A stretch of 50,132 nucleotides of DNA from Rubrivivax sp. (lineage in GTDB: Bacteria; Pseudomonadota; Gammaproteobacteria; Burkholderiales; Burkholderiaceae_C): the NCBI GenBank assembly GCA_019635285.1, contig JAHBZS010000036.1, positions 1 to 50,132 on the forward strand, in the 5' to 3' direction. The notes under the pieces were generated by a model. The model did not search any database. It had not been told where the DNA came from and saw only the letters and a program-made list of their open reading frames with translations. This document shows positions 1 to 50,132 of the stretch, one piece after another (positions within the stretch are counted from its first letter, which is position 1; each line of letters begins with the position of its first letter). A program made the position numbers and the translations under genes.

Positions 1-411
1 ACCACCGCCGCCAAGATAGTCGACGGCGTAGAGGGCAAAGAAGACGTTGGCGAGGTAGAGCGCGGCAGCCCGGGCCGCGCCAAGCACGTCAATGCGTTCG
101 ACCTCAGGGTAGACCAGAAAGGCCGCCACGGCGACGAAGGCGACGAGCAGCAACGACGCCGGCAGCAGCCGCCGCGCACGACGGGCGATGAACGCCGGGT
201 AGTCGATCTTGCCGCTGCGCCCCCACTCTCTGACCAGCAATCCCGTGATCAGATAGCCGGAGATCACGAAGAAGACGTCGACCCCCACGAACCCGCCGGG
301 GACAGCGGGGACGCCTGCGTGATAGAGCACCACCAGCAGCACTGCAATGCCTCGCAGCCCCTGGATGTCCAACCGCAGATGGGCGTCACGCGTCTCGGCG
401 GTGGCGCTCAT
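1..411 (-). CDS. Acyltransferase 3 family (OafA/YrhL-like) membrane protein, 3' part outside the window
   Basis: Reading leftward from the ATG at 409-411 gives 137 residues without a stop, so the C-terminal part lies beyond base 1. The N-terminus carries the family signature: R20 followed ten residues later by H31 (the R-X10-H motif, in LRGIAVLLVVLYHAG), then GGFVGVDVFFVISGYLIT. Hydrophobic segments alternate with the basic stretch RRARRLLPAS. Members are multi-pass inner-membrane proteins that move acyl groups onto sugars of O-antigen or exopolysaccharide. It is the last visible gene of a leftward set with a TPR protein and an acyl carrier protein, which suits polysaccharide decoration. Whether a C-terminal SGNH domain is present cannot be seen. 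Confidence 0.88.
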   Translation of the reverse strand, partial: MSATAETRDAHLRLDIQGLRGIAVLLVVLYHAGVPAVPGGFVGVDVFFVISGYLITGLLVREWGRSGKIDYPAFIARRARRLLPASLLLVAFVAVAAFLVYPEVERIDVLGAARAAALYLANVFFALYAVDYLGGGG

Positions 412-529
412 GCTCGTTGGGCAGACCGCTGGCGCACGCCAGGCGGTTCACCGCAGGACGGCGTTCAGGTGCCGTGCCTGGGGGAGGCTGGCGGGGTTGC
501 AGCGGGACAAGCAATGGAAACGCCGCCGG

Positions 530-1342
530 CTAGTTGCGCGCCGCGGCACTGGCAGGGTCTGCGGTCGCCGAAGCACTGGCGGCACTGGCGGCACTGGCGG
601 GGCCCATGCTTCGCGGTTCATCTCGCCATTGACCCTTGGCGGTCAGCATGTCCTTCAGTTCGGTGCGGTCAAAGCCCAATTCGCTTGCCTTCGTTGCCTG
701 CGCACGTGCCTTGTCGTACTGTCCCAGCTCGAAGTAGGCCAGTCCGATGTTGTATTGGCTCCAGGCGTTGTCGCCCGCGTAGACCACGGCCTGATCGAGT
801 TCCTGAAGCGCCAGATCCTTGCGCGCGGTACCGCTCAGATACTGAGCGAAGAGCACACGGACGATCACGTCATCCGGCCTGAACCGCATGGCACGGTCGA
901 AGAAGCAGTCGATGGTGTAGGGCAACATTCGCCCGGGTCGCGTCGACTTCTCCCGAATGCCGAAGCGCGACAGCGCCAGCAGCGCGCGGTGGTGGTTCGG
1001 GAAGGCCTGGAGGGTGTAGCTCAGATTGCCCGCAACGTCCACTTGGTGGTTCATCAGGCCTTCAATCGCCGGAGTGAAGTGTCGTCGCTCGACGACTGGC
1101 AACTTGTCGCGGTCCGTGCGGTAGTCAAACGGACCATAGTGCGTCTGCAGTGACCCGCAGCTCTGACTCTGCCATTCAGCCGCTGCCGCTGTGGTGACGG
1201 CATGATTGGGCTGTGTCGGGGCCGCTGCCGGAGCCTGTGCGTACGCCAGCGCCGCCATCTTGTCCTGCGCGGCCCCCACGTTGCCGGCGACCAGCAACGC
1301 TGCCGCAACAGCCTTGAATCCCATCAACCCGCGGCTCACCAC
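530..1342 (-). CDS. Secreted TPR-repeat protein
   Basis: 270 residues from a GTG start. The GTG sits 7 bases after a GAGG that overlaps the end of the acyl carrier protein gene, so the two are probably translationally linked; an ATG at 1324 is the alternative start. The N-terminus is a signal peptide (hydrophobic AVAAALLVAGNVGAA, likely cut near AAQ), so the protein should be periplasmic. The middle has helical repeats of TPR type: residues around NHHRALLALSRFG, then LALQELDQAVVYAGDNAWSQ and YNIGLAYFELGQYDKARAQA. The last 20 residues are Ala/Ser low complexity. TPR proteins are common assembly factors in exopolysaccharide loci. A specific partner cannot be named. Confidence 0.75.
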   Translation of the reverse strand: MVSRGLMGFKAVAAALLVAGNVGAAQDKMAALAYAQAPAAAPTQPNHAVTTAAAAEWQSQSCGSLQTHYGPFDYRTDRDKLPVVERRHFTPAIEGLMNHQVDVAGNLSYTLQAFPNHHRALLALSRFGIREKSTRPGRMLPYTIDCFFDRAMRFRPDDVIVRVLFAQYLSGTARKDLALQELDQAVVYAGDNAWSQYNIGLAYFELGQYDKARAQATKASELGFDRTELKDMLTAKGQWRDEPRSMGPASAASAASASATADPASAAARN

Positions 1343-1351
1343 AGCGCTGCC

Positions 1352-1600
1352 TCAGGCCAGTTTGCCGGTCACGAAGTCACTCAGGCTGCCCACCGTGGCG
1401 AAGGTGTCGCCACTGATCTCGCCGTCTTCAACGACGATGCCCAACCGCTCTTCCAGCGTGGTGATCAGCGCCACCACGGCCATGCTGTCCAGTTCGGGGA
1501 CCGAGCCCAGCAGCAGCGTGTTGCGATCGAAACGCAGCCCGCGCCCGCCCAGGCTGAGCACCTCGTCCAGCAGCTGCACGACTTCTGTCAAGGCATCCAT
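1352..1600 (-). CDS. Acyl carrier protein
   Basis: 82 residues, the usual ACP length. The phosphopantetheine site is Ser39 in ELDSMAVVAL, followed by the acidic helix LEERLGIVVEDGEI. The ATG at 1600 has GAGG about 12 bases upstream. The gene lies 9 bp before the TPR gene and 222 bp after the AsnB-like gene on the same strand. It diverges in sequence from housekeeping AcpP, which has DSLD, and resembles the stand-alone carriers found beside AMP-forming ligases in exosortase A-type loci. The ligase at 8585 is the obvious candidate to load it. That pairing is inferred from context. Confidence 0.85.
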   Translation of the reverse strand: MDALTEVVQLLDEVLSLGGRGLRFDRNTLLLGSVPELDSMAVVALITTLEERLGIVVEDGEISGDTFATVGSLSDFVTGKLA

Positions 1601-1822
1601 GGCGATACTTTCATCCTCATTGCATGGCCACAGGCGTCTGGTGCGTGCAGCCCTGCGCTCACATTCGAAGGGGAGCGGGAATTCTAGGCGTCACCCCTGC
1701 GTGCCCATCGGCTTCAGAGCCTTCGATAGCGTGCTGTTGTTTGCTAGACGGCAGGCGAAGTCCGTCCGGGCGGCTCTTGAACCCCGCTACGTCCGGACGC
1801 ACCCCGACGGTGGGAGCCGTCA

Positions 1823-3583
1823 TCAGGCAAAGGCCGGCGGCTGCGTGCGCGCCGGGGGGCTGCTCGTGGACGAGATGCCGGCCGCTCCCGGTTGAGCTCG
1901 CAGCCACTGCTCCAGCATCATCAGGATCCACAGCATCTCGCCATAGTAGCCCGGATGAGCCGGTAGGAGCTCTTTGAGCAGCTGGTCGATGAAGGCGGTT
2001 TGCACGATACGTCGCTGGCCGAGCGAATGCAGCGATTCGGTGGCGAAGCTCCTTAGCCCCTCGTGGCGGTTCACCCACACGCCGAAGGGCAGGCCGAAGC
2101 CCTGCTTGCGCTTGGTGAGAATCTCGTCGGGCAGGAAGCCGCGCAGGGCTTCCTTGAAGAACCAGCGCAGCTTCAGGCCCTTCAGCTTGTAGGCCGTGGG
2201 CAGGCGAAGCGAGAAGTCCAGCAAACGGCGGTCCAGGAACGGGAAGCCCACTCGCAGACCGGCGAGATGCACCGTCCCGCAGACCTTGGGCAGGTCCGAC
2301 TCCGCCAGCGTGTAACGCCAGTCGAACGCCAGCATGCGGTTGAGCGCGCTGGCATTGCCGCCCGCCTGCGCCCAGACCTTGCGCTGCTGCTGTAGCGGCC
2401 CCATGGCATCCGTCTGGGCCAGGAACTCGGGCGTGAGGATGTTCTCGGCGCCCAGGCGCAGCAGCATGTTGTACATCTGCAGGCGGTCCGGCAGCGGAAC
2501 CTGTGCCTGCTCTACGTAGCTGCGCCCCTTGCGGGCCACGGGCAGCGAGCCCAGCGGCGTGCGCTGCAACGCGGGCTCCAGAAGGCCGCGGCGCACAGCG
2601 GCCGGCACGGCGTCGTACCAGCCGAAGACCCGCTGCTTGGCGTAGCGGCTGTTGCCGCCGAAGAGTTCGTCGCCGCCGTCGCCGGCCAGCAGCTTCTGCA
2701 CGCCGTCCTCGCCGGCCATCTTGGCGCAATAGAACGCAGGCAGCGCGGAGCTGTTGCCGAACGGCTGGTCGTAGGAGGCCGCCACCGCCGGAATGCTGCG
2801 CACCAGATCGTCGGGTGTGACGTAGTACTCGCGATGCTCGGTGCCGAAGCGCTTCGCCGCAATGCGCGCGAATTGCATCTCGTCATAGCCCTCGGCTTCG
2901 AAACCGATCGAATAGGTGGCGGCCGGCCTGCCGGCAACCCGGCCGATCATGCCGGCGACGGTCGAGCTGTCGGTACCGCCGCTGAGGAAACACGCCGGTT
3001 TGGTGCCGTCCAGCTGAGATGCGACCGCCGCCTGCACCAGGCCACGAAACTCCTCCGCCAACGCGGGGAAATCGGCGCGGGCCGGTTCTTCGAACCGCGG
3101 GACCCAATACGGAGCGACGGTCAGACGGCCGCCGTCGAACCATGCGAAATGCGCCGGAGGCAGCCGGTGCACGCCTCGGAAGATGGTGCGCGGCGACGGA
3201 ATCACATGGAAGTAGAGGTAGTCGAAGACGGCCTGCGGGTCGAGCTCGGCACGCGGGGCGAGGGCGGCGAGGTCATCCGCGCGCGCGGCGACGTGCAAGC
3301 GGCCATCGATGAGGCGATAGCAAAGCGTCTCGACGGCAAACCGGTCCACGGCCAGGAAGCCGAACCCGCGTGCGTCGACCAGGCCCACCGCGAAGCTGCC
3401 GTCCACCTTGGCGAGGGCGGCCGAGACGCTGGCGGGATCGCGGTCCGCGATGACCGCCTGCCAGCACGCCAGCTCACCCTGGCTCTTGGCGAGCGCGGCC
3501 AGGCGGTCGTCGCCGAACTGGGGCTGCCCCGAGACGAGGTTGGAGGTAGCCGCCGCAGGCGGTGCGGGGTGAGGTTCGCTCAT
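1823..3583 (-). CDS. Asparagine synthase-like amidotransferase with a degenerate glutaminase domain
   Basis: 586 residues from the ATG at 3581-3583; an in-frame GTG at 3634 would add 17 residues, and neither start has a good ribosome binding site. The synthetase half is intact: PP-loop SGGTDSSTVAG, then YSIGFEAEGYDEMQFA, DQPFGNSSALP and LLAGDGGDELFGGNSRY. The N-terminal half resembles only the distal part of a class II glutaminase domain (DGSFAVGLVDARGFGFLAVDR). It has no Met-Cys start, so the catalytic N-terminal cysteine is absent. The enzyme may use free ammonia or another nucleophile and form an amide or beta-lactam-like bond. It sits between the anion permease and the acyl carrier protein. 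AsnB-type proteins occur in exosortase A-associated loci; its substrate is unknown. Confidence 0.85.
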   Translation of the reverse strand: MSEPHPAPPAAATSNLVSGQPQFGDDRLAALAKSQGELACWQAVIADRDPASVSAALAKVDGSFAVGLVDARGFGFLAVDRFAVETLCYRLIDGRLHVAARADDLAALAPRAELDPQAVFDYLYFHVIPSPRTIFRGVHRLPPAHFAWFDGGRLTVAPYWVPRFEEPARADFPALAEEFRGLVQAAVASQLDGTKPACFLSGGTDSSTVAGMIGRVAGRPAATYSIGFEAEGYDEMQFARIAAKRFGTEHREYYVTPDDLVRSIPAVAASYDQPFGNSSALPAFYCAKMAGEDGVQKLLAGDGGDELFGGNSRYAKQRVFGWYDAVPAAVRRGLLEPALQRTPLGSLPVARKGRSYVEQAQVPLPDRLQMYNMLLRLGAENILTPEFLAQTDAMGPLQQQRKVWAQAGGNASALNRMLAFDWRYTLAESDLPKVCGTVHLAGLRVGFPFLDRRLLDFSLRLPTAYKLKGLKLRWFFKEALRGFLPDEILTKRKQGFGLPFGVWVNRHEGLRSFATESLHSLGQRRIVQTAFIDQLLKELLPAHPGYYGEMLWILMMLEQWLRAQPGAAGISSTSSPPARTQPPAFA

Positions 3584-3725
3584 AGGTGTGGTCGGGCGGT
3601 AGGGGCGGCCTCGCCGTGAGGTTGAGTCCAACACGAGGGGATGACCGTCCCGCGATGGTATCGCCGCACAGTTCCTGGCCGGGCATGTGCGGGCTGCGCG
3701 ACACCCGGTTGCCGTGGATCAGTTG

Positions 3726-5459
3726 TCAATGCATCGGAAAGACGATCGGTATGGTCACCAGCGCGACCAGGAGATAGACGATGGCCACTGGGGTGCCCGC
3801 CCGAACAAAGTCGCCCAGGCTGTAGCGGCCGGGCGCCATGACCATCAGGTTGGTCTGGTAGCCGTAGGGGGTGACGAAGCTGCAGCTGGCCCCGTAGAGC
3901 ACGGCCATGACGAACGGCTTCGGGTCCACGCCGAGCTTGGCCGCGACGCCCAGCGCAATGGGAAAGGCCAGCGCGGCGGCCGCGTTGTTGCTCATCAGCT
4001 CCGTCAGCACCCAGGTGACCAGGAGCACGATGGCCAGCGCCCAATACGGCCCGAAGTTCTCGGCGCCGGTGAGCAGGGCGGAGGCGAGCACCTCGGCCGC
4101 CGCGGTGTCGATCATCACGTCGGAGATGACCAGCGCCGCGGCGATGATCAAGACGATCTGGTAGGGCATGTTGCGCCTCAGCTCGCTGGTGCTGACATAG
4201 CCCAGCGCCAGAAACGCCCACAGGAGCACCAGCAGCGCCTTGAGGAAATCCACCACGCCACAGGCCGACAACGCGATGGCGGCGACGAAGCCTGCCAGGG
4301 CCACGAGGCCCTTGCGCGAGTCGGTGAACTTCTGCACCTCGCGACGGCGCACGATGACGAAGTTGCGGGCGATGTTGTTGTGCTTCTCGAAGTCCTTGCC
4401 GACGACCAGCACGAGCGTGTCCCCCACGGCCAGTGGGATGTCGGCGATGGGCCCGGCCATGCGCTCGCTGCCGCGACGCACCGCGATCACCGCGGCATCG
4501 AACTGCGAACGGAAGTCCACTTCCTTGATGGTGCGCCTCGCCAGCGTCGATGTGCCGGCCAAGACGACCTCGACGAGGTTGTCCACCGGCAGCTTGTAGT
4601 GCTGGCCGTGAGTTTCCAGGCCATCGAAGTGCGTCAACAGGTCCAGCCGCGTGACGTCTCCAGAGAAGACCAGCAGGTCGCCCGAAAGAACGATCTCGTG
4701 GGGCTGGACCGGCGCGATCACCTGCCCGTCGCGCACGATCTCGGTCAGGAAGAGGTGCGCGAGTCGGCGCAACCCGTTGGCTTCGACCGTGCGGCCCGCG
4801 AGCTTCGAGCCGCTGCGCACGGTGGCCTCGAGAAAGTAGTCCGACGAGGCGTCCTCTGCCATGGGGGTGTCGGGGAGGATGCGCGGGTACGTGGTGATCA
4901 TCAGCGTGCCGCAAGCCAGCACGATCATCAGACCGACCGGGAAGAGATCGAATATCTCCAGCGCGGGCATGCCGCGGCCCACCATGAGGCTGTTGACGAG
5001 CAGGTTTGTCGACGTGCCGACCAGCGTCAGGACGCCCCCCAGAGAGGCGGCATAACACATCGGGATCAGCAGGCGCGAGGGTGAGTGTTGACGCGACATG
5101 CGCAGTGGCCCCAGCAGGGAGGCGACGACCGCGGTGTTGTTGAGGAAGGCCGAGTACACGCTGGTGGCCAGGTAGAGCTTGGTCAACGCCCAGCGATAGG
5201 GGCCGCGCACCAGTTGCTCGGCGGCTTGCTCGAGCAGGCGCGACTTGTCCAGGACCACGGACAGCAGCAGCAGAACCACCACGGTGACGAGCCCGTAGTT
5301 GGTCAACTGCTGCAGGCCCTTCTGAAGGGAGGTGTAGCCAAGCAACATGAACGCGAACGCCACGCTCGCGAACAACGCCGCCGGAGAGCGTTTCCCGCGG
5401 ACGAGTTCAACGATGAGGATCGCCAGGCCCGCAAAGACCACGCCTTGTTGAAGCGTCAT
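3726..5459 (-). CDS. SLC13/DASS-family anion permease with paired RCK-C domains (probable sulfate importer)
   Basis: 577 residues with about ten membrane segments split into two halves. The family signatures are AFLNNTAVVASLLGPL with VGTSTNLLVNS in the first half, and MSNNAAAALAFPIALG with VTPYGYQTNLMV in the second. Between the halves, roughly residues 205-375, lie two soluble RCK-C (TrkA-C) repeats, recognisable by LSGDLLVFSGDVTRL and LAVGDTLVLVVGKDF. This arrangement is typical of bacterial SLC13 proteins that take up sulfate or other divalent anions. The gene is 31 bp downstream of cysNC on the same strand, which makes sulfate the most likely substrate. Dicarboxylates are the main alternative. 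Confidence 0.85.
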   Translation of the reverse strand: MTLQQGVVFAGLAILIVELVRGKRSPAALFASVAFAFMLLGYTSLQKGLQQLTNYGLVTVVVLLLLSVVLDKSRLLEQAAEQLVRGPYRWALTKLYLATSVYSAFLNNTAVVASLLGPLRMSRQHSPSRLLIPMCYAASLGGVLTLVGTSTNLLVNSLMVGRGMPALEIFDLFPVGLMIVLACGTLMITTYPRILPDTPMAEDASSDYFLEATVRSGSKLAGRTVEANGLRRLAHLFLTEIVRDGQVIAPVQPHEIVLSGDLLVFSGDVTRLDLLTHFDGLETHGQHYKLPVDNLVEVVLAGTSTLARRTIKEVDFRSQFDAAVIAVRRGSERMAGPIADIPLAVGDTLVLVVGKDFEKHNNIARNFVIVRRREVQKFTDSRKGLVALAGFVAAIALSACGVVDFLKALLVLLWAFLALGYVSTSELRRNMPYQIVLIIAAALVISDVMIDTAAAEVLASALLTGAENFGPYWALAIVLLVTWVLTELMSNNAAAALAFPIALGVAAKLGVDPKPFVMAVLYGASCSFVTPYGYQTNLMVMAPGRYSLGDFVRAGTPVAIVYLLVALVTIPIVFPMH

Positions 5460-5490
5460 GGGCGCGGGGGCAGGCCGCTGGCGTGCGGGA

Positions 5491-7398
5491 TCATGGATCC
5501 AGCAACTGCAACTCCTGCAGCTTGGCGATCACCAGGTCTGCGGACTGCTCCGCACTGAGCTGCTGCGTGGGCAGGCGCAGCTCGGGCGACTCGGGCGGCT
5601 CATACGGCGAGTCGATGCCCGTGAAGTTGGCCAGTTCACCTCGGCGCGCCTTGGCGTACAGGCCTTTGACGTCGCGCTGCTCCGCCAGTGCCAGAGGCGT
5701 GTCGACGTGGATCTCGATGAACTCGCCCTCGCGGAGCAGGCTGCGCGCCAACGCGCGCTCGGCGCGGAACGGCGAGATGAAGGCGGTGATGACGATCAGG
5801 CCCGCATCGACCATCAACCGTGCCACCTCGGCCACCCGGCGAATGTTCTCGACGCGGTCCGCCTCCGTGAAGCCCAGGTCCTTGTTCAGGCCGTGCCGCA
5901 CGTTGTCGCCGTCGAGAAGGTACGAATGCTTGCCCATGGCATAGAGCTTCTTCTCGACCAGGTTGGCAATCGTGCTCTTGCCCGCTCCGGACAGGCCGGT
6001 CAGCCAGAGCACGGCGGGCTTCTGGCGCATCAGTTCGGCGCGGGCCGCCTGCTCGATGTCGACCGGTTGCAGATGAATGTTGTGCGAGCGGCGCAGCGCG
6101 AAGTGCAGCATGCCGGCGCCGACCGTGTTGTTGGTCAGCCGATCGATCAGGATGAAGCCGCCGGTCTCATGGTTCGCGGCATAGGGGTCGAACGCCACTG
6201 CCCGATCCAGCGCGATGTTGCAGACGCCGATCTCGTTCAACTCGAGCTTCTTGGCGGCCAGGTGCTCCAGCGTATTGACGTTGATCTTGTATTTCGGTTC
6301 GGTGATGGCCGCGCCCACCGTGCGCGCGCCGATCTTCAGCAGGTACGGGCGACCCGGCAGCATCGCGTCGTCCGCCATCCAGACGATGGTGCATTCGAAC
6401 TGATCGGCGACCTCCGCCGGCGCGTCGGCCGCGGAGATCAGGTCGCCTCGGGAGATGTCGATCTCGTCCTCCAGCGTGATCGTCACGGACTCACCGGCCA
6501 CGGCCATGGGGCGGTCTCCGCCCACGGCAACGATTCTGGCGACGCGGCTCTCCCGCCCCGAGGGCTGCACGCGCACGCGGTCGCCCTGATGCAGCCTGCC
6601 GCTGGCGAGCATGCCGCAGAAGCCGCGGAAGTCCAGGTTGGGCCGGTTGACCCATTGCACCGGCAGGCGCAGCGGCCCGTCTTGCTGCCGATGCTCGTCG
6701 ATATCCGTGGTCTCCAGAAACTCCAGCAGGGTCGGGCCCGCGTACCACGGGGTCCGGTCGCTGGCCGCGACCATGTTGTCGCCCTGCAAGGCGGACAGCG
6801 GGATGGAGGTGATGTCGGTGATGCCGATGCGCGCCGCAAACTCGCGATAGTCGTCGTCGATCCTGCGGTACACGTCCTGCGCATAGTCGACCAGGTCCAT
6901 CTTGTTGATGGCCAGCACCACCTTGCCGATGCCGATCAGCGACACCAGGTAGCTGTGTCGGCGGGTCTGCGTCAACACGCCCTTGCGGGCATCGACCAGG
7001 ATCACGGCGACGTCCGCGGTGGACGCACCGGTGATCATGTTGCGCGTGTACTGCTCGTGGCCAGGCGTGTCGGCGACGATGAACTTGCGCCGGTCGGTGC
7101 TGAAGAAGCGGTAGGCCACGTCGATCGTGATGCCTTGTTCGCGCTCCGCCGCCAGGCCGTCGACCAGCAGCGCGAAGTCAATCTCGCCGCCCTGCGTGCC
7201 CCACCGCCTTGAATCGGCTTCGATGGCGGCGAGCTGGTCCTCGAAGACCATCTTCGATTCGTAGAGCAGGCGGCCGATCAGCGTGCTCTTGCCGTCGTCC
7301 ACGGACCCGCAGGTGATGAAGCGCAGCAGGCTCTTGCGCTCATGGCGCAGCAGGTATTCGCGGATGTCCGAGGCGATGAGATCGGAGACGTGCGACAT
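5491..7398 (-). CDS. cysN: Bifunctional sulfate adenylyltransferase subunit 1 / adenylylsulfate kinase (CysN-CysC)
   Basis: 635 residues from the ATG at 7396-7398, chosen because it lies 1 nt after the cysD stop with AGGAAGG inside the cysD tail; longer in-frame extensions would overlap cysD. The N-terminal GTPase has G1 GSVDDGKST (residues 31-39), G3 DTPGHEQY and G4 NKMD. The C-terminal part from about residue 455 is APS kinase, with P-loop [18 protein letters not shown] and the [12 protein letters not shown] lid. With CysD it makes APS from sulfate and ATP, and the kinase domain turns this into PAPS. This NodQ-like fusion commits flux to PAPS, used in reduction or by sulfotransferases. No reductase gene lies beside it here. 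Confidence 0.96.
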
Positions 7399-7399
7399 G

Positions 7400-8311
7400 T
7401 CAGAAGTAGCCTTCCTGCTTCTTGCGTTCCATCGACGCCGCGCCGTCATGGTCGATCATGCGGCCCTGGCGCTCGGAGGTGCGGGTGAGCAGCATTTCCT
7501 GGATCACTTGCTCGAGCGTGGTGGCGTTGCTCTCGACGGCGCCCGACAGCGGGTAGCAGCCGAGCGTGCGGAAGCGCACCTTCTTCATCATCGGCACCTC
7601 TCCGGGACGCAGGCGCATGCGCTCGTCGTCCACCATGATGAGCGTGCCGTCACGCTCGACCACCGGCCGCTCGGCCGCGAAGTACAGCGGAACGATCGGC
7701 ACGTTCTCCAGCTGGATGTACTGCCACACGTCCAGCTCGGTCCAGTTGGATATCGGAAACACGCGAATGGACTCGCCTTTGCGCTTGCGTCCGTTGTAGA
7801 GGTGCCAGAGCTCCGGGCGCTGATTCTTCGGGTCCCAGCGATGCTGGTCGGTGCGGAAGGAGAACACACGCTCCTTCGCCCGGGACTTCTCTTCGTCCCG
7901 TCGCGCCCCCCCAAAGGCCACATCGAAGCCGTACTTGTCGAGGGCTTGTTTCAAGCCCTGCGTCTTCCAGGTGTCGGTGTGCACCTGCGAGCCGTGGTCG
8001 AAGGGGTTGATGCCCAGGGCCTTGGCCTCGGGGTTCTGGTGCACCAGCAGCTCCATGCCGAGCTCGCGCGCCATGCGTTCGCGCAGCTCGTACATCGCCT
8101 TGAACTTCCAGGTGGTGTCGACGTGCAGCAACGGGAAGGGCGGCGCCGACGGATAGAAGGCCTTCTTGGCAATGTGCAGCATGGTGGCGCTGTCCTTGCC
8201 GATCGAGTAGAGCATCACCGGCCTCTCGGCCTCCGCGACGACTTCGCGCATGATGTGGATGCTCTCCGCCTCCAAGCGCTGGAGATGCGTGAGAGAGGTG
8301 CGTGTGGTCAT
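7400..8311 (-). CDS. cysD: Sulfate adenylyltransferase subunit 2
   Basis: 303 residues from the ATG at 8309-8311, the normal CysD length. An upstream in-frame GTG/ATG extension to 8443 carries no family similarity and was not used. The PP-loop reads [12 protein letters not shown], followed by [40 protein letters not shown] and [13 protein letters not shown], all standard for the catalytic ATP sulfurylase subunit. It is first in the leftward run cysD-cysNC-permease. The promoter must lie in 8312-8584, shared with the divergent ligase gene. Confidence 0.97.
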
Positions 8312-8435
8312 GGGCAGCAGCGAATGCGGGTAGGACGTGCCGAAGGCGGCAGCGGATCCGTGGGGCCGGTCACGAAGAAAGCAAAGCTTCAGTATCGTGC
8401 CTGCCCCACCGGGGGCGCGGCACAGACCGAATGAA

Positions 8436-8452
8436 CGCGGCAATATGCCGCG
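8436..8452. promoter_or_regulatory. Inverted repeat in the cysD/ligase divergent intergenic region
   Basis: CGCGGCA-ATA-TGCCGCG, two 7-bp arms with a 3-bp centre, lies midway between the divergent cysD and ligase starts. The position suits an operator for either gene. No regulator is identified and no convincing -35/-10 pair was found around it. Confidence 0.3.
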
Positions 8453-8584
8453 ATGCGAAGCGTCTTGTCATCGATGCCTCCGCCGGACCGCGGGCCCAAG
8501 GGGCGGCGGGCCAGGCGCTCCTTCACCAGAAGCTCGAACGACTACCGATTTCGTCACGCATGGCCCCCCGTGTTTCTGTAGACA

Positions 8585-10246
8585 ATGATGATCGAGCCCA
8601 CTCAATTGTCGCCACAGGTGCCTTCACCTCCCGCTAGCCAGATGGCCGAGTCCACTTTGCTTCACGAGCTGATTCTCGTGTCGGCGTCCAGGTCGGCCGA
8701 CGCACCGGCGTTGACCTACGGGGCGGTCACCTGGAACTATGGAACGCTGCGCGATGCCGTGGTGGGCTTCGCGTGCGGCGTCATCGGCATGGGTCTCGGG
8801 CGCAGTCAGCGCGTCGGCATCTGGCTCGAAAAACGATTCGAAACCGTGGTGGCCAGCTTCGGCGCGACGGCGGCCGGGTGCGTCATGGTGCCCATGAATC
8901 CGCTGCTGAAGCCCGAGCAGGTGCTGCACATCGCGCAGGACTGCAACGTGCGCATGCTGGTGACGTCGCAGGAGCGTTTGGCGCTGGTGGCGGGGCACCT
9001 GGCAGCCTGTCCGGACTTGCAGCACGTCGTCCTGACGGAGGCGCCCACCCGGCACATCGATCTCCCGGCCGGCGTGCAAGTGCACGTTCTTGCCGAGTTG
9101 CTGCGTGCGGCGCCCGCACCCGGACATCGGGTCATCGACACGGACATGGCCGCCATTCTGTATACCAGCGGGTCGACCGGACGCCCCAAGGGGGTGGTGC
9201 TCAGCCATCGCAACATGGTCGCGGGTGCGAAGAGCGTGGCGTCCTATCTGCGCAATGGCCCTGAAGACACGTTGCTGGCCGCGCTGCCTTTGTCGTTCGA
9301 CGCCGGCTTCAGCCAGCTGACCACCGCCTTTCATGCGGGCGCTCGCGTGGTGCTGTTGAATCACCTGCTGCCGCGAGACGTGCTCACCGCCATGGCGCGG
9401 GAGCGGGTGACCGGGCTGACGGCGGTGCCGCCGCTGTACATACAGCTTTCGCAGCTGGCCTGGCCTGCGGAAGCCGGCAGCCATCTTCGATACTTCGCCA
9501 ACACCGGCGGACGGATGCCCCGGGACACGCTGCAGGTGCTGCGCGCCAAGGTGCCGCATGCGCAGCCCTTCCTGATGTACGGCCTGACCGAGGCCTTCCG
9601 CTCGACGTACCTGCCGCCTGAAGAAGTCGACCGCCGGCCCGACTCGATCGGCAAGGCCATTCCCAACGCCGAGATCCTGGTGTTGCGGGAGGACGGCAGC
9701 GCCTGCGACGCGGACGAGCCTGGCGAACTGGTGCATCGTGGGGCGCTGGTGGCGCAGGGCTACTGGAACGACCCGGAGAAGACGGCGGAGCGCTACAAGC
9801 TGCTGCCCGCGGGCCTGGGCGGCAGGGTGCAGGGCCTTCAGCTTCCGGAGTACGCGGTGTTCAGTGGCGACACCGTGGTGCGCGATGCCGAAGGCTTTCT
9901 GTACTTCGTCGGGCGCCGCGACGAAATGATCAAGACCTCGGGGTACAGGGTCAGCCCCAATGAGGTCGAAGAGGTGCTCTATGCCACCAGGCTCGTCGGG
10001 GAATGCGTGGCGTTCGGCGTCGATCACGATGTCGTGGGGCAGGTGATCCAGGTGATTGCCACGCCCCCGGAGGGCGGCGACCTCGCGATCGATGAGTTGC
10101 TGGCGCTGTGCCGCCAGCGCGTGCCGGCCTACATGGTGCCCGCAGGCATCGAGTGCGCCGCAGGGCCCCTGCCGCGCAACGCCAACGGCAAGATCGACCG
10201 CAAGCTGCTGGCCACCGACTGGCTGGCCCGCCGCGCCGCAGGGTGA
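8585..10246 (+). CDS. AMP-forming acyl-CoA/acyl-ACP ligase, exosortase A-associated type
   Basis: 553 residues from tandem ATGs at 8585/8588; M20 (8642), just before the conserved LLHELILVSASR, is a plausible shorter start, and no start has a clear ribosome binding site. The ANL-superfamily motifs are complete: YTSGSTGRPKGVVLSHRN (about residues 192-209), MYGLTEAFRSTYLPPEE, GELVHRGALVAQGYW, YFVGRRDEMIKTSGYR at the hinge, and the catalytic lysine in NANGKIDRKLL. The short N-terminus and the TEAFRSTYLPPEE block recall the ligases found in exosortase A/PEP-CTERM loci; this is from memory of the family, not a search. It should adenylate a carboxylate and load it onto CoA or the carrier at 1352. 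It runs divergently from cysD. Confidence 0.87.
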   Translation: MMIEPTQLSPQVPSPPASQMAESTLLHELILVSASRSADAPALTYGAVTWNYGTLRDAVVGFACGVIGMGLGRSQRVGIWLEKRFETVVASFGATAAGCVMVPMNPLLKPEQVLHIAQDCNVRMLVTSQERLALVAGHLAACPDLQHVVLTEAPTRHIDLPAGVQVHVLAELLRAAPAPGHRVIDTDMAAILYTSGSTGRPKGVVLSHRNMVAGAKSVASYLRNGPEDTLLAALPLSFDAGFSQLTTAFHAGARVVLLNHLLPRDVLTAMARERVTGLTAVPPLYIQLSQLAWPAEAGSHLRYFANTGGRMPRDTLQVLRAKVPHAQPFLMYGLTEAFRSTYLPPEEVDRRPDSIGKAIPNAEILVLREDGSACDADEPGELVHRGALVAQGYWNDPEKTAERYKLLPAGLGGRVQGLQLPEYAVFSGDTVVRDAEGFLYFVGRRDEMIKTSGYRVSPNEVEEVLYATRLVGECVAFGVDHDVVGQVIQVIATPPEGGDLAIDELLALCRQRVPAYMVPAGIECAAGPLPRNANGKIDRKLLATDWLARRAAG

Positions 10247-10267
10247 TCCGACGACGCCGCGGCTAGG

Positions 10268-10531
10268 AGCCTGGGCGGCAGAGATCGGCACCCGCGCCGA
10301 GGTGGCCAAGGCCGCTGGCGTAGGCGCGTCGCGCAGCGCGGGCTCGCCGCCCGCGCAAGCGGCGCAACACCTGCCAGCGGCCTTGGGTACCTCGGCCCTT
10401 CGGGTTGGGGCTGATTCGGGCGCATGCAGCGTTGCACCGCTCGCCCGGGCGGCGAGCCCGCGCTGCGCACTGCGCCTTGCCTGCATCCCGAATCAGCCCC
10501 AACGCGGGTGCCGATCTCTGCCGCCCAGGCT
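10268..10531. repeat. 264-bp element of four interlocking inverted repeats, order A-D-B-D'-C-B'-C'-A'
   Basis: Outer arms A (10268-10296) and A' (10503-10531) are a perfect 29-bp inverted repeat. Directly inside, D (10296-10319) and D' (10373-10396) match at 22 of 24 positions. C (10404-10420) and C' (10487-10503) match at 17 of 17. B (10331-10353), inside the D loop, is perfectly complementary over 23 bp to B' (10446-10468), inside the C loop. Folded, it is a T-shaped three-way junction whose two arm loops can pair. It fills the gap between the ligase stop (10244-10246) and the stop codon of the convergent beta-helix gene, whose TAG overlaps A'. It may be a MITE or REP-like mobile repeat and could also act as a two-way terminator, though there is no T-run. 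Confidence 0.85.
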
Positions 10532-11936
10532 AGGGGCGCGCCTGGACCGCCCCCACGTACAGCGGCGCCGATGCGAGCTTCTGCACGCGCCGTGGATGCA
10601 CGTACTGCGCCGTGGGTTCGAGCAGCTGTCGGGCCTGCGCATCGTCGATCGGCTGGTAGAGCAGTCGTCCGCGCGGGTCCTTTAGCGTGTAGTCCTGCCG
10701 TGAGGGGCGCACGAAATCGTCCCAGTCGGCCCTCGCATCGCCGAAGACGCTCAGGCGGCCATCGACCTGATAGCGCCCTGGGCCGACCAGCAGGTTGTCG
10801 GCGCTGACCACGCGGTCGGCTCCGGGCGCCACGCGCAGAAAGGTGCCGCCATGGGGATGGTCGTTGACCAGCGTGTTGCTGCCCATGTACAGCGCGTTCA
10901 GCGGCCACTTGTACCCCTCCAGGCCGTAGGCCACCATGACGGAGTTCTCGGCACCGACTTGTTGCTGAATCACGTTGCCGACGACCTGTGCCAGCCCACC
11001 ATTCGGGAATTCCAGTTCGTAGCTGGCGCGGCCGCCGCTTTCGTCGGTGAGGCGGTTGTACAGGATGTGGTTGGCCTTGGCGCGACTCTTCAGCAGATGG
11101 CCGACGCCTGCGTGGTGGAAGTAGCTGCCGGTGACGGTCAGCGATGCAATCGAGCCGACATACAGGTTGTGGCCCCACTTCTTGGGGACATGGCTGTAGG
11201 CGAACTCGCTGTTCTCGATGACCAGCGTTGCGTCGGCTGCCCGATTGGTGTTGCTGGTCATCAGGCCCATCTGGTTGCCCCAGAAAAGGCAGTTCGTGAT
11301 GCGCAGGTTGCCGCCTTCGAATCGAATACCCGCGCCGTTCCCATCGCCGACCTTCGCGCCTATGAAGTCGATGTTGGCGATGTCGAAGTCGCCATGGCGT
11401 ATGACCCATATCGCTTTGCCCTCGGCGGCGCGGCCGTCGGCAAAGAGCCTGGCATTGCCGTTGACGCCCCGTATCGTCAGCTTGGCCTGGGTCCACAACG
11501 CCACATCGCCGTGGTAGTCGCCGGCTTCGATCTCGACGATGTCGCCCGCCCGCGCCAGGCGGGCCGCGTCGGCGATCCGCAGCAGCGGACCCCCGGGCCC
11601 GACTCTCCAGACGCGCCCGCCTGCTGATGCCGGGCCGGGGTCCAGCGGTGCCTGCGGGCCTTGCCTCGGAGGGGGCGCCGGCACCGGGAACGGTGCGCTG
11701 GCACGCTGCTGAGCGGCAGGTGCGTCGAAGTACCAGCGCAGCATATCGAGCACAGGGCCGGCGGCGGCCTCGAGCCGCGTGTGCCCTTTGAGCCTTCTGT
11801 CCGCGTAGTCCATCAATTCGCCCGGAGTTCGTCCCACGTATCGGTACGCCTCGAGCAGGCCCCATGCGGTGGCGCCGATGGCCACCACCAACAATGCCCA
11901 TGCGACGGTCTTGCGCTTACTGAAGGACGGTGCCAT
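10530..11936 (-). CDS. Membrane-anchored right-handed parallel beta-helix protein
   Basis: 468 residues. A single N-terminal membrane segment (about residues 10-30, AWALLVVAIGATAWGLL) with basic residues before it should anchor the protein with the rest in the periplasm. A Pro/Ala linker (about 75-100) leads to a pectate-lyase-like beta-helix: LRIADAARLARAGDIVEIEAG, LTIRGVNGNARLFADG, GDGNGAGIRFEGGNLRITNC, MGLMTSNTNRAADATLVIENS, then VGHLLKSRAKANHILYNRL. A paralogue sits at 22429. It is 135 bp downstream of the unrecognised protein at 12072 on the same strand, so the two may be cotranscribed. Such proteins cleave or bind polysaccharides; no catalytic residues can be assigned with confidence. 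Confidence 0.85.
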   Translation of the reverse strand: MAPSFSKRKTVAWALLVVAIGATAWGLLEAYRYVGRTPGELMDYADRRLKGHTRLEAAAGPVLDMLRWYFDAPAAQQRASAPFPVPAPPPRQGPQAPLDPGPASAGGRVWRVGPGGPLLRIADAARLARAGDIVEIEAGDYHGDVALWTQAKLTIRGVNGNARLFADGRAAEGKAIWVIRHGDFDIANIDFIGAKVGDGNGAGIRFEGGNLRITNCLFWGNQMGLMTSNTNRAADATLVIENSEFAYSHVPKKWGHNLYVGSIASLTVTGSYFHHAGVGHLLKSRAKANHILYNRLTDESGGRASYELEFPNGGLAQVVGNVIQQQVGAENSVMVAYGLEGYKWPLNALYMGSNTLVNDHPHGGTFLRVAPGADRVVSADNLLVGPGRYQVDGRLSVFGDARADWDDFVRPSRQDYTLKDPRGRLLYQPIDDAQARQLLEPTAQYVHPRRVQKLASAPLYVGAVQARP

Positions 11937-12071
11937 CTGCGGGCAAACGGCCTGTGGACGGCGAGGACAGGCGCGCTCGCCGGTGCGCGGCGAGCCGGCT
12001 CAGGTCGCCACAGGGCGAGGGCAACGCTGCGACGAGGTCGGAAAGCACGCTGACCCGGGGCCCCAAGGCGG

Positions 12072-12821
12072 CTACTCCAGCGGGCGTCGGTCGATCTTCT
12101 TGACGACGATGCCCGCGATGATGATCAGAGCGACGATCAGCCACGTCAGCGGATGTTCCAGCACGTCGCGCATGAAGCCCACGAGCATCCGCACGGGATT
12201 CTCGTCGTGCAGGGCGGGCGACGGCCCCTGCCCCAGGTTGCCCCCCTTGGCCGGGTCCGCGCCGGTCGCACGCTCGGCGCCAGCCAGCTGCATGGCAATG
12301 AGGGCTTCGGTGCCGCTCATGCTGATGCCGCCGGATGGGTGGCGCGGGGCGTCGAGCGCCTCGTCTTCGCTCTTCAGCCAAGGCACGATGCCCTTGAACC
12401 AGCGCACGGCGGCCTTGCCGAACTCCTGCAGATTCCATTCGTCTTCGGCGGGGCGGGCCGGCTTGCTGCGCCCGGCCGACTGGCCCGACGGCCCTCTGGA
12501 ATAGGCATCCCGGCCGGCCTCCGGCTTCGGGCTTTCGGCTCCGGCTTCCTTGATGATTTCCGCGGCCGTTGTGCTGCCCAGCTGTGCCGGGTCCTGCGCG
12601 TCGGCCGATTCGGCGGCAGGTGCGTCGGTGCGCGGCGCCAGGGAGAGGTCGGCTGCCGTCGATCGGGAGGGCGCAGGGGCGAGCGCTTGGGCAGAGCTCG
12701 CCGCACGCGCCCGATCGACAAGCTCCAGCTGAACCGGGCCGGCGACGGCCCAGCCCGTCGACAGATGGAGCGCGATGCCAACCAGAAGGCCGGCAACTGC
12801 AGGTATCGACGTCCTTGGCAT
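12072..12821 (-). CDS. Unrecognised secreted protein with a C-terminal membrane anchor
   Basis: 249 residues from the ATG at 12819-12821; longer in-frame extensions upstream add only non-signal sequence. The N-terminus is a signal peptide (AVAGLLVGIALHLSTGWAVA). Residues about 40-130 are Ala/Pro/Ser-rich and probably disordered. The block WNLQEFGKAAVRWFKGIVPWLKSEDEA looks amphipathic and conserved-like. GGISMSGTEALIAMQLAGAERATG follows. The C-terminus is one hydrophobic helix (TWLIVALIIIAGIVV) ended by KKIDRR. Topology is therefore periplasmic with a C-terminal anchor. No family was recognised. It precedes the beta-helix gene. Confidence 0.75.
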   Translation of the reverse strand: MPRTSIPAVAGLLVGIALHLSTGWAVAGPVQLELVDRARAASSAQALAPAPSRSTAADLSLAPRTDAPAAESADAQDPAQLGSTTAAEIIKEAGAESPKPEAGRDAYSRGPSGQSAGRSKPARPAEDEWNLQEFGKAAVRWFKGIVPWLKSEDEALDAPRHPSGGISMSGTEALIAMQLAGAERATGADPAKGGNLGQGPSPALHDENPVRMLVGFMRDVLEHPLTWLIVALIIIAGIVVKKIDRRPLE

Positions 12822-13208
12822 GGTGGCTTCAGCTGGAGGGAAATACGGCAAAAAAGAGTCGATACAAGACGGATGACCCACGCTCGTTGGGTCCGATCGG
12901 CCACGCCGCGCCTGAGGGGAGACGGGCACCGCGAGTATCTAGCAACCGAGCCCATCTTAGTGTCCATGGCCGCAGCCGGAGCCGCCGCGACCGGGCATCT
13001 TCCTCGTGGCGTTGCCAAAATGGGGCCATGACCGCACGCTATTCGGCTTGAGAGCACACGAAGCGTCAGCGATACTGCAGTGTCCACACAGCCATCGTGG
13101 CTGCTTGTCGGGTGTGGGTCTGGCCAGGGGTGCATGCGATGGTTGAGGCCCGCGCCGATCCGGCGCCCCGCATGTCTTGTGCGTCCTCTGACAGCTAGCG
13201 TCACCGCG
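12822..13208. other. Intergenic region between divergent genes (387 bp)
   Basis: This gap separates the leftward unknown protein and the rightward sensor kinase. It should hold two divergent promoters. An AT-richer patch near 12845-12875 is the best candidate for the leftward one. No pair of -35/-10 hexamers with good spacing, no sigma-54 site and no RNA gene could be supported. In-frame GTG and ATG codons here could lengthen the kinase N-terminus. Confidence 0.5.
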
Positions 13209-15149
13209 ATGAGTGCATCCGAACACCCTGCCGACGTGCGCCACGGTGAGCGGCGCCAGGGCGACCGTCGGCGCGCTCCGCGCGAGTCGGGGTCGAGCCG
13301 CCTGGGAGACGAGTCCTGGTTTGGCGTGCTCGGCATGGCCACCGGTGCGCCCTCGCAACTCGACGGGGGGGCCGCAGGACCCGAATCCGCGCTGAATGCC
13401 GGCTGGGCTGGCGCGGCTGCCGACGAGCATCGAGCGCCGGCGAAACGGGCGCACCGCCACCCGGACGAGCAGGAGTCGGCGCTGACGCGCATCTTTCGCA
13501 CCTATGCCACCGCGAGGGCGCTGATCGGCGCAGCGATGGTCGCGGGTGTCAGCGTCGGCAGCCTGATGGGCGCCAACCCTTCGGTGGCGCTCGGGCTTCT
13601 GTGCCTGGGCTATGCCGCACAGTCCATCACGATGTGGCTGTTGCCGCGCTTCGGGGCGATGTCCGAGCCGCAGTCCCAGGACAGCGCGGCGCGGCGACGG
13701 CGCCAGCTCTTTTCGACCATCGGCGTGGACCTCCTGGCCTTCACGGCCCTGCATGTGCTCGTGTCCAACGGCAGCTTGAATTTCGCCGCGTTGCTGGTCT
13801 TGCCGGTCCTGATGTCCGGGGTGCTGACGTCGCGGCTCGTCTCGCTGGCGACGGCGGCGGGCGTGGCGCTTGTGCTGCTGGCCGTGGCCTGGCACGAGTC
13901 AGCCACCGAGGGCGGCAGCGCCGTGATGATCATGCAGGCGGGCCTGGCCGGCATCGGCTTCTTTGCCATCGCCCTGCTGGCCGCCGAACTGGCCGGGCGC
14001 CTGGCGAGAGAGGAGGTCGCCGCGCGCGGCAGCATGGAACTGGCCCGCCAGCAGGCGCGGCTGAATCGCCTCATGATCGAGGAGATGGCGGACGGCGTGC
14101 TGGTCGTCGACGGCAGCCTGCGTGTACGTGCGACCAATCCTGCCAGCCGCTACTTGCTGTCGTCCCAGGGGCAGGGGCCGTCTGCGCCTTTCCAGCTTCA
14201 AGGGAGGCCGGAGTGGTCGGCATTGTGTGCAGCGGTTCGGCAGGCGCTGTCGGAGTCCTTTTGGCCCGAGGCCGGCAACGACGTGGTGCTGCATTTCGCC
14301 CCCGGCAACACGCGCACGCTGCGCATGCGCGTGCGCTTCACGCGCCGCCGCTCGCTGCAGCGCGGCCGCGCCGCGAGCGAAGAGTTCTGCGTGCTGCTGC
14401 TCGAGGACGTGCGCACGGCGCAGGCGCGGCTGCGGCAGGAGAAGCTGGCGGCGATGGGTCGGGTCTCGGCCGGCATCGCTCACGAGATCCGCAACCCGCT
14501 GTCGGCCATCGCCCAGGCCAACGCCTTGCTGATGGAAGACGCGCTGCCCGAGCCGCAGCAGCGGCTCTTGCGCATGGTGGCCGACAACGTGGCGCGGCTC
14601 AAGCGCCTGGTCGACGAGGTGATGGAGGTCGCCCCCGGCACCGCGCCGCTGGCCGGCGTCATCGACGCCTCCGCGGTGGTGGCGGAGGCGGCGGCCGATT
14701 GGGCGCGCACCAACGGCCTGGAAACCGGCGCCGGCAGCCGGCTGCGCCTGGACTTGCCGACGGTGCCGCTGCGCGTGGTGTTCGACGCCGAACACCTGCG
14801 CCGCGTGCTCGTCAACCTGCTCGACAACGCCAAGCGCCACGGCAGCGAGGCGCCCGACGCCATCGGCGTGCGCCTGGCTGCGCGCGACGAAGGCAGCGTG
14901 CTGCTGATCGTCGACAGCGACGGGCCGCCGATCACGCAGGAGGTCGAGCGCTACCTGTTCGAGCCCTTCTTCTCGACGCGCAGCCGCGGCACCGGACTGG
15001 GCCTGTATATTTGCCGTGAACTGTGCGAGCGCTATGGCGCCAGCATCGAGTACCGGCTGCGGCCGGATGGCCTGCGCAACCTCTTCATGGTGCTCATGCG
15101 ACGCGAATCCGCACTCTCCGCCGAATCCCGGGCCAAGGCCCCTGCCTAA
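13209..15149 (+). CDS. pilS: PilS-type sensor histidine kinase
   Basis: 646 residues from the ATG at 13209, where the start is uncertain because there is no ribosome binding site; upstream GTG codons would add up to 43 residues. Residues 1-95 are a charged, disordered extension unusual for PilS. Six membrane segments follow (about 105-285), then a PAS region (IEEMADGVLVVDGSLRVRAT). The phospho-acceptor is His425 in AGIAHEIRNPLSAI. The ATPase has NLLDNAKRHG and RGTGLGLYICRE. PilS phosphorylates PilR to control sigma-54-dependent pilin transcription. The partner gene follows after 75 bp. The membrane layout argues against the GAF-containing PrsK kinase of exosortase systems. Confidence 0.85.
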   Translation: MSASEHPADVRHGERRQGDRRRAPRESGSSRLGDESWFGVLGMATGAPSQLDGGAAGPESALNAGWAGAAADEHRAPAKRAHRHPDEQESALTRIFRTYATARALIGAAMVAGVSVGSLMGANPSVALGLLCLGYAAQSITMWLLPRFGAMSEPQSQDSAARRRRQLFSTIGVDLLAFTALHVLVSNGSLNFAALLVLPVLMSGVLTSRLVSLATAAGVALVLLAVAWHESATEGGSAVMIMQAGLAGIGFFAIALLAAELAGRLAREEVAARGSMELARQQARLNRLMIEEMADGVLVVDGSLRVRATNPASRYLLSSQGQGPSAPFQLQGRPEWSALCAAVRQALSESFWPEAGNDVVLHFAPGNTRTLRMRVRFTRRRSLQRGRAASEEFCVLLLEDVRTAQARLRQEKLAAMGRVSAGIAHEIRNPLSAIAQANALLMEDALPEPQQRLLRMVADNVARLKRLVDEVMEVAPGTAPLAGVIDASAVVAEAAADWARTNGLETGAGSRLRLDLPTVPLRVVFDAEHLRRVLVNLLDNAKRHGSEAPDAIGVRLAARDEGSVLLIVDSDGPPITQEVERYLFEPFFSTRSRGTGLGLYICRELCERYGASIEYRLRPDGLRNLFMVLMRRESALSAESRAKAPA

Positions 15150-15224
15150 GAGCATGCGCGTCGCCCGGCTGTTGCGAACACGCTCGCGCCTTGCGGGGCC
15201 GGGCCGCAGGTCCCGGGGGGCGGG

Positions 15225-16679
15225 ATGAGCGCCGCCGCCAACAGCCTGCTCGTCGTCGACGACGAGCCCGACCTGCGCACGCTCTACGAGCTCACCTTGG
15301 TGCGCGAGGGTTATACGGTCGACACCGCCGGCAGCGTCGAGGAGGCCTGGGCGCTGTTGAACGAACGGGGCTTCAGCGCGGTCATCACCGACATGCGGCT
15401 GCCCGACGGCACCGGCCTGGAACTGCTGCAGCGGCTGGAGGAGGGCGGACGCAGCGAGAAGGCGATCGTCATCACCGCCTACGGCTCGCCGCAGGGCGCG
15501 GTGGAAGCGCTGAAGAGTGGCGCCTACGACTACCTGACCAAGCCGGTGGACCTGCGGCAGTTCCGCGCGGTGGTGGCCTCGGCGCTGGGACGAGCCACGC
15601 CGCCGGCGCCCAAGGCCGCCGCGGCCCCGCCGCTGCGCCGCCGCACCGCGCCGCAGGCCGCGCTGCAACGGCTGGTGGGGCAGACCGAGAGCATGCGGCA
15701 GGTGCATGCGATGGTCGGCAAGGTCGCGCGCAGCATGGCGCCGGTGCTGGTGCATGGCGAATCCGGCACCGGCAAGGAACTGGTGGCCCGCGCCGTGCAC
15801 GAGCTGTCCTCGCGCGGCGCCGGCCCCTTTGTCGCCGTCAACTGCGGGGCGATTCCCGAGACCCTGCTCGAAGCCGAGTTCTTCGGCTACCGCAAGGGCG
15901 CCTTCACCGGCGCCGTCGAGGACCGCGAAGGCTTCTTCCAGGCGGCGCAGGACGGCACGCTGTTCCTCGACGAGATCGGCGACCTGCCGCTGGCCATGCA
16001 GAGCAAGCTGCTGCGCGTCATCCAGGAGCGTGCGGTGCGGCCGCTGGGCGCGGTGGTGGAGACGCCGGTCAACGTGCGCATCGTCAGCGCCACGCACCGC
16101 GACCTGGGCGAGGAGGTGCACGCCGGTCGCTTCCGGCAGGACCTGTACTACCGGCTCAACGTGATCTGCATCCGCATGCCGCCGCTGCGCGAGCGTGCGC
16201 CCGATCTGCCGCTGATCTGCGCCGCGCTGCTGGAGCGCATCGCCCAGGACGCCGGGGTCACGCCGGCGCCGACGATCAGCGACGACGCGCTGCGCCTGCT
16301 GGCCGGCCATGCCTTCCCGGGCAACGTGCGCGAACTCGAAAACCTGCTGCAGCGCGCGCTGGCGCTGTCCGGCGGCGACGTCATCCTGGCCGACGACCTG
16401 GGGCTGGGCGATGTTGGCGCCCCCGAGCCGCCGCGCCCGGACGAAGCCGCAGCGCCGCCGCCGGTGGCCCCCTTGGCCGACTCGCCGGTGCCCTTGCCGG
16501 ACGACCTGCAGGCCTATCTGGACAGCGTGGAGCGCGACATCCTGGTGCGTGCGCTGGAACGCTACCGCTACAACCGCACCGCCGCGGGCGCCAGCATGGG
16601 CCTGTCGCTGCGGCAGATGCGCTATCGCATGGCGCGGCTGGGCGTGACGGCCGGCGACGGCTTTGCCGATCCGGCCTGA
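15225..16679 (+). CDS. pilR: PilR-type sigma-54-dependent response regulator
   Basis: 484 residues with three domains. The receiver has the acidic pocket VVDDEPD, the phospho-acceptor Asp56 in VITDMRLPDGTG and the conserved Lys in YDYLTKPVDL. The AAA+ domain begins around residue 150, with Walker A GESGTGKE, the sigma-54 contact loop GAFTGA and Walker B DGTLFLDEIGDLP. The Fis-type helix-turn-helix is at the C-terminus (NRTAAGASMGLSLRQMRYRM). It is the partner of the kinase just upstream. Its stop codon is 1 nt before ampD, so ampD is probably read through from it. Expected role: activating sigma-54 promoters such as that of the major pilin. Confidence 0.9.
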   Translation: MSAAANSLLVVDDEPDLRTLYELTLVREGYTVDTAGSVEEAWALLNERGFSAVITDMRLPDGTGLELLQRLEEGGRSEKAIVITAYGSPQGAVEALKSGAYDYLTKPVDLRQFRAVVASALGRATPPAPKAAAAPPLRRRTAPQAALQRLVGQTESMRQVHAMVGKVARSMAPVLVHGESGTGKELVARAVHELSSRGAGPFVAVNCGAIPETLLEAEFFGYRKGAFTGAVEDREGFFQAAQDGTLFLDEIGDLPLAMQSKLLRVIQERAVRPLGAVVETPVNVRIVSATHRDLGEEVHAGRFRQDLYYRLNVICIRMPPLRERAPDLPLICAALLERIAQDAGVTPAPTISDDALRLLAGHAFPGNVRELENLLQRALALSGGDVILADDLGLGDVGAPEPPRPDEAAAPPPVAPLADSPVPLPDDLQAYLDSVERDILVRALERYRYNRTAAGASMGLSLRQMRYRMARLGVTAGDGFADPA

Positions 16680-16680
16680 G

Positions 16681-17247
16681 ATGCGCTGGCGCGACGGCTG
16701 GTGGCGCGGCGCGCGCGCGCTGCCGTCGCCCAACTTCGACGAGCGGCCCGCGGGCACCGCGGTGTCGCTGGTCGTGCTGCATTCGATCAGCCTGCCGCCG
16801 GGCGAATACGGCGGGGACGCCATCGAGCGCCTGTTCACCAACCGCCTCGACTGGGATGCCCATGCGTACTTCCAGGGCATCCGGGGCCTGCGCGTGTCGG
16901 CGCATTTCCTGGTGCGTCGGGATGGGCAGATGCTGCAGTTCGTCTCCTGCGACCGGCGCGCCTGGCACGCCGGTGCGTCCGCATGGCACGGCCGCGAGAA
17001 CTGCAACCACTATTCGATCGGCATCGAGCTGGAGGGCCTGGAAGGCACGAGCTTCGAGCCGGTGCAGTACACGCAGCTGGCGCGCCTGCTGCGCGCGCTG
17101 AGCACGCACTACCCGATCGACGAGGTGGTCGGCCACGAGGACGTGGCCCCCGGGCGCAAGGCCGACCCCGGCCCGGGCTTCGACTGGCTGCGCCTGCGCC
17201 GCAGCCTGCGCCGGCGGCGGCCGGCGCTGCCGCGGGTGCCCTGCTGA
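16681..17247 (+). CDS. ampD: 1,6-anhydro-N-acetylmuramyl-L-alanine amidase
   Basis: 188 residues, the usual AmpD length. The start ATG follows the pilR stop by one base. Zinc-amidase (Amidase_2) motifs: the first zinc His in SLVVLHSISLP, then GRENCNHYSIGIELEG, and GHEDVAPGRKADPGPGFDW, which holds the second His and the Asp ligand. It cuts the peptide from anhydromuropeptides in the cytoplasm during cell wall recycling. No signal peptide is present, as expected for AmpD. Confidence 0.95.
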   Translation: MRWRDGWWRGARALPSPNFDERPAGTAVSLVVLHSISLPPGEYGGDAIERLFTNRLDWDAHAYFQGIRGLRVSAHFLVRRDGQMLQFVSCDRRAWHAGASAWHGRENCNHYSIGIELEGLEGTSFEPVQYTQLARLLRALSTHYPIDEVVGHEDVAPGRKADPGPGFDWLRLRRSLRRRRPALPRVPC

Positions 17248-17272
17248 CCATTGGGGAAGGCCCTAAGCCACA

Positions 17273-17320
17273 ACACTACCGGTAGTGCCTTGTCTGGGTG
17301 TCAGGCCCCAGATATAGTGT
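17273..17320 (+). promoter_or_regulatory. Paired NrdR-type boxes upstream of nrdA
   Basis: Box 1 (17273-17288, ACACTACCGGTAGTGC) contains a perfect 14-bp palindrome and matches about 11 of 16 positions of the NrdR consensus ACACWATATATWGTGT. Box 2 (17305-17320, GCCCCAGATATAGTGT) matches about 12 of 16. The boxes start 32 bp apart, three helical turns, the known spacing of NrdR operators. Box 2 covers the -10 element, so binding would block transcription of nrdA when dATP/ATP signals replete nucleotides. Confidence 0.8.
17290..17318 (+). promoter_or_regulatory. nrdA sigma-70 promoter
   Basis: TTGTCT (17290-17295), 17 bp spacer, TATAGT (17313-17318). Transcription would start near 17325 and give a leader of about 185 nt. 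The leader contains a small stable hairpin, GTCCGC-GTGT-GCGGAC (17404-17419). Confidence 0.65.
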
Positions 17321-17510
17321 GCACCGTGATACGCTTCGCCCCCTGCTTCCAGGCCTCGCGCCCGCCGGCGATGCAACCCGCCAGCGCGCGCACGGGGTGT
17401 GCAGTCCGCGTGTGCGGACCGTGTCGCCGCTGACCCGCGCGCGATCCCTGCAGGCGCATCACCTCGCTCCGGCTTCGCCCCGAACCCCTCTCTCATCGAC
17501 AGGCTGACCC

Positions 17511-20387
<2,877 letters not shown>

Positions 20388-20404
20388 TGCGCGCATGCGG
20401 CGCA

Positions 20405-20468
20405 TCGGGGTCGCAGCGAAGGCTCGTGTCACGTCGTCGAGCGACGTGAAGCGCAGCCACGACCCCGA
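20405..20468 (+). other. Nested stem-loop between nrdA and nrdB
   Basis: A 9-bp base stem TCGGGGTCG (20405-20413) / CGACCCCGA (20460-20468) encloses an 8-bp hairpin TCACGTCG (20429-20436) / CGACGTGA (20442-20449) with a 5-nt loop. There is no T-run, so it is not a standard terminator. It could stabilise the nrdA 3' end or attenuate read-through to nrdB. Confidence 0.4.
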
Positions 20469-20552
20469 CTTCGACGCATGCCGATGAGCCTCACATGCGA
20501 TGCGCCTCTGCAACAACGCAAGCGCCAAACGCATCGCCATGTCAACTAGTGC

Positions 20553-20581
20553 TTGGTGTTCGCACGCAACACTCACATAAT
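20553..20581 (+). promoter_or_regulatory. Candidate nrdB promoter
   Basis: TTGGTG (20553-20558), 17 bp spacer, CATAAT (20576-20581), in a locally AT-rich patch 29 bp before the nrdB ATG. No NrdR-like box was seen here, so nrdB may be partly uncoupled from nrdA control. Confidence 0.45.
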
Positions 20582-20609
20582 CACGCGCCATAGGACGCAC
20601 ACACACAAC

Positions 20610-21749
20610 ATGTTGGTCTGGGAAGAAGAAACCCGCACTCTGCCGAAGACTGCAACCCTCAGCGTAGAACCTGCGCTGACCCCGGTGTCCTCATCTGCTT
20701 CCGCGGTCGTCGCGAAGCCTGCACAGCAACAGCAGCGCGTGGTCGCTGCCGACAAGCGCATCATCAACGGCAAGACCGACGTCAACCAGTTGGTGCCCTT
20801 CAAGTACAAGTGGGCCTGGGAAAAGTACCTCGCCACCTGTGCCAACCACTGGATGCCGCAGGAGATCAACATGTCGCGCGACATCGCGACATGGAAGGAC
20901 CCGAACGGCCTGAGCGAAGACGAGCGCCGCATCATCAAGCGCAACCTCGGCTTCTTCGTCACTGCCGATTCGCTGGCCGCCAACAACATCGTGCTCGGCA
21001 CCTACCGGCACATCACCGCGCCCGAATGCCGGCAGTTCCTGCTGCGCCAGGCCTTCGAGGAAGCCATCCATACCCACGCCTACCAGTACATCGTCGAGTC
21101 GCTGGGCCTGGACGAGAGCGAGATCTTCAACGCCTACCACGAGGTGGCGTCGATCCGCGACAAGGACGAGTTCCTGATCCCGTTCATCGACGCGATCATG
21201 GACCCGGCCTTCCAGACCGGCTCGCTCGAGGCCGATCAGAAGCTGCTGAAGAGCCTGATCGTCTTCGCCTGCCTGATGGAGGGGCTGTTCTTCTACGTCG
21301 GCTTCACGCAGATCCTTGCGCTGGGCCGGCAGAACAAGATGACTGGCGCCGCCGAGCAGTACCAGTACATCCTGCGCGACGAGTCGATGCACTGCAACTT
21401 CGGCATCGACCTGATCAACACCATCAAGCTCGAGAACCCGCAGCTGTGGACGCCTGCCTTCAAGGCCGAGATCAAGGCGCTGTTCGAGCATGCGGTCGAG
21501 CTCGAGTACCGCTATGCCGAGGACACCATGCCGCGCGGCGTGCTGGGCCTCAACGCATCCATGTTCAAGGGCTACCTGCGCTACATCGCCAATCGGCGTG
21601 CCACGCAGATTGGCCTGGAGGCGCTCTTCCCGAACGAGGAAAACCCGTTCCCGTGGATGAGCGAAATGATCGATCTGAAGAAGGAACGCAATTTCTTCGA
21701 GACGCGCGTCATCGAGTACCAGACCGGTGGCGCACTCTCTTGGGATTGA
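20610..21749 (+). CDS. nrdB: Class Ia ribonucleoside-diphosphate reductase, beta subunit
   Basis: 379 residues from the ATG at 20610; a GTG-led extension from 20553 would overlap the promoter and was rejected. The di-iron ligands are visible: Asp in TADSLAANN, Glu151 and His154 in EAIHTHAY with the radical Tyr158 four residues on, then Glu in [12 protein letters not shown], and the Glu/His of DESMHCNFG. It builds the stable tyrosyl radical used by NrdA. The first 60 residues ([16 protein letters not shown] and so on) are a flexible extension. Confidence 0.97.
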
Positions 21750-21965
21750 AGGCTGCTGCAAGCCAACCCGAACAACCATGTGCAGCAGCCCGATGATTGG
21801 GGGACGTGATGCATCGACGCCAGAAGCGATGCGCCGGACCGCAACCGCATTCGTCGTACCGGGGCGATAGCCTGGGCCGCAGGGCCGGGCAGACCGTCGG
21901 GCGATGAATCGCCGCGCTGTATCGAGCAGCGCGGTGCTCTTTGCAACTTGATCAAGGAGATCGTT

Positions 21966-22340
21966 ATGGCAACTGCGAAGAAGGCCCCGGCCAAGAAGGC
22001 CCCGGCGAAGAAGGCCCCGGCCAAGAAGGCCCCGGCCAAGAAGGCGGCCGCGAAGAAGGCCCCGGCGAAGAAGGCTCCCGCCAAGAAGGCGGCGCCGGCG
22101 AAGAAGGCTCCGGCCAAGAAGGCCGCTGCCAAGAAGGCGCCTGCGAAGAAGGCCGCTGCGAAGAAGGCGCCTGCGAAGAAGGCCGCTGCCAAGAAGGCCC
22201 CTGCGAAGAAGGCGGGTGCGAAGAAGCCGGCTGCCAAGAAGGCCGCTGCGAAGAAAGCGCCTGCCCCCGCTGCCCCGGCTGCGAAGACCGCGTTGAGCCC
22301 GGCTGCGGCCTGGCCCTTCCCGACGGGCAACAAGCCCTGA
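21966..22340 (+). CDS. Histone H1-like Lys/Ala/Pro repeat protein
   Basis: 124 residues. The ATG at 21966 is 6 nt after a perfect AAGGAG (21954-21959). Almost the whole protein is repeats of [10 protein letters not shown] or similar, giving a very basic, disordered chain like Bordetella BpH1 or Chlamydia HctB. The last 25 residues ([16 protein letters not shown]) differ and may be a conserved tail. It is expected to bind and compact DNA. The repeat units also repeat at DNA level (GCSAAGAAGGCS), so length changes by slippage are likely. A terminator follows at 22391. Confidence 0.9.
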
Positions 22341-22390
22341 GCGTCCGCTCGCGGGCCGCGCCGATGCGCGGCCTGCGGTGGTCCATTGCA

Positions 22391-22416
22391 AGACCCGGAT
22401 GCGTCCGGGTCTTTTT
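22391..22416 (+). terminator. Rho-independent terminator of the H1-like gene
   Basis: AGACCCGGA (22391-22399), loop TGCG, TCCGGGTCT (22404-22412) running into five Ts. A perfect 9-bp GC-rich stem. It lies 50 bp after the H1-like stop and just before the beta-helix gene start at 22429. Confidence 0.9.
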
Positions 22417-22428
22417 CATTGGGCATCG

Positions 22429-23592
22429 ATGCCGCTGAACTGGAACCGACGCTGCCGTGCCTGGCCGGTGTGGCTGCTGCTGTGGGCTTGCAGCACGTTG
22501 CAGGCCGAGACCCTGGTGGTCGGCGAAGGCGCGGTGTCGACGCTGGCCGACGCGCTGCGGCTCGCTCGCGACGGCGACACAGTGCTGGTGCCCGCCGGCG
22601 AGTATCGCGGCGACGTCGCGGTGGTGCTGCAGAAGCGGCTGACGATTCGCGGCCTCGACCCCCGGCCGGTGCTCATCGCCGATGGCCGGCATGCCGAGGG
22701 CAAGGGCATCCTCGTGGTGCGCGACGGCGACATCCACATCGAGAACATCGAATTCCGCGGCGCGCGCGTGCCCGACGGCAACGGGGCGGGCATCCGCTTC
22801 GAGAAAGGCCGGCTGACGGTAAGCGCATGCGCCTTCTTCGACAACGAAATGGGCCTGCTGACGGGCAACGCCGAGGATGCCGAACTGGTCGTGGAGAACA
22901 GCGAGTTCGGGCAGGCGCCGCGCGGCACCCGGGGCCTGCACCATCTGCTCTACGCCGGACGCATCGGCTCGCTACAAGTCAGCGGCAGCCGCTTTGGCCA
23001 GGGCCAGGTGGGGCACCTGCTGAAGTCGCGCGCACGTCGCACGGAGCTGGCCTACAACCTGTTGTACGACGGCGAGGAGGGCCGCGCCTCGTACGAGGTG
23101 GACCTGCCCAACGGCGGCGACGCGCTGCTCATCGGCAACGTCATCGGGCAGAGCCGGCACAGCGAGAACCTGACGGTCGTGGCCTACGGCGCCGAAGGCC
23201 ATGCGTGGCCGCTGAGCCGGCTGCGCCTGGTGCACAACACGCTGCTCAACGACGGCGATCGACCCGCGCAGTTTCTGCGCGTCTGGTCCGACCGACTGCC
23301 GCCCGGCGCGTCCGTGCAGGCCATCAACAACCTGAGCGTGGGGCCGGGCCTGTTCCCGCTGGACCTGGCCGGCGAGTCCCAGGGCAACTACACGGTGGGG
23401 CCGGCGATGCTCAAGGACCTGGCCGCGCTGGACTTCAGCTTGCCAGCCGACTCGCCGCTGCGTGGCAGGGGCGTCGACCCCCAAAGCGCGCTGGGCGCGG
23501 ACCTGTCGCCGAAAGCGGAGTTCGCGTTACCCGTTGGTACTTGGCCACTGCCGCTGCCGCCCGCCTGGACGCCCGGCGCGTTCCAGCGCTGA
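22429..23592 (+). CDS. Secreted right-handed parallel beta-helix protein
   Basis: 387 residues from the ATG at 22429, which gives a clean signal peptide (basic start, WPVWLLLWACSTLQA, cut before ETL). It shares the ordered blocks of the protein at 10530: LADALRLARDGDTVLVPAGEY, LTIRGLDPRPVLIADGRHAEGKG, VPDGNGAGIRFEKG, NEMGLLTGNAEDAELVVENSE, VGHLLKSRA, ASYEVDLPNGG and HNTLLNDG. The two are paralogues; this one has a cleavable signal in place of the membrane anchor. It has the pectate-lyase-like fold, with no assigned substrate. It sits 12 bp after the histone terminator and ends 7 bp from the convergent gpmA. Confidence 0.87.
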   Translation: MPLNWNRRCRAWPVWLLLWACSTLQAETLVVGEGAVSTLADALRLARDGDTVLVPAGEYRGDVAVVLQKRLTIRGLDPRPVLIADGRHAEGKGILVVRDGDIHIENIEFRGARVPDGNGAGIRFEKGRLTVSACAFFDNEMGLLTGNAEDAELVVENSEFGQAPRGTRGLHHLLYAGRIGSLQVSGSRFGQGQVGHLLKSRARRTELAYNLLYDGEEGRASYEVDLPNGGDALLIGNVIGQSRHSENLTVVAYGAEGHAWPLSRLRLVHNTLLNDGDRPAQFLRVWSDRLPPGASVQAINNLSVGPGLFPLDLAGESQGNYTVGPAMLKDLAALDFSLPADSPLRGRGVDPQSALGADLSPKAEFALPVGTWPLPLPPAWTPGAFQR

Positions 23593-23599
23593 GCGCGGT

Positions 23600-24343
23600 T
23601 CAGGCCTTGCCCTGGCGCGCCACGGCCGCCGCGGCCGCGGCCACCGCCTGCGCATCGCCCAGATAGCGGCTGCCCAGCGGCTTCAACTGCGCATCCAGTT
23701 CGTAGACCAGCGGAATGCCGTTGGGGATGTTCAGGCCGACGATGTCGGCGTCGCTGATGCCGTCGAGGTATTTGACCAGCGCGCGCATCGAGTTGCCGTG
23801 GGCCGCCACCAGCACGCGCCGGCCCGAACGGATCGCCGGCGCCAGCACCTCGTCCCAGAACGGCAGCACCCGCGCCACCGTGTCCTTCAGGCATTCGGTC
23901 AGCGGCACCTGCTCCGGTGCCAGCGCCGCGTAGCGCGGGTCGCCGCGCTCGCAGCGCGGGTCGTCGCTGCGCAGCGCGGGCGGCGGCGTGTCGTAGCTGC
24001 GGCGCCAGACCAGCACCTGCTCGTCGCCGTATTGCTTGGCGGTCTCGGCCTTGTTCAGGCCTTGCAGCGCGCCATAGTGACGTTCGTTGAGCCGCCAGTC
24101 GTTGACGACGGGCAGCCAGCTGCGGTCCATTTCGTCCAGCGCATGCCACAAGGTCCAGATGGCGCGCTTGAGCACGGAGGTGTAGGCGATGTCGAACTCG
24201 TAGCCGGATTCGCGCAGCAGGCGGCCCGCCTGTCGCGCCTGCTGCACGCCGGTGTCGGTGAGCCCCACGTCGGTCCAGCCCGTGAAGCGGTTCTCGAGGT
24301 TCCAGGTCGATTCGCCATGGCGAATCAGCACGAGCTTGTACAT
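23600..24343 (-). CDS. gpmA: 2,3-bisphosphoglycerate-dependent phosphoglycerate mutase
   Basis: 247 residues, standard length. Catalytic phospho-histidine in [18 protein letters not shown], then [18 protein letters not shown] and the second active-site histidine in [15 protein letters not shown]. It interconverts 3- and 2-phosphoglycerate in glycolysis. The C-terminus is a short Ala-rich tail. It is divergent from the rhodanese gene with 82 bp between, the usual Burkholderiales arrangement. Confidence 0.98.
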
Positions 24344-24425
24344 GGGGCAGTGTCCTCAGCCACGGGGTCCGGGCGCGAGGGCGCGATTCTATAATTCGCC
24401 TCCCTCCACGCGCCCGCTCCGCCCC

Positions 24426-24836
24426 GTGCAATTCATCGTCGAGAACTGGTTGTTGATCCTCGCCGCCTTCGTCTCGGGCGGGCTGCTGCTGTGGCCGATG
24501 CTCGCCAAGGGAGGCGGCAGCGGGTCGGTGTCCACGACTGACGCGGTGCGGCTGATCAACCAGGAAAAGGCCGTGCTGATCGACGTGCGCGAGCCGGACG
24601 AGTTCGCGGCCGGCCATGCGGCCGGCGCGCGCAACGTGCCGCTCGGCACGCTGGACGGCGCCAAGGGCCTGCCCAGCAACAAGGCGGTGCCGCTGGTGGT
24701 GATGTGCGCCACCGGCGCGCGCGCGTCGCGCGCGGCGGCCCAGCTGCGCAAGGCCGGCCATGCCAGCGTGCATGCGCTGGCCGGCGGCACGGCGGCCTGG
24801 CGCGAGGCCAGCCTGCCGATCGAGAAGTCGGCCTGA
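24426..24836 (+). CDS. Membrane-anchored rhodanese-like protein
   Basis: 136 residues from a GTG start (24426); an in-frame ATG far upstream (24252) would run into gpmA and is rejected. A -10-like TATAAT lies at 24390-24395 without a clear -35. One N-terminal membrane segment (FIVENWLLILAAFVSGGLLLW) precedes a single rhodanese domain: VLIDVREPDEFAAGHAAGARN and the active-site loop VVMCATGARASRAA with its cysteine. It moves sulfane sulfur or acts as a redox sensor at the membrane. It starts the rhodanese-grxC-secB-gpsA run. Confidence 0.9.
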   Translation: MQFIVENWLLILAAFVSGGLLLWPMLAKGGGSGSVSTTDAVRLINQEKAVLIDVREPDEFAAGHAAGARNVPLGTLDGAKGLPSNKAVPLVVMCATGARASRAAAQLRKAGHASVHALAGGTAAWREASLPIEKSA

Positions 24837-24898
24837 GCCTGCAAGGTCTTGTGCACGGCGCGAAAATCGCGCCTGTTGCCACTGCACCGTCCTGCCGC

Positions 24899-25180
24899 AT
24901 GAAGCCCGTCCGCATGTACACCACGCTGACCTGCCCCTACTGCGTGCGCGCCAAGGCGCTGCTGCATCAGCGCGGCGTGCAGCGCATCGACGAGGTGCGC
25001 GTCGACCTGGAGCCGGCGCAGCGCGCGCACATGATGGAACTCACCGGCCGGCGTACGGTGCCGCAGATCTTCATCGGCGACACCCACGTCGGCGGCTGCG
25101 ACGACCTGGTGGACCTGGACCGCCGCGGCGGGCTGATGCCGCTGCTCGGTGAAGAGGCCGACAGACCCGCTGGGCGATAA
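24899..25180 (+). CDS. grxC: Glutaredoxin 3
   Basis: 93 residues. Active site TLTCPYCVRAK (CPYC), the cis-Pro motif RRTVPQIFIG and the glutathione-binding HVGGCDDLV are all present. It is a cytosolic glutathione-dependent disulfide reductase and can supply electrons to ribonucleotide reductase. It lies between the rhodanese and secB genes. Confidence 0.96.
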   Translation: MKPVRMYTTLTCPYCVRAKALLHQRGVQRIDEVRVDLEPAQRAHMMELTGRRTVPQIFIGDTHVGGCDDLVDLDRRGGLMPLLGEEADRPAGR

Positions 25181-25243
25181 TCCCCAGCCCCAGGGCTCGC
25201 GCCGCGCGCAGGGCCCTCGTAGCCACTTCCGGACACTCCCACC

Positions 25244-25738
25244 ATGGCCGACCAAGAGCAGACCCCCGTCTTCCAGATCCAGCGCATGTACCTGAAGGAT
25301 CTGTCGCTGGAGCAGCCGAACTCGCCGCAGATCCTGCTCGAGCAGCAGCAGCCGCAGGTCGAGATCAACCTCGGCCTGGGTGTCGAGTCGATCGCCGACG
25401 GCATCTTCGAAGTCACCGTCACCGCCACCGTGACCACCAAGGTCAAGGAGAAGACGCTGTTCCTGGTGGAGGCCAAGCAGGCCGGCATCTTCGAGATCCG
25501 CAACGTGCCCGAGCAGCAGATGCAGGGCATCGTCAGCATCGTCTGCCCGCAGATGATCTATCCCTATCTGCGCGCCATCGTCTCCGACGTCTGCACGCGC
25601 GCGGGCTTCCCGCCGATCATCCTCTCGGAAGTCAACTTCCAGGCGATGTTCGAGGCGCAGCAGGCCCAGGCCGCCGCGCAAAACGGCAACGGCAACGGCA
25701 ACGGCGGCGGCTCGCGCATCATCACCGGCGTCAACTGA
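25244..25738 (+). CDS. secB: Protein-export chaperone SecB
   Basis: 164 residues. Family blocks: [19 protein letters not shown] near the N-terminus, [30 protein letters not shown] and the signature [24 protein letters not shown] (residue numbers about 107-130). The C-terminus ends in a Gly/Asn-rich tail. As a tetramer it keeps preproteins unfolded and hands them to SecA. Confidence 0.98.
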
Positions 25739-25769
25739 CCCACGCAGCGCCGGCGGCGTACGGCGGCCA

Positions 25770-26774
25770 ATGAAGATCAGCGTGCTCGGCGCCGGTGCCT
25801 GGGGCACGGCGCTGGCCATGGCCGCGTCCGCGCGCCATGACACGCTGCTGTGGACGCGCGATACAAGGCAGGCGGAGCTGATGCAGGCGCAGCGCCGCAA
25901 TGCGCGCTACCTGCCCGAGGTCGCGCTGCCCGCGCAACTGCGCATCGGCACCGACCACGACGCCGCGCTGCGCCATGCGCAAGCCGGGCTGCTGGTCATC
26001 GCCACGCCGATGGCCGCACTGCGCGAACGCCTGGCCGCGCTGCCGCCCGGCATGCCGGCGCTGTGGCTGTGCAAGGGCTTCGAAGCCGGCAGCGGCGCGC
26101 TCGGGCACGAAATCGCGGCTGAGGTGCGGCCCGCCGTGGCTGCGGGCGTGCTCTCGGGCCCCAGCTTCGCGCTCGAGGTGGCACGCGGGCAACCCACCGC
26201 GCTGGTGGCGGCCAGCGCCGACGCCGCGCTGTGCGAGGCCGCGGTGCAGGCCTTCCACAGCGACACGCTGCGCGTCTACCGTTCGGCCGACCCGGTGGGC
26301 GTCGAGGTCGGCGGCGCGGTGAAGAACGTGCTGGCCATCGCCACCGGGCTGGTCGACGGACTGGCGGCCCGCGAGGACCCGCCGCAACGGCCGGGGCTGA
26401 ACGCGCGCGCGGCGCTGGTCACCCGCGGGCTCGCCGAAATGACGCGCCTGGGCGTGGCGCTGGGCGCGCGTGCCGAAACTTTCATGGGCCTGTCCGGCCT
26501 GGGCGACCTGGTGCTCACCGCCACCGGCGACCTGTCGCGCAACCGGCGGGTCGGCCTGTTGCTGGCGCAGGGCCTGGCGCTGCCCGACATCCTGGCGCAG
26601 CTGGGGCATGTGGCGGAAGGCGTGTACAGCGCGTCGACCGTGCTGGCCCGGGCCGACCGCGCGCAGGTGCAGATGCCCATCGCGCAGGCCGTGGTCGAGG
26701 TGCTGGCCGGCCGCCTGCAGCCGGGGCAGGCGATGCAGCAGCTGATGTCGCGCGAGGCCACCAGCGAGAGCTGA
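25770..26774 (+). CDS. gpsA: NAD(P)+-dependent glycerol-3-phosphate dehydrogenase
   Basis: 334 residues. Nucleotide-binding [14 protein letters not shown] at residues 6-19, then [30 protein letters not shown], the catalytic lysine in [14 protein letters not shown] and [21 protein letters not shown]. It makes sn-glycerol-3-phosphate for phospholipids. It lies 31 bp after secB, as in most proteobacteria, and ends 8 bp from the convergent trmL. Confidence 0.98.
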
Positions 26775-26782
26775 GGCCACTC

Positions 26783-27253
26783 CTAGCTGCCGCCCTGGTA
26801 GCCCTGCTGCCGCCACGCCTCGAACACCACCACCGCCACGGCATTGCTGAGGTTCAGGCTGCGCTGCCCCGGCCGCATCGGCAGGCGCACGCGGCGCTCG
26901 GGCGCGATGTCGGCCAGCAACTCGGCCGGCAGGCCGGCGCTTTCGTTGCCGAAAACCAGCCAGTCGCCAGGCTGCCATGCCGTGGACGCGAAGGCCGTGC
27001 CGCCGCGCGTGCTGAAGGCGAAGAGCCGCGCCGCATCCGGGTGCACGGCCTCCCTCCAGGCCGGCCACGAGGCGTGGCGCTGCACCTCCGCGTATTCGTG
27101 ATAGTCCAGTCCGGCGCGCTTCAGCAGCCGGTCTTCCATGTCGAAGCCCAGCGGTTCGATCAGGTGCAAGCGGCAGCCGGTGTTGGCCGCCAGACGGATG
27201 ACGTTGCCGGTGTTCGGCGGGATCTCCGGATGCACCAGCACGATGTTGAACAC
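26783..27253 (-). CDS. trmL: tRNA (cytidine(34)-2'-O)-methyltransferase
   Basis: 156 residues from a GTG start (27251-27253); this gives the canonical N-terminus (V/M)FNIVLVHPEIPPNTGNVIRL. SPOUT-fold motifs follow: LVFGNESAGLP, VRLPMRPGQRSLNLSNAVAVV at the knot. It methylates the wobble base of tRNA-Leu isoacceptors. It sits 11 bp downstream of comF on the same strand. Confidence 0.95.
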   Translation of the reverse strand: MFNIVLVHPEIPPNTGNVIRLAANTGCRLHLIEPLGFDMEDRLLKRAGLDYHEYAEVQRHASWPAWREAVHPDAARLFAFSTRGGTAFASTAWQPGDWLVFGNESAGLPAELLADIAPERRVRLPMRPGQRSLNLSNAVAVVVFEAWRQQGYQGGS

Positions 27254-27264
27254 GGTCGCTGCCT

Positions 27265-27990
27265 TCAGTCGCCGGGCGCCGGCGTGCGCGCCAGCGCCCA
27301 GGCATCGATGCGCGCGGCACCTGCGCGCCGCAGCGTCGCCGCGGCTTCGCGCAACGTGGTGCCGGTGGTCATGACGTCGTCGACCAGCGCCACGTGCTGG
27401 CCGTGCAGGGAGCGCCGCGACGCCGGGTTCAGCAGGTAGGCGCCCCGCAGGTTGCGCAGGCGCTGCGCCAGGTTCAGCTCGGCCTGCGGCGGGCCGGGCA
27501 GCGGACGCAGCAGCAGCTGCGCCTCGGCACGGCAGCCCAGCGCCCGGGCCGCGCGGCGCGCCAGTTCCCAGGCCTGGTTGTAGCCGCGCTCGGCCAGGCG
27601 CTGCGGCGCCAGCGGCACCGGCAGCACCCAGGTGGGCAAGGGCCGTCCGTCGCGGCGCACCGCCTGCAGCAGCCGGCGCACCAGCACCGCCGCCAGCTCC
27701 ACGCGGCCGTTGAACTTGAAGTCGGCGATGAGCCGGTCCCAGGGGAAGGCATAGTCCAGCGCCACGACGCAGGTGTCGAAGGGCGGTGGTTCGGCGAGGC
27801 AGGCGCCACACAACGTGACGCCCGGCGGCGTGCGCAGCCCGCAGCGCGTGCAGCGCGCGACCGGCGGCGCGAAGCGCTCGAGGCAAGGATCGCACACCGT
27901 GTCGCGGCCCCAGCCGCCGCACACCGCGCATTGCCCGCTCGGTCGCCACCACGGCCGCATGGCGGGTGGGCGAGGAGCGGTCGAGGGCAT
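27265..27990 (-). CDS. comF: ComF-family phosphoribosyltransferase-like protein
   Basis: 241 residues from the ATG at 27990; a second ATG at 27960 is equally possible. The N-terminus has two zinc-binding pairs (CAVCGG..CDPC and CTRCGL..CGAC). The rest is the phosphoribosyltransferase fold: DYAFPWDRLIADFKFNG, PVPLAPQRLAERGYNQA and the PRPP loop VALVDDVMTTGTTL. ComF/GntX proteins act in DNA uptake or use of DNA as a nutrient. It is divergent from the methyltransferase gene with 21 bp between. Confidence 0.93.
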   Translation of the reverse strand: MPSTAPRPPAMRPWWRPSGQCAVCGGWGRDTVCDPCLERFAPPVARCTRCGLRTPPGVTLCGACLAEPPPFDTCVVALDYAFPWDRLIADFKFNGRVELAAVLVRRLLQAVRRDGRPLPTWVLPVPLAPQRLAERGYNQAWELARRAARALGCRAEAQLLLRPLPGPPQAELNLAQRLRNLRGAYLLNPASRRSLHGQHVALVDDVMTTGTTLREAAATLRRAGAARIDAWALARTPAPGD

Positions 27991-28011
27991 CGTCTCAATA
28001 TACTGCCCCGG

Positions 28012-28932
28012 ATGCCTGCCGACGCCTCGCCCCGATCCGCGCGCCCGGTGCAGGCCGAGGCGTTGGCGGCCATCGTGCGACGCATGGCGCGATCGGACGA
28101 GCCGCCGTGGCTGCACGGCGAGGTGGCCCGGCGCATGGCCGAGCGCTTGCAGGTGATCCGCCTGCAGCCGCAGGTACTGACCGATTGGTGGAGCTTCAAC
28201 GGCGCCAGCCAGGCCTTGCTGCAGCAGGCCTATCCGAAAGCACGTGTGTGCCGTGTCGAGGCCGACGATGCGCGGCGCCGCAGCAGCCTCGCGGCGGCCG
28301 GCAAGCGAGGGTGGTTGGCGCGCCGCCTGGTCGGGCCCGCGGTCGAGGTGCGTGCGCCGCACGAACCGGGTCCGGCCAGCGAATTGCTGTGGGCCAACAT
28401 GATGCTGCACCTGGTCGACGACCCGCCGGCACTGATGCGCCAGTGGCACCAGGCCCTGGCGGTGGATGGGTTCTTGATGTTCTCCACGCTCGGTCCCGGC
28501 TCGCTGGCGGGCCTGCGCGATGTCTACCAGGCGCTGGGCTGGCCGCCGCCGCACGCACCCTTCATCGACATGCACGACCTCGGCGACATGCTGCTGCGCA
28601 GCGGCTTCGCCGACCCGGTGATGGATCAGGAGATCGTCACGTTGACCTGGCCCGATGCGGCGGCGCTGCTGCGCGAGTTGCGCACGCTGGGCGGCAATGC
28701 CGACCTGGCGCGCACGCCGGGCCTGCGCACGCCGCGCTGGCGCGAGCGGCTGCTGCAGGCCCTTGAAGCGTTGCGCGGTGGCGACGGCCGGCTGCGGCTG
28801 GACTTCGAACTGGTGTACGGCCATGCGCTGCGCGCACCGCCGCGGCCGCGTGTGGCCGGACAGACCACGGTGCCGCTGGAGGACATGCGCGACATGGTGC
28901 GCGCCGGCCGCCGTTCTACCGGGGCCACGTGA
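28012..28932 (+). CDS. BioC-like methyltransferase-fold protein with a degraded SAM motif
   Basis: 306 residues. The C-terminal half follows BioC (malonyl-ACP methyltransferase): LLWANMMLHLVDDPPALMRQW, LAVDGFLMFSTLGPGSLAGL and IDMHDLGDMLLRSGFADPVM. The N-terminal motif I, normally D-x-G-C-G-x-G, is replaced by WWSFNGASQALLQQA, so SAM binding is doubtful. BioC would start biotin synthesis by methylating malonyl-ACP; no other bio genes are near. The gene is divergent from comF. It may be a variant methyltransferase or a non-catalytic relative. Confidence 0.75.
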   Translation: MPADASPRSARPVQAEALAAIVRRMARSDEPPWLHGEVARRMAERLQVIRLQPQVLTDWWSFNGASQALLQQAYPKARVCRVEADDARRRSSLAAAGKRGWLARRLVGPAVEVRAPHEPGPASELLWANMMLHLVDDPPALMRQWHQALAVDGFLMFSTLGPGSLAGLRDVYQALGWPPPHAPFIDMHDLGDMLLRSGFADPVMDQEIVTLTWPDAAALLRELRTLGGNADLARTPGLRTPRWRERLLQALEALRGGDGRLRLDFELVYGHALRAPPRPRVAGQTTVPLEDMRDMVRAGRRSTGAT

Positions 28933-29035
28933 GGCCTACGCTAGAATCCATGCGGCTTCGGGGGCGGCATGCATTGCCGGCCTCTCCCTTCGTATACGCT
29001 GCTGACCGGCCCTGCTTGCGCGCCTGCCCCTTCGC

Positions 29036-29629
29036 ATGAGTTCCACCGTTGCTTCCAGCCCCTGGCCGGCGTCGGCGCGTTCAGCGGACGCGCCGCACTG
29101 GCGCTTGGCGCAGGAAGTGGCCCAAGCCTCCGGGGCGCCGGGGCTCGCGGCCTTGCAATGGCGCATGGTGCGCCACCCGTCTTTTGCTCCCGGCCGCCTG
29201 CTGCAGGTCTTCGCGGCGCTGTGCCTGGTGTCGCTGGGCATCGGGTTGGGCTTCTGGCGCTTCGGCGCGCCCGTCGTGCTGCCGCTGGCCGGCCTGGAGT
29301 TGTTGTTGCTCGGCCTGGCCTTCGTGGTGTGCTCGCGACATGCCCGCGACGCCGAGACGATCACGCTGGCCGGCCGCGCGCTGCAGGTCGAGCATCATTG
29401 CGGGCGACAGATCGAGCGCGCGGCCTTCCGTGCCGAATGGGTGCGCGTCGAGCCGGTGCACGGCGAGGGCTCGCTGGTCGAACTGACCGGCCAGGGCCAG
29501 CGCATGCGCGTGGGGCGCTACCTCAGACCCGACCTGCGCAGGGTGCTGGCGAGCGAACTGCGCCGCGCGCTGCGCCGTGAATGCATGCAACCGGTAGCCC
29601 AGCAAACGCATTTGGAACAGCAACGATGA
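29036..29629 (+). CDS. DUF2244 membrane protein
   Basis: 197 residues with two adjacent membrane segments (LLQVFAALCLVSLGIGLGFW and VVLPLAGLELLLLGLAFVV) and a C-terminal domain with the DUF2244 pattern RHARDAETITL, WVRVEPVHGEGSLVELTG, RVGRYLRPDLRRVLASELRRAL. Its stop overlaps the coxB start (ATGA at 29626-29629), so the two are translationally coupled. DUF2244 genes precede coxB in many Burkholderiales; the role is unknown but probably linked to the oxidase. A TAGAAT near 28942 is a possible -10 for the operon. Confidence 0.88.
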   Translation: MSSTVASSPWPASARSADAPHWRLAQEVAQASGAPGLAALQWRMVRHPSFAPGRLLQVFAALCLVSLGIGLGFWRFGAPVVLPLAGLELLLLGLAFVVCSRHARDAETITLAGRALQVEHHCGRQIERAAFRAEWVRVEPVHGEGSLVELTGQGQRMRVGRYLRPDLRRVLASELRRALRRECMQPVAQQTHLEQQR

Positions 29630-30804
29630 CGACAATGAAGTTGAGCACATGGCCGCGGCATGCGATCCGGGGCGGCGGGGTGTTGGCCGCATGGCTGGCG
29701 GCGCAGGCGGCGCACGCCGTGGAAAGCCTGCCGGGCGGCCCGGCCGTGAACCAGATCGACCTGGCCCCGCCGGTGACGCACATCGCCAGCGAGATCCAGT
29801 GGCTGCACAACGTGATGCTGGTGCTGTGCCTGCTGATCTTCATCGGCGTGTTCAGCGTGATGTTCTATTCGATCCTGAAGCACCGCAAGTCGGTGGGCCA
29901 CAAGGCGGCCCACTTCCACGAGAGCGTGGCGGTCGAGATCGCCTGGACCGTGGTGCCGCTGCTCATCGTCATCGCCATGGGCGCGATGGCCACGCGCACG
30001 GTGGTGGCCATGAAGGACACCAGCAACGCCGACCTGACCATCAAGGCGACCGGCTACCAGTGGAAGTGGGGCTACGACTACCTGCGCGGCGAAGGCGAAG
30101 GCATCGGGTTCCTGTCGATGCTGGACCCGCAGCAGCGGGCGCTGTCCGATGCCGGCACGCCCAAGGGCGACGACTACCTGCTCAAGGTCGACAACCCGCT
30201 GGTCGTGCCGGTGGGCCGCAAGGTGCGCATCATCACCACCGCCAACGACGTGATCCACGCGTGGATGGTGCCGGCCCTGGGCGTGAAGCAGGATGCGATT
30301 CCGGGCTTCGTGCGCGACACCTGGTTCCGCGCCGACAAGACCGGCGACTTCTACGGGCAGTGCGCCGAGCTGTGCGGCAAGGAACACGCCTTCATGCCGA
30401 TCCACGTGCGCGTGCTCAGCGCCAAGGACTACAGCGCCTGGGTCGAGGCCAAGCACAAGGAAATGGCGGCGCTGGCCGACGACCCGAACAAGGTCTGGAC
30501 GCTGGATGCGCTGAAGGAGCGCGGCGCCAAGGTCTACGCGGCCAACTGCGCGGCCTGCCACCAGGCCAACGGCAAGGGCGCGGGTCCGATCAAGCCGCTG
30601 GACGGCTCGCCGGTGGTGCTCGATGCCGACAAGATCGCCGAGATCACCACGGTGCTGCAAGGCCGCAACAACGGTGCCATGCCGTCGTGGCGTCAGTTGT
30701 CCGATACCGAACTGGCAGCGGTGATCACCTACACGAAGAACAACTGGAGCAACAAGACCGGGCAGCTGGTGCAGCCCTCCGAAGTTGCCGCCGCCCGCAA
30801 GTGA
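29626..30804 (+). CDS. coxB: Cytochrome c oxidase subunit II with fused cytochrome c domain
   Basis: 392 residues from the ATG that overlaps the preceding stop. A signal peptide (VLAAWLAAQAAHAVES) is followed by two membrane segments (about 55-125). The CuA site is C246-x3-C250-x3-H254 in CAELCGKEHAFMP, with an upstream His in DVIHAWMVP. A class I cytochrome c domain is fused at the C-terminus, heme motif CAACH at 308-312 and axial Met in NNGAMPSW. The fused heme makes this a caa3-type subunit that takes electrons directly. Confidence 0.97.
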   Translation: MTTMKLSTWPRHAIRGGGVLAAWLAAQAAHAVESLPGGPAVNQIDLAPPVTHIASEIQWLHNVMLVLCLLIFIGVFSVMFYSILKHRKSVGHKAAHFHESVAVEIAWTVVPLLIVIAMGAMATRTVVAMKDTSNADLTIKATGYQWKWGYDYLRGEGEGIGFLSMLDPQQRALSDAGTPKGDDYLLKVDNPLVVPVGRKVRIITTANDVIHAWMVPALGVKQDAIPGFVRDTWFRADKTGDFYGQCAELCGKEHAFMPIHVRVLSAKDYSAWVEAKHKEMAALADDPNKVWTLDALKERGAKVYAANCAACHQANGKGAGPIKPLDGSPVVLDADKIAEITTVLQGRNNGAMPSWRQLSDTELAAVITYTKNNWSNKTGQLVQPSEVAAARK

Positions 30805-30834
30805 GCGCCATCGCCGAGTTGAAAGGTTGAGTCC

Positions 30835-32454
30835 ATGAGTGCAGTGCTACCCCATCACGGCGACCACGCCCACGACGATCACCACGCCCAGCCGCACGGC
30901 TGGCGCCGCTGGCTGTTCGCGACGAACCACAAGGACATCGGCACGATGTACCTGTTGTTCTCGTTCACGATGTTCATGATCGGCGGCATCCTGGCCCTGT
31001 GCATCCGCACCGAGCTGTTCAAGCCCGGACTGCAGTTCGTGAATCCGGAGCTGTTCAACCAGTTCACGACGATGCACGGGCTGATCATGGTGTTCGGCGC
31101 GATCATGCCGGCCTTCGTCGGCTTCGCGAACTGGATGCTGCCGTTGCAGGTGGGCGCGTCGGACATGGCCTTCGCGCGCATGAACAACCTGAGCTTCTGG
31201 CTGCTGATCCCGGCGGCGGTGATGCTCGCCAGCTCGTTCTTCATGCCGGGCGGCGCACCGGCCGCGGGCTGGACGATCTACGCGCCGCTGACGATGCAGA
31301 TGGGTCCGTCGATGGATGCGGCGATCTTCTCGCTGCACATCATGGGCGCGAGCTCGATCATGGGCTCGATCAACATCATCGTCACCATCCTGAACATGCG
31401 CGCGCCCGGCATGACGCTGATGAAGATGCCGCTGTTCGCCTGGACCTGGCTGATCACCGCGTTCCTGCTGATCGCGGTGATGCCGGTGCTGGCGGGCGCG
31501 ATCACGATGACGCTGACCGACCGCCACTTCGGCACCAGCTTCTTCAACGCGGCGGGCGGCGGCGACCCGATCATGTACCAGCACATCTTCTGGTTCTTCG
31601 GGCACCCCGAGGTCTACATCATGATCCTGCCCGCCTTCGGCATCGTCAGCGCCATCGTGCCGGCGTTTTCGCGCAAGCCGCTGTTCGGCTATGCGTCGAT
31701 GGTCTATGCCACGGCGTCGATCGCCATCCTGTCGTTCATCGTCTGGGCGCACCACATGTTCACCACCGGCATGCCGGTAACCGGGCAGCTGTTCTTCATG
31801 TACGCCACGATGCTCATCGCGGTGCCCACCGGCGTGAAGATCTTCAACTGGGTGGCCACCATGTGGCGCGGCTCGATGACCTTCGAGACGCCGATGCTCT
31901 GGGCCGTGGGCTTCATCTTCGTGTTCACCATCGGCGGCTTCACCGGCCTGATCCTGGCGATGGCGCCGATCGACATCCAGCTGCAGGATACCTACTACGT
32001 GGTGGCGCACTTCCACTACGTGCTGGTGGCCGGCTCGCTGTTCGCGCTGTTCGCCGGCGTGTACTACTGGGGCCCGAAGTGGACCGGCGTGATGTACTCC
32101 GAGACGCGCGGCAAGATCCACTTCTGGCTCAGCATGTTGTTCTTCAACCTGACCTTCTTCCCGATGCACTTCCTCGGCCTGGCGGGCATGCCGCGGCGCT
32201 ATGCCGACTACCCGATGCAGTTCGCCGACTTCAACATGTGGGCATCGATCGGCGCCTTCGGCTTCGGCCTGATGCAGGTGTACTTCTTCGTCTTCGTCGT
32301 GCTGCCGATGATGCGCGGCCAGGGCGCCCCGGCGCCGCAGAAGCCGTGGGACGGCGCCGTAGGGCTGGAGTGGGAAGTGCCGTCGCCGGCGCCGTGGCAC
32401 ACCTTCGAGAACCCGCCCAAGCTGGACGCCACGGCGACGCGGGTGATCGGCTGA
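30835..32454 (+). CDS. ctaD: Cytochrome c oxidase subunit I
   Basis: 539 residues with twelve membrane segments. Heme a ligand His in [16 protein letters not shown], CuB site [16 protein letters not shown] with the cross-linked His-Tyr pair, the two adjacent CuB histidines in WAHHMFTTG, and the heme a3/heme a histidines in [10 protein letters not shown]. The N-terminus is His-rich ([16 protein letters not shown]), a feature seen in several proteobacterial subunits. It reduces oxygen to water and pumps protons. Confidence 0.99.
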
Positions 32455-32462
32455 CGCGAACG

Positions 32463-32576
32463 ATGATCACCGACGCCCAGCACAAGGCGAATCTGCGCAT
32501 GGCGTGGGTGCTCGCGGCCCTCGCCGCCGTGTTCGGTCTGGGCTTCGTCGTGCGCATCGTGTTCTTTGGAGGCTGA
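32463..32576 (+). CDS. Cytochrome oxidase small assembly protein
   Basis: 37 residues: MITDAQHKANLRMAWVLAA, then a single membrane segment ending RIVFFGG. It lies 8 bp after ctaD and 9 bp before ctaG on the same strand. A tiny one-helix protein in this position is conserved in Burkholderiales oxidase operons and is usually called the small assembly protein. It is easily missed because of its size. Confidence 0.8.
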   Translation: MITDAQHKANLRMAWVLAALAAVFGLGFVVRIVFFGG

Positions 32577-32585
32577 GGCCGCAGC

Positions 32586-33209
32586 ATGTCCAACCGGCCC
32601 TCGCTGCTGCTCGCCGACAACCGGCGCATGCTCGGCAAGCTGCTCGTCGTCGCGCTGGCGATGTTCGGCTTCGGCTTCGCGCTGGTGCCGATGTATCGCG
32701 CCATCTGCGACGCGCTGGGCGTGAACGTGCTGTCGGCGGTCGAACAGAAGCGCGAGGACGTGGTCACGGGCCGCCGCCTGAACACGCAGGTGGACACGAC
32801 GCGCACGATCACCGTGGAGTTCGACGCCAATGCCCGCGGACCATGGGACTTCAAGCCGGCGGTGGCGTCGATGCAGGTGCACCCGGGCGAAATGGCCACG
32901 GTGATGTACGAGTTCCGCAACAAGCAGGACCGTACGATGGCCGCGCAGGCCATCCCCAGCTACGCGCCCAAGCAGGCTATGCCGCACTTCAACAAGCTGG
33001 AGTGCTTCTGCTTCAACGAATACACGCTGAAGCCGGGTGAATCCAAGCAGTGGCCGGTGGTCTTCGTCATCGACACCAAGCTGCCGAAGGACGTGACCAC
33101 GATCACTTTGTCCTACACCTTCTTCGAGGTCGGCGGCAAGGTGCCGCCGGCGCCGGCAGGGGGCCTGCAGCCCACCGCCGCGCTGGCCGAGGCAGGGGCG
33201 CGCCTGTGA
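32586..33209 (+). CDS. ctaG: Cytochrome c oxidase copper-insertion protein CtaG/Cox11
   Basis: 207 residues. One N-terminal membrane anchor (LLVVALAMFGFGFALVPMYRAICDALG) leads to a periplasmic Ig-like domain with the copper-binding FNKLECFCFNEYTLKPGE and the tail YTFFEVGGKVPPAP. It delivers copper to CuB of subunit I. Its stop overlaps the GTG start of the next gene (GTGA at 33206-33209). Confidence 0.97.
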   Translation: MSNRPSLLLADNRRMLGKLLVVALAMFGFGFALVPMYRAICDALGVNVLSAVEQKREDVVTGRRLNTQVDTTRTITVEFDANARGPWDFKPAVASMQVHPGEMATVMYEFRNKQDRTMAAQAIPSYAPKQAMPHFNKLECFCFNEYTLKPGESKQWPVVFVIDTKLPKDVTTITLSYTFFEVGGKVPPAPAGGLQPTAALAEAGARL

Positions 33210-33445
33210 GCACGATGCCCGAAGGCCTGAAAGAGGCGGTGCGGCGGCCCGCGTCGCCGCTGCAGACCTTCAAGGCCGTGGCCTGGTCCTTCTTCGGCAT
33301 CCGCCGCGGCAAGGGCCATGCAGAAGACATGCAGAAGCTCAACCCGGTGCACCTGGTGATCGCCGGCCTGGTCGGTGGCGCGCTGTTCGTGCTGCTGCTG
33401 GTGCTGCTGGTGCGCTGGGTGGTCGGCAGCGGCGTCGCCGGCTGA
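33206..33445 (+). CDS. DUF2970 small membrane protein
   Basis: 79 residues from the GTG overlapping the ctaG stop; an ATG at 33215 is possible. The DUF2970 pattern TFKAVAWSFFGIRRGKGHAEDMQKLNPVHL is followed by one membrane helix (VIAGLVGGALFVLLLVLLVRWVV), here given in parts: AVAWSFFGIRRGKG and LNPVHLVIAGLVGG. It is found between ctaG and coxC in this order of bacteria. Function unknown. Confidence 0.88.
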   Translation: MSTMPEGLKEAVRRPASPLQTFKAVAWSFFGIRRGKGHAEDMQKLNPVHLVIAGLVGGALFVLLLVLLVRWVVGSGVAG

Positions 33446-33499
33446 AGCCCTTTTAAGCACAATCCAATTCATTCCGCATCCCGAGGAGCAAGTACCACC

Positions 33500-34384
33500 A
33501 TGTCGGCCAGCGCACACCAGAGCTCCACCCCGTACTACTTCGTTCCGGCCCCGTCGGGCTATCCGGCGCTGGTGGCGCTGGGCTTCTTCTTCGTGATCCT
33601 GGGCGCCACCCAGTGGATCAACGGCCACGGCTGGGGCGCCTACTCGCTGCTGCTGGGGCTGGTGGTGTGGCTCAGCGTGCTGTTCCAGTGGTTCCGCACC
33701 GCCATCGGCGAAGACCTGAGCGGCTTGTACTCGCACCGCGTGGACAACTCCTTCCGCTGGAGCATGAGCTGGTTCATCTTCTCGGAGGTGATGTTCTTCG
33801 GCGCCTTCTTCGGCGCGCTGTACTGGGCGCGCCTGCATTCGGTGCCGGACCTCGGCGACCTCAACAATCAGATCCTGTGGCCCGACTTCAAGGCCGCCTG
33901 GCCGACCGTGGTGCCGGGTGCGACCGCATCGCCGGCGGGCACCGTGGAGCCGTTCGTGACGATGGGCCCGTGGCCGCTGCCGACGATCAACACCGCACTG
34001 CTGCTGACCTCCGGCGTGACGCTGACCATCGCCCATCATGCGCTGATCGCCAATCGCATGAGCAAGTCGGTGTTCTGGATGTGGCTGACCGTGCTGCTGG
34101 GCGCCACGTTCCTGTGCGTGCAGGGGTACGAGTACTACCACGCCTACACCGAACTGAATCTCAAGCTCAGCTCGGGCGTGTACGGCTCGACCTTCTTCAT
34201 GCTCACCGGCTTCCACGGCTTCCACGTGTTCGTCGGCATGCTGATGCTGACCTTCGTCACGCTGCGCCTCATGAAGCGCCAATTCACGCCCGAACGCCAC
34301 TTCGGCTTCGAGGGCGCGGCCTGGTACTGGCACTTCGTCGACGTGGTCTGGCTGGGCCTGTACCTGCTGGTCTACTGGTTCTGA
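33500..34384 (+). CDS. ctaE: Cytochrome c oxidase subunit III
   Basis: 294 residues, about seven membrane segments. Family blocks: YYFVPAPSGYPALVALGFFF near the start, SMSWFIFSEVMFFGAFFGAL, GVTLTIAHHALI, LGATFLCVQGYEYYHAYTE, MLTGFHGFHVFVGMLML and the end AWYWHFVDVVWLGLYLLVYW. GAGGAG lies about 14 bases before the ATG. It stabilises proton uptake in the aa3 core. Confidence 0.98.
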   Translation: MSASAHQSSTPYYFVPAPSGYPALVALGFFFVILGATQWINGHGWGAYSLLLGLVVWLSVLFQWFRTAIGEDLSGLYSHRVDNSFRWSMSWFIFSEVMFFGAFFGALYWARLHSVPDLGDLNNQILWPDFKAAWPTVVPGATASPAGTVEPFVTMGPWPLPTINTALLLTSGVTLTIAHHALIANRMSKSVFWMWLTVLLGATFLCVQGYEYYHAYTELNLKLSSGVYGSTFFMLTGFHGFHVFVGMLMLTFVTLRLMKRQFTPERHFGFEGAAWYWHFVDVVWLGLYLLVYWF

Positions 34385-34406
34385 GCCTGCGGGCGGCGCG
34401 GCGGCT

Positions 34407-34628
34407 TCAGCCGCCGAGGGGAACGCCGGTGGGCTGGATCCAGCCCATCCAGTAGCTGAAGAGCACCAGCAGAAAGATGGCCACCGACAGGCCGACGCGC
34501 ACGGCCAGTGCCCGCGCCATCTTGATGCCATGCGGGTCGTCAGCCCGGTTGCCGCGCAGCATCAGCACGCCGGCGCTGGCCAGTGCGGCCACGATGGCCG
34601 CCAGGAACAGCACGATCACGAGCTTCAT
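34407..34628 (-). CDS. DUF2909-type twin-transmembrane small protein
   Basis: 73 residues on the opposite strand to the oxidase genes, from the ATG at 34628. Two membrane helices (MKLVIVLFLAAIVAALASAG and ALAVRVGLSVAIFLLVLFSY) flank a short loop NRADDPHGIKMAR. This small protein is regularly embedded between coxC and the SURF1 gene in Burkholderiales. Its gene shares a 36-bp divergent gap with the SURF1 gene. Function unknown. Confidence 0.82.
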   Translation of the reverse strand: MKLVIVLFLAAIVAALASAGVLMLRGNRADDPHGIKMARALAVRVGLSVAIFLLVLFSYWMGWIQPTGVPLGG

Positions 34629-34664
34629 CGAAAGCAATTATTCCACCCACCGCAAGGGCGTAGC

Positions 34665-35375
34665 GTGAGCCTGCGTGCGTGGATCGTGCTGCTGGCGGCG
34701 CTGGCCGGCGCGCTGGCCACGGGCCGGCTCGGCGTGTGGCAGTTGGACCGCGCCAGGCAGAAGATCGAACTGCACGAAGCCCAGCTCGCGCGCGGCGCCC
34801 TGCCGCCGCTGGATGCCCAGACGCTGGCACACACCGGCGAGGCCGCCGCGGCACAGGAGCATCGGCGCGTCGTGCTGCAAGGCCAATGGCTGCCGCGGTA
34901 CAGCGTCTATCTCGACAACCGCCAGATGAACGGCCATCCCGGCTTCTATCTGATGACGCCGCTGCAGATCGCGCCCGGCGACGTGGTGCTGGTGCAGCGC
35001 GGCTGGCTGCCGCGCCACACGCAGGACCGCGAACACCTGGCGCCGACGGACACGCCTGTCGGAACGGTGCAGATCGAAGGTCGCATCGCCCCGGCCGTGG
35101 CCAGGCTGTACGAGTTCGATGCCGCGGCCTCCGGCACGATCCGGCAAAATCTCGATGTCGCCGCCTTCGCGCGCGAGACTGCGCTTGCGCTGCGGCCGCT
35201 GGTCGTCGTGCAAGGGGGTGCGGCATCGGAGGGGCTGCTGCGACAGTGGGTGCCGGCCGAGCCCGACGTCTCCAAGCACTATGGCTATGCCGCGCAGTGG
35301 TTCGCGCTGAGCGCCCTGATCACGGGTCTTTATGTCTGGTTCCAACTCATCCAACCGCGCCGCCGAAGGCGCTGA
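34665..35375 (+). CDS. SURF1-family oxidase assembly protein
   Basis: 236 residues from a GTG (34665). Two terminal membrane helices (WIVLLAALAGALATGRLGVW and WFALSALITGLYVWFQLI) flank the periplasmic domain with RRVVLQGQWLPRYSVYLDN, NGHPGFYLMTPLQI, VVLVQRGWLPR and HYGYAAQWFALS. SURF1 (Shy1) helps insert heme a3 into subunit I. The 3' end overlaps the next gene by 44 bp in another frame. Confidence 0.94.
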   Translation: MSLRAWIVLLAALAGALATGRLGVWQLDRARQKIELHEAQLARGALPPLDAQTLAHTGEAAAAQEHRRVVLQGQWLPRYSVYLDNRQMNGHPGFYLMTPLQIAPGDVVLVQRGWLPRHTQDREHLAPTDTPVGTVQIEGRIAPAVARLYEFDAAASGTIRQNLDVAAFARETALALRPLVVVQGGAASEGLLRQWVPAEPDVSKHYGYAAQWFALSALITGLYVWFQLIQPRRRRR

Positions 35376-36030
35376 AGCACTGGGCCTGACGGTGCACGGC
35401 ATGCCCGTGCCCGAGCTGCAGGCCGAGGCCCGGCGCACGCGCAGCGGCCGGCTGAAGATGCTGGCGGTGCTGGCGTTCTGTGCCGCGCCGGTGGTGGCGT
35501 CGTACTTCAGCTACTTCGTGCTGCGCCCGCAGGCCCGCACGAACTACGGGGCGCTGATCCAGCCGACGCGCAGCCTGCCGGCGCTGCCGCTGCGTACGCT
35601 GGACGGGCAGGCGGTCGATGCCGCCTCGTTGCGTGGACAGTGGCTGTTGCTCACCGTGGGGCCGGGTGCCTGCGACGCCGCCTGCGAAAAGCGGCTGTTC
35701 ATGCAGCGGCAGCTGCGCGAGATGCTGGGCCGCGACCGTGACCGCGTCGACAAGCTGTGGCTCATCACCGACGATGCCGAGGTGCCGCCCGCGCTGCGGG
35801 CCGCGTTGCAGGCGGCGCCCTCGGTGGACATGTTGCGCGTGCCGCGCGCGGATTTGGCCGCGTGGCTGCAGCCCGAAGCCGGCCATGCCCTCGAGGATCA
35901 CTTGTACGTGGTCGACCCGATGGGCGAATGGATGATGCGCGTGCCGGCCGATGCCGATCCGGCCCGCATCAAGCGCGACCTGGAGCGGCTGTTGCGCGCC
36001 TCGTCGTCCTGGGACCGGCCGGGCCGCTGA
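35332..36030 (+). CDS. SCO/thioredoxin-fold oxidase-associated membrane protein
   Basis: 232 residues from the ATG inside the SURF1 tail; later ATG codons exist (35401). A membrane helix (about 44-64, VLAFCAAPVVASYFSYFVL) is followed by a SCO-like periplasmic domain with LRGQWLLLTVGPGACDAACEKRLFM. The CDAAC pair (C-x3-C) matches the copper or redox motif spacing of SCO proteins. DHLYVVDPMGEWMMRVP replaces the usual SCO histidine region. It lies between the SURF1 gene and ctaA and probably serves as a copper chaperone or thiol reductase for CuA. Confidence 0.8.
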   Translation: MSGSNSSNRAAEGAEALGLTVHGMPVPELQAEARRTRSGRLKMLAVLAFCAAPVVASYFSYFVLRPQARTNYGALIQPTRSLPALPLRTLDGQAVDAASLRGQWLLLTVGPGACDAACEKRLFMQRQLREMLGRDRDRVDKLWLITDDAEVPPALRAALQAAPSVDMLRVPRADLAAWLQPEAGHALEDHLYVVDPMGEWMMRVPADADPARIKRDLERLLRASSSWDRPGR

Positions 36031-36174
36031 GATGATGCTCCTGCTGCGGCCTTGGGCCACCCCCCCCTCAAGAGACCTCCGCGACCGGCGGATCGGCAGG
36101 GTCGCACCTGCGGCGGTCGCGCCATGCGGCCCAGCCCTGCCGTCTGCGCCACGCCTCGGCGCGGTGGAGCGTTG

Positions 36175-37257
36175 ATGGACTTCGCGCCGATCCTGCGCAT
36201 GACGCTGCTGGCCGGTGCGCTGGCCCTGCTGCCACTGGGCTGGCTGTGGCTGCGCCAGCCGCGGGCCCGAGCCGGCGAGCGGCTGGCCGCGCTGACCGCG
36301 CTGCTGCTGTTCCTGACCTTCGATCTGATCGTCTTCGGCGCCTTCACGCGGCTCAGCGATTCCGGGCTGGGCTGCCCCGACTGGCCGGGCTGCTACGGCC
36401 ATGCCAGCCCCCTCGGCGCGGCCGCCGACATCCACGCGGCGCAGACGGCCATGCCCACCGGGCCGGTGACCTTCAGCAAGGCCTGGATCGAGATGGTCCA
36501 TCGCTACCTCGCGATGACGGTGGGCACATTGATCGTGGTGCTGACGGTGGCCAGCTGGATCCGGCGGCGCGACCTGCGACTGTCGCCGTGGTGGCCGACG
36601 GCGACCTTGGCGTGGGTCATCGTGCAAGGCCTGTTCGGCATGTGGACGGTGACGCTGAAGCTGAACCCCGCCATCGTCACCTTGCACCTGCTGGGCGGCG
36701 TGGGGCTGCTGGCGCTGCTGGCCGTGCAGCACCAAAAACTGCGCGGCCACGGGCGCCACTGGCCCCGCTGGGCGCTGAAGCTGTTGCTGGGGGTGTTCGC
36801 GCTGCTCGTGCTGCAGATTGCGCTGGGGGCCTGGGTCAGCAGCAACTATGCGGTGCTGGCCTGCAGCGGCTTTCCACAATGCAATGGCGCATGGTGGCCG
36901 GACATGGACTTCGGCCATGGCTTCACCTTGAAGCGCGAGCTCGGCCGCGCCGGCGACGGCGGCTTCCTGCCCTTCGAGGCGCTGGTGGCGATCCACATGA
37001 CCCACCGTCTGTTCGCGCTGCTGGCCAGCGCCGCGCTGCTGGCGCTGGCCTACCTGCTGTGGCATCGCCTGGCGCAGCGCCGCGCGGCGCTGCTGCTGCT
37101 GGCGCTGACGCTGCTGCAGGTCGCCAGCGGGCTGTCCAATGTCGTGCTGGGCTGGCCGCTCGTCGCGGCGCTGATCCACACCGGCGGTGCGGCCGCCCTG
37201 GTGGCGGTGCTGAGCAGCCTGCTCGCGCAGGCAACGCTGCCGCGGCACGCCTCCTAA
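36175..37257 (+). CDS. ctaA: Heme A synthase (CtaA/COX15)
   Basis: 360 residues from the ATG at 36175, eight membrane segments. Heme-ligand and signature blocks: FGAFTRLSDSGLGCPDWPGC, IEMVHRYLAMTVG, AIVTLHLLGGVGLL, VLACSGFPQCNGAWWP and LVAIHMTHRLFALLAS. It oxidises the methyl of heme O to the formyl group of heme A. The 144-bp gap before it (36031-36174) has C-runs and no supported gene. Confidence 0.96.
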   Translation: MDFAPILRMTLLAGALALLPLGWLWLRQPRARAGERLAALTALLLFLTFDLIVFGAFTRLSDSGLGCPDWPGCYGHASPLGAAADIHAAQTAMPTGPVTFSKAWIEMVHRYLAMTVGTLIVVLTVASWIRRRDLRLSPWWPTATLAWVIVQGLFGMWTVTLKLNPAIVTLHLLGGVGLLALLAVQHQKLRGHGRHWPRWALKLLLGVFALLVLQIALGAWVSSNYAVLACSGFPQCNGAWWPDMDFGHGFTLKRELGRAGDGGFLPFEALVAIHMTHRLFALLASAALLALAYLLWHRLAQRRAALLLLALTLLQVASGLSNVVLGWPLVAALIHTGGAAALVAVLSSLLAQATLPRHAS

Positions 37258-37269
37258 AATCGCCCTTCG

Positions 37270-38175
37270 ATGTCGCAGACCCTCGCCACCCCGGCACCCG
37301 GCGCCAGCCGCTGGGCCCAGTACTACGCGCTGACCAAGCCGCGCGTGGTGCAGTTGATCGTGTTCTGCGCGCTCATCGGCATGCTGCTGGCCGAGCCCGG
37401 CTGGCCGGACCTGCGCGTGGCCGGCGCGGCGGTGCTGGGCATCTGGCTGGTGGCCAGCGCGGCGGCCGCGTTCAACTGTCTGGTCGAGCAGCACATCGAC
37501 GCCAAGATGGCGCGCACCGCCTGGCGGCCCACCGCCAAGGGCGAGCTGAGCAGCGCGCAGACGCTGCTCTTCTCGATCTTGCTCTGCGCCGCGGGCAGCG
37601 CCTTGCTGTACCTGTGGGTGAACCCGCTGACGATGTGGCTGACCTTCGCCACCTTCATCGGCTATGCGGTGATCTACACGCTGCTGCTCAAGCCGATGAC
37701 GCCGCAGAACATCGTCATCGGCGGCGCGTCTGGCGCGATGCCGCCGGTGCTGGGCTGGGCGGCGATGCGCAACGACGTCGGCCCCGAGGCGCTGATGCTC
37801 TTCCTGATCATCTTCCTGTGGACGCCGCCGCATTTCTGGGCCCTGGCGCTGTACCGTGCCGAGGACTACCGCAAGTCCGGCCTGCCGATGCTGCCCATCA
37901 CGCACGGCGCCGAGTTCACGCGGCTGCAGGTGCTGCTGTACACGCTGGTGCTGTTCGCGGCCACCTTGCTGCCCTTCGTCTACCGCATGAGCGGCTGGAT
38001 CTACCTGTGCAGCGCCGTCGTGTTGGGGCTGGTCTTCATGGCCTATGCGCTGCAGCTGTGGCGGGACTACAGCGATGCGCTGGCGCGCCGCACCTTCCGC
38101 TACTCGATCCTCTACCTGAGCCTGCTGTTCAGCGCGCTGCTCATCGACCATTACCTGAACCCATGGCTGACCTGA
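37270..38175 (+). CDS. ctaB: Protoheme IX farnesyltransferase (heme O synthase)
   Basis: 301 residues, about nine membrane segments. UbiA-type motifs: [50 protein letters not shown] and [16 protein letters not shown], with the second Asp-rich loop around [18 protein letters not shown]. It attaches the farnesyl tail to heme B and hands heme O to CtaA, encoded 12 bp upstream. Confidence 0.98.
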
Positions 38176-38258
38176 ATCACCCCCTACGCGTTGCGCGCGT
38201 GCCCTCAGGGGGGCGCCCCTGGCAGACCTGCGGCGCCGGATCCGCGGCGGTTGCTCGG

Positions 38259-38855
38259 ATGATTCTGTTGCTGGTCGTGGGGCTGGCTGCGGGCCTGCTG
38301 GGCGGCTGCGACCGCTTGGGGTCGCAGAAAGAAGCCTTCAAGGCCGTGGACATCACCGGCGCGGACTACGCGCGCGAGCTGTCGCTGACCGACGCCGATG
38401 GCAAGCGGCGCACGCTTGCCGACTTCAAGGGCAAGGTCACGCTGGTCTTCTTCGGCTACACGCAGTGCCCGGATGTCTGCCCGACGACGCTGGCCGAACT
38501 GGCGGCGGTCAAGCGCGAGCTGGGCCCGGACGGCGACCGCGTGCAGGGCGTGTTCGTCAGCCTCGACCCGCAGCGCGACACGCCGCAGGTGCTGAAGGCC
38601 TATGTGGGCGCGTTCGACCCCAGCTTCGTGGCGCTGCGCGGCAGCGACGAAGAAACGCAGGCCGCCGCGCGCAACTTCAAGGTCTTCTTCGCGCAGGTGC
38701 CGGGCAAGAGCGAAGGCAGCTACACCCTCGACCACACGGCCGGCACCTATGTGTTCGATGCCCAGGGCCGCGTGCGGCTGTTCGTGCGCTACGGCAGCGG
38801 CGCCGAGGCGCTGCGCCACGACCTGAAGCTGCTGCTGGCGGAGAGCCCGGCTTAG
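38259..38855 (+). CDS. SCO family copper chaperone, lipoprotein
   Basis: 198 residues from the ATG at 38259, which gives a lipoprotein signal with lipobox LLGGC (Cys17). An ATG at 38163, overlapping the ctaB end, would add 32 residues without a typical signal and is less likely. SCO motifs: TLVFFGYTQCPDVCPTTLAE (CxxxC), VFVSLDPQRDTP and the copper-binding His in YTLDHTAGTYVFD. It loads CuA of subunit II. It ends in a 4-bp overlap with the convergent rpoH stop. Confidence 0.93.
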   Translation: MILLLVVGLAAGLLGGCDRLGSQKEAFKAVDITGADYARELSLTDADGKRRTLADFKGKVTLVFFGYTQCPDVCPTTLAELAAVKRELGPDGDRVQGVFVSLDPQRDTPQVLKAYVGAFDPSFVALRGSDEETQAAARNFKVFFAQVPGKSEGSYTLDHTAGTYVFDAQGRVRLFVRYGSGAEALRHDLKLLLAESPA

Positions 38856-39766
38856 GCCGCTTCGAGCGCCTTGCGCATCTTCTTCAGCGCGGCCACCTCG
38901 ATCTGGCGGATGCGCTCGGCGCTGACGCCGTACTCCGCCGCCAGCTCGTGCAAGGTCATGCCGCCGCTGGCGTCGTCGTTGACCTTGAGCCAGCGCTCCT
39001 CGACGATGCGCCGGCTGCGCGGGTCCAGCACGTCCAGCGCTTGGCTGATGCCGTCGCCGGCCAGCCAGTCGCGGTGCCCGGCTTCGATGCGGCGCGTCGG
39101 CTCGTGCGTCTCGTCGGCCAGGTAGGCGATCGGCGCGAAGGCCTCCTCGCCGTCGTCGTTCTGCGCTTCCAGTGCCACATCGCCGCCCGACAGGCGGGTT
39201 TCCATCTCCAGCACTTCCTCGGGCTTGACGTTCAGCTCGCGGGCGACGATGTCGACCTCGGCCGGCGAAAAGCTGCTGCGGTGCGTGTCGGCATCGGCCG
39301 CATCGCTCTTCAGCCGCTGCTTCATCGAGCGCAGGTTGAAGAACAGCTTGCGCTGCGACTTGGTGGTGGCCACCTTCACCATGCGCCAGTTGCGCAGGAT
39401 GTATTCGTGGATCTCGGCCTTGATCCAGTGCAGCGCGTAGCTCACCAGCCGCACGCCCTGCGTCGGGTCGAAGCGGCGTACCGCCTTCATCAGGCCGACG
39501 TTGCCTTCCTGGATCAGGTCGCCTTGCGGCAGGCCATAGCCCAGGTACTGCCGTGACACCGACACCACCAGCCGCAGGTGCGACAGCACCAGACGACCGG
39601 CCGCCTCCACATCGCCGTGGCTCTGCAGGCGCTGCGCGTAGTCGCCTTCCTCCTGCGCCGTGAGCAGGGGGATGCGGTTGACTGCGGAGATGTAGGCGTC
39701 CAGGTTGCCGACGGGCGGCACCAGCGACCAGGGGTCGCGGACGGACAGGGCAGTGGTGTTGTTCAT
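38852..39766 (-). CDS. rpoH: RNA polymerase heat-shock sigma factor (sigma-32)
   Basis: 304 residues from the ATG at 39764-39766 (a TTG directly before it is not needed). Region 2: LVLSHLRLVVSVSRQYLGYG, LPQGDLIQEGNVGLMKAVRR and YALHWIKAEIHEYILRNW. The RpoH box QRKLFFNLR, which separates sigma-32 from other sigma-70 relatives, is present. Region 4 holds LHELAAEYGVSAERIRQIE. It directs RNA polymerase to heat-shock promoters. The leader carries a CIRCE element, so it is probably repressed by HrcA. The 3' end overlaps the convergent SCO gene by 4 bp. Confidence 0.98.
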   Translation of the reverse strand: MNNTTALSVRDPWSLVPPVGNLDAYISAVNRIPLLTAQEEGDYAQRLQSHGDVEAAGRLVLSHLRLVVSVSRQYLGYGLPQGDLIQEGNVGLMKAVRRFDPTQGVRLVSYALHWIKAEIHEYILRNWRMVKVATTKSQRKLFFNLRSMKQRLKSDAADADTHRSSFSPAEVDIVARELNVKPEEVLEMETRLSGGDVALEAQNDDGEEAFAPIAYLADETHEPTRRIEAGHRDWLAGDGISQALDVLDPRSRRIVEERWLKVNDDASGGMTLHELAAEYGVSAERIRQIEVAALKKMRKALEAA

Positions 39767-39807
39767 CAACGGTTCTGACTTACCTCGAATGACTTGGTTC
39801 CATCATA

Positions 39808-39834
39808 TTAGCACTCTCGAGGCGAGAGTGCTGA
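39808..39834. promoter_or_regulatory. CIRCE element (HrcA operator) in the rpoH leader
   Basis: TTAGCACTC (39808-39816), nine-base spacer, GAGTGCTGA (39826-39834): 17 of 18 arm positions match the CIRCE consensus TTAGCACTC-N9-GAGTGCTAA and the spacer length is exact. It lies 42-68 bp upstream of the rpoH ATG. HrcA binding here would tie rpoH to the GroE-titrated repressor. Confidence 0.92.
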
Positions 39835-39894
39835 TGCCTGAAACTCGTCCTGGCTGTCAGTCGGGGTTTTATGCACGGTAATGCTATACACGGT

Positions 39895-39923
39895 AGTGTA
39901 CACTAACTTGATGACCCCGACAA
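39895..39923 (-). promoter_or_regulatory. Candidate rpoH promoter
   Basis: Reading leftward: TTGTCG (39918-39923), 17 bp spacer, TACACT (39895-39900). Start of transcription would be near 39888, giving a leader of about 120 nt that contains CIRCE. A perfect 12-bp palindrome TAGTGTACACTA (39894-39905) covers the -10 element and may be a second operator. Confidence 0.5.
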
Positions 39924-39933
39924 CGTGGCCGGC

Positions 39934-42900
39934 TTAGCCGAAGTGCGTGTCCATGTCGTCCAGCAGCTCGTCCAGGATGGCCAGGAAATTGGCCAGGTTC
40001 ACCGGCTTGGTCACGTAGTGGGCGGCGCCGGCCGTCAGGGCGGCTTCCACGTGGGTTGCCGTGGCGTCGGCGGACACGACCACCACGGGGATGTTGACCA
40101 GCGTGTCGTCGTCCTTCAGGTGGCGCAGCAGCTCCAGGCCGTCGATGTCGGGCAGGTGCATGTCCAGCAGGATCAGGCTGGGCCGCTGCAGCCGCACGGC
40201 CGCCAGCCCGTCCAGGCCGGTCATCGACACGCTCAGGTGCACCTGGGGCCGGCGCAGCAGCATGCCGCGCATGACTTCGATGTTGGTCTCGTTGTCCTCG
40301 ATGTAGTGCACCAGGCGCTGCCGGTAGTCGGCCGGCTCGGTGTGCAGCTCGCTCTCGCCGCCCGTGCCGCCGTCGGCATCGGGGGCACGCGGCAAGGTCA
40401 GGATGAAGGTGGACCCTTCGCCGGCGACGCTCTGGGCGCGCAGCGAGCCGCCCATCAGCTCGGCCAGCCGGCGGCTGATGACCAGGCCGATGCCGGTGCC
40501 TTCCACCGCGCTGCGCTCGCGTCCCAGGCGGTTGTAGGGCTGGAACAGCTCGTCCATCTGGGCACGGCTCATGCCCAGCCCGGTGTCGGTGACGGCGATC
40601 TCGATCACATCGCCTTCGGCGACGCGGGCGCGCAGCGTGATGCTGCCGCCGTCGACGTTGTACTTGACGGCGTTGCTCAGCAGGTTGGTCAGGATCTGCT
40701 TGATGCGCGTCTCGTCGCCCATCACCACGCGGGCGCGCCGGTCGAGCTTGCGGTCGATGCGCAAGCCGCGCTTCTCTGCCGCCGGCTCGACCATCGCCAG
40801 CGTCGCGCTGACCAGCGGCGCCACCTCCAGCGCCGCCGGCTCGAGCTTGAGCATGCCCGACTCGATGCGCGACAGGTCCAGCGTGTCGTTGATCATGTGC
40901 AGCAGGTGCCATCCCGCCTGCTGGATCTGCGCGGCCCAGGCCCGCTGGTGCTCGGCCAGCGGCGGCTTGCGGTCCAGGCTGAGCAGCTGCGCGAAGCCGA
41001 GCATCGCGTTCAGCGGCGTACGCAGCTCGTGGCTCATGCGCGAGACGAACTCGCTCTTCGCCCGGTTGGAGCTTTCGGCCGTGTCGCGCGCCCGCTCGGC
41101 CTCGGCCAGGCGCAGGTGCTCGCTGATGTCCTCGACCACGCCCACGGTGAACTCCGGCCGGCCTTCGGCATCGCGCAACAGCGCCACCGTCAGCTGCGCG
41201 TGGATCACGCGGCCGTCCTTGGCCACGTAGCGCTTCTCGCGGCGGAAGACGTCGCATTCGCCGAGCCGCATCGACTCTGCCAGCTTGTCGTCCTCGACGC
41301 GGTCGTCGGGGTGCGTGATCTGGCTCACCGTCAGCTGGCGCAGTTCGTCGTCGGTATAGCCCAGCAGTTGGCCATACGCAGGGTTGGGCTGCAGGATGCG
41401 GCCCTGCAGGTCGGTCTTGACGATGCCCACGCGCGCCGAATCCAGGATCGCCCGCAGCTGCTGCTCGCTGGCGCGCAGCGCCTCCTCGGTGCGCTGCCGC
41501 TCGCCGACTTCATGGCGCAGCGCCGCGGTGCGCTCGTCCACGGCCTGCTCGATGCGCCGCGAGCGTCCGGTGACCACCAGCAGCAGGGCGCCGAGCAGCG
41601 CCGCCGCCGTCAGGCCCAGCACCGAAAACAGCCAGGCATTGGCGTACTCGGCTCGGCCTGCCTCACCCGCGGGGGCATCCAGGCGCAGCTCCCACTGGCG
41701 TCCCGAGAAATTCAGCACGCGGTCGTGGGTCAGGCTCAGGCGCGGCTGGTCCTCGCAGCCGGGCGGACCTGCCAGTCGGCGCTGCGCGGCCGCGGGGTCG
41801 CGATCGACCAGGCACCAGCGCAGCGGCACCGGCCGGCGCTGCATCAGCGCGCCGATGGCGTCGTCCATGCGCAGCGTCACGAAGACCGCGCCGCGCCGCC
41901 GCGGCGGCCGGCCCGCCTGGGCGGTCGACAGCGCCTTGTAGATGACCACCCCGGTCTGGTTGCCGGCCTCCTGCGTCAGCCTGAAGCCGGCGCTGGCCAC
42001 GGCCTGGCCTTCGCGTTCGGCGCGGCGGATGGCTTCGGCCGCGGCGCGGATCGACAGCACGTTGACGCCCAGCGCGGCGGCGTTGCGGGCCTGCGGCTCG
42101 ATGTAGCGGATGACCAGTGCCTCGTCGTCGTCGCCCGTCGGCCGCTGGTCGCGCTCGAAGACGCGGAACTCGGCGGGCCCTTCGGCGCGCACCGCTGCCT
42201 CGTAGTCGTCGATGCCGGACCGTGCCACGCGCTCGATGTAGCCCATCGCCTGCAGGTGCAGCGGCTGCTGCAGCCACCAGGCGCTGAGCTTGCGCATCTG
42301 CTCGCCGGAGACCTGCCCCTGCAACTCGACGGCGCCATGCAGCGCCTCCAGCGCCTGCATCGGGCTGGCCAGCCAGGCACCCACGGCATCTGCCGTGCCG
42401 GCCGCCTCGCGCTCGAACGCCGCGCGCAGCCGCTGCTCATCCCAGCGGGCGACCGCCAGCGCGGCGACCACCAGCAGCCCGGTCACCAGCAGCAGCGGCG
42501 CCGCCACCGTCGTGCGGCGCGGTGCCCAGTCGCCGCGTGGACGGCCGATCAGCGTCAGCGCGGCCGGGGCCGCGATGAGCACGCCCAGCGAATCGCCGAT
42601 CCACCAGGCCCAGAAGGTGAAGGCCAGCGCGGAAGGCGGCACCACGCCGGACAGGCCGAGCGCGAGGGTGGCGATCGACGGGTTCGTCAGGCAGGCCACC
42701 GGCGCCGCCAGCAGCAGAAAACGCCAGATGTCCCGCGGCTGCGACAGGGCCAGGGGTTGCGCCACGAAGCGCCGCACCAGCGCACACCCGGCGGCGGCCT
42801 GCAGGGCGGCGCCGATGGCGATGGGCAAGGGCACGAGCAGCGCCGACAGGTCGACCTGCCCGCGCGCCGCGCTCAGGCCGACGTTGACGGTGAAAGCGCC

Positions 42901-43092
42901 CAGCGCAACACCGAGAAGCGCCGGCCGGCCGTAGACCCAGGCCGCGGCGAAGGCGATACCGGCCGATGGGTACAGGGGCGCTGCATAGCTGGGCGGGAAT
43001 GCCAGCTGCACGGCCAGCCAGCCGACCCCGGCGTACACCAGCGTCGTGATCCCCAGTACCCACGGCCAGGTGGCCTTGGACTCGTCGCTCAT
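39934..43092 (-). CDS. Hybrid sensor histidine kinase (MASE1-CHASE-PAS-HisKA-HATPase-REC)
   Basis: 1052 residues. MASE1 membrane sensor (about 10-215; YPSAGIAFAAAWVYG, TFWAWWIGDSLGVLIAAPA), periplasmic CHASE-like domain (about 235-480; ASPMQALEALHGAVELQ, LQAMGYIERV), second membrane helix (about 485-505), PAS with PAC (about 545-665; ILDSARVGIVKTDLQGRIL). The kinase core has His688 in SRMSHELRTPLNAM, LLSNAVKYN and EGTGIGLVISRRLAE. The C-terminal receiver has Asp977 in LILLDMHLPDIDG and Lys in YVTKPVNLAN. No response regulator gene is adjacent, so the output is unknown. A GGAGG (43123-43127) lies 30 bases before the ATG with a hairpin between. Confidence 0.93.
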   Translation of the reverse strand: MSDESKATWPWVLGITTLVYAGVGWLAVQLAFPPSYAAPLYPSAGIAFAAAWVYGRPALLGVALGAFTVNVGLSAARGQVDLSALLVPLPIAIGAALQAAAGCALVRRFVAQPLALSQPRDIWRFLLLAAPVACLTNPSIATLALGLSGVVPPSALAFTFWAWWIGDSLGVLIAAPAALTLIGRPRGDWAPRRTTVAAPLLLVTGLLVVAALAVARWDEQRLRAAFEREAAGTADAVGAWLASPMQALEALHGAVELQGQVSGEQMRKLSAWWLQQPLHLQAMGYIERVARSGIDDYEAAVRAEGPAEFRVFERDQRPTGDDDEALVIRYIEPQARNAAALGVNVLSIRAAAEAIRRAEREGQAVASAGFRLTQEAGNQTGVVIYKALSTAQAGRPPRRRGAVFVTLRMDDAIGALMQRRPVPLRWCLVDRDPAAAQRRLAGPPGCEDQPRLSLTHDRVLNFSGRQWELRLDAPAGEAGRAEYANAWLFSVLGLTAAALLGALLLVVTGRSRRIEQAVDERTAALRHEVGERQRTEEALRASEQQLRAILDSARVGIVKTDLQGRILQPNPAYGQLLGYTDDELRQLTVSQITHPDDRVEDDKLAESMRLGECDVFRREKRYVAKDGRVIHAQLTVALLRDAEGRPEFTVGVVEDISEHLRLAEAERARDTAESSNRAKSEFVSRMSHELRTPLNAMLGFAQLLSLDRKPPLAEHQRAWAAQIQQAGWHLLHMINDTLDLSRIESGMLKLEPAALEVAPLVSATLAMVEPAAEKRGLRIDRKLDRRARVVMGDETRIKQILTNLLSNAVKYNVDGGSITLRARVAEGDVIEIAVTDTGLGMSRAQMDELFQPYNRLGRERSAVEGTGIGLVISRRLAELMGGSLRAQSVAGEGSTFILTLPRAPDADGGTGGESELHTEPADYRQRLVHYIEDNETNIEVMRGMLLRRPQVHLSVSMTGLDGLAAVRLQRPSLILLDMHLPDIDGLELLRHLKDDDTLVNIPVVVVSADATATHVEAALTAGAAHYVTKPVNLANFLAILDELLDDMDTHFG

Positions 43093-43348
43093 CGATGGCT
43101 CGGGCGGGCGCCCGATGCTTTTCCTCCGACGGCAAGGCTAGCATCCATGCCGGCGCCCGGCGCCGCGGCCGCCGCCGATGTCGCGGCGGAGTTGTCAATC
43201 CGGCCCGGCATCGAAGCGGATGCGCGCCGGCATGTCCGGCTGCCCGCGGCGAAGCGCAGACGGCACACAGCGCCAGCAAGACAAACCGGGTGGCGGGGCA
43301 GGGTCGCCGTCAGGTCGGCCGGCACGCGGCGGCCCCGACGAGCGGCCT

Positions 43349-44443
43349 CTAGACGTTGAAGAGGAAGTTCAACACGTCCCCATCCTTGACCACGTACTCC
43401 TTGCCTTCGGCGCGCATCTTGCCCGCCTCCTTCGCGCCCTGCTCGCCCTTGCAGGCGATGTAGTCGTCGAAGGCGATGGTCTGGGCGCGGATGAAGCCGC
43501 GTTCGAAGTCGGTGTGGATCACGCCCGCCGCCTGCGGCGCGGTGTCGCCGACGTGGATGGTCCACGCGCGCACCTCCTTCACGCCGGCGGTGAAATAGGT
43601 CTGCAGGCCCAGCAGGCCGAAGGCCGCGCGGATCAGCCGGTTCAGGCCGGGCTCGGCCTGCCCCATTTCCTGCAGGAACAGCAACCGGTCCTCGTCGCTC
43701 ATGTCGGCCAGCTCGGCCTCGGTCTTGGCGCAGATGGCCACCACCGGCGCGTGCTGCTTCTCGCCGAACGCACGCAGCTGGTCCAGATACGGGTTGTGGT
43801 CGAAGCCGTCTTCGGCCACGTTGCCGACGAACATCGCCGGCTTGGCGGTGATCAGGCACAGCGGCTTCAGCACCGCCTGCTCTTCCTTGCTGAAGGCAAT
43901 GCTGCGCACCGGCCGGGCCTGGTCCAGCGCTTCCTGGCATTTCTTCAGCACCTCGACCAGGCGCTGCGCGTCCTTGTCCTGGCCGGCCTTGGCCACCTTG
44001 CTGTAGCGCGCCAGGCTCTTTTCCACCGTGCCCAGGTCGGCCAGGCACAGCTCGGTCTGGATGACCTCGATGTCGGCGATTGGGTCCACCTTGCCGGCCA
44101 CGTGGATGACGTTGTCGTCGTCGAAGCAGCGCACCACGTTGACGATGGCGTCGGTCTCGCGGATGTGGCTGAGGAACTGGTTGCCCAGGCCCTCGCCCTG
44201 GCTGGCGCCGGCCACCAGGCCGGCGATGTCGACGAACTCGACGATCGCCGGCACGATGCGCTCGGGCTTGACGATCGCCGCCAGCTGCTGCAGTCGCGGG
44301 TCGGGCAGCTCGACGATGCCGACGTTGGGCTCGATGGTGCAGAACGGATAGTTCTCGGCGGCGATGCCGGCCTTGGTCAGCGCATTGAACAAGGTCGACT
44401 TGCCCACGTTGGGCAGGCCGACGATGCCGCATTTCAGGCTCAT
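43349..44443 (-). CDS. ychF: Redox-regulated ATPase YchF/OLA1
   Basis: 364 residues, standard length. P-loop [18 protein letters not shown] at residues 8-25, G3 [16 protein letters not shown] and the C-terminal TGS domain with [19 protein letters not shown] and [16 protein letters not shown] universally conserved Obg-related nucleotide hydrolase that prefers ATP and binds ribosomes. Gap 43093-43348 upstream of the sensor kinase holds no supported gene. Confidence 0.98.
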
Positions 44444-44505
44444 GGGAAGGGCTTTGGACGGGGCAGGGGAAGGCGCGGATTCTAGGGCCCTACACTGCAG
44501 GCACC

Positions 44506-45363
44506 ATGCCGCAAAGAATCACGCTTCAACCCCACGAGAAGGACTTGGGCGGGGGCTTCCGCGTACGCCGCCTGCTGCCCGCTGCGGCGCGCCAGGCGGT
44601 CGGCCCCTTCCTGTTCTTCGACCACTTCGGCCCGGTGACCGCCGGGCCCGCCGACAACCACGACGTGCGCCCCCATCCGCACATCGGCCTGGCCACGGTG
44701 ACCTACCTGTTCGAAGGCGCGCAGATGCACCGCGACTCCACCGGCGTGGTGCAGCGCATCGAGCCGGGCGCCATCAACTGGATGACCGCCGGCCGCGGCA
44801 TCGTGCATTCGGAACGCACCCCCGACGACCTGCGCCAGGTGCAGCGGCGCACCCACGGCCTGCAGCTGTGGTGCGCGCTGCCGCAGCAGGACGAGGAACT
44901 GGACCCGTCCTTCGCGCACACGCCGGCGCAGTCCATTCCGGTTCACGACAACGGGGCGGCCACGGCGCGCGTGCTCATCGGCGAGGCCTTCGGCCTGCGC
45001 TCGCCGGTGGTCACGCGCTCACCCACCTTGTACCTGGACTTCGCGCTGCGCCCCGGGGCATCGCTGCAGCTGCCGCCGGCCACCGAGCGCGCGCTCTATG
45101 GCGTGGACGCGCCGTTCACGCTGGACGGCGAGACGCTGCCGGCGCACCAGATGGTGGTGCTGAACCCCGGCGAGCAGCCGGTGCTGGGGGCCGCGGCGGA
45201 CGCCCGCGTGGTGCTGATCGGCGGCGAGCCGCTGGGGCACCGCTTCATCGCCTGGAACTTCGTGTCCAGCCGCAAGGAGCGCATCGAGCAGGCCAAGGAC
45301 GACTGGCGCGCCCAGCGCATGGGCCACGTGCCGGGCGAGACCGAGTTCATTCCGCTGCCTTAG
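44506..45363 (+). CDS. Pirin family protein
   Basis: 285 residues of two cupin folds. The metal-binding residues sit in [20 protein letters not shown] and [15 protein letters not shown]. Other family blocks are [20 protein letters not shown] and [11 protein letters not shown]. Bacterial pirins include quercetinase-like dioxygenases and metabolic regulators; which applies here cannot be read. It is divergent from ychF with 62 bp between. Confidence 0.93.
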
Positions 45364-45412
45364 AAAGCCGGCCTGGCCGCCCGCCTGACCGCCCCGCCCG
45401 TCAGACCGCCCG

Positions 45413-46276
45413 CTAGAACGCGTAGCTGGCGCGGAAGGGCTGGCCCACCGCCAGTTCGTGATCGACGCCGCGCACCACGATGGCGTTCATGCCGAAGGTG
45501 ACGGCGCCGTCCATGCGCGGGTCCGCGCGATAGCCGGCCAGCGCGTCCGTGACCGCGTGGCCCTGCACGCCGGTGTCCGGGTCCACGCCCGGGATCGTGC
45601 AGCGCGCGCAGGGCTTCACCAGCTTCAGCTCCACCACGCCCTGCGGCGTGTCGATCTCCAGCCGGTCGATGTGGTCCTCGTCATGCGCTTGCAGGCCGTC
45701 CAGCACCAGGTTCGGACGGAAGCGGCGCATGTCCACGGCCGCGTCGCCCTGCAGCGCCAGGCGGCGGTTCAACTCGGCCAGCGACGCGGTCGACGTGACC
45801 AGCAGCGCAAAGGCGTCGGCAAAGGCCGTCTGCGCCTCGTGCGCGCCGGTCCAGCGGCGGTCGGACAGCCGACGATGTTGCGGGTCGAAGCGCGCCAGCC
45901 GCAGCGGCTGGCCGGCGAAGTCGCTGAACCACTGCGCCGCCAGCGCGCCCAGGTCCCAGGCCGGCACCACATCGCCCCAGACCTGCACCTGCAGCGGGCT
46001 CTCCACGCGGTCCAGCGCCACGTGCAGCGCCAGCATGCCCGGCGCACGCAGCACCAGGTCGTCGTGGCGCAAGCTCGGCTGCACCCGGGCCAGCTGCGGC
46101 AGCTCACGCTGGGTGACGAACTGGTTGTGCGCATCGACCAGCATCCAGGCGCGGTCGAACTCCAGGCCGGTCTCCACCAGCAGGCTGCGGGACAGCGCGA
46201 TGCCGGCGCAGGACTTCACCGGATGCAGGTACAGCGCCTGCACGCTGCCGTTCGCGTCGCTCAAGACTCGCTCCAT
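45413..46276 (-). CDS. MOSC domain protein (YcbX-like)
   Basis: 287 residues from the ATG at 46274-46276. N-terminal beta-barrel domain: ALYLHPVKSCAGIALSRSLL and DRAWMLVDAHNQFVTQRELP. MOSC domain: MRRFRPNLVLDG, and the cysteine block LKLVKPCARCTIPGVDPDTG. YcbX-type proteins reduce N-hydroxylated compounds with a molybdenum cofactor. It is divergent from the hydroxylase gene, 60 bp apart. Confidence 0.94.
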   Translation of the reverse strand: MERVLSDANGSVQALYLHPVKSCAGIALSRSLLVETGLEFDRAWMLVDAHNQFVTQRELPQLARVQPSLRHDDLVLRAPGMLALHVALDRVESPLQVQVWGDVVPAWDLGALAAQWFSDFAGQPLRLARFDPQHRRLSDRRWTGAHEAQTAFADAFALLVTSTASLAELNRRLALQGDAAVDMRRFRPNLVLDGLQAHDEDHIDRLEIDTPQGVVELKLVKPCARCTIPGVDPDTGVQGHAVTDALAGYRADPRMDGAVTFGMNAIVVRGVDHELAVGQPFRASYAF

Positions 46277-46303
46277 GCCCTCGGGCCGTGAAAACCGCGC
46301 GCA

Positions 46304-46330
46304 TTGTGCATTTTCCCGGCTGCCTACAAT
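46304..46330 (+). promoter_or_regulatory. Candidate promoter of the UbiH-family gene
   Basis: TTGTGC (46304-46309), 15 bp, TACAAT (46325-46330). The spacer is short. The -10 ends 6 nt before the ATG at 46337, so a transcript from it would be leaderless or nearly so. Confidence 0.35.
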
Positions 46331-46336
46331 CGTTGC

Positions 46337-47455
46337 ATGAGGCAGGTGGACGTGTGCGTGCGTGGCGCGGGGGCGGTGGGCTCGTGCCTCGCGCTGGCCC
46401 TGGCGCGCCAAGGGTTGTCGGTGGCTCTGCAGGACAGCGGCCCGCGTGCGGCCGCGCCGGCCCGCCAGGACGTGCGCACCTATGCGTTGAACGCCGTGTC
46501 GGTGGACCTGCTGCGCGAGCTGAAGGTCTGGGACGCTATGGCGGCCGATGCCCGCTGCCCGGTCTATGACATGCATGTGGAGGGCGATGCCGCGGGCAGC
46601 GCGCTGGACTTCTCCGCCTGGTCGCAGGGCGTCGAAGCGCTGGCCTGGATCGTCGATGCCGCCGAACTGGAGCGCACGCTCGCTGCGGCGGTGGCCTTTG
46701 CGCCGCATGTGCAGGTGGTGGCCGACGGCCCGGTCGATGCCGCGCTGCTGGCGATCGCCGAAGGCAAGGCCTCGGCCACGCGCCAGCAGCTCGGCGTGGC
46801 CATGCCGGTGCAGCGCTACGGACAGCGTGCGGTGGCCGCGCGCCTGCAGTCGGACTTGGCGCACGCCGGCGTGGCGCGGCAATGGTTCCGCTCGCCCGAC
46901 GTGCTGGCGCTGCTGCCCTTCGATCGGCCCGTGCCCGGGCAGTGCTATGGCCTGGTCTGGTCGGTGCCGGACGCACGTGCCGATGAGCTGCTGGCGCTGG
47001 ACGACGCGGCTTTCGAGCAGGCGCTGGCCGATGCCACCGCGGGCGCCGCCGGGTCGCTGCGGCTGTGCGGCGAGCGCAGCGCCTGGCCGCTGACGCTGGC
47101 GCGCGCCGAGCAGGTCTGCGGCAGCGGCTGGGTGCTGCTGGGCGATGCCGCGCATGTGGTGCATCCGCTGGCCGGGCAGGGCCTGAACCTCGGCCTGGGC
47201 GACGTGCGCGCCTTGACGCGCGTCATCGCCGGCCGCGAAGCCTGGCGTTCGCTGGGCGACGAGCGGCTGCTGCAGCGCTACGCGCGCCAGCGCGCGATGC
47301 CCACCTTGGCCATGGGCCAGGTCACCGACGGCCTGTTGCATCTTTTCGCCAGCCAGGCGCCGGTCGTGCGGGAACTTCGCAACCGCGGCCTGAGTCTGGT
47401 CAACGGCCTGCCGCCGCTGAAGCGGCTGCTGGCTTCGTTCGCCCTCGACTCCTGA
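46337..47455 (+). CDS. UbiH/UbiF-family FAD-dependent hydroxylase
   Basis: 372 residues from the ATG at 46337. FAD-binding VRGAGAVGSCLALALARQGL at residues 8-27, the DG-like segment replaced by a region around WSVPDARADELL, and the family fingerprint LLGDAAHVVHPLAGQGLNLG. Members hydroxylate the ubiquinone ring. Which position it modifies (UbiH, UbiF, UbiM or other) cannot be told from sequence here. The dsbC gene follows after 9 bp. Confidence 0.9.
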   Translation: MRQVDVCVRGAGAVGSCLALALARQGLSVALQDSGPRAAAPARQDVRTYALNAVSVDLLRELKVWDAMAADARCPVYDMHVEGDAAGSALDFSAWSQGVEALAWIVDAAELERTLAAAVAFAPHVQVVADGPVDAALLAIAEGKASATRQQLGVAMPVQRYGQRAVAARLQSDLAHAGVARQWFRSPDVLALLPFDRPVPGQCYGLVWSVPDARADELLALDDAAFEQALADATAGAAGSLRLCGERSAWPLTLARAEQVCGSGWVLLGDAAHVVHPLAGQGLNLGLGDVRALTRVIAGREAWRSLGDERLLQRYARQRAMPTLAMGQVTDGLLHLFASQAPVVRELRNRGLSLVNGLPPLKRLLASFALDS

Positions 47456-47464
47456 AGGACTTTC

Positions 47465-48187
47465 ATGCTGCCATTGCGTCGTCTGCTGCTGTGCGCGCTG
47501 TTGCTGGCCGGCTCTGCCGCCGGGGCCCAGGAGGCGGTGATCCGCAAGAACCTGGCCGAGCGGCTGCCCAACCTGCCGAAGATCGATGAGGTGAGCAAGA
47601 CGCCGATCCCCGGCATCTACGAGCTGCGCATGGGCCAGGACATCGTCTACGCCGACGAGCAGGGCAACCACCTGATCCAGGGCAACCTGATCGATACGCG
47701 CAGCCGCGTCGACCTGACCGAGGCGCGGGTCAACAAGCTCACCGCCATCGACTTCGCCAGCCTGCCGCTGAAGGACGCCATCGTCATCAAACAAGGCAAC
47801 GGCACGCGCCGCATGGTGGTCTTCGGCGACCCCAACTGCGGCTACTGCAAGCGCATCGAGCGCGACCTGGCCAAGCTGCAGGACGTGACCATCTACACCT
47901 TCCTGTATCCGATCCTCGGCCCCGACTCCACCGTCAAGTCCAAGGACATCTGGTGCGCGCAGGACAGCGCCAAGGTCTGGCGTGCCTGGATGGTCGACGG
48001 CGTGGCGCCGCCGCGCAACATCGCCAAGTGCGACACCGCGGCGCTGGAGCGCAACGTCGAGCTCGGCAAGAAGCATCGGGTACAGGGCACGCCGGCGCTG
48101 GTCTTCGAGGACGGCACGCGCGTGCCCGGCGCCATTCCGCTGGACCAGCTCGAAAAGAGCCTGGCCGCGGCCGCCAAGAAGAGCTGA
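47465..48187 (+). CDS. dsbC: Thiol:disulfide interchange protein DsbC
   Basis: 240 residues. Signal peptide LLLCALLLAGSAAGAQ, N-terminal dimerisation domain (KTPIPGIYELRMGQDIVYAD), linker and thioredoxin domain with active site FGDPNCGYCKRIERD (CGYC) and cis-Pro block GTPALVFEDGTRVPG. It is a periplasmic disulfide isomerase. Length and domain order match the family. Confidence 0.96.
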   Translation: MLPLRRLLLCALLLAGSAAGAQEAVIRKNLAERLPNLPKIDEVSKTPIPGIYELRMGQDIVYADEQGNHLIQGNLIDTRSRVDLTEARVNKLTAIDFASLPLKDAIVIKQGNGTRRMVVFGDPNCGYCKRIERDLAKLQDVTIYTFLYPILGPDSTVKSKDIWCAQDSAKVWRAWMVDGVAPPRNIAKCDTAALERNVELGKKHRVQGTPALVFEDGTRVPGAIPLDQLEKSLAAAAKKS

Positions 48188-48225
48188 AGCCGGCGGCGCG
48201 TTGCGCGCGGCCGCCCTTGCCACCG

Positions 48226-49950
48226 ATGATCGAGCACCTGATCGAAGTCGCCGATGTGCACGCGCACCTGTACCGGGTGACGCTGAAGGTGCCCCGGCCG
48301 CAGGCGCTGCAGCGCGTCAGCCTGCCGGTGTGGATCCCGGGCAGCTACATGGTGCGCGAGTTCAGCCGCCACCTGTCCGGGCTGCGGGCGCGGCAGGGCG
48401 GCCAGCCCGTGCCGGTGGAGCAGCTCGACAAGTGCAGCTGGCAGCTGCGTTGTGAGGGCCGCGCGGCGCTGACGCTGGTCTACGAGGTGTATGCCTTCGA
48501 CACCTCGGTGCGCGCGGCCTTTCTGGACGACCGGCGCGGCTTCTTCAACGGCACCAGCCTGTGCCTGCGCGTCGAGGGCCGTGAGTCGGACGCGCAGACC
48601 CTGCGCATCGGCAAGCTGCCTGCCGGCTGGCAGGTGGCGACGGCCATGCCGCCGGGCCCGCGCCGCGGCGAATTCATCTGCGCCGACTACGACGAGCTGG
48701 TGGACCATCCGGTGGAGCTGGGCCGCTTCTGGCGCGGCGAGTTCCGTGCGCGCGGCGTGCCGCATGAATTTGTCGTCGCCGGCGCCTGGCCCAGCTTCGA
48801 CGGGCCGCGGCTGCTGGCCGATGCGCGCCGCATCTGCGAGGCACAGATCGACTTCTGGCACGGCCGCGGCAAGCCGCCGGTGCGCCGCTACGTGTTCCTG
48901 CTGAATGCGGTGGAAGACGGCTACGGCGGCCTGGAACACCGCGCCAGCACCGCGCTGATCTGCACGCGCCGGCAGCTGCCTCGACTGGGCCAGGCTGACA
49001 CGAGCGACGGCTACGTCACGCTGCTCGGGCTGATCTCGCACGAGTACTTCCACACCTGGAACGTCAAGCGGCTGAAGCCGCGGGACTTCGAGCGCATCGA
49101 CTACGGGCGCGAGAACTACACGCGGCTGCTGTGGTTCTTCGAGGGCTTCACCTCCTACTACGACGACCTGCTGCTGCGGCGCGCCGGGCTGATCGACGCG
49201 CCGCGCTACCTGCGGCTGCTGTCCAGGACGCTGGGCGGCGTGCTGGCCACGCCGGGCCGCCAGGTACAGAGCGTGGCCGAGGCCAGCTTCGACGCCTGGG
49301 GCAAGTACTACCGCAGCGACGAGAACACGCCCAACGCCACCATCAGCTACTACGCCAAGGGCAGCCTGGTGGCGCTGGCGCTGGACCTGAGCCTGCGCGC
49401 CGGCGGCCGCGGCAGCCTGGACCAGGTGATGCGGTTGTTGTGGGCGCGCTCGGCCGGCGGGCCCATCGACGAAGCCGACATCGCCGACGCGCTGCAGCAG
49501 GTGGCGGGCCGCTCGATGGCCGCGGAGCTCGCCGCCTGGGTGCATGGCCGCGACGACCTGCCGCTGCAGCCGCTGCTGGCCCAGGCCGGCGTGCGCCTGC
49601 GGACGGAAGCGCCCGAGCTGGCGGCCGAGTTCGGCCTGCGCCTCAGCGAAGGTGCGCTCACCGGCATCCATGTGAAGAGCGTGCACCGAGGCAGCGCCGC
49701 GGAGCAGGCCGGCCTGTCGGCCGGCGACGAATTGCTGGCCGTCGACGGCTGGCGCGTGCGCCGCTTCGACGACGCGCGTGCCTGGCTGCGCGCGGGCCAG
49801 CCGGTCGAGCTGAGCTTCGTGCGCGACCAGCGCCTGCGCAGCACCTGGCTGCACCCGCCCAAGGCGGCCGAAGCGGGTGCGCAGCTGCGACTGGACGACA
49901 AACCCTCGCCGGCAGCCCTGGCGCTGCGCCGGGGGTGGTTGGGCGTGTGA
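48226..49950 (+). CDS. M61 family peptidase with PDZ domain
   Basis: 574 residues. The zinc site is H272-E-Y-F-H276 in ISHEYFHTWNVKRLKP, with the downstream Glu in WFFEGFTSYYDDL. The N-terminal beta domain has LPVWIPGSYMVREFSRHL and GGLEHRAST precedes the zinc site. A PDZ domain closes the protein (VHRGSAAEQAGLSAGDELLA). Members are glycyl-type aminopeptidases. No signal peptide is visible, so a cytosolic site is likely. The stop overlaps the next start. Confidence 0.95.
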   Translation: MIEHLIEVADVHAHLYRVTLKVPRPQALQRVSLPVWIPGSYMVREFSRHLSGLRARQGGQPVPVEQLDKCSWQLRCEGRAALTLVYEVYAFDTSVRAAFLDDRRGFFNGTSLCLRVEGRESDAQTLRIGKLPAGWQVATAMPPGPRRGEFICADYDELVDHPVELGRFWRGEFRARGVPHEFVVAGAWPSFDGPRLLADARRICEAQIDFWHGRGKPPVRRYVFLLNAVEDGYGGLEHRASTALICTRRQLPRLGQADTSDGYVTLLGLISHEYFHTWNVKRLKPRDFERIDYGRENYTRLLWFFEGFTSYYDDLLLRRAGLIDAPRYLRLLSRTLGGVLATPGRQVQSVAEASFDAWGKYYRSDENTPNATISYYAKGSLVALALDLSLRAGGRGSLDQVMRLLWARSAGGPIDEADIADALQQVAGRSMAAELAAWVHGRDDLPLQPLLAQAGVRLRTEAPELAAEFGLRLSEGALTGIHVKSVHRGSAAEQAGLSAGDELLAVDGWRVRRFDDARAWLRAGQPVELSFVRDQRLRSTWLHPPKAAEAGAQLRLDDKPSPAALALRRGWLGV

Positions 49951-50132
49951 GCCAACGGCTGCTGCGCCGCCGCGTGGGCCTGGTCGCCCTGGCGCTGCTG
50001 GTGGCTCTGGGGCATTGGCTGGTGATGGAACTGCTGCCCGAACTGCGTCTGGGTGACGGCAGCAGCGAGCGCATGCCCAAGCGCATCGAAGTGGCCTATG
50101 TGCGCGAGCTCGCGCCCGCGGCGCCACCGGCC
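49947..50132 (+). CDS. Start of a membrane-anchored protein (possibly DUF3108), cut by the window end
   Basis: A GTG at 49947 overlaps the M61 stop (TGA 49948-49950) and opens 62 codons to the window edge. The start is basic (SQRLLRRRVG), then one hydrophobic helix (LVALALLVALGHWLVMELL) and a run beginning AYVRELAPAAPPA, suggesting a Pro-rich periplasmic linker. Position and N-terminus suit the DUF3108 proteins seen in Burkholderiales, but the diagnostic domain lies outside. Confidence 0.6.
   Translation, partial: MSQRLLRRRVGLVALALLVALGHWLVMELLPELRLGDGSSERMPKRIEVAYVRELAPAAPPA

Follow-up and report, generated by a model that had tools for sequence, protein, structure and literature searches.

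The MITEs of bacteria are usually taken to be deletion scraps whose interior is irrelevant. REP, BIME and REPIN units are short GTAG- or CGTC-tagged hairpins that go with a RAYT (HUH) transposase, and AAV-like terminal repeats and HUH origins come with a linked Rep protein and single-strand replication. Among the MITEs described so far, MITEPsy1 of Pseudomonas syringae duplicates a CTAG (or YTAA) target; that text does not contain the term "secondary structure", and its sole "hairpin" passage concerns REPINs (PMC3189936). Archaeal MITEs are described as having only short ends in common with their autonomous partner (PMC3852290). For IS1272, a member of the IS1182 family, a structure-dependent transposition in which stem-loops are replaced has been proposed, and the same work quotes further members of the family for which palindromes serve as targets (PMC5678879).

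The element described here lies at 10,268-10,531 of a window of 50,132 nucleotides (the whole stretch of DNA analysed, positions 1 to 50,132 of contig JAHBZS010000036.1 of Rubrivivax sp.). A sequence-only reading of the window had reported four pairings at this place, namely a pair of outer arms, two side-by-side hairpins between them and a 23-bp complement joining the two loops, and all four were recovered at their positions in a fold far beyond chance. The outer arms (10268-10296/10503-10531) pair over 29 nt at 100%, the stem of hairpin 1 over 24 nt at 92%, and that of hairpin 2, in an extended form (10401-10420/10487-10506), over 20 nt at 95%, while the loop-loop complement sits within a longer pairing, 10322-10368/10431-10477 (47 nt, 87%). 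Folded as DNA, the stretch 10262-10534 has a minimum free energy of -134.3 kcal/mol, compared with -80.7 +/- 3.6 in dinucleotide shuffles (z -14.7; 0 of 200 shuffles equally good), and the RNA fold of the same stretch is likewise very stable (z -14.4). Sister copies place the borders at CTAG followed by GAGCCTGG on the left and at CCAGGCTC followed by CTAG on the right, a motif also given as CTAG followed by GAGCCTGGGCGGCAGAGATC and closed by CTAG; relative to them the copy in the window has CCT deleted at its right border. The 264-bp interior holds no transposase gene, being too short for a 440-aa transposase, and the frames that run across it are mechanical ORFs. A scan of the element against Rfam returned only microRNA-precursor models far below their gathering scores, and a known Rfam structured RNA was rejected on that ground. 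The features are collected in Table 1.

Table 1 Features of the element and its flanks, in positions of the window
Feature	Position	Strand	Basis and remarks
Flanking gene, AMP-binding enzyme	8585..10246	+	Pfam; ends 16 nt ahead of left CTAG
Left CTAG (target copy)	10263..10266	none	Sequence, sister copies, empty sites
Outer arm A	10267..10296	+	Pairing, sister copies
Hairpin 1	10296..10396	+	Stem 10296-10319/10373-10396 and apical structured hairpin; pairing, fold, covariation
Linker CCTTCGG between hairpins	10397..10403	+	Sequence, alignment of 17 copies
Hairpin 2	10404..10503	+	Stem 10404-10420/10487-10503 and apical hairpin; pairing, alignment, covariation
Outer arm A'	10503..10531	+	Lacks three border bases, CCT, of sister copies
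Right CTAG	10530..10533	none	Leftward gene 10530-11936 stops (TAG) at its CTA
Flanking gene, convergent	10530..11936	-	Weak right-handed beta-helix match, slightly under Pfam cut-off

The sequence-only reading had allowed for a local, terminator-like palindrome should there be no second copy, or copies whose arms do not covary; instead, further copies were found and, as described below, their arms covary. The genome from which the window comes holds 11 full-length copies with conserved arms; over the 264 bp, identity is at least 97% for ten of these and 89% for the other. There are also a copy with an internal deletion (C78) and other partial places, and of the 12 copies in the first alignment, 9 have CTAG on both flanks. 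Within the genus, a divergent copy was matched in 16 of 81 genomes (E 1e-12). An order-wide DNA search, a weak one in that two candidates were scored per genome, matched 1 of 300 genomes, the element's own. A scan of named genome contigs for the terminal motif, for which the query was the ends of the element and not its core, returned at least 103 stretches; among the 80 matches listed, 25 are titled Rubrivivax, the largest group, and others come from Caballeronia, Luteimonas, Rhodanobacter, Ramlibacter, Pseudorhodoferax and more, with 274-bp copies present in the Ramlibacter and Pseudorhodoferax records. The element family is one of Rubrivivax-type Burkholderiales. From the loci examined we extracted 72 distinct elements of all sizes with both ends, 37 of which measure 274 or 275 bp with both CTAGG borders included; the rest are types of 166-220 bp, deletion forms (176-198 bp), pieces of the insertion sequence with these ends (see below) and two arm-only forms of 56 bp.

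Several smaller forms were seen alongside these. Truncated copies in the own genome keep one end and stop at variable points: four of them (L050:1193, L051:947, L053:946 and L055:1074) exceed the common arm and retain the hairpin-1 side, and at the edge of a contig (L054) there is a piece of the right end. Palindromes of 46-56 bp that consist of the arms alone and share the ends and the flanking repeats (L324:108-155, L325:118-165 and L145:1966-2021) are probably deletion forms, and possibly mobile themselves. The IS1182-type ends recur on elements of 166-169 bp (L094:2209-2376, L083:1019-1185 and L101:3726-3891) in Xanthomonadales, Gammaproteobacteria, Milos and Acidobacteria records; the three that were folded form one long hairpin from end to end, but when aligned and folded the cores of this size class are not clearly one family, and we make no covariation claim for them. 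Some of the short elements are longer by 26 or 52 bp (194 and 220 bp), which suggests added 26-bp units.

Evidence of insertion comes from sites that lack the element. We joined seven sites in silico and looked for them in 81 genomes; among the matches listed, two of the seven (the C37 site and one site in G066) had alignments across the join, and for the other five the matches extended over a single flank, came from the source genome or were lacking. All 22 relatives viewed, 12 at the C37 site and 10 at the G066 site, span the join without a 264-bp insert. In the closest listed, at 93%, 88% and 86% identity, one CTAG stands at the join; it is exact in 2 of the 12 and 3 of the 10, more distant relatives often differing. 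Empty sites with a single CTAG imply that the insertions are lineage-specific and that CTAG was duplicated. With many copies, conserved ends, empty sites, a duplicated target and autonomous relatives with the same ends (see below), the suggestion that this is a MITE is thus borne out. The C37 site (L041:3699-3972), once joined empty, shows two convergent frames whose TAG stops overlap in one CTAG, so that insertion with duplication keeps both stops intact.

The same target bears on why the element sits where it does. The sequence-only reading had considered a two-way terminator for the convergent genes, and a broader form of this explanation is that the transcript is what matters, serving as a 3' stem-loop, as a bidirectional terminator or as an insulator where convergent genes meet, and that the element has been retained for this role. 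The TAG of the CTAG is indeed the stop codon of an adjoining long GC3-rich frame in 20 of 25 copies examined (at thresholds of 100 codons and GC3 0.7; C33 and C4 fall just under the threshold, and C7, C67 and one G066 copy fail), and the stability of the RNA fold, together with the finding that stem columns of sibling copies are altered less than unpaired ones, would also fit such a role. CTAG is, however, more than tenfold scarce: base composition predicts 501 sites in 183.5 kb, and 38 were counted. Of these 38, 26 coincide with the stops of long reading frames, or 24 of 36 once the two that are element borders are set aside. Because the target is scarce and mostly found at TAG stops, it accounts for the position at gene ends, and a terminator is not needed to explain it. 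At the two sites compared, neither of them the window's own, relatives do without the insertion; moreover, stem changes among siblings are one-sided, and the G.U excess that a single transcribed strand would leave is absent, although both strands of a copy could be transcribed where it lies between convergent genes. Neither an RNA nor a terminator role is evident, and we regard this explanation as unlikely.

A candidate for the enzyme is suggested by the ends. Over CTAG and the first ~16 nt of arm A, the element agrees with the terminal inverted repeats of ISKpn6-like IS1182 insertion sequences. A Caballeronia record with an element-type end carries a 118-aa fragment of an IS1182-type transposase, which at 113 bits is under the cut-off of the IS1182 model, being a fragment, and shows 79% identity with plasmid-borne transposases annotated as ISKpn6. 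A close homologue of this fragment (72-79% identity over its length) is present in 6 of 100 relatives' genomes; there, within the same genus, the ISKpn6-like insertion sequences measure 1.47-1.56 kb and have ends CTAGGAG[YS]TG[S]GCGGCAGAA. CTAG-led inverted ends were seen at 6 of the 8 ISKpn6-like loci examined (L254 and L256 one base off), the ends being degenerate at the other two, in G079 and on a Polaromonas plasmid. Against the NCBIfam IS1182 model, whose cut-off is 270, two full-length transposases reach 401 and 383 bits, and the one scanned against Pfam has DUF772 and DDE domains. Judging from these shared ends, the element was probably moved by the transposase of an IS1182-type transposon.

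A search of the element's own genome for an ISKpn6-like transposase returned none, only distant IS1182 paralogues at 31-33% identity. Nor was one found in G009, G012, G015, G029 and G066, all bearing full-length elements; G066, an assembly of three contigs with nine element copies, gave no match. Most element-bearing relatives searched have distant IS1182 paralogues or none, and in the six genomes with an intact insertion sequence the element query was unmatched at E 1e-12. The two occur together only in traces, namely in G079, with its degenerate insertion sequence, and in G036 and G016, with short transposase fragments. None of twenty PF05598 loci examined out of a longer list, including the three in the own genome, has an end within 5 mismatches of the element's motif. 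The partner has been lost, is unassembled, or has been wrongly inferred.

The character of this transposase also bears on a quite different origin, likewise raised before, in which the structure would be a folded terminus belonging to an element that replicates as a single strand, or else a REP/BIME unit mobilised by an HUH enzyme (RAYT or Rep). The layout A-[D D']-[C C']-A' is what recalls it, as we take it to resemble AAV-like terminal repeats. Against this, CTAG is duplicated at the target and direct 5-bp repeats surround a second type of ends described below, the enzyme of the transposon with matching ends is a DDE transposase, and searches of a plasmid and a phage collection found no copies of the element. 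We therefore consider REP/RAYT mobility and HUH single-strand replication not supported and very improbable.

What sets the element apart is its interior. In an alignment of 17 non-redundant copies out of 38 (21 were left out), 96.1% of the cells in the T-shaped fold are paired, compared with 81.1% in shuffles, compensatory changes occur at 58 of 102 pairs against 34, and 0 of 500 shuffles were as high on all five covariation measures. When partners are slid by 1-3 columns, only 34-43% of cells pair, a control in which the structure has the advantage of having been derived from the same 17 copies. The fold A-[D D']-[C C']-A', for which covariance across copies had been put forward as a check, thus covaries. 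This cannot be said of the 23-bp pair between the loops, which is present in the window copy and is not conserved across copies: as a 23-pair helix it is 69.7% paired in the 17 copies and 69.4% in shuffles, and we rejected kissing loops as a conserved feature. The apical hairpins of hairpins 1 and 2 resemble inverted relatives of each other, and this resemblance accounts for the loop complementarity in this species. In one element (L115:2724-2998) the apical part of hairpin 2 appears, by eye, to be reversed within its stem, as if the hairpin had been flipped through recombination between the stem arms. The element is polar, exactly one end opening with the hairpin-1 motif in 36 of 38 elements, and the dinucleotide AA at alignment columns 107-108, unpaired inside the hairpins, is conserved in 17 of 17.

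Mismatches within the stems could in principle tell which strand is selected. A first count gave 59 G.T and 14 A.C, with the pairs chosen by the RNA fold of the very strand in question. Among 30 elements (36 of 66 being left out as redundant), pairs from the plus-strand fold gave 94 G.T and 35 A.C cells, those from the minus-strand fold 38 and 79, and pairs that are at least 70% Watson-Crick 56 and 36. Our verdict rests on the pairs common to both folds, as the unbiased set, in which G.T and A.C are equally frequent (37 and 33 cells, at 23 and 24 pair positions), so that a one-strand RNA as the selected form is unsupported.

To see how the pairing is kept, we compared stem changes within and between genomes. 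Sibling copies (31 copies in 4 genomes, leaving out C4 with its deletions and counting shared changes more than once) show 53 one-sided changes and 1 two-sided change relative to their consensus. Among the 30 non-redundant elements there are 10877 two-sided and 2524 one-sided changes, about 4:1, in pairwise counts that are not independent, and the two-sided share is 2% for element pairs at 95% identity or more, 9% at 90-95% and 63% at 85-90%. Resident copies may be constrained too, since their stem columns change less (54 changes in 168 stem columns and 82 in 102 unpaired columns, shared changes again being recounted). Resident copies are not visibly repaired while spreading lineages stay folded, a pattern that suggests selection at propagation. 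The main alternative is stem repair coupled to transposition, which predicts the same pattern as selection.

On such a repair view the element would be an ordinary MITE whose fold is functionless, the arms being made to match by hairpin-templated copying through strand switching or palindrome correction. Palindrome correction is an established process; the equal pairing on both strands is what a DNA-level process would give, and two-sided changes do predominate between lineages. Templated copying is harder to reconcile with resident copies that are nearly without correction, with the very small two-sided share among the most similar elements, and with unpaired hairpin bases, such as the AA, that are conserved and not corrected. 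We judge it rather unlikely, and return to selection at propagation as the preferred account of the fold.

The same core is also found with other ends. A second type, in which CTNAG is followed by AGNNTGTGAA...GAATC or by AGNNTGAGAGGC..., has a homologous core of 263-264 bp, and in 17 such elements the flanking 5 bp are identical direct repeats (CTCAG/CTGAG) in 8 and differ by one base in 7. Arm-only forms of this type, 46-51 bp long, have identical 5-bp repeats in 6 of 10, and 14 of the 81 genomes searched in the genus show the pattern. A third end type (AGGCTGTCGGGCTTTGGGAGGG) was seen on the folded core in one instance, L298:1627-1891. Between the consensus sequences of the first two types, identity is 41% over the first 22 arm columns and 70% in the core. 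With the three end types pooled, the core measures 263-265 in 65 of 66 distinct elements, within extraction windows of 262-279 bp with borders for the first type and 255-275 bp for the second, so that deletion forms of 176-198 bp lie outside; one misparsed row of 272 bp was left out. An autonomous partner for the second end type was sought and not found. A 2.08-kb pair of such ends in G029 was rejected as a candidate, as it has no visible transposase-like frame and resembles two separate insertions; the ends of other IS1182 elements in the genus contain AGGCTGTG and are similar to, though not identical with, those of this second type. It is conceivable, and we put it forward tentatively, that the unit of selection is the three-way-junction core of near-fixed length, joined to at least three sets of ends (CTAG with IS1182-type ends, CTNAG with 5-bp repeats, and the third CTAG type), with the fold and not the sequence required for copying, in which case well-folded copies alone would give rise to new ones.

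Taken as a whole, the element is best read as a non-autonomous MITE-type transposon that is served in trans by an IS1182-type enzyme and whose fold is selected at propagation, a reading to which we give a probability of roughly 0.7. An IS1182-type DDE transposase supplied in trans would cut at the ends of the element, which would then be joined into CTAG with duplication of the 4 bp, and selection for the fold would act during propagation, in that copies that fold would be those that spawn new ones. The selected form could be a cruciform, single-stranded DNA or a transcript; our favoured guess is extruded hairpin DNA recognised by the transposase or in replication, because IS1272, also of the IS1182 family, reportedly acts on stem-loops. 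In the element's interior a complex fold and a near-fixed length persist though the sequence drifts and the ends differ, and such conservation of the fold despite divergence suggests that folding is itself important for the element's spread. Were the fold required for copying, DNA secondary structure would be tied to DDE transposition in the IS1182 family, for another member of which structure-dependent transposition has already been proposed, and the element copies would offer a set of natural mutants with which this could be tested.

We found no description of the element in the open literature, as covered by titles and the beginnings of abstracts. ISKpn6-like IS1182 elements share its terminal repeat and the CTAG on both sides, and differ in that the element has no transposase gene and, beyond ~20 bp, a different interior with the folded core. 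REP, BIME and REPIN sequences are likewise multi-copy extragenic palindromes; the element is longer (264 bp) and has transposon ends with target duplication. MITEPsy1 is similar in being short, in its IS-like terminal repeats and in duplicating CTAG on insertion, but it is 100 nt long, has ends GGAAGGTCTG... and is likened to ISPsy2 (PMC3189936). With IS1272 the element has in common the transposase family and a DNA stem-loop structure that reportedly matters in transposition; IS1272, however, is reported to replace inverted repeats of the target without target duplication, whereas the element duplicates CTAG and carries the structure inside the mobile DNA (PMC5678879). Compared with these systems, the element is ordinary in its ends and its target, and unusual in its covarying three-way fold and in its exchange of ends.
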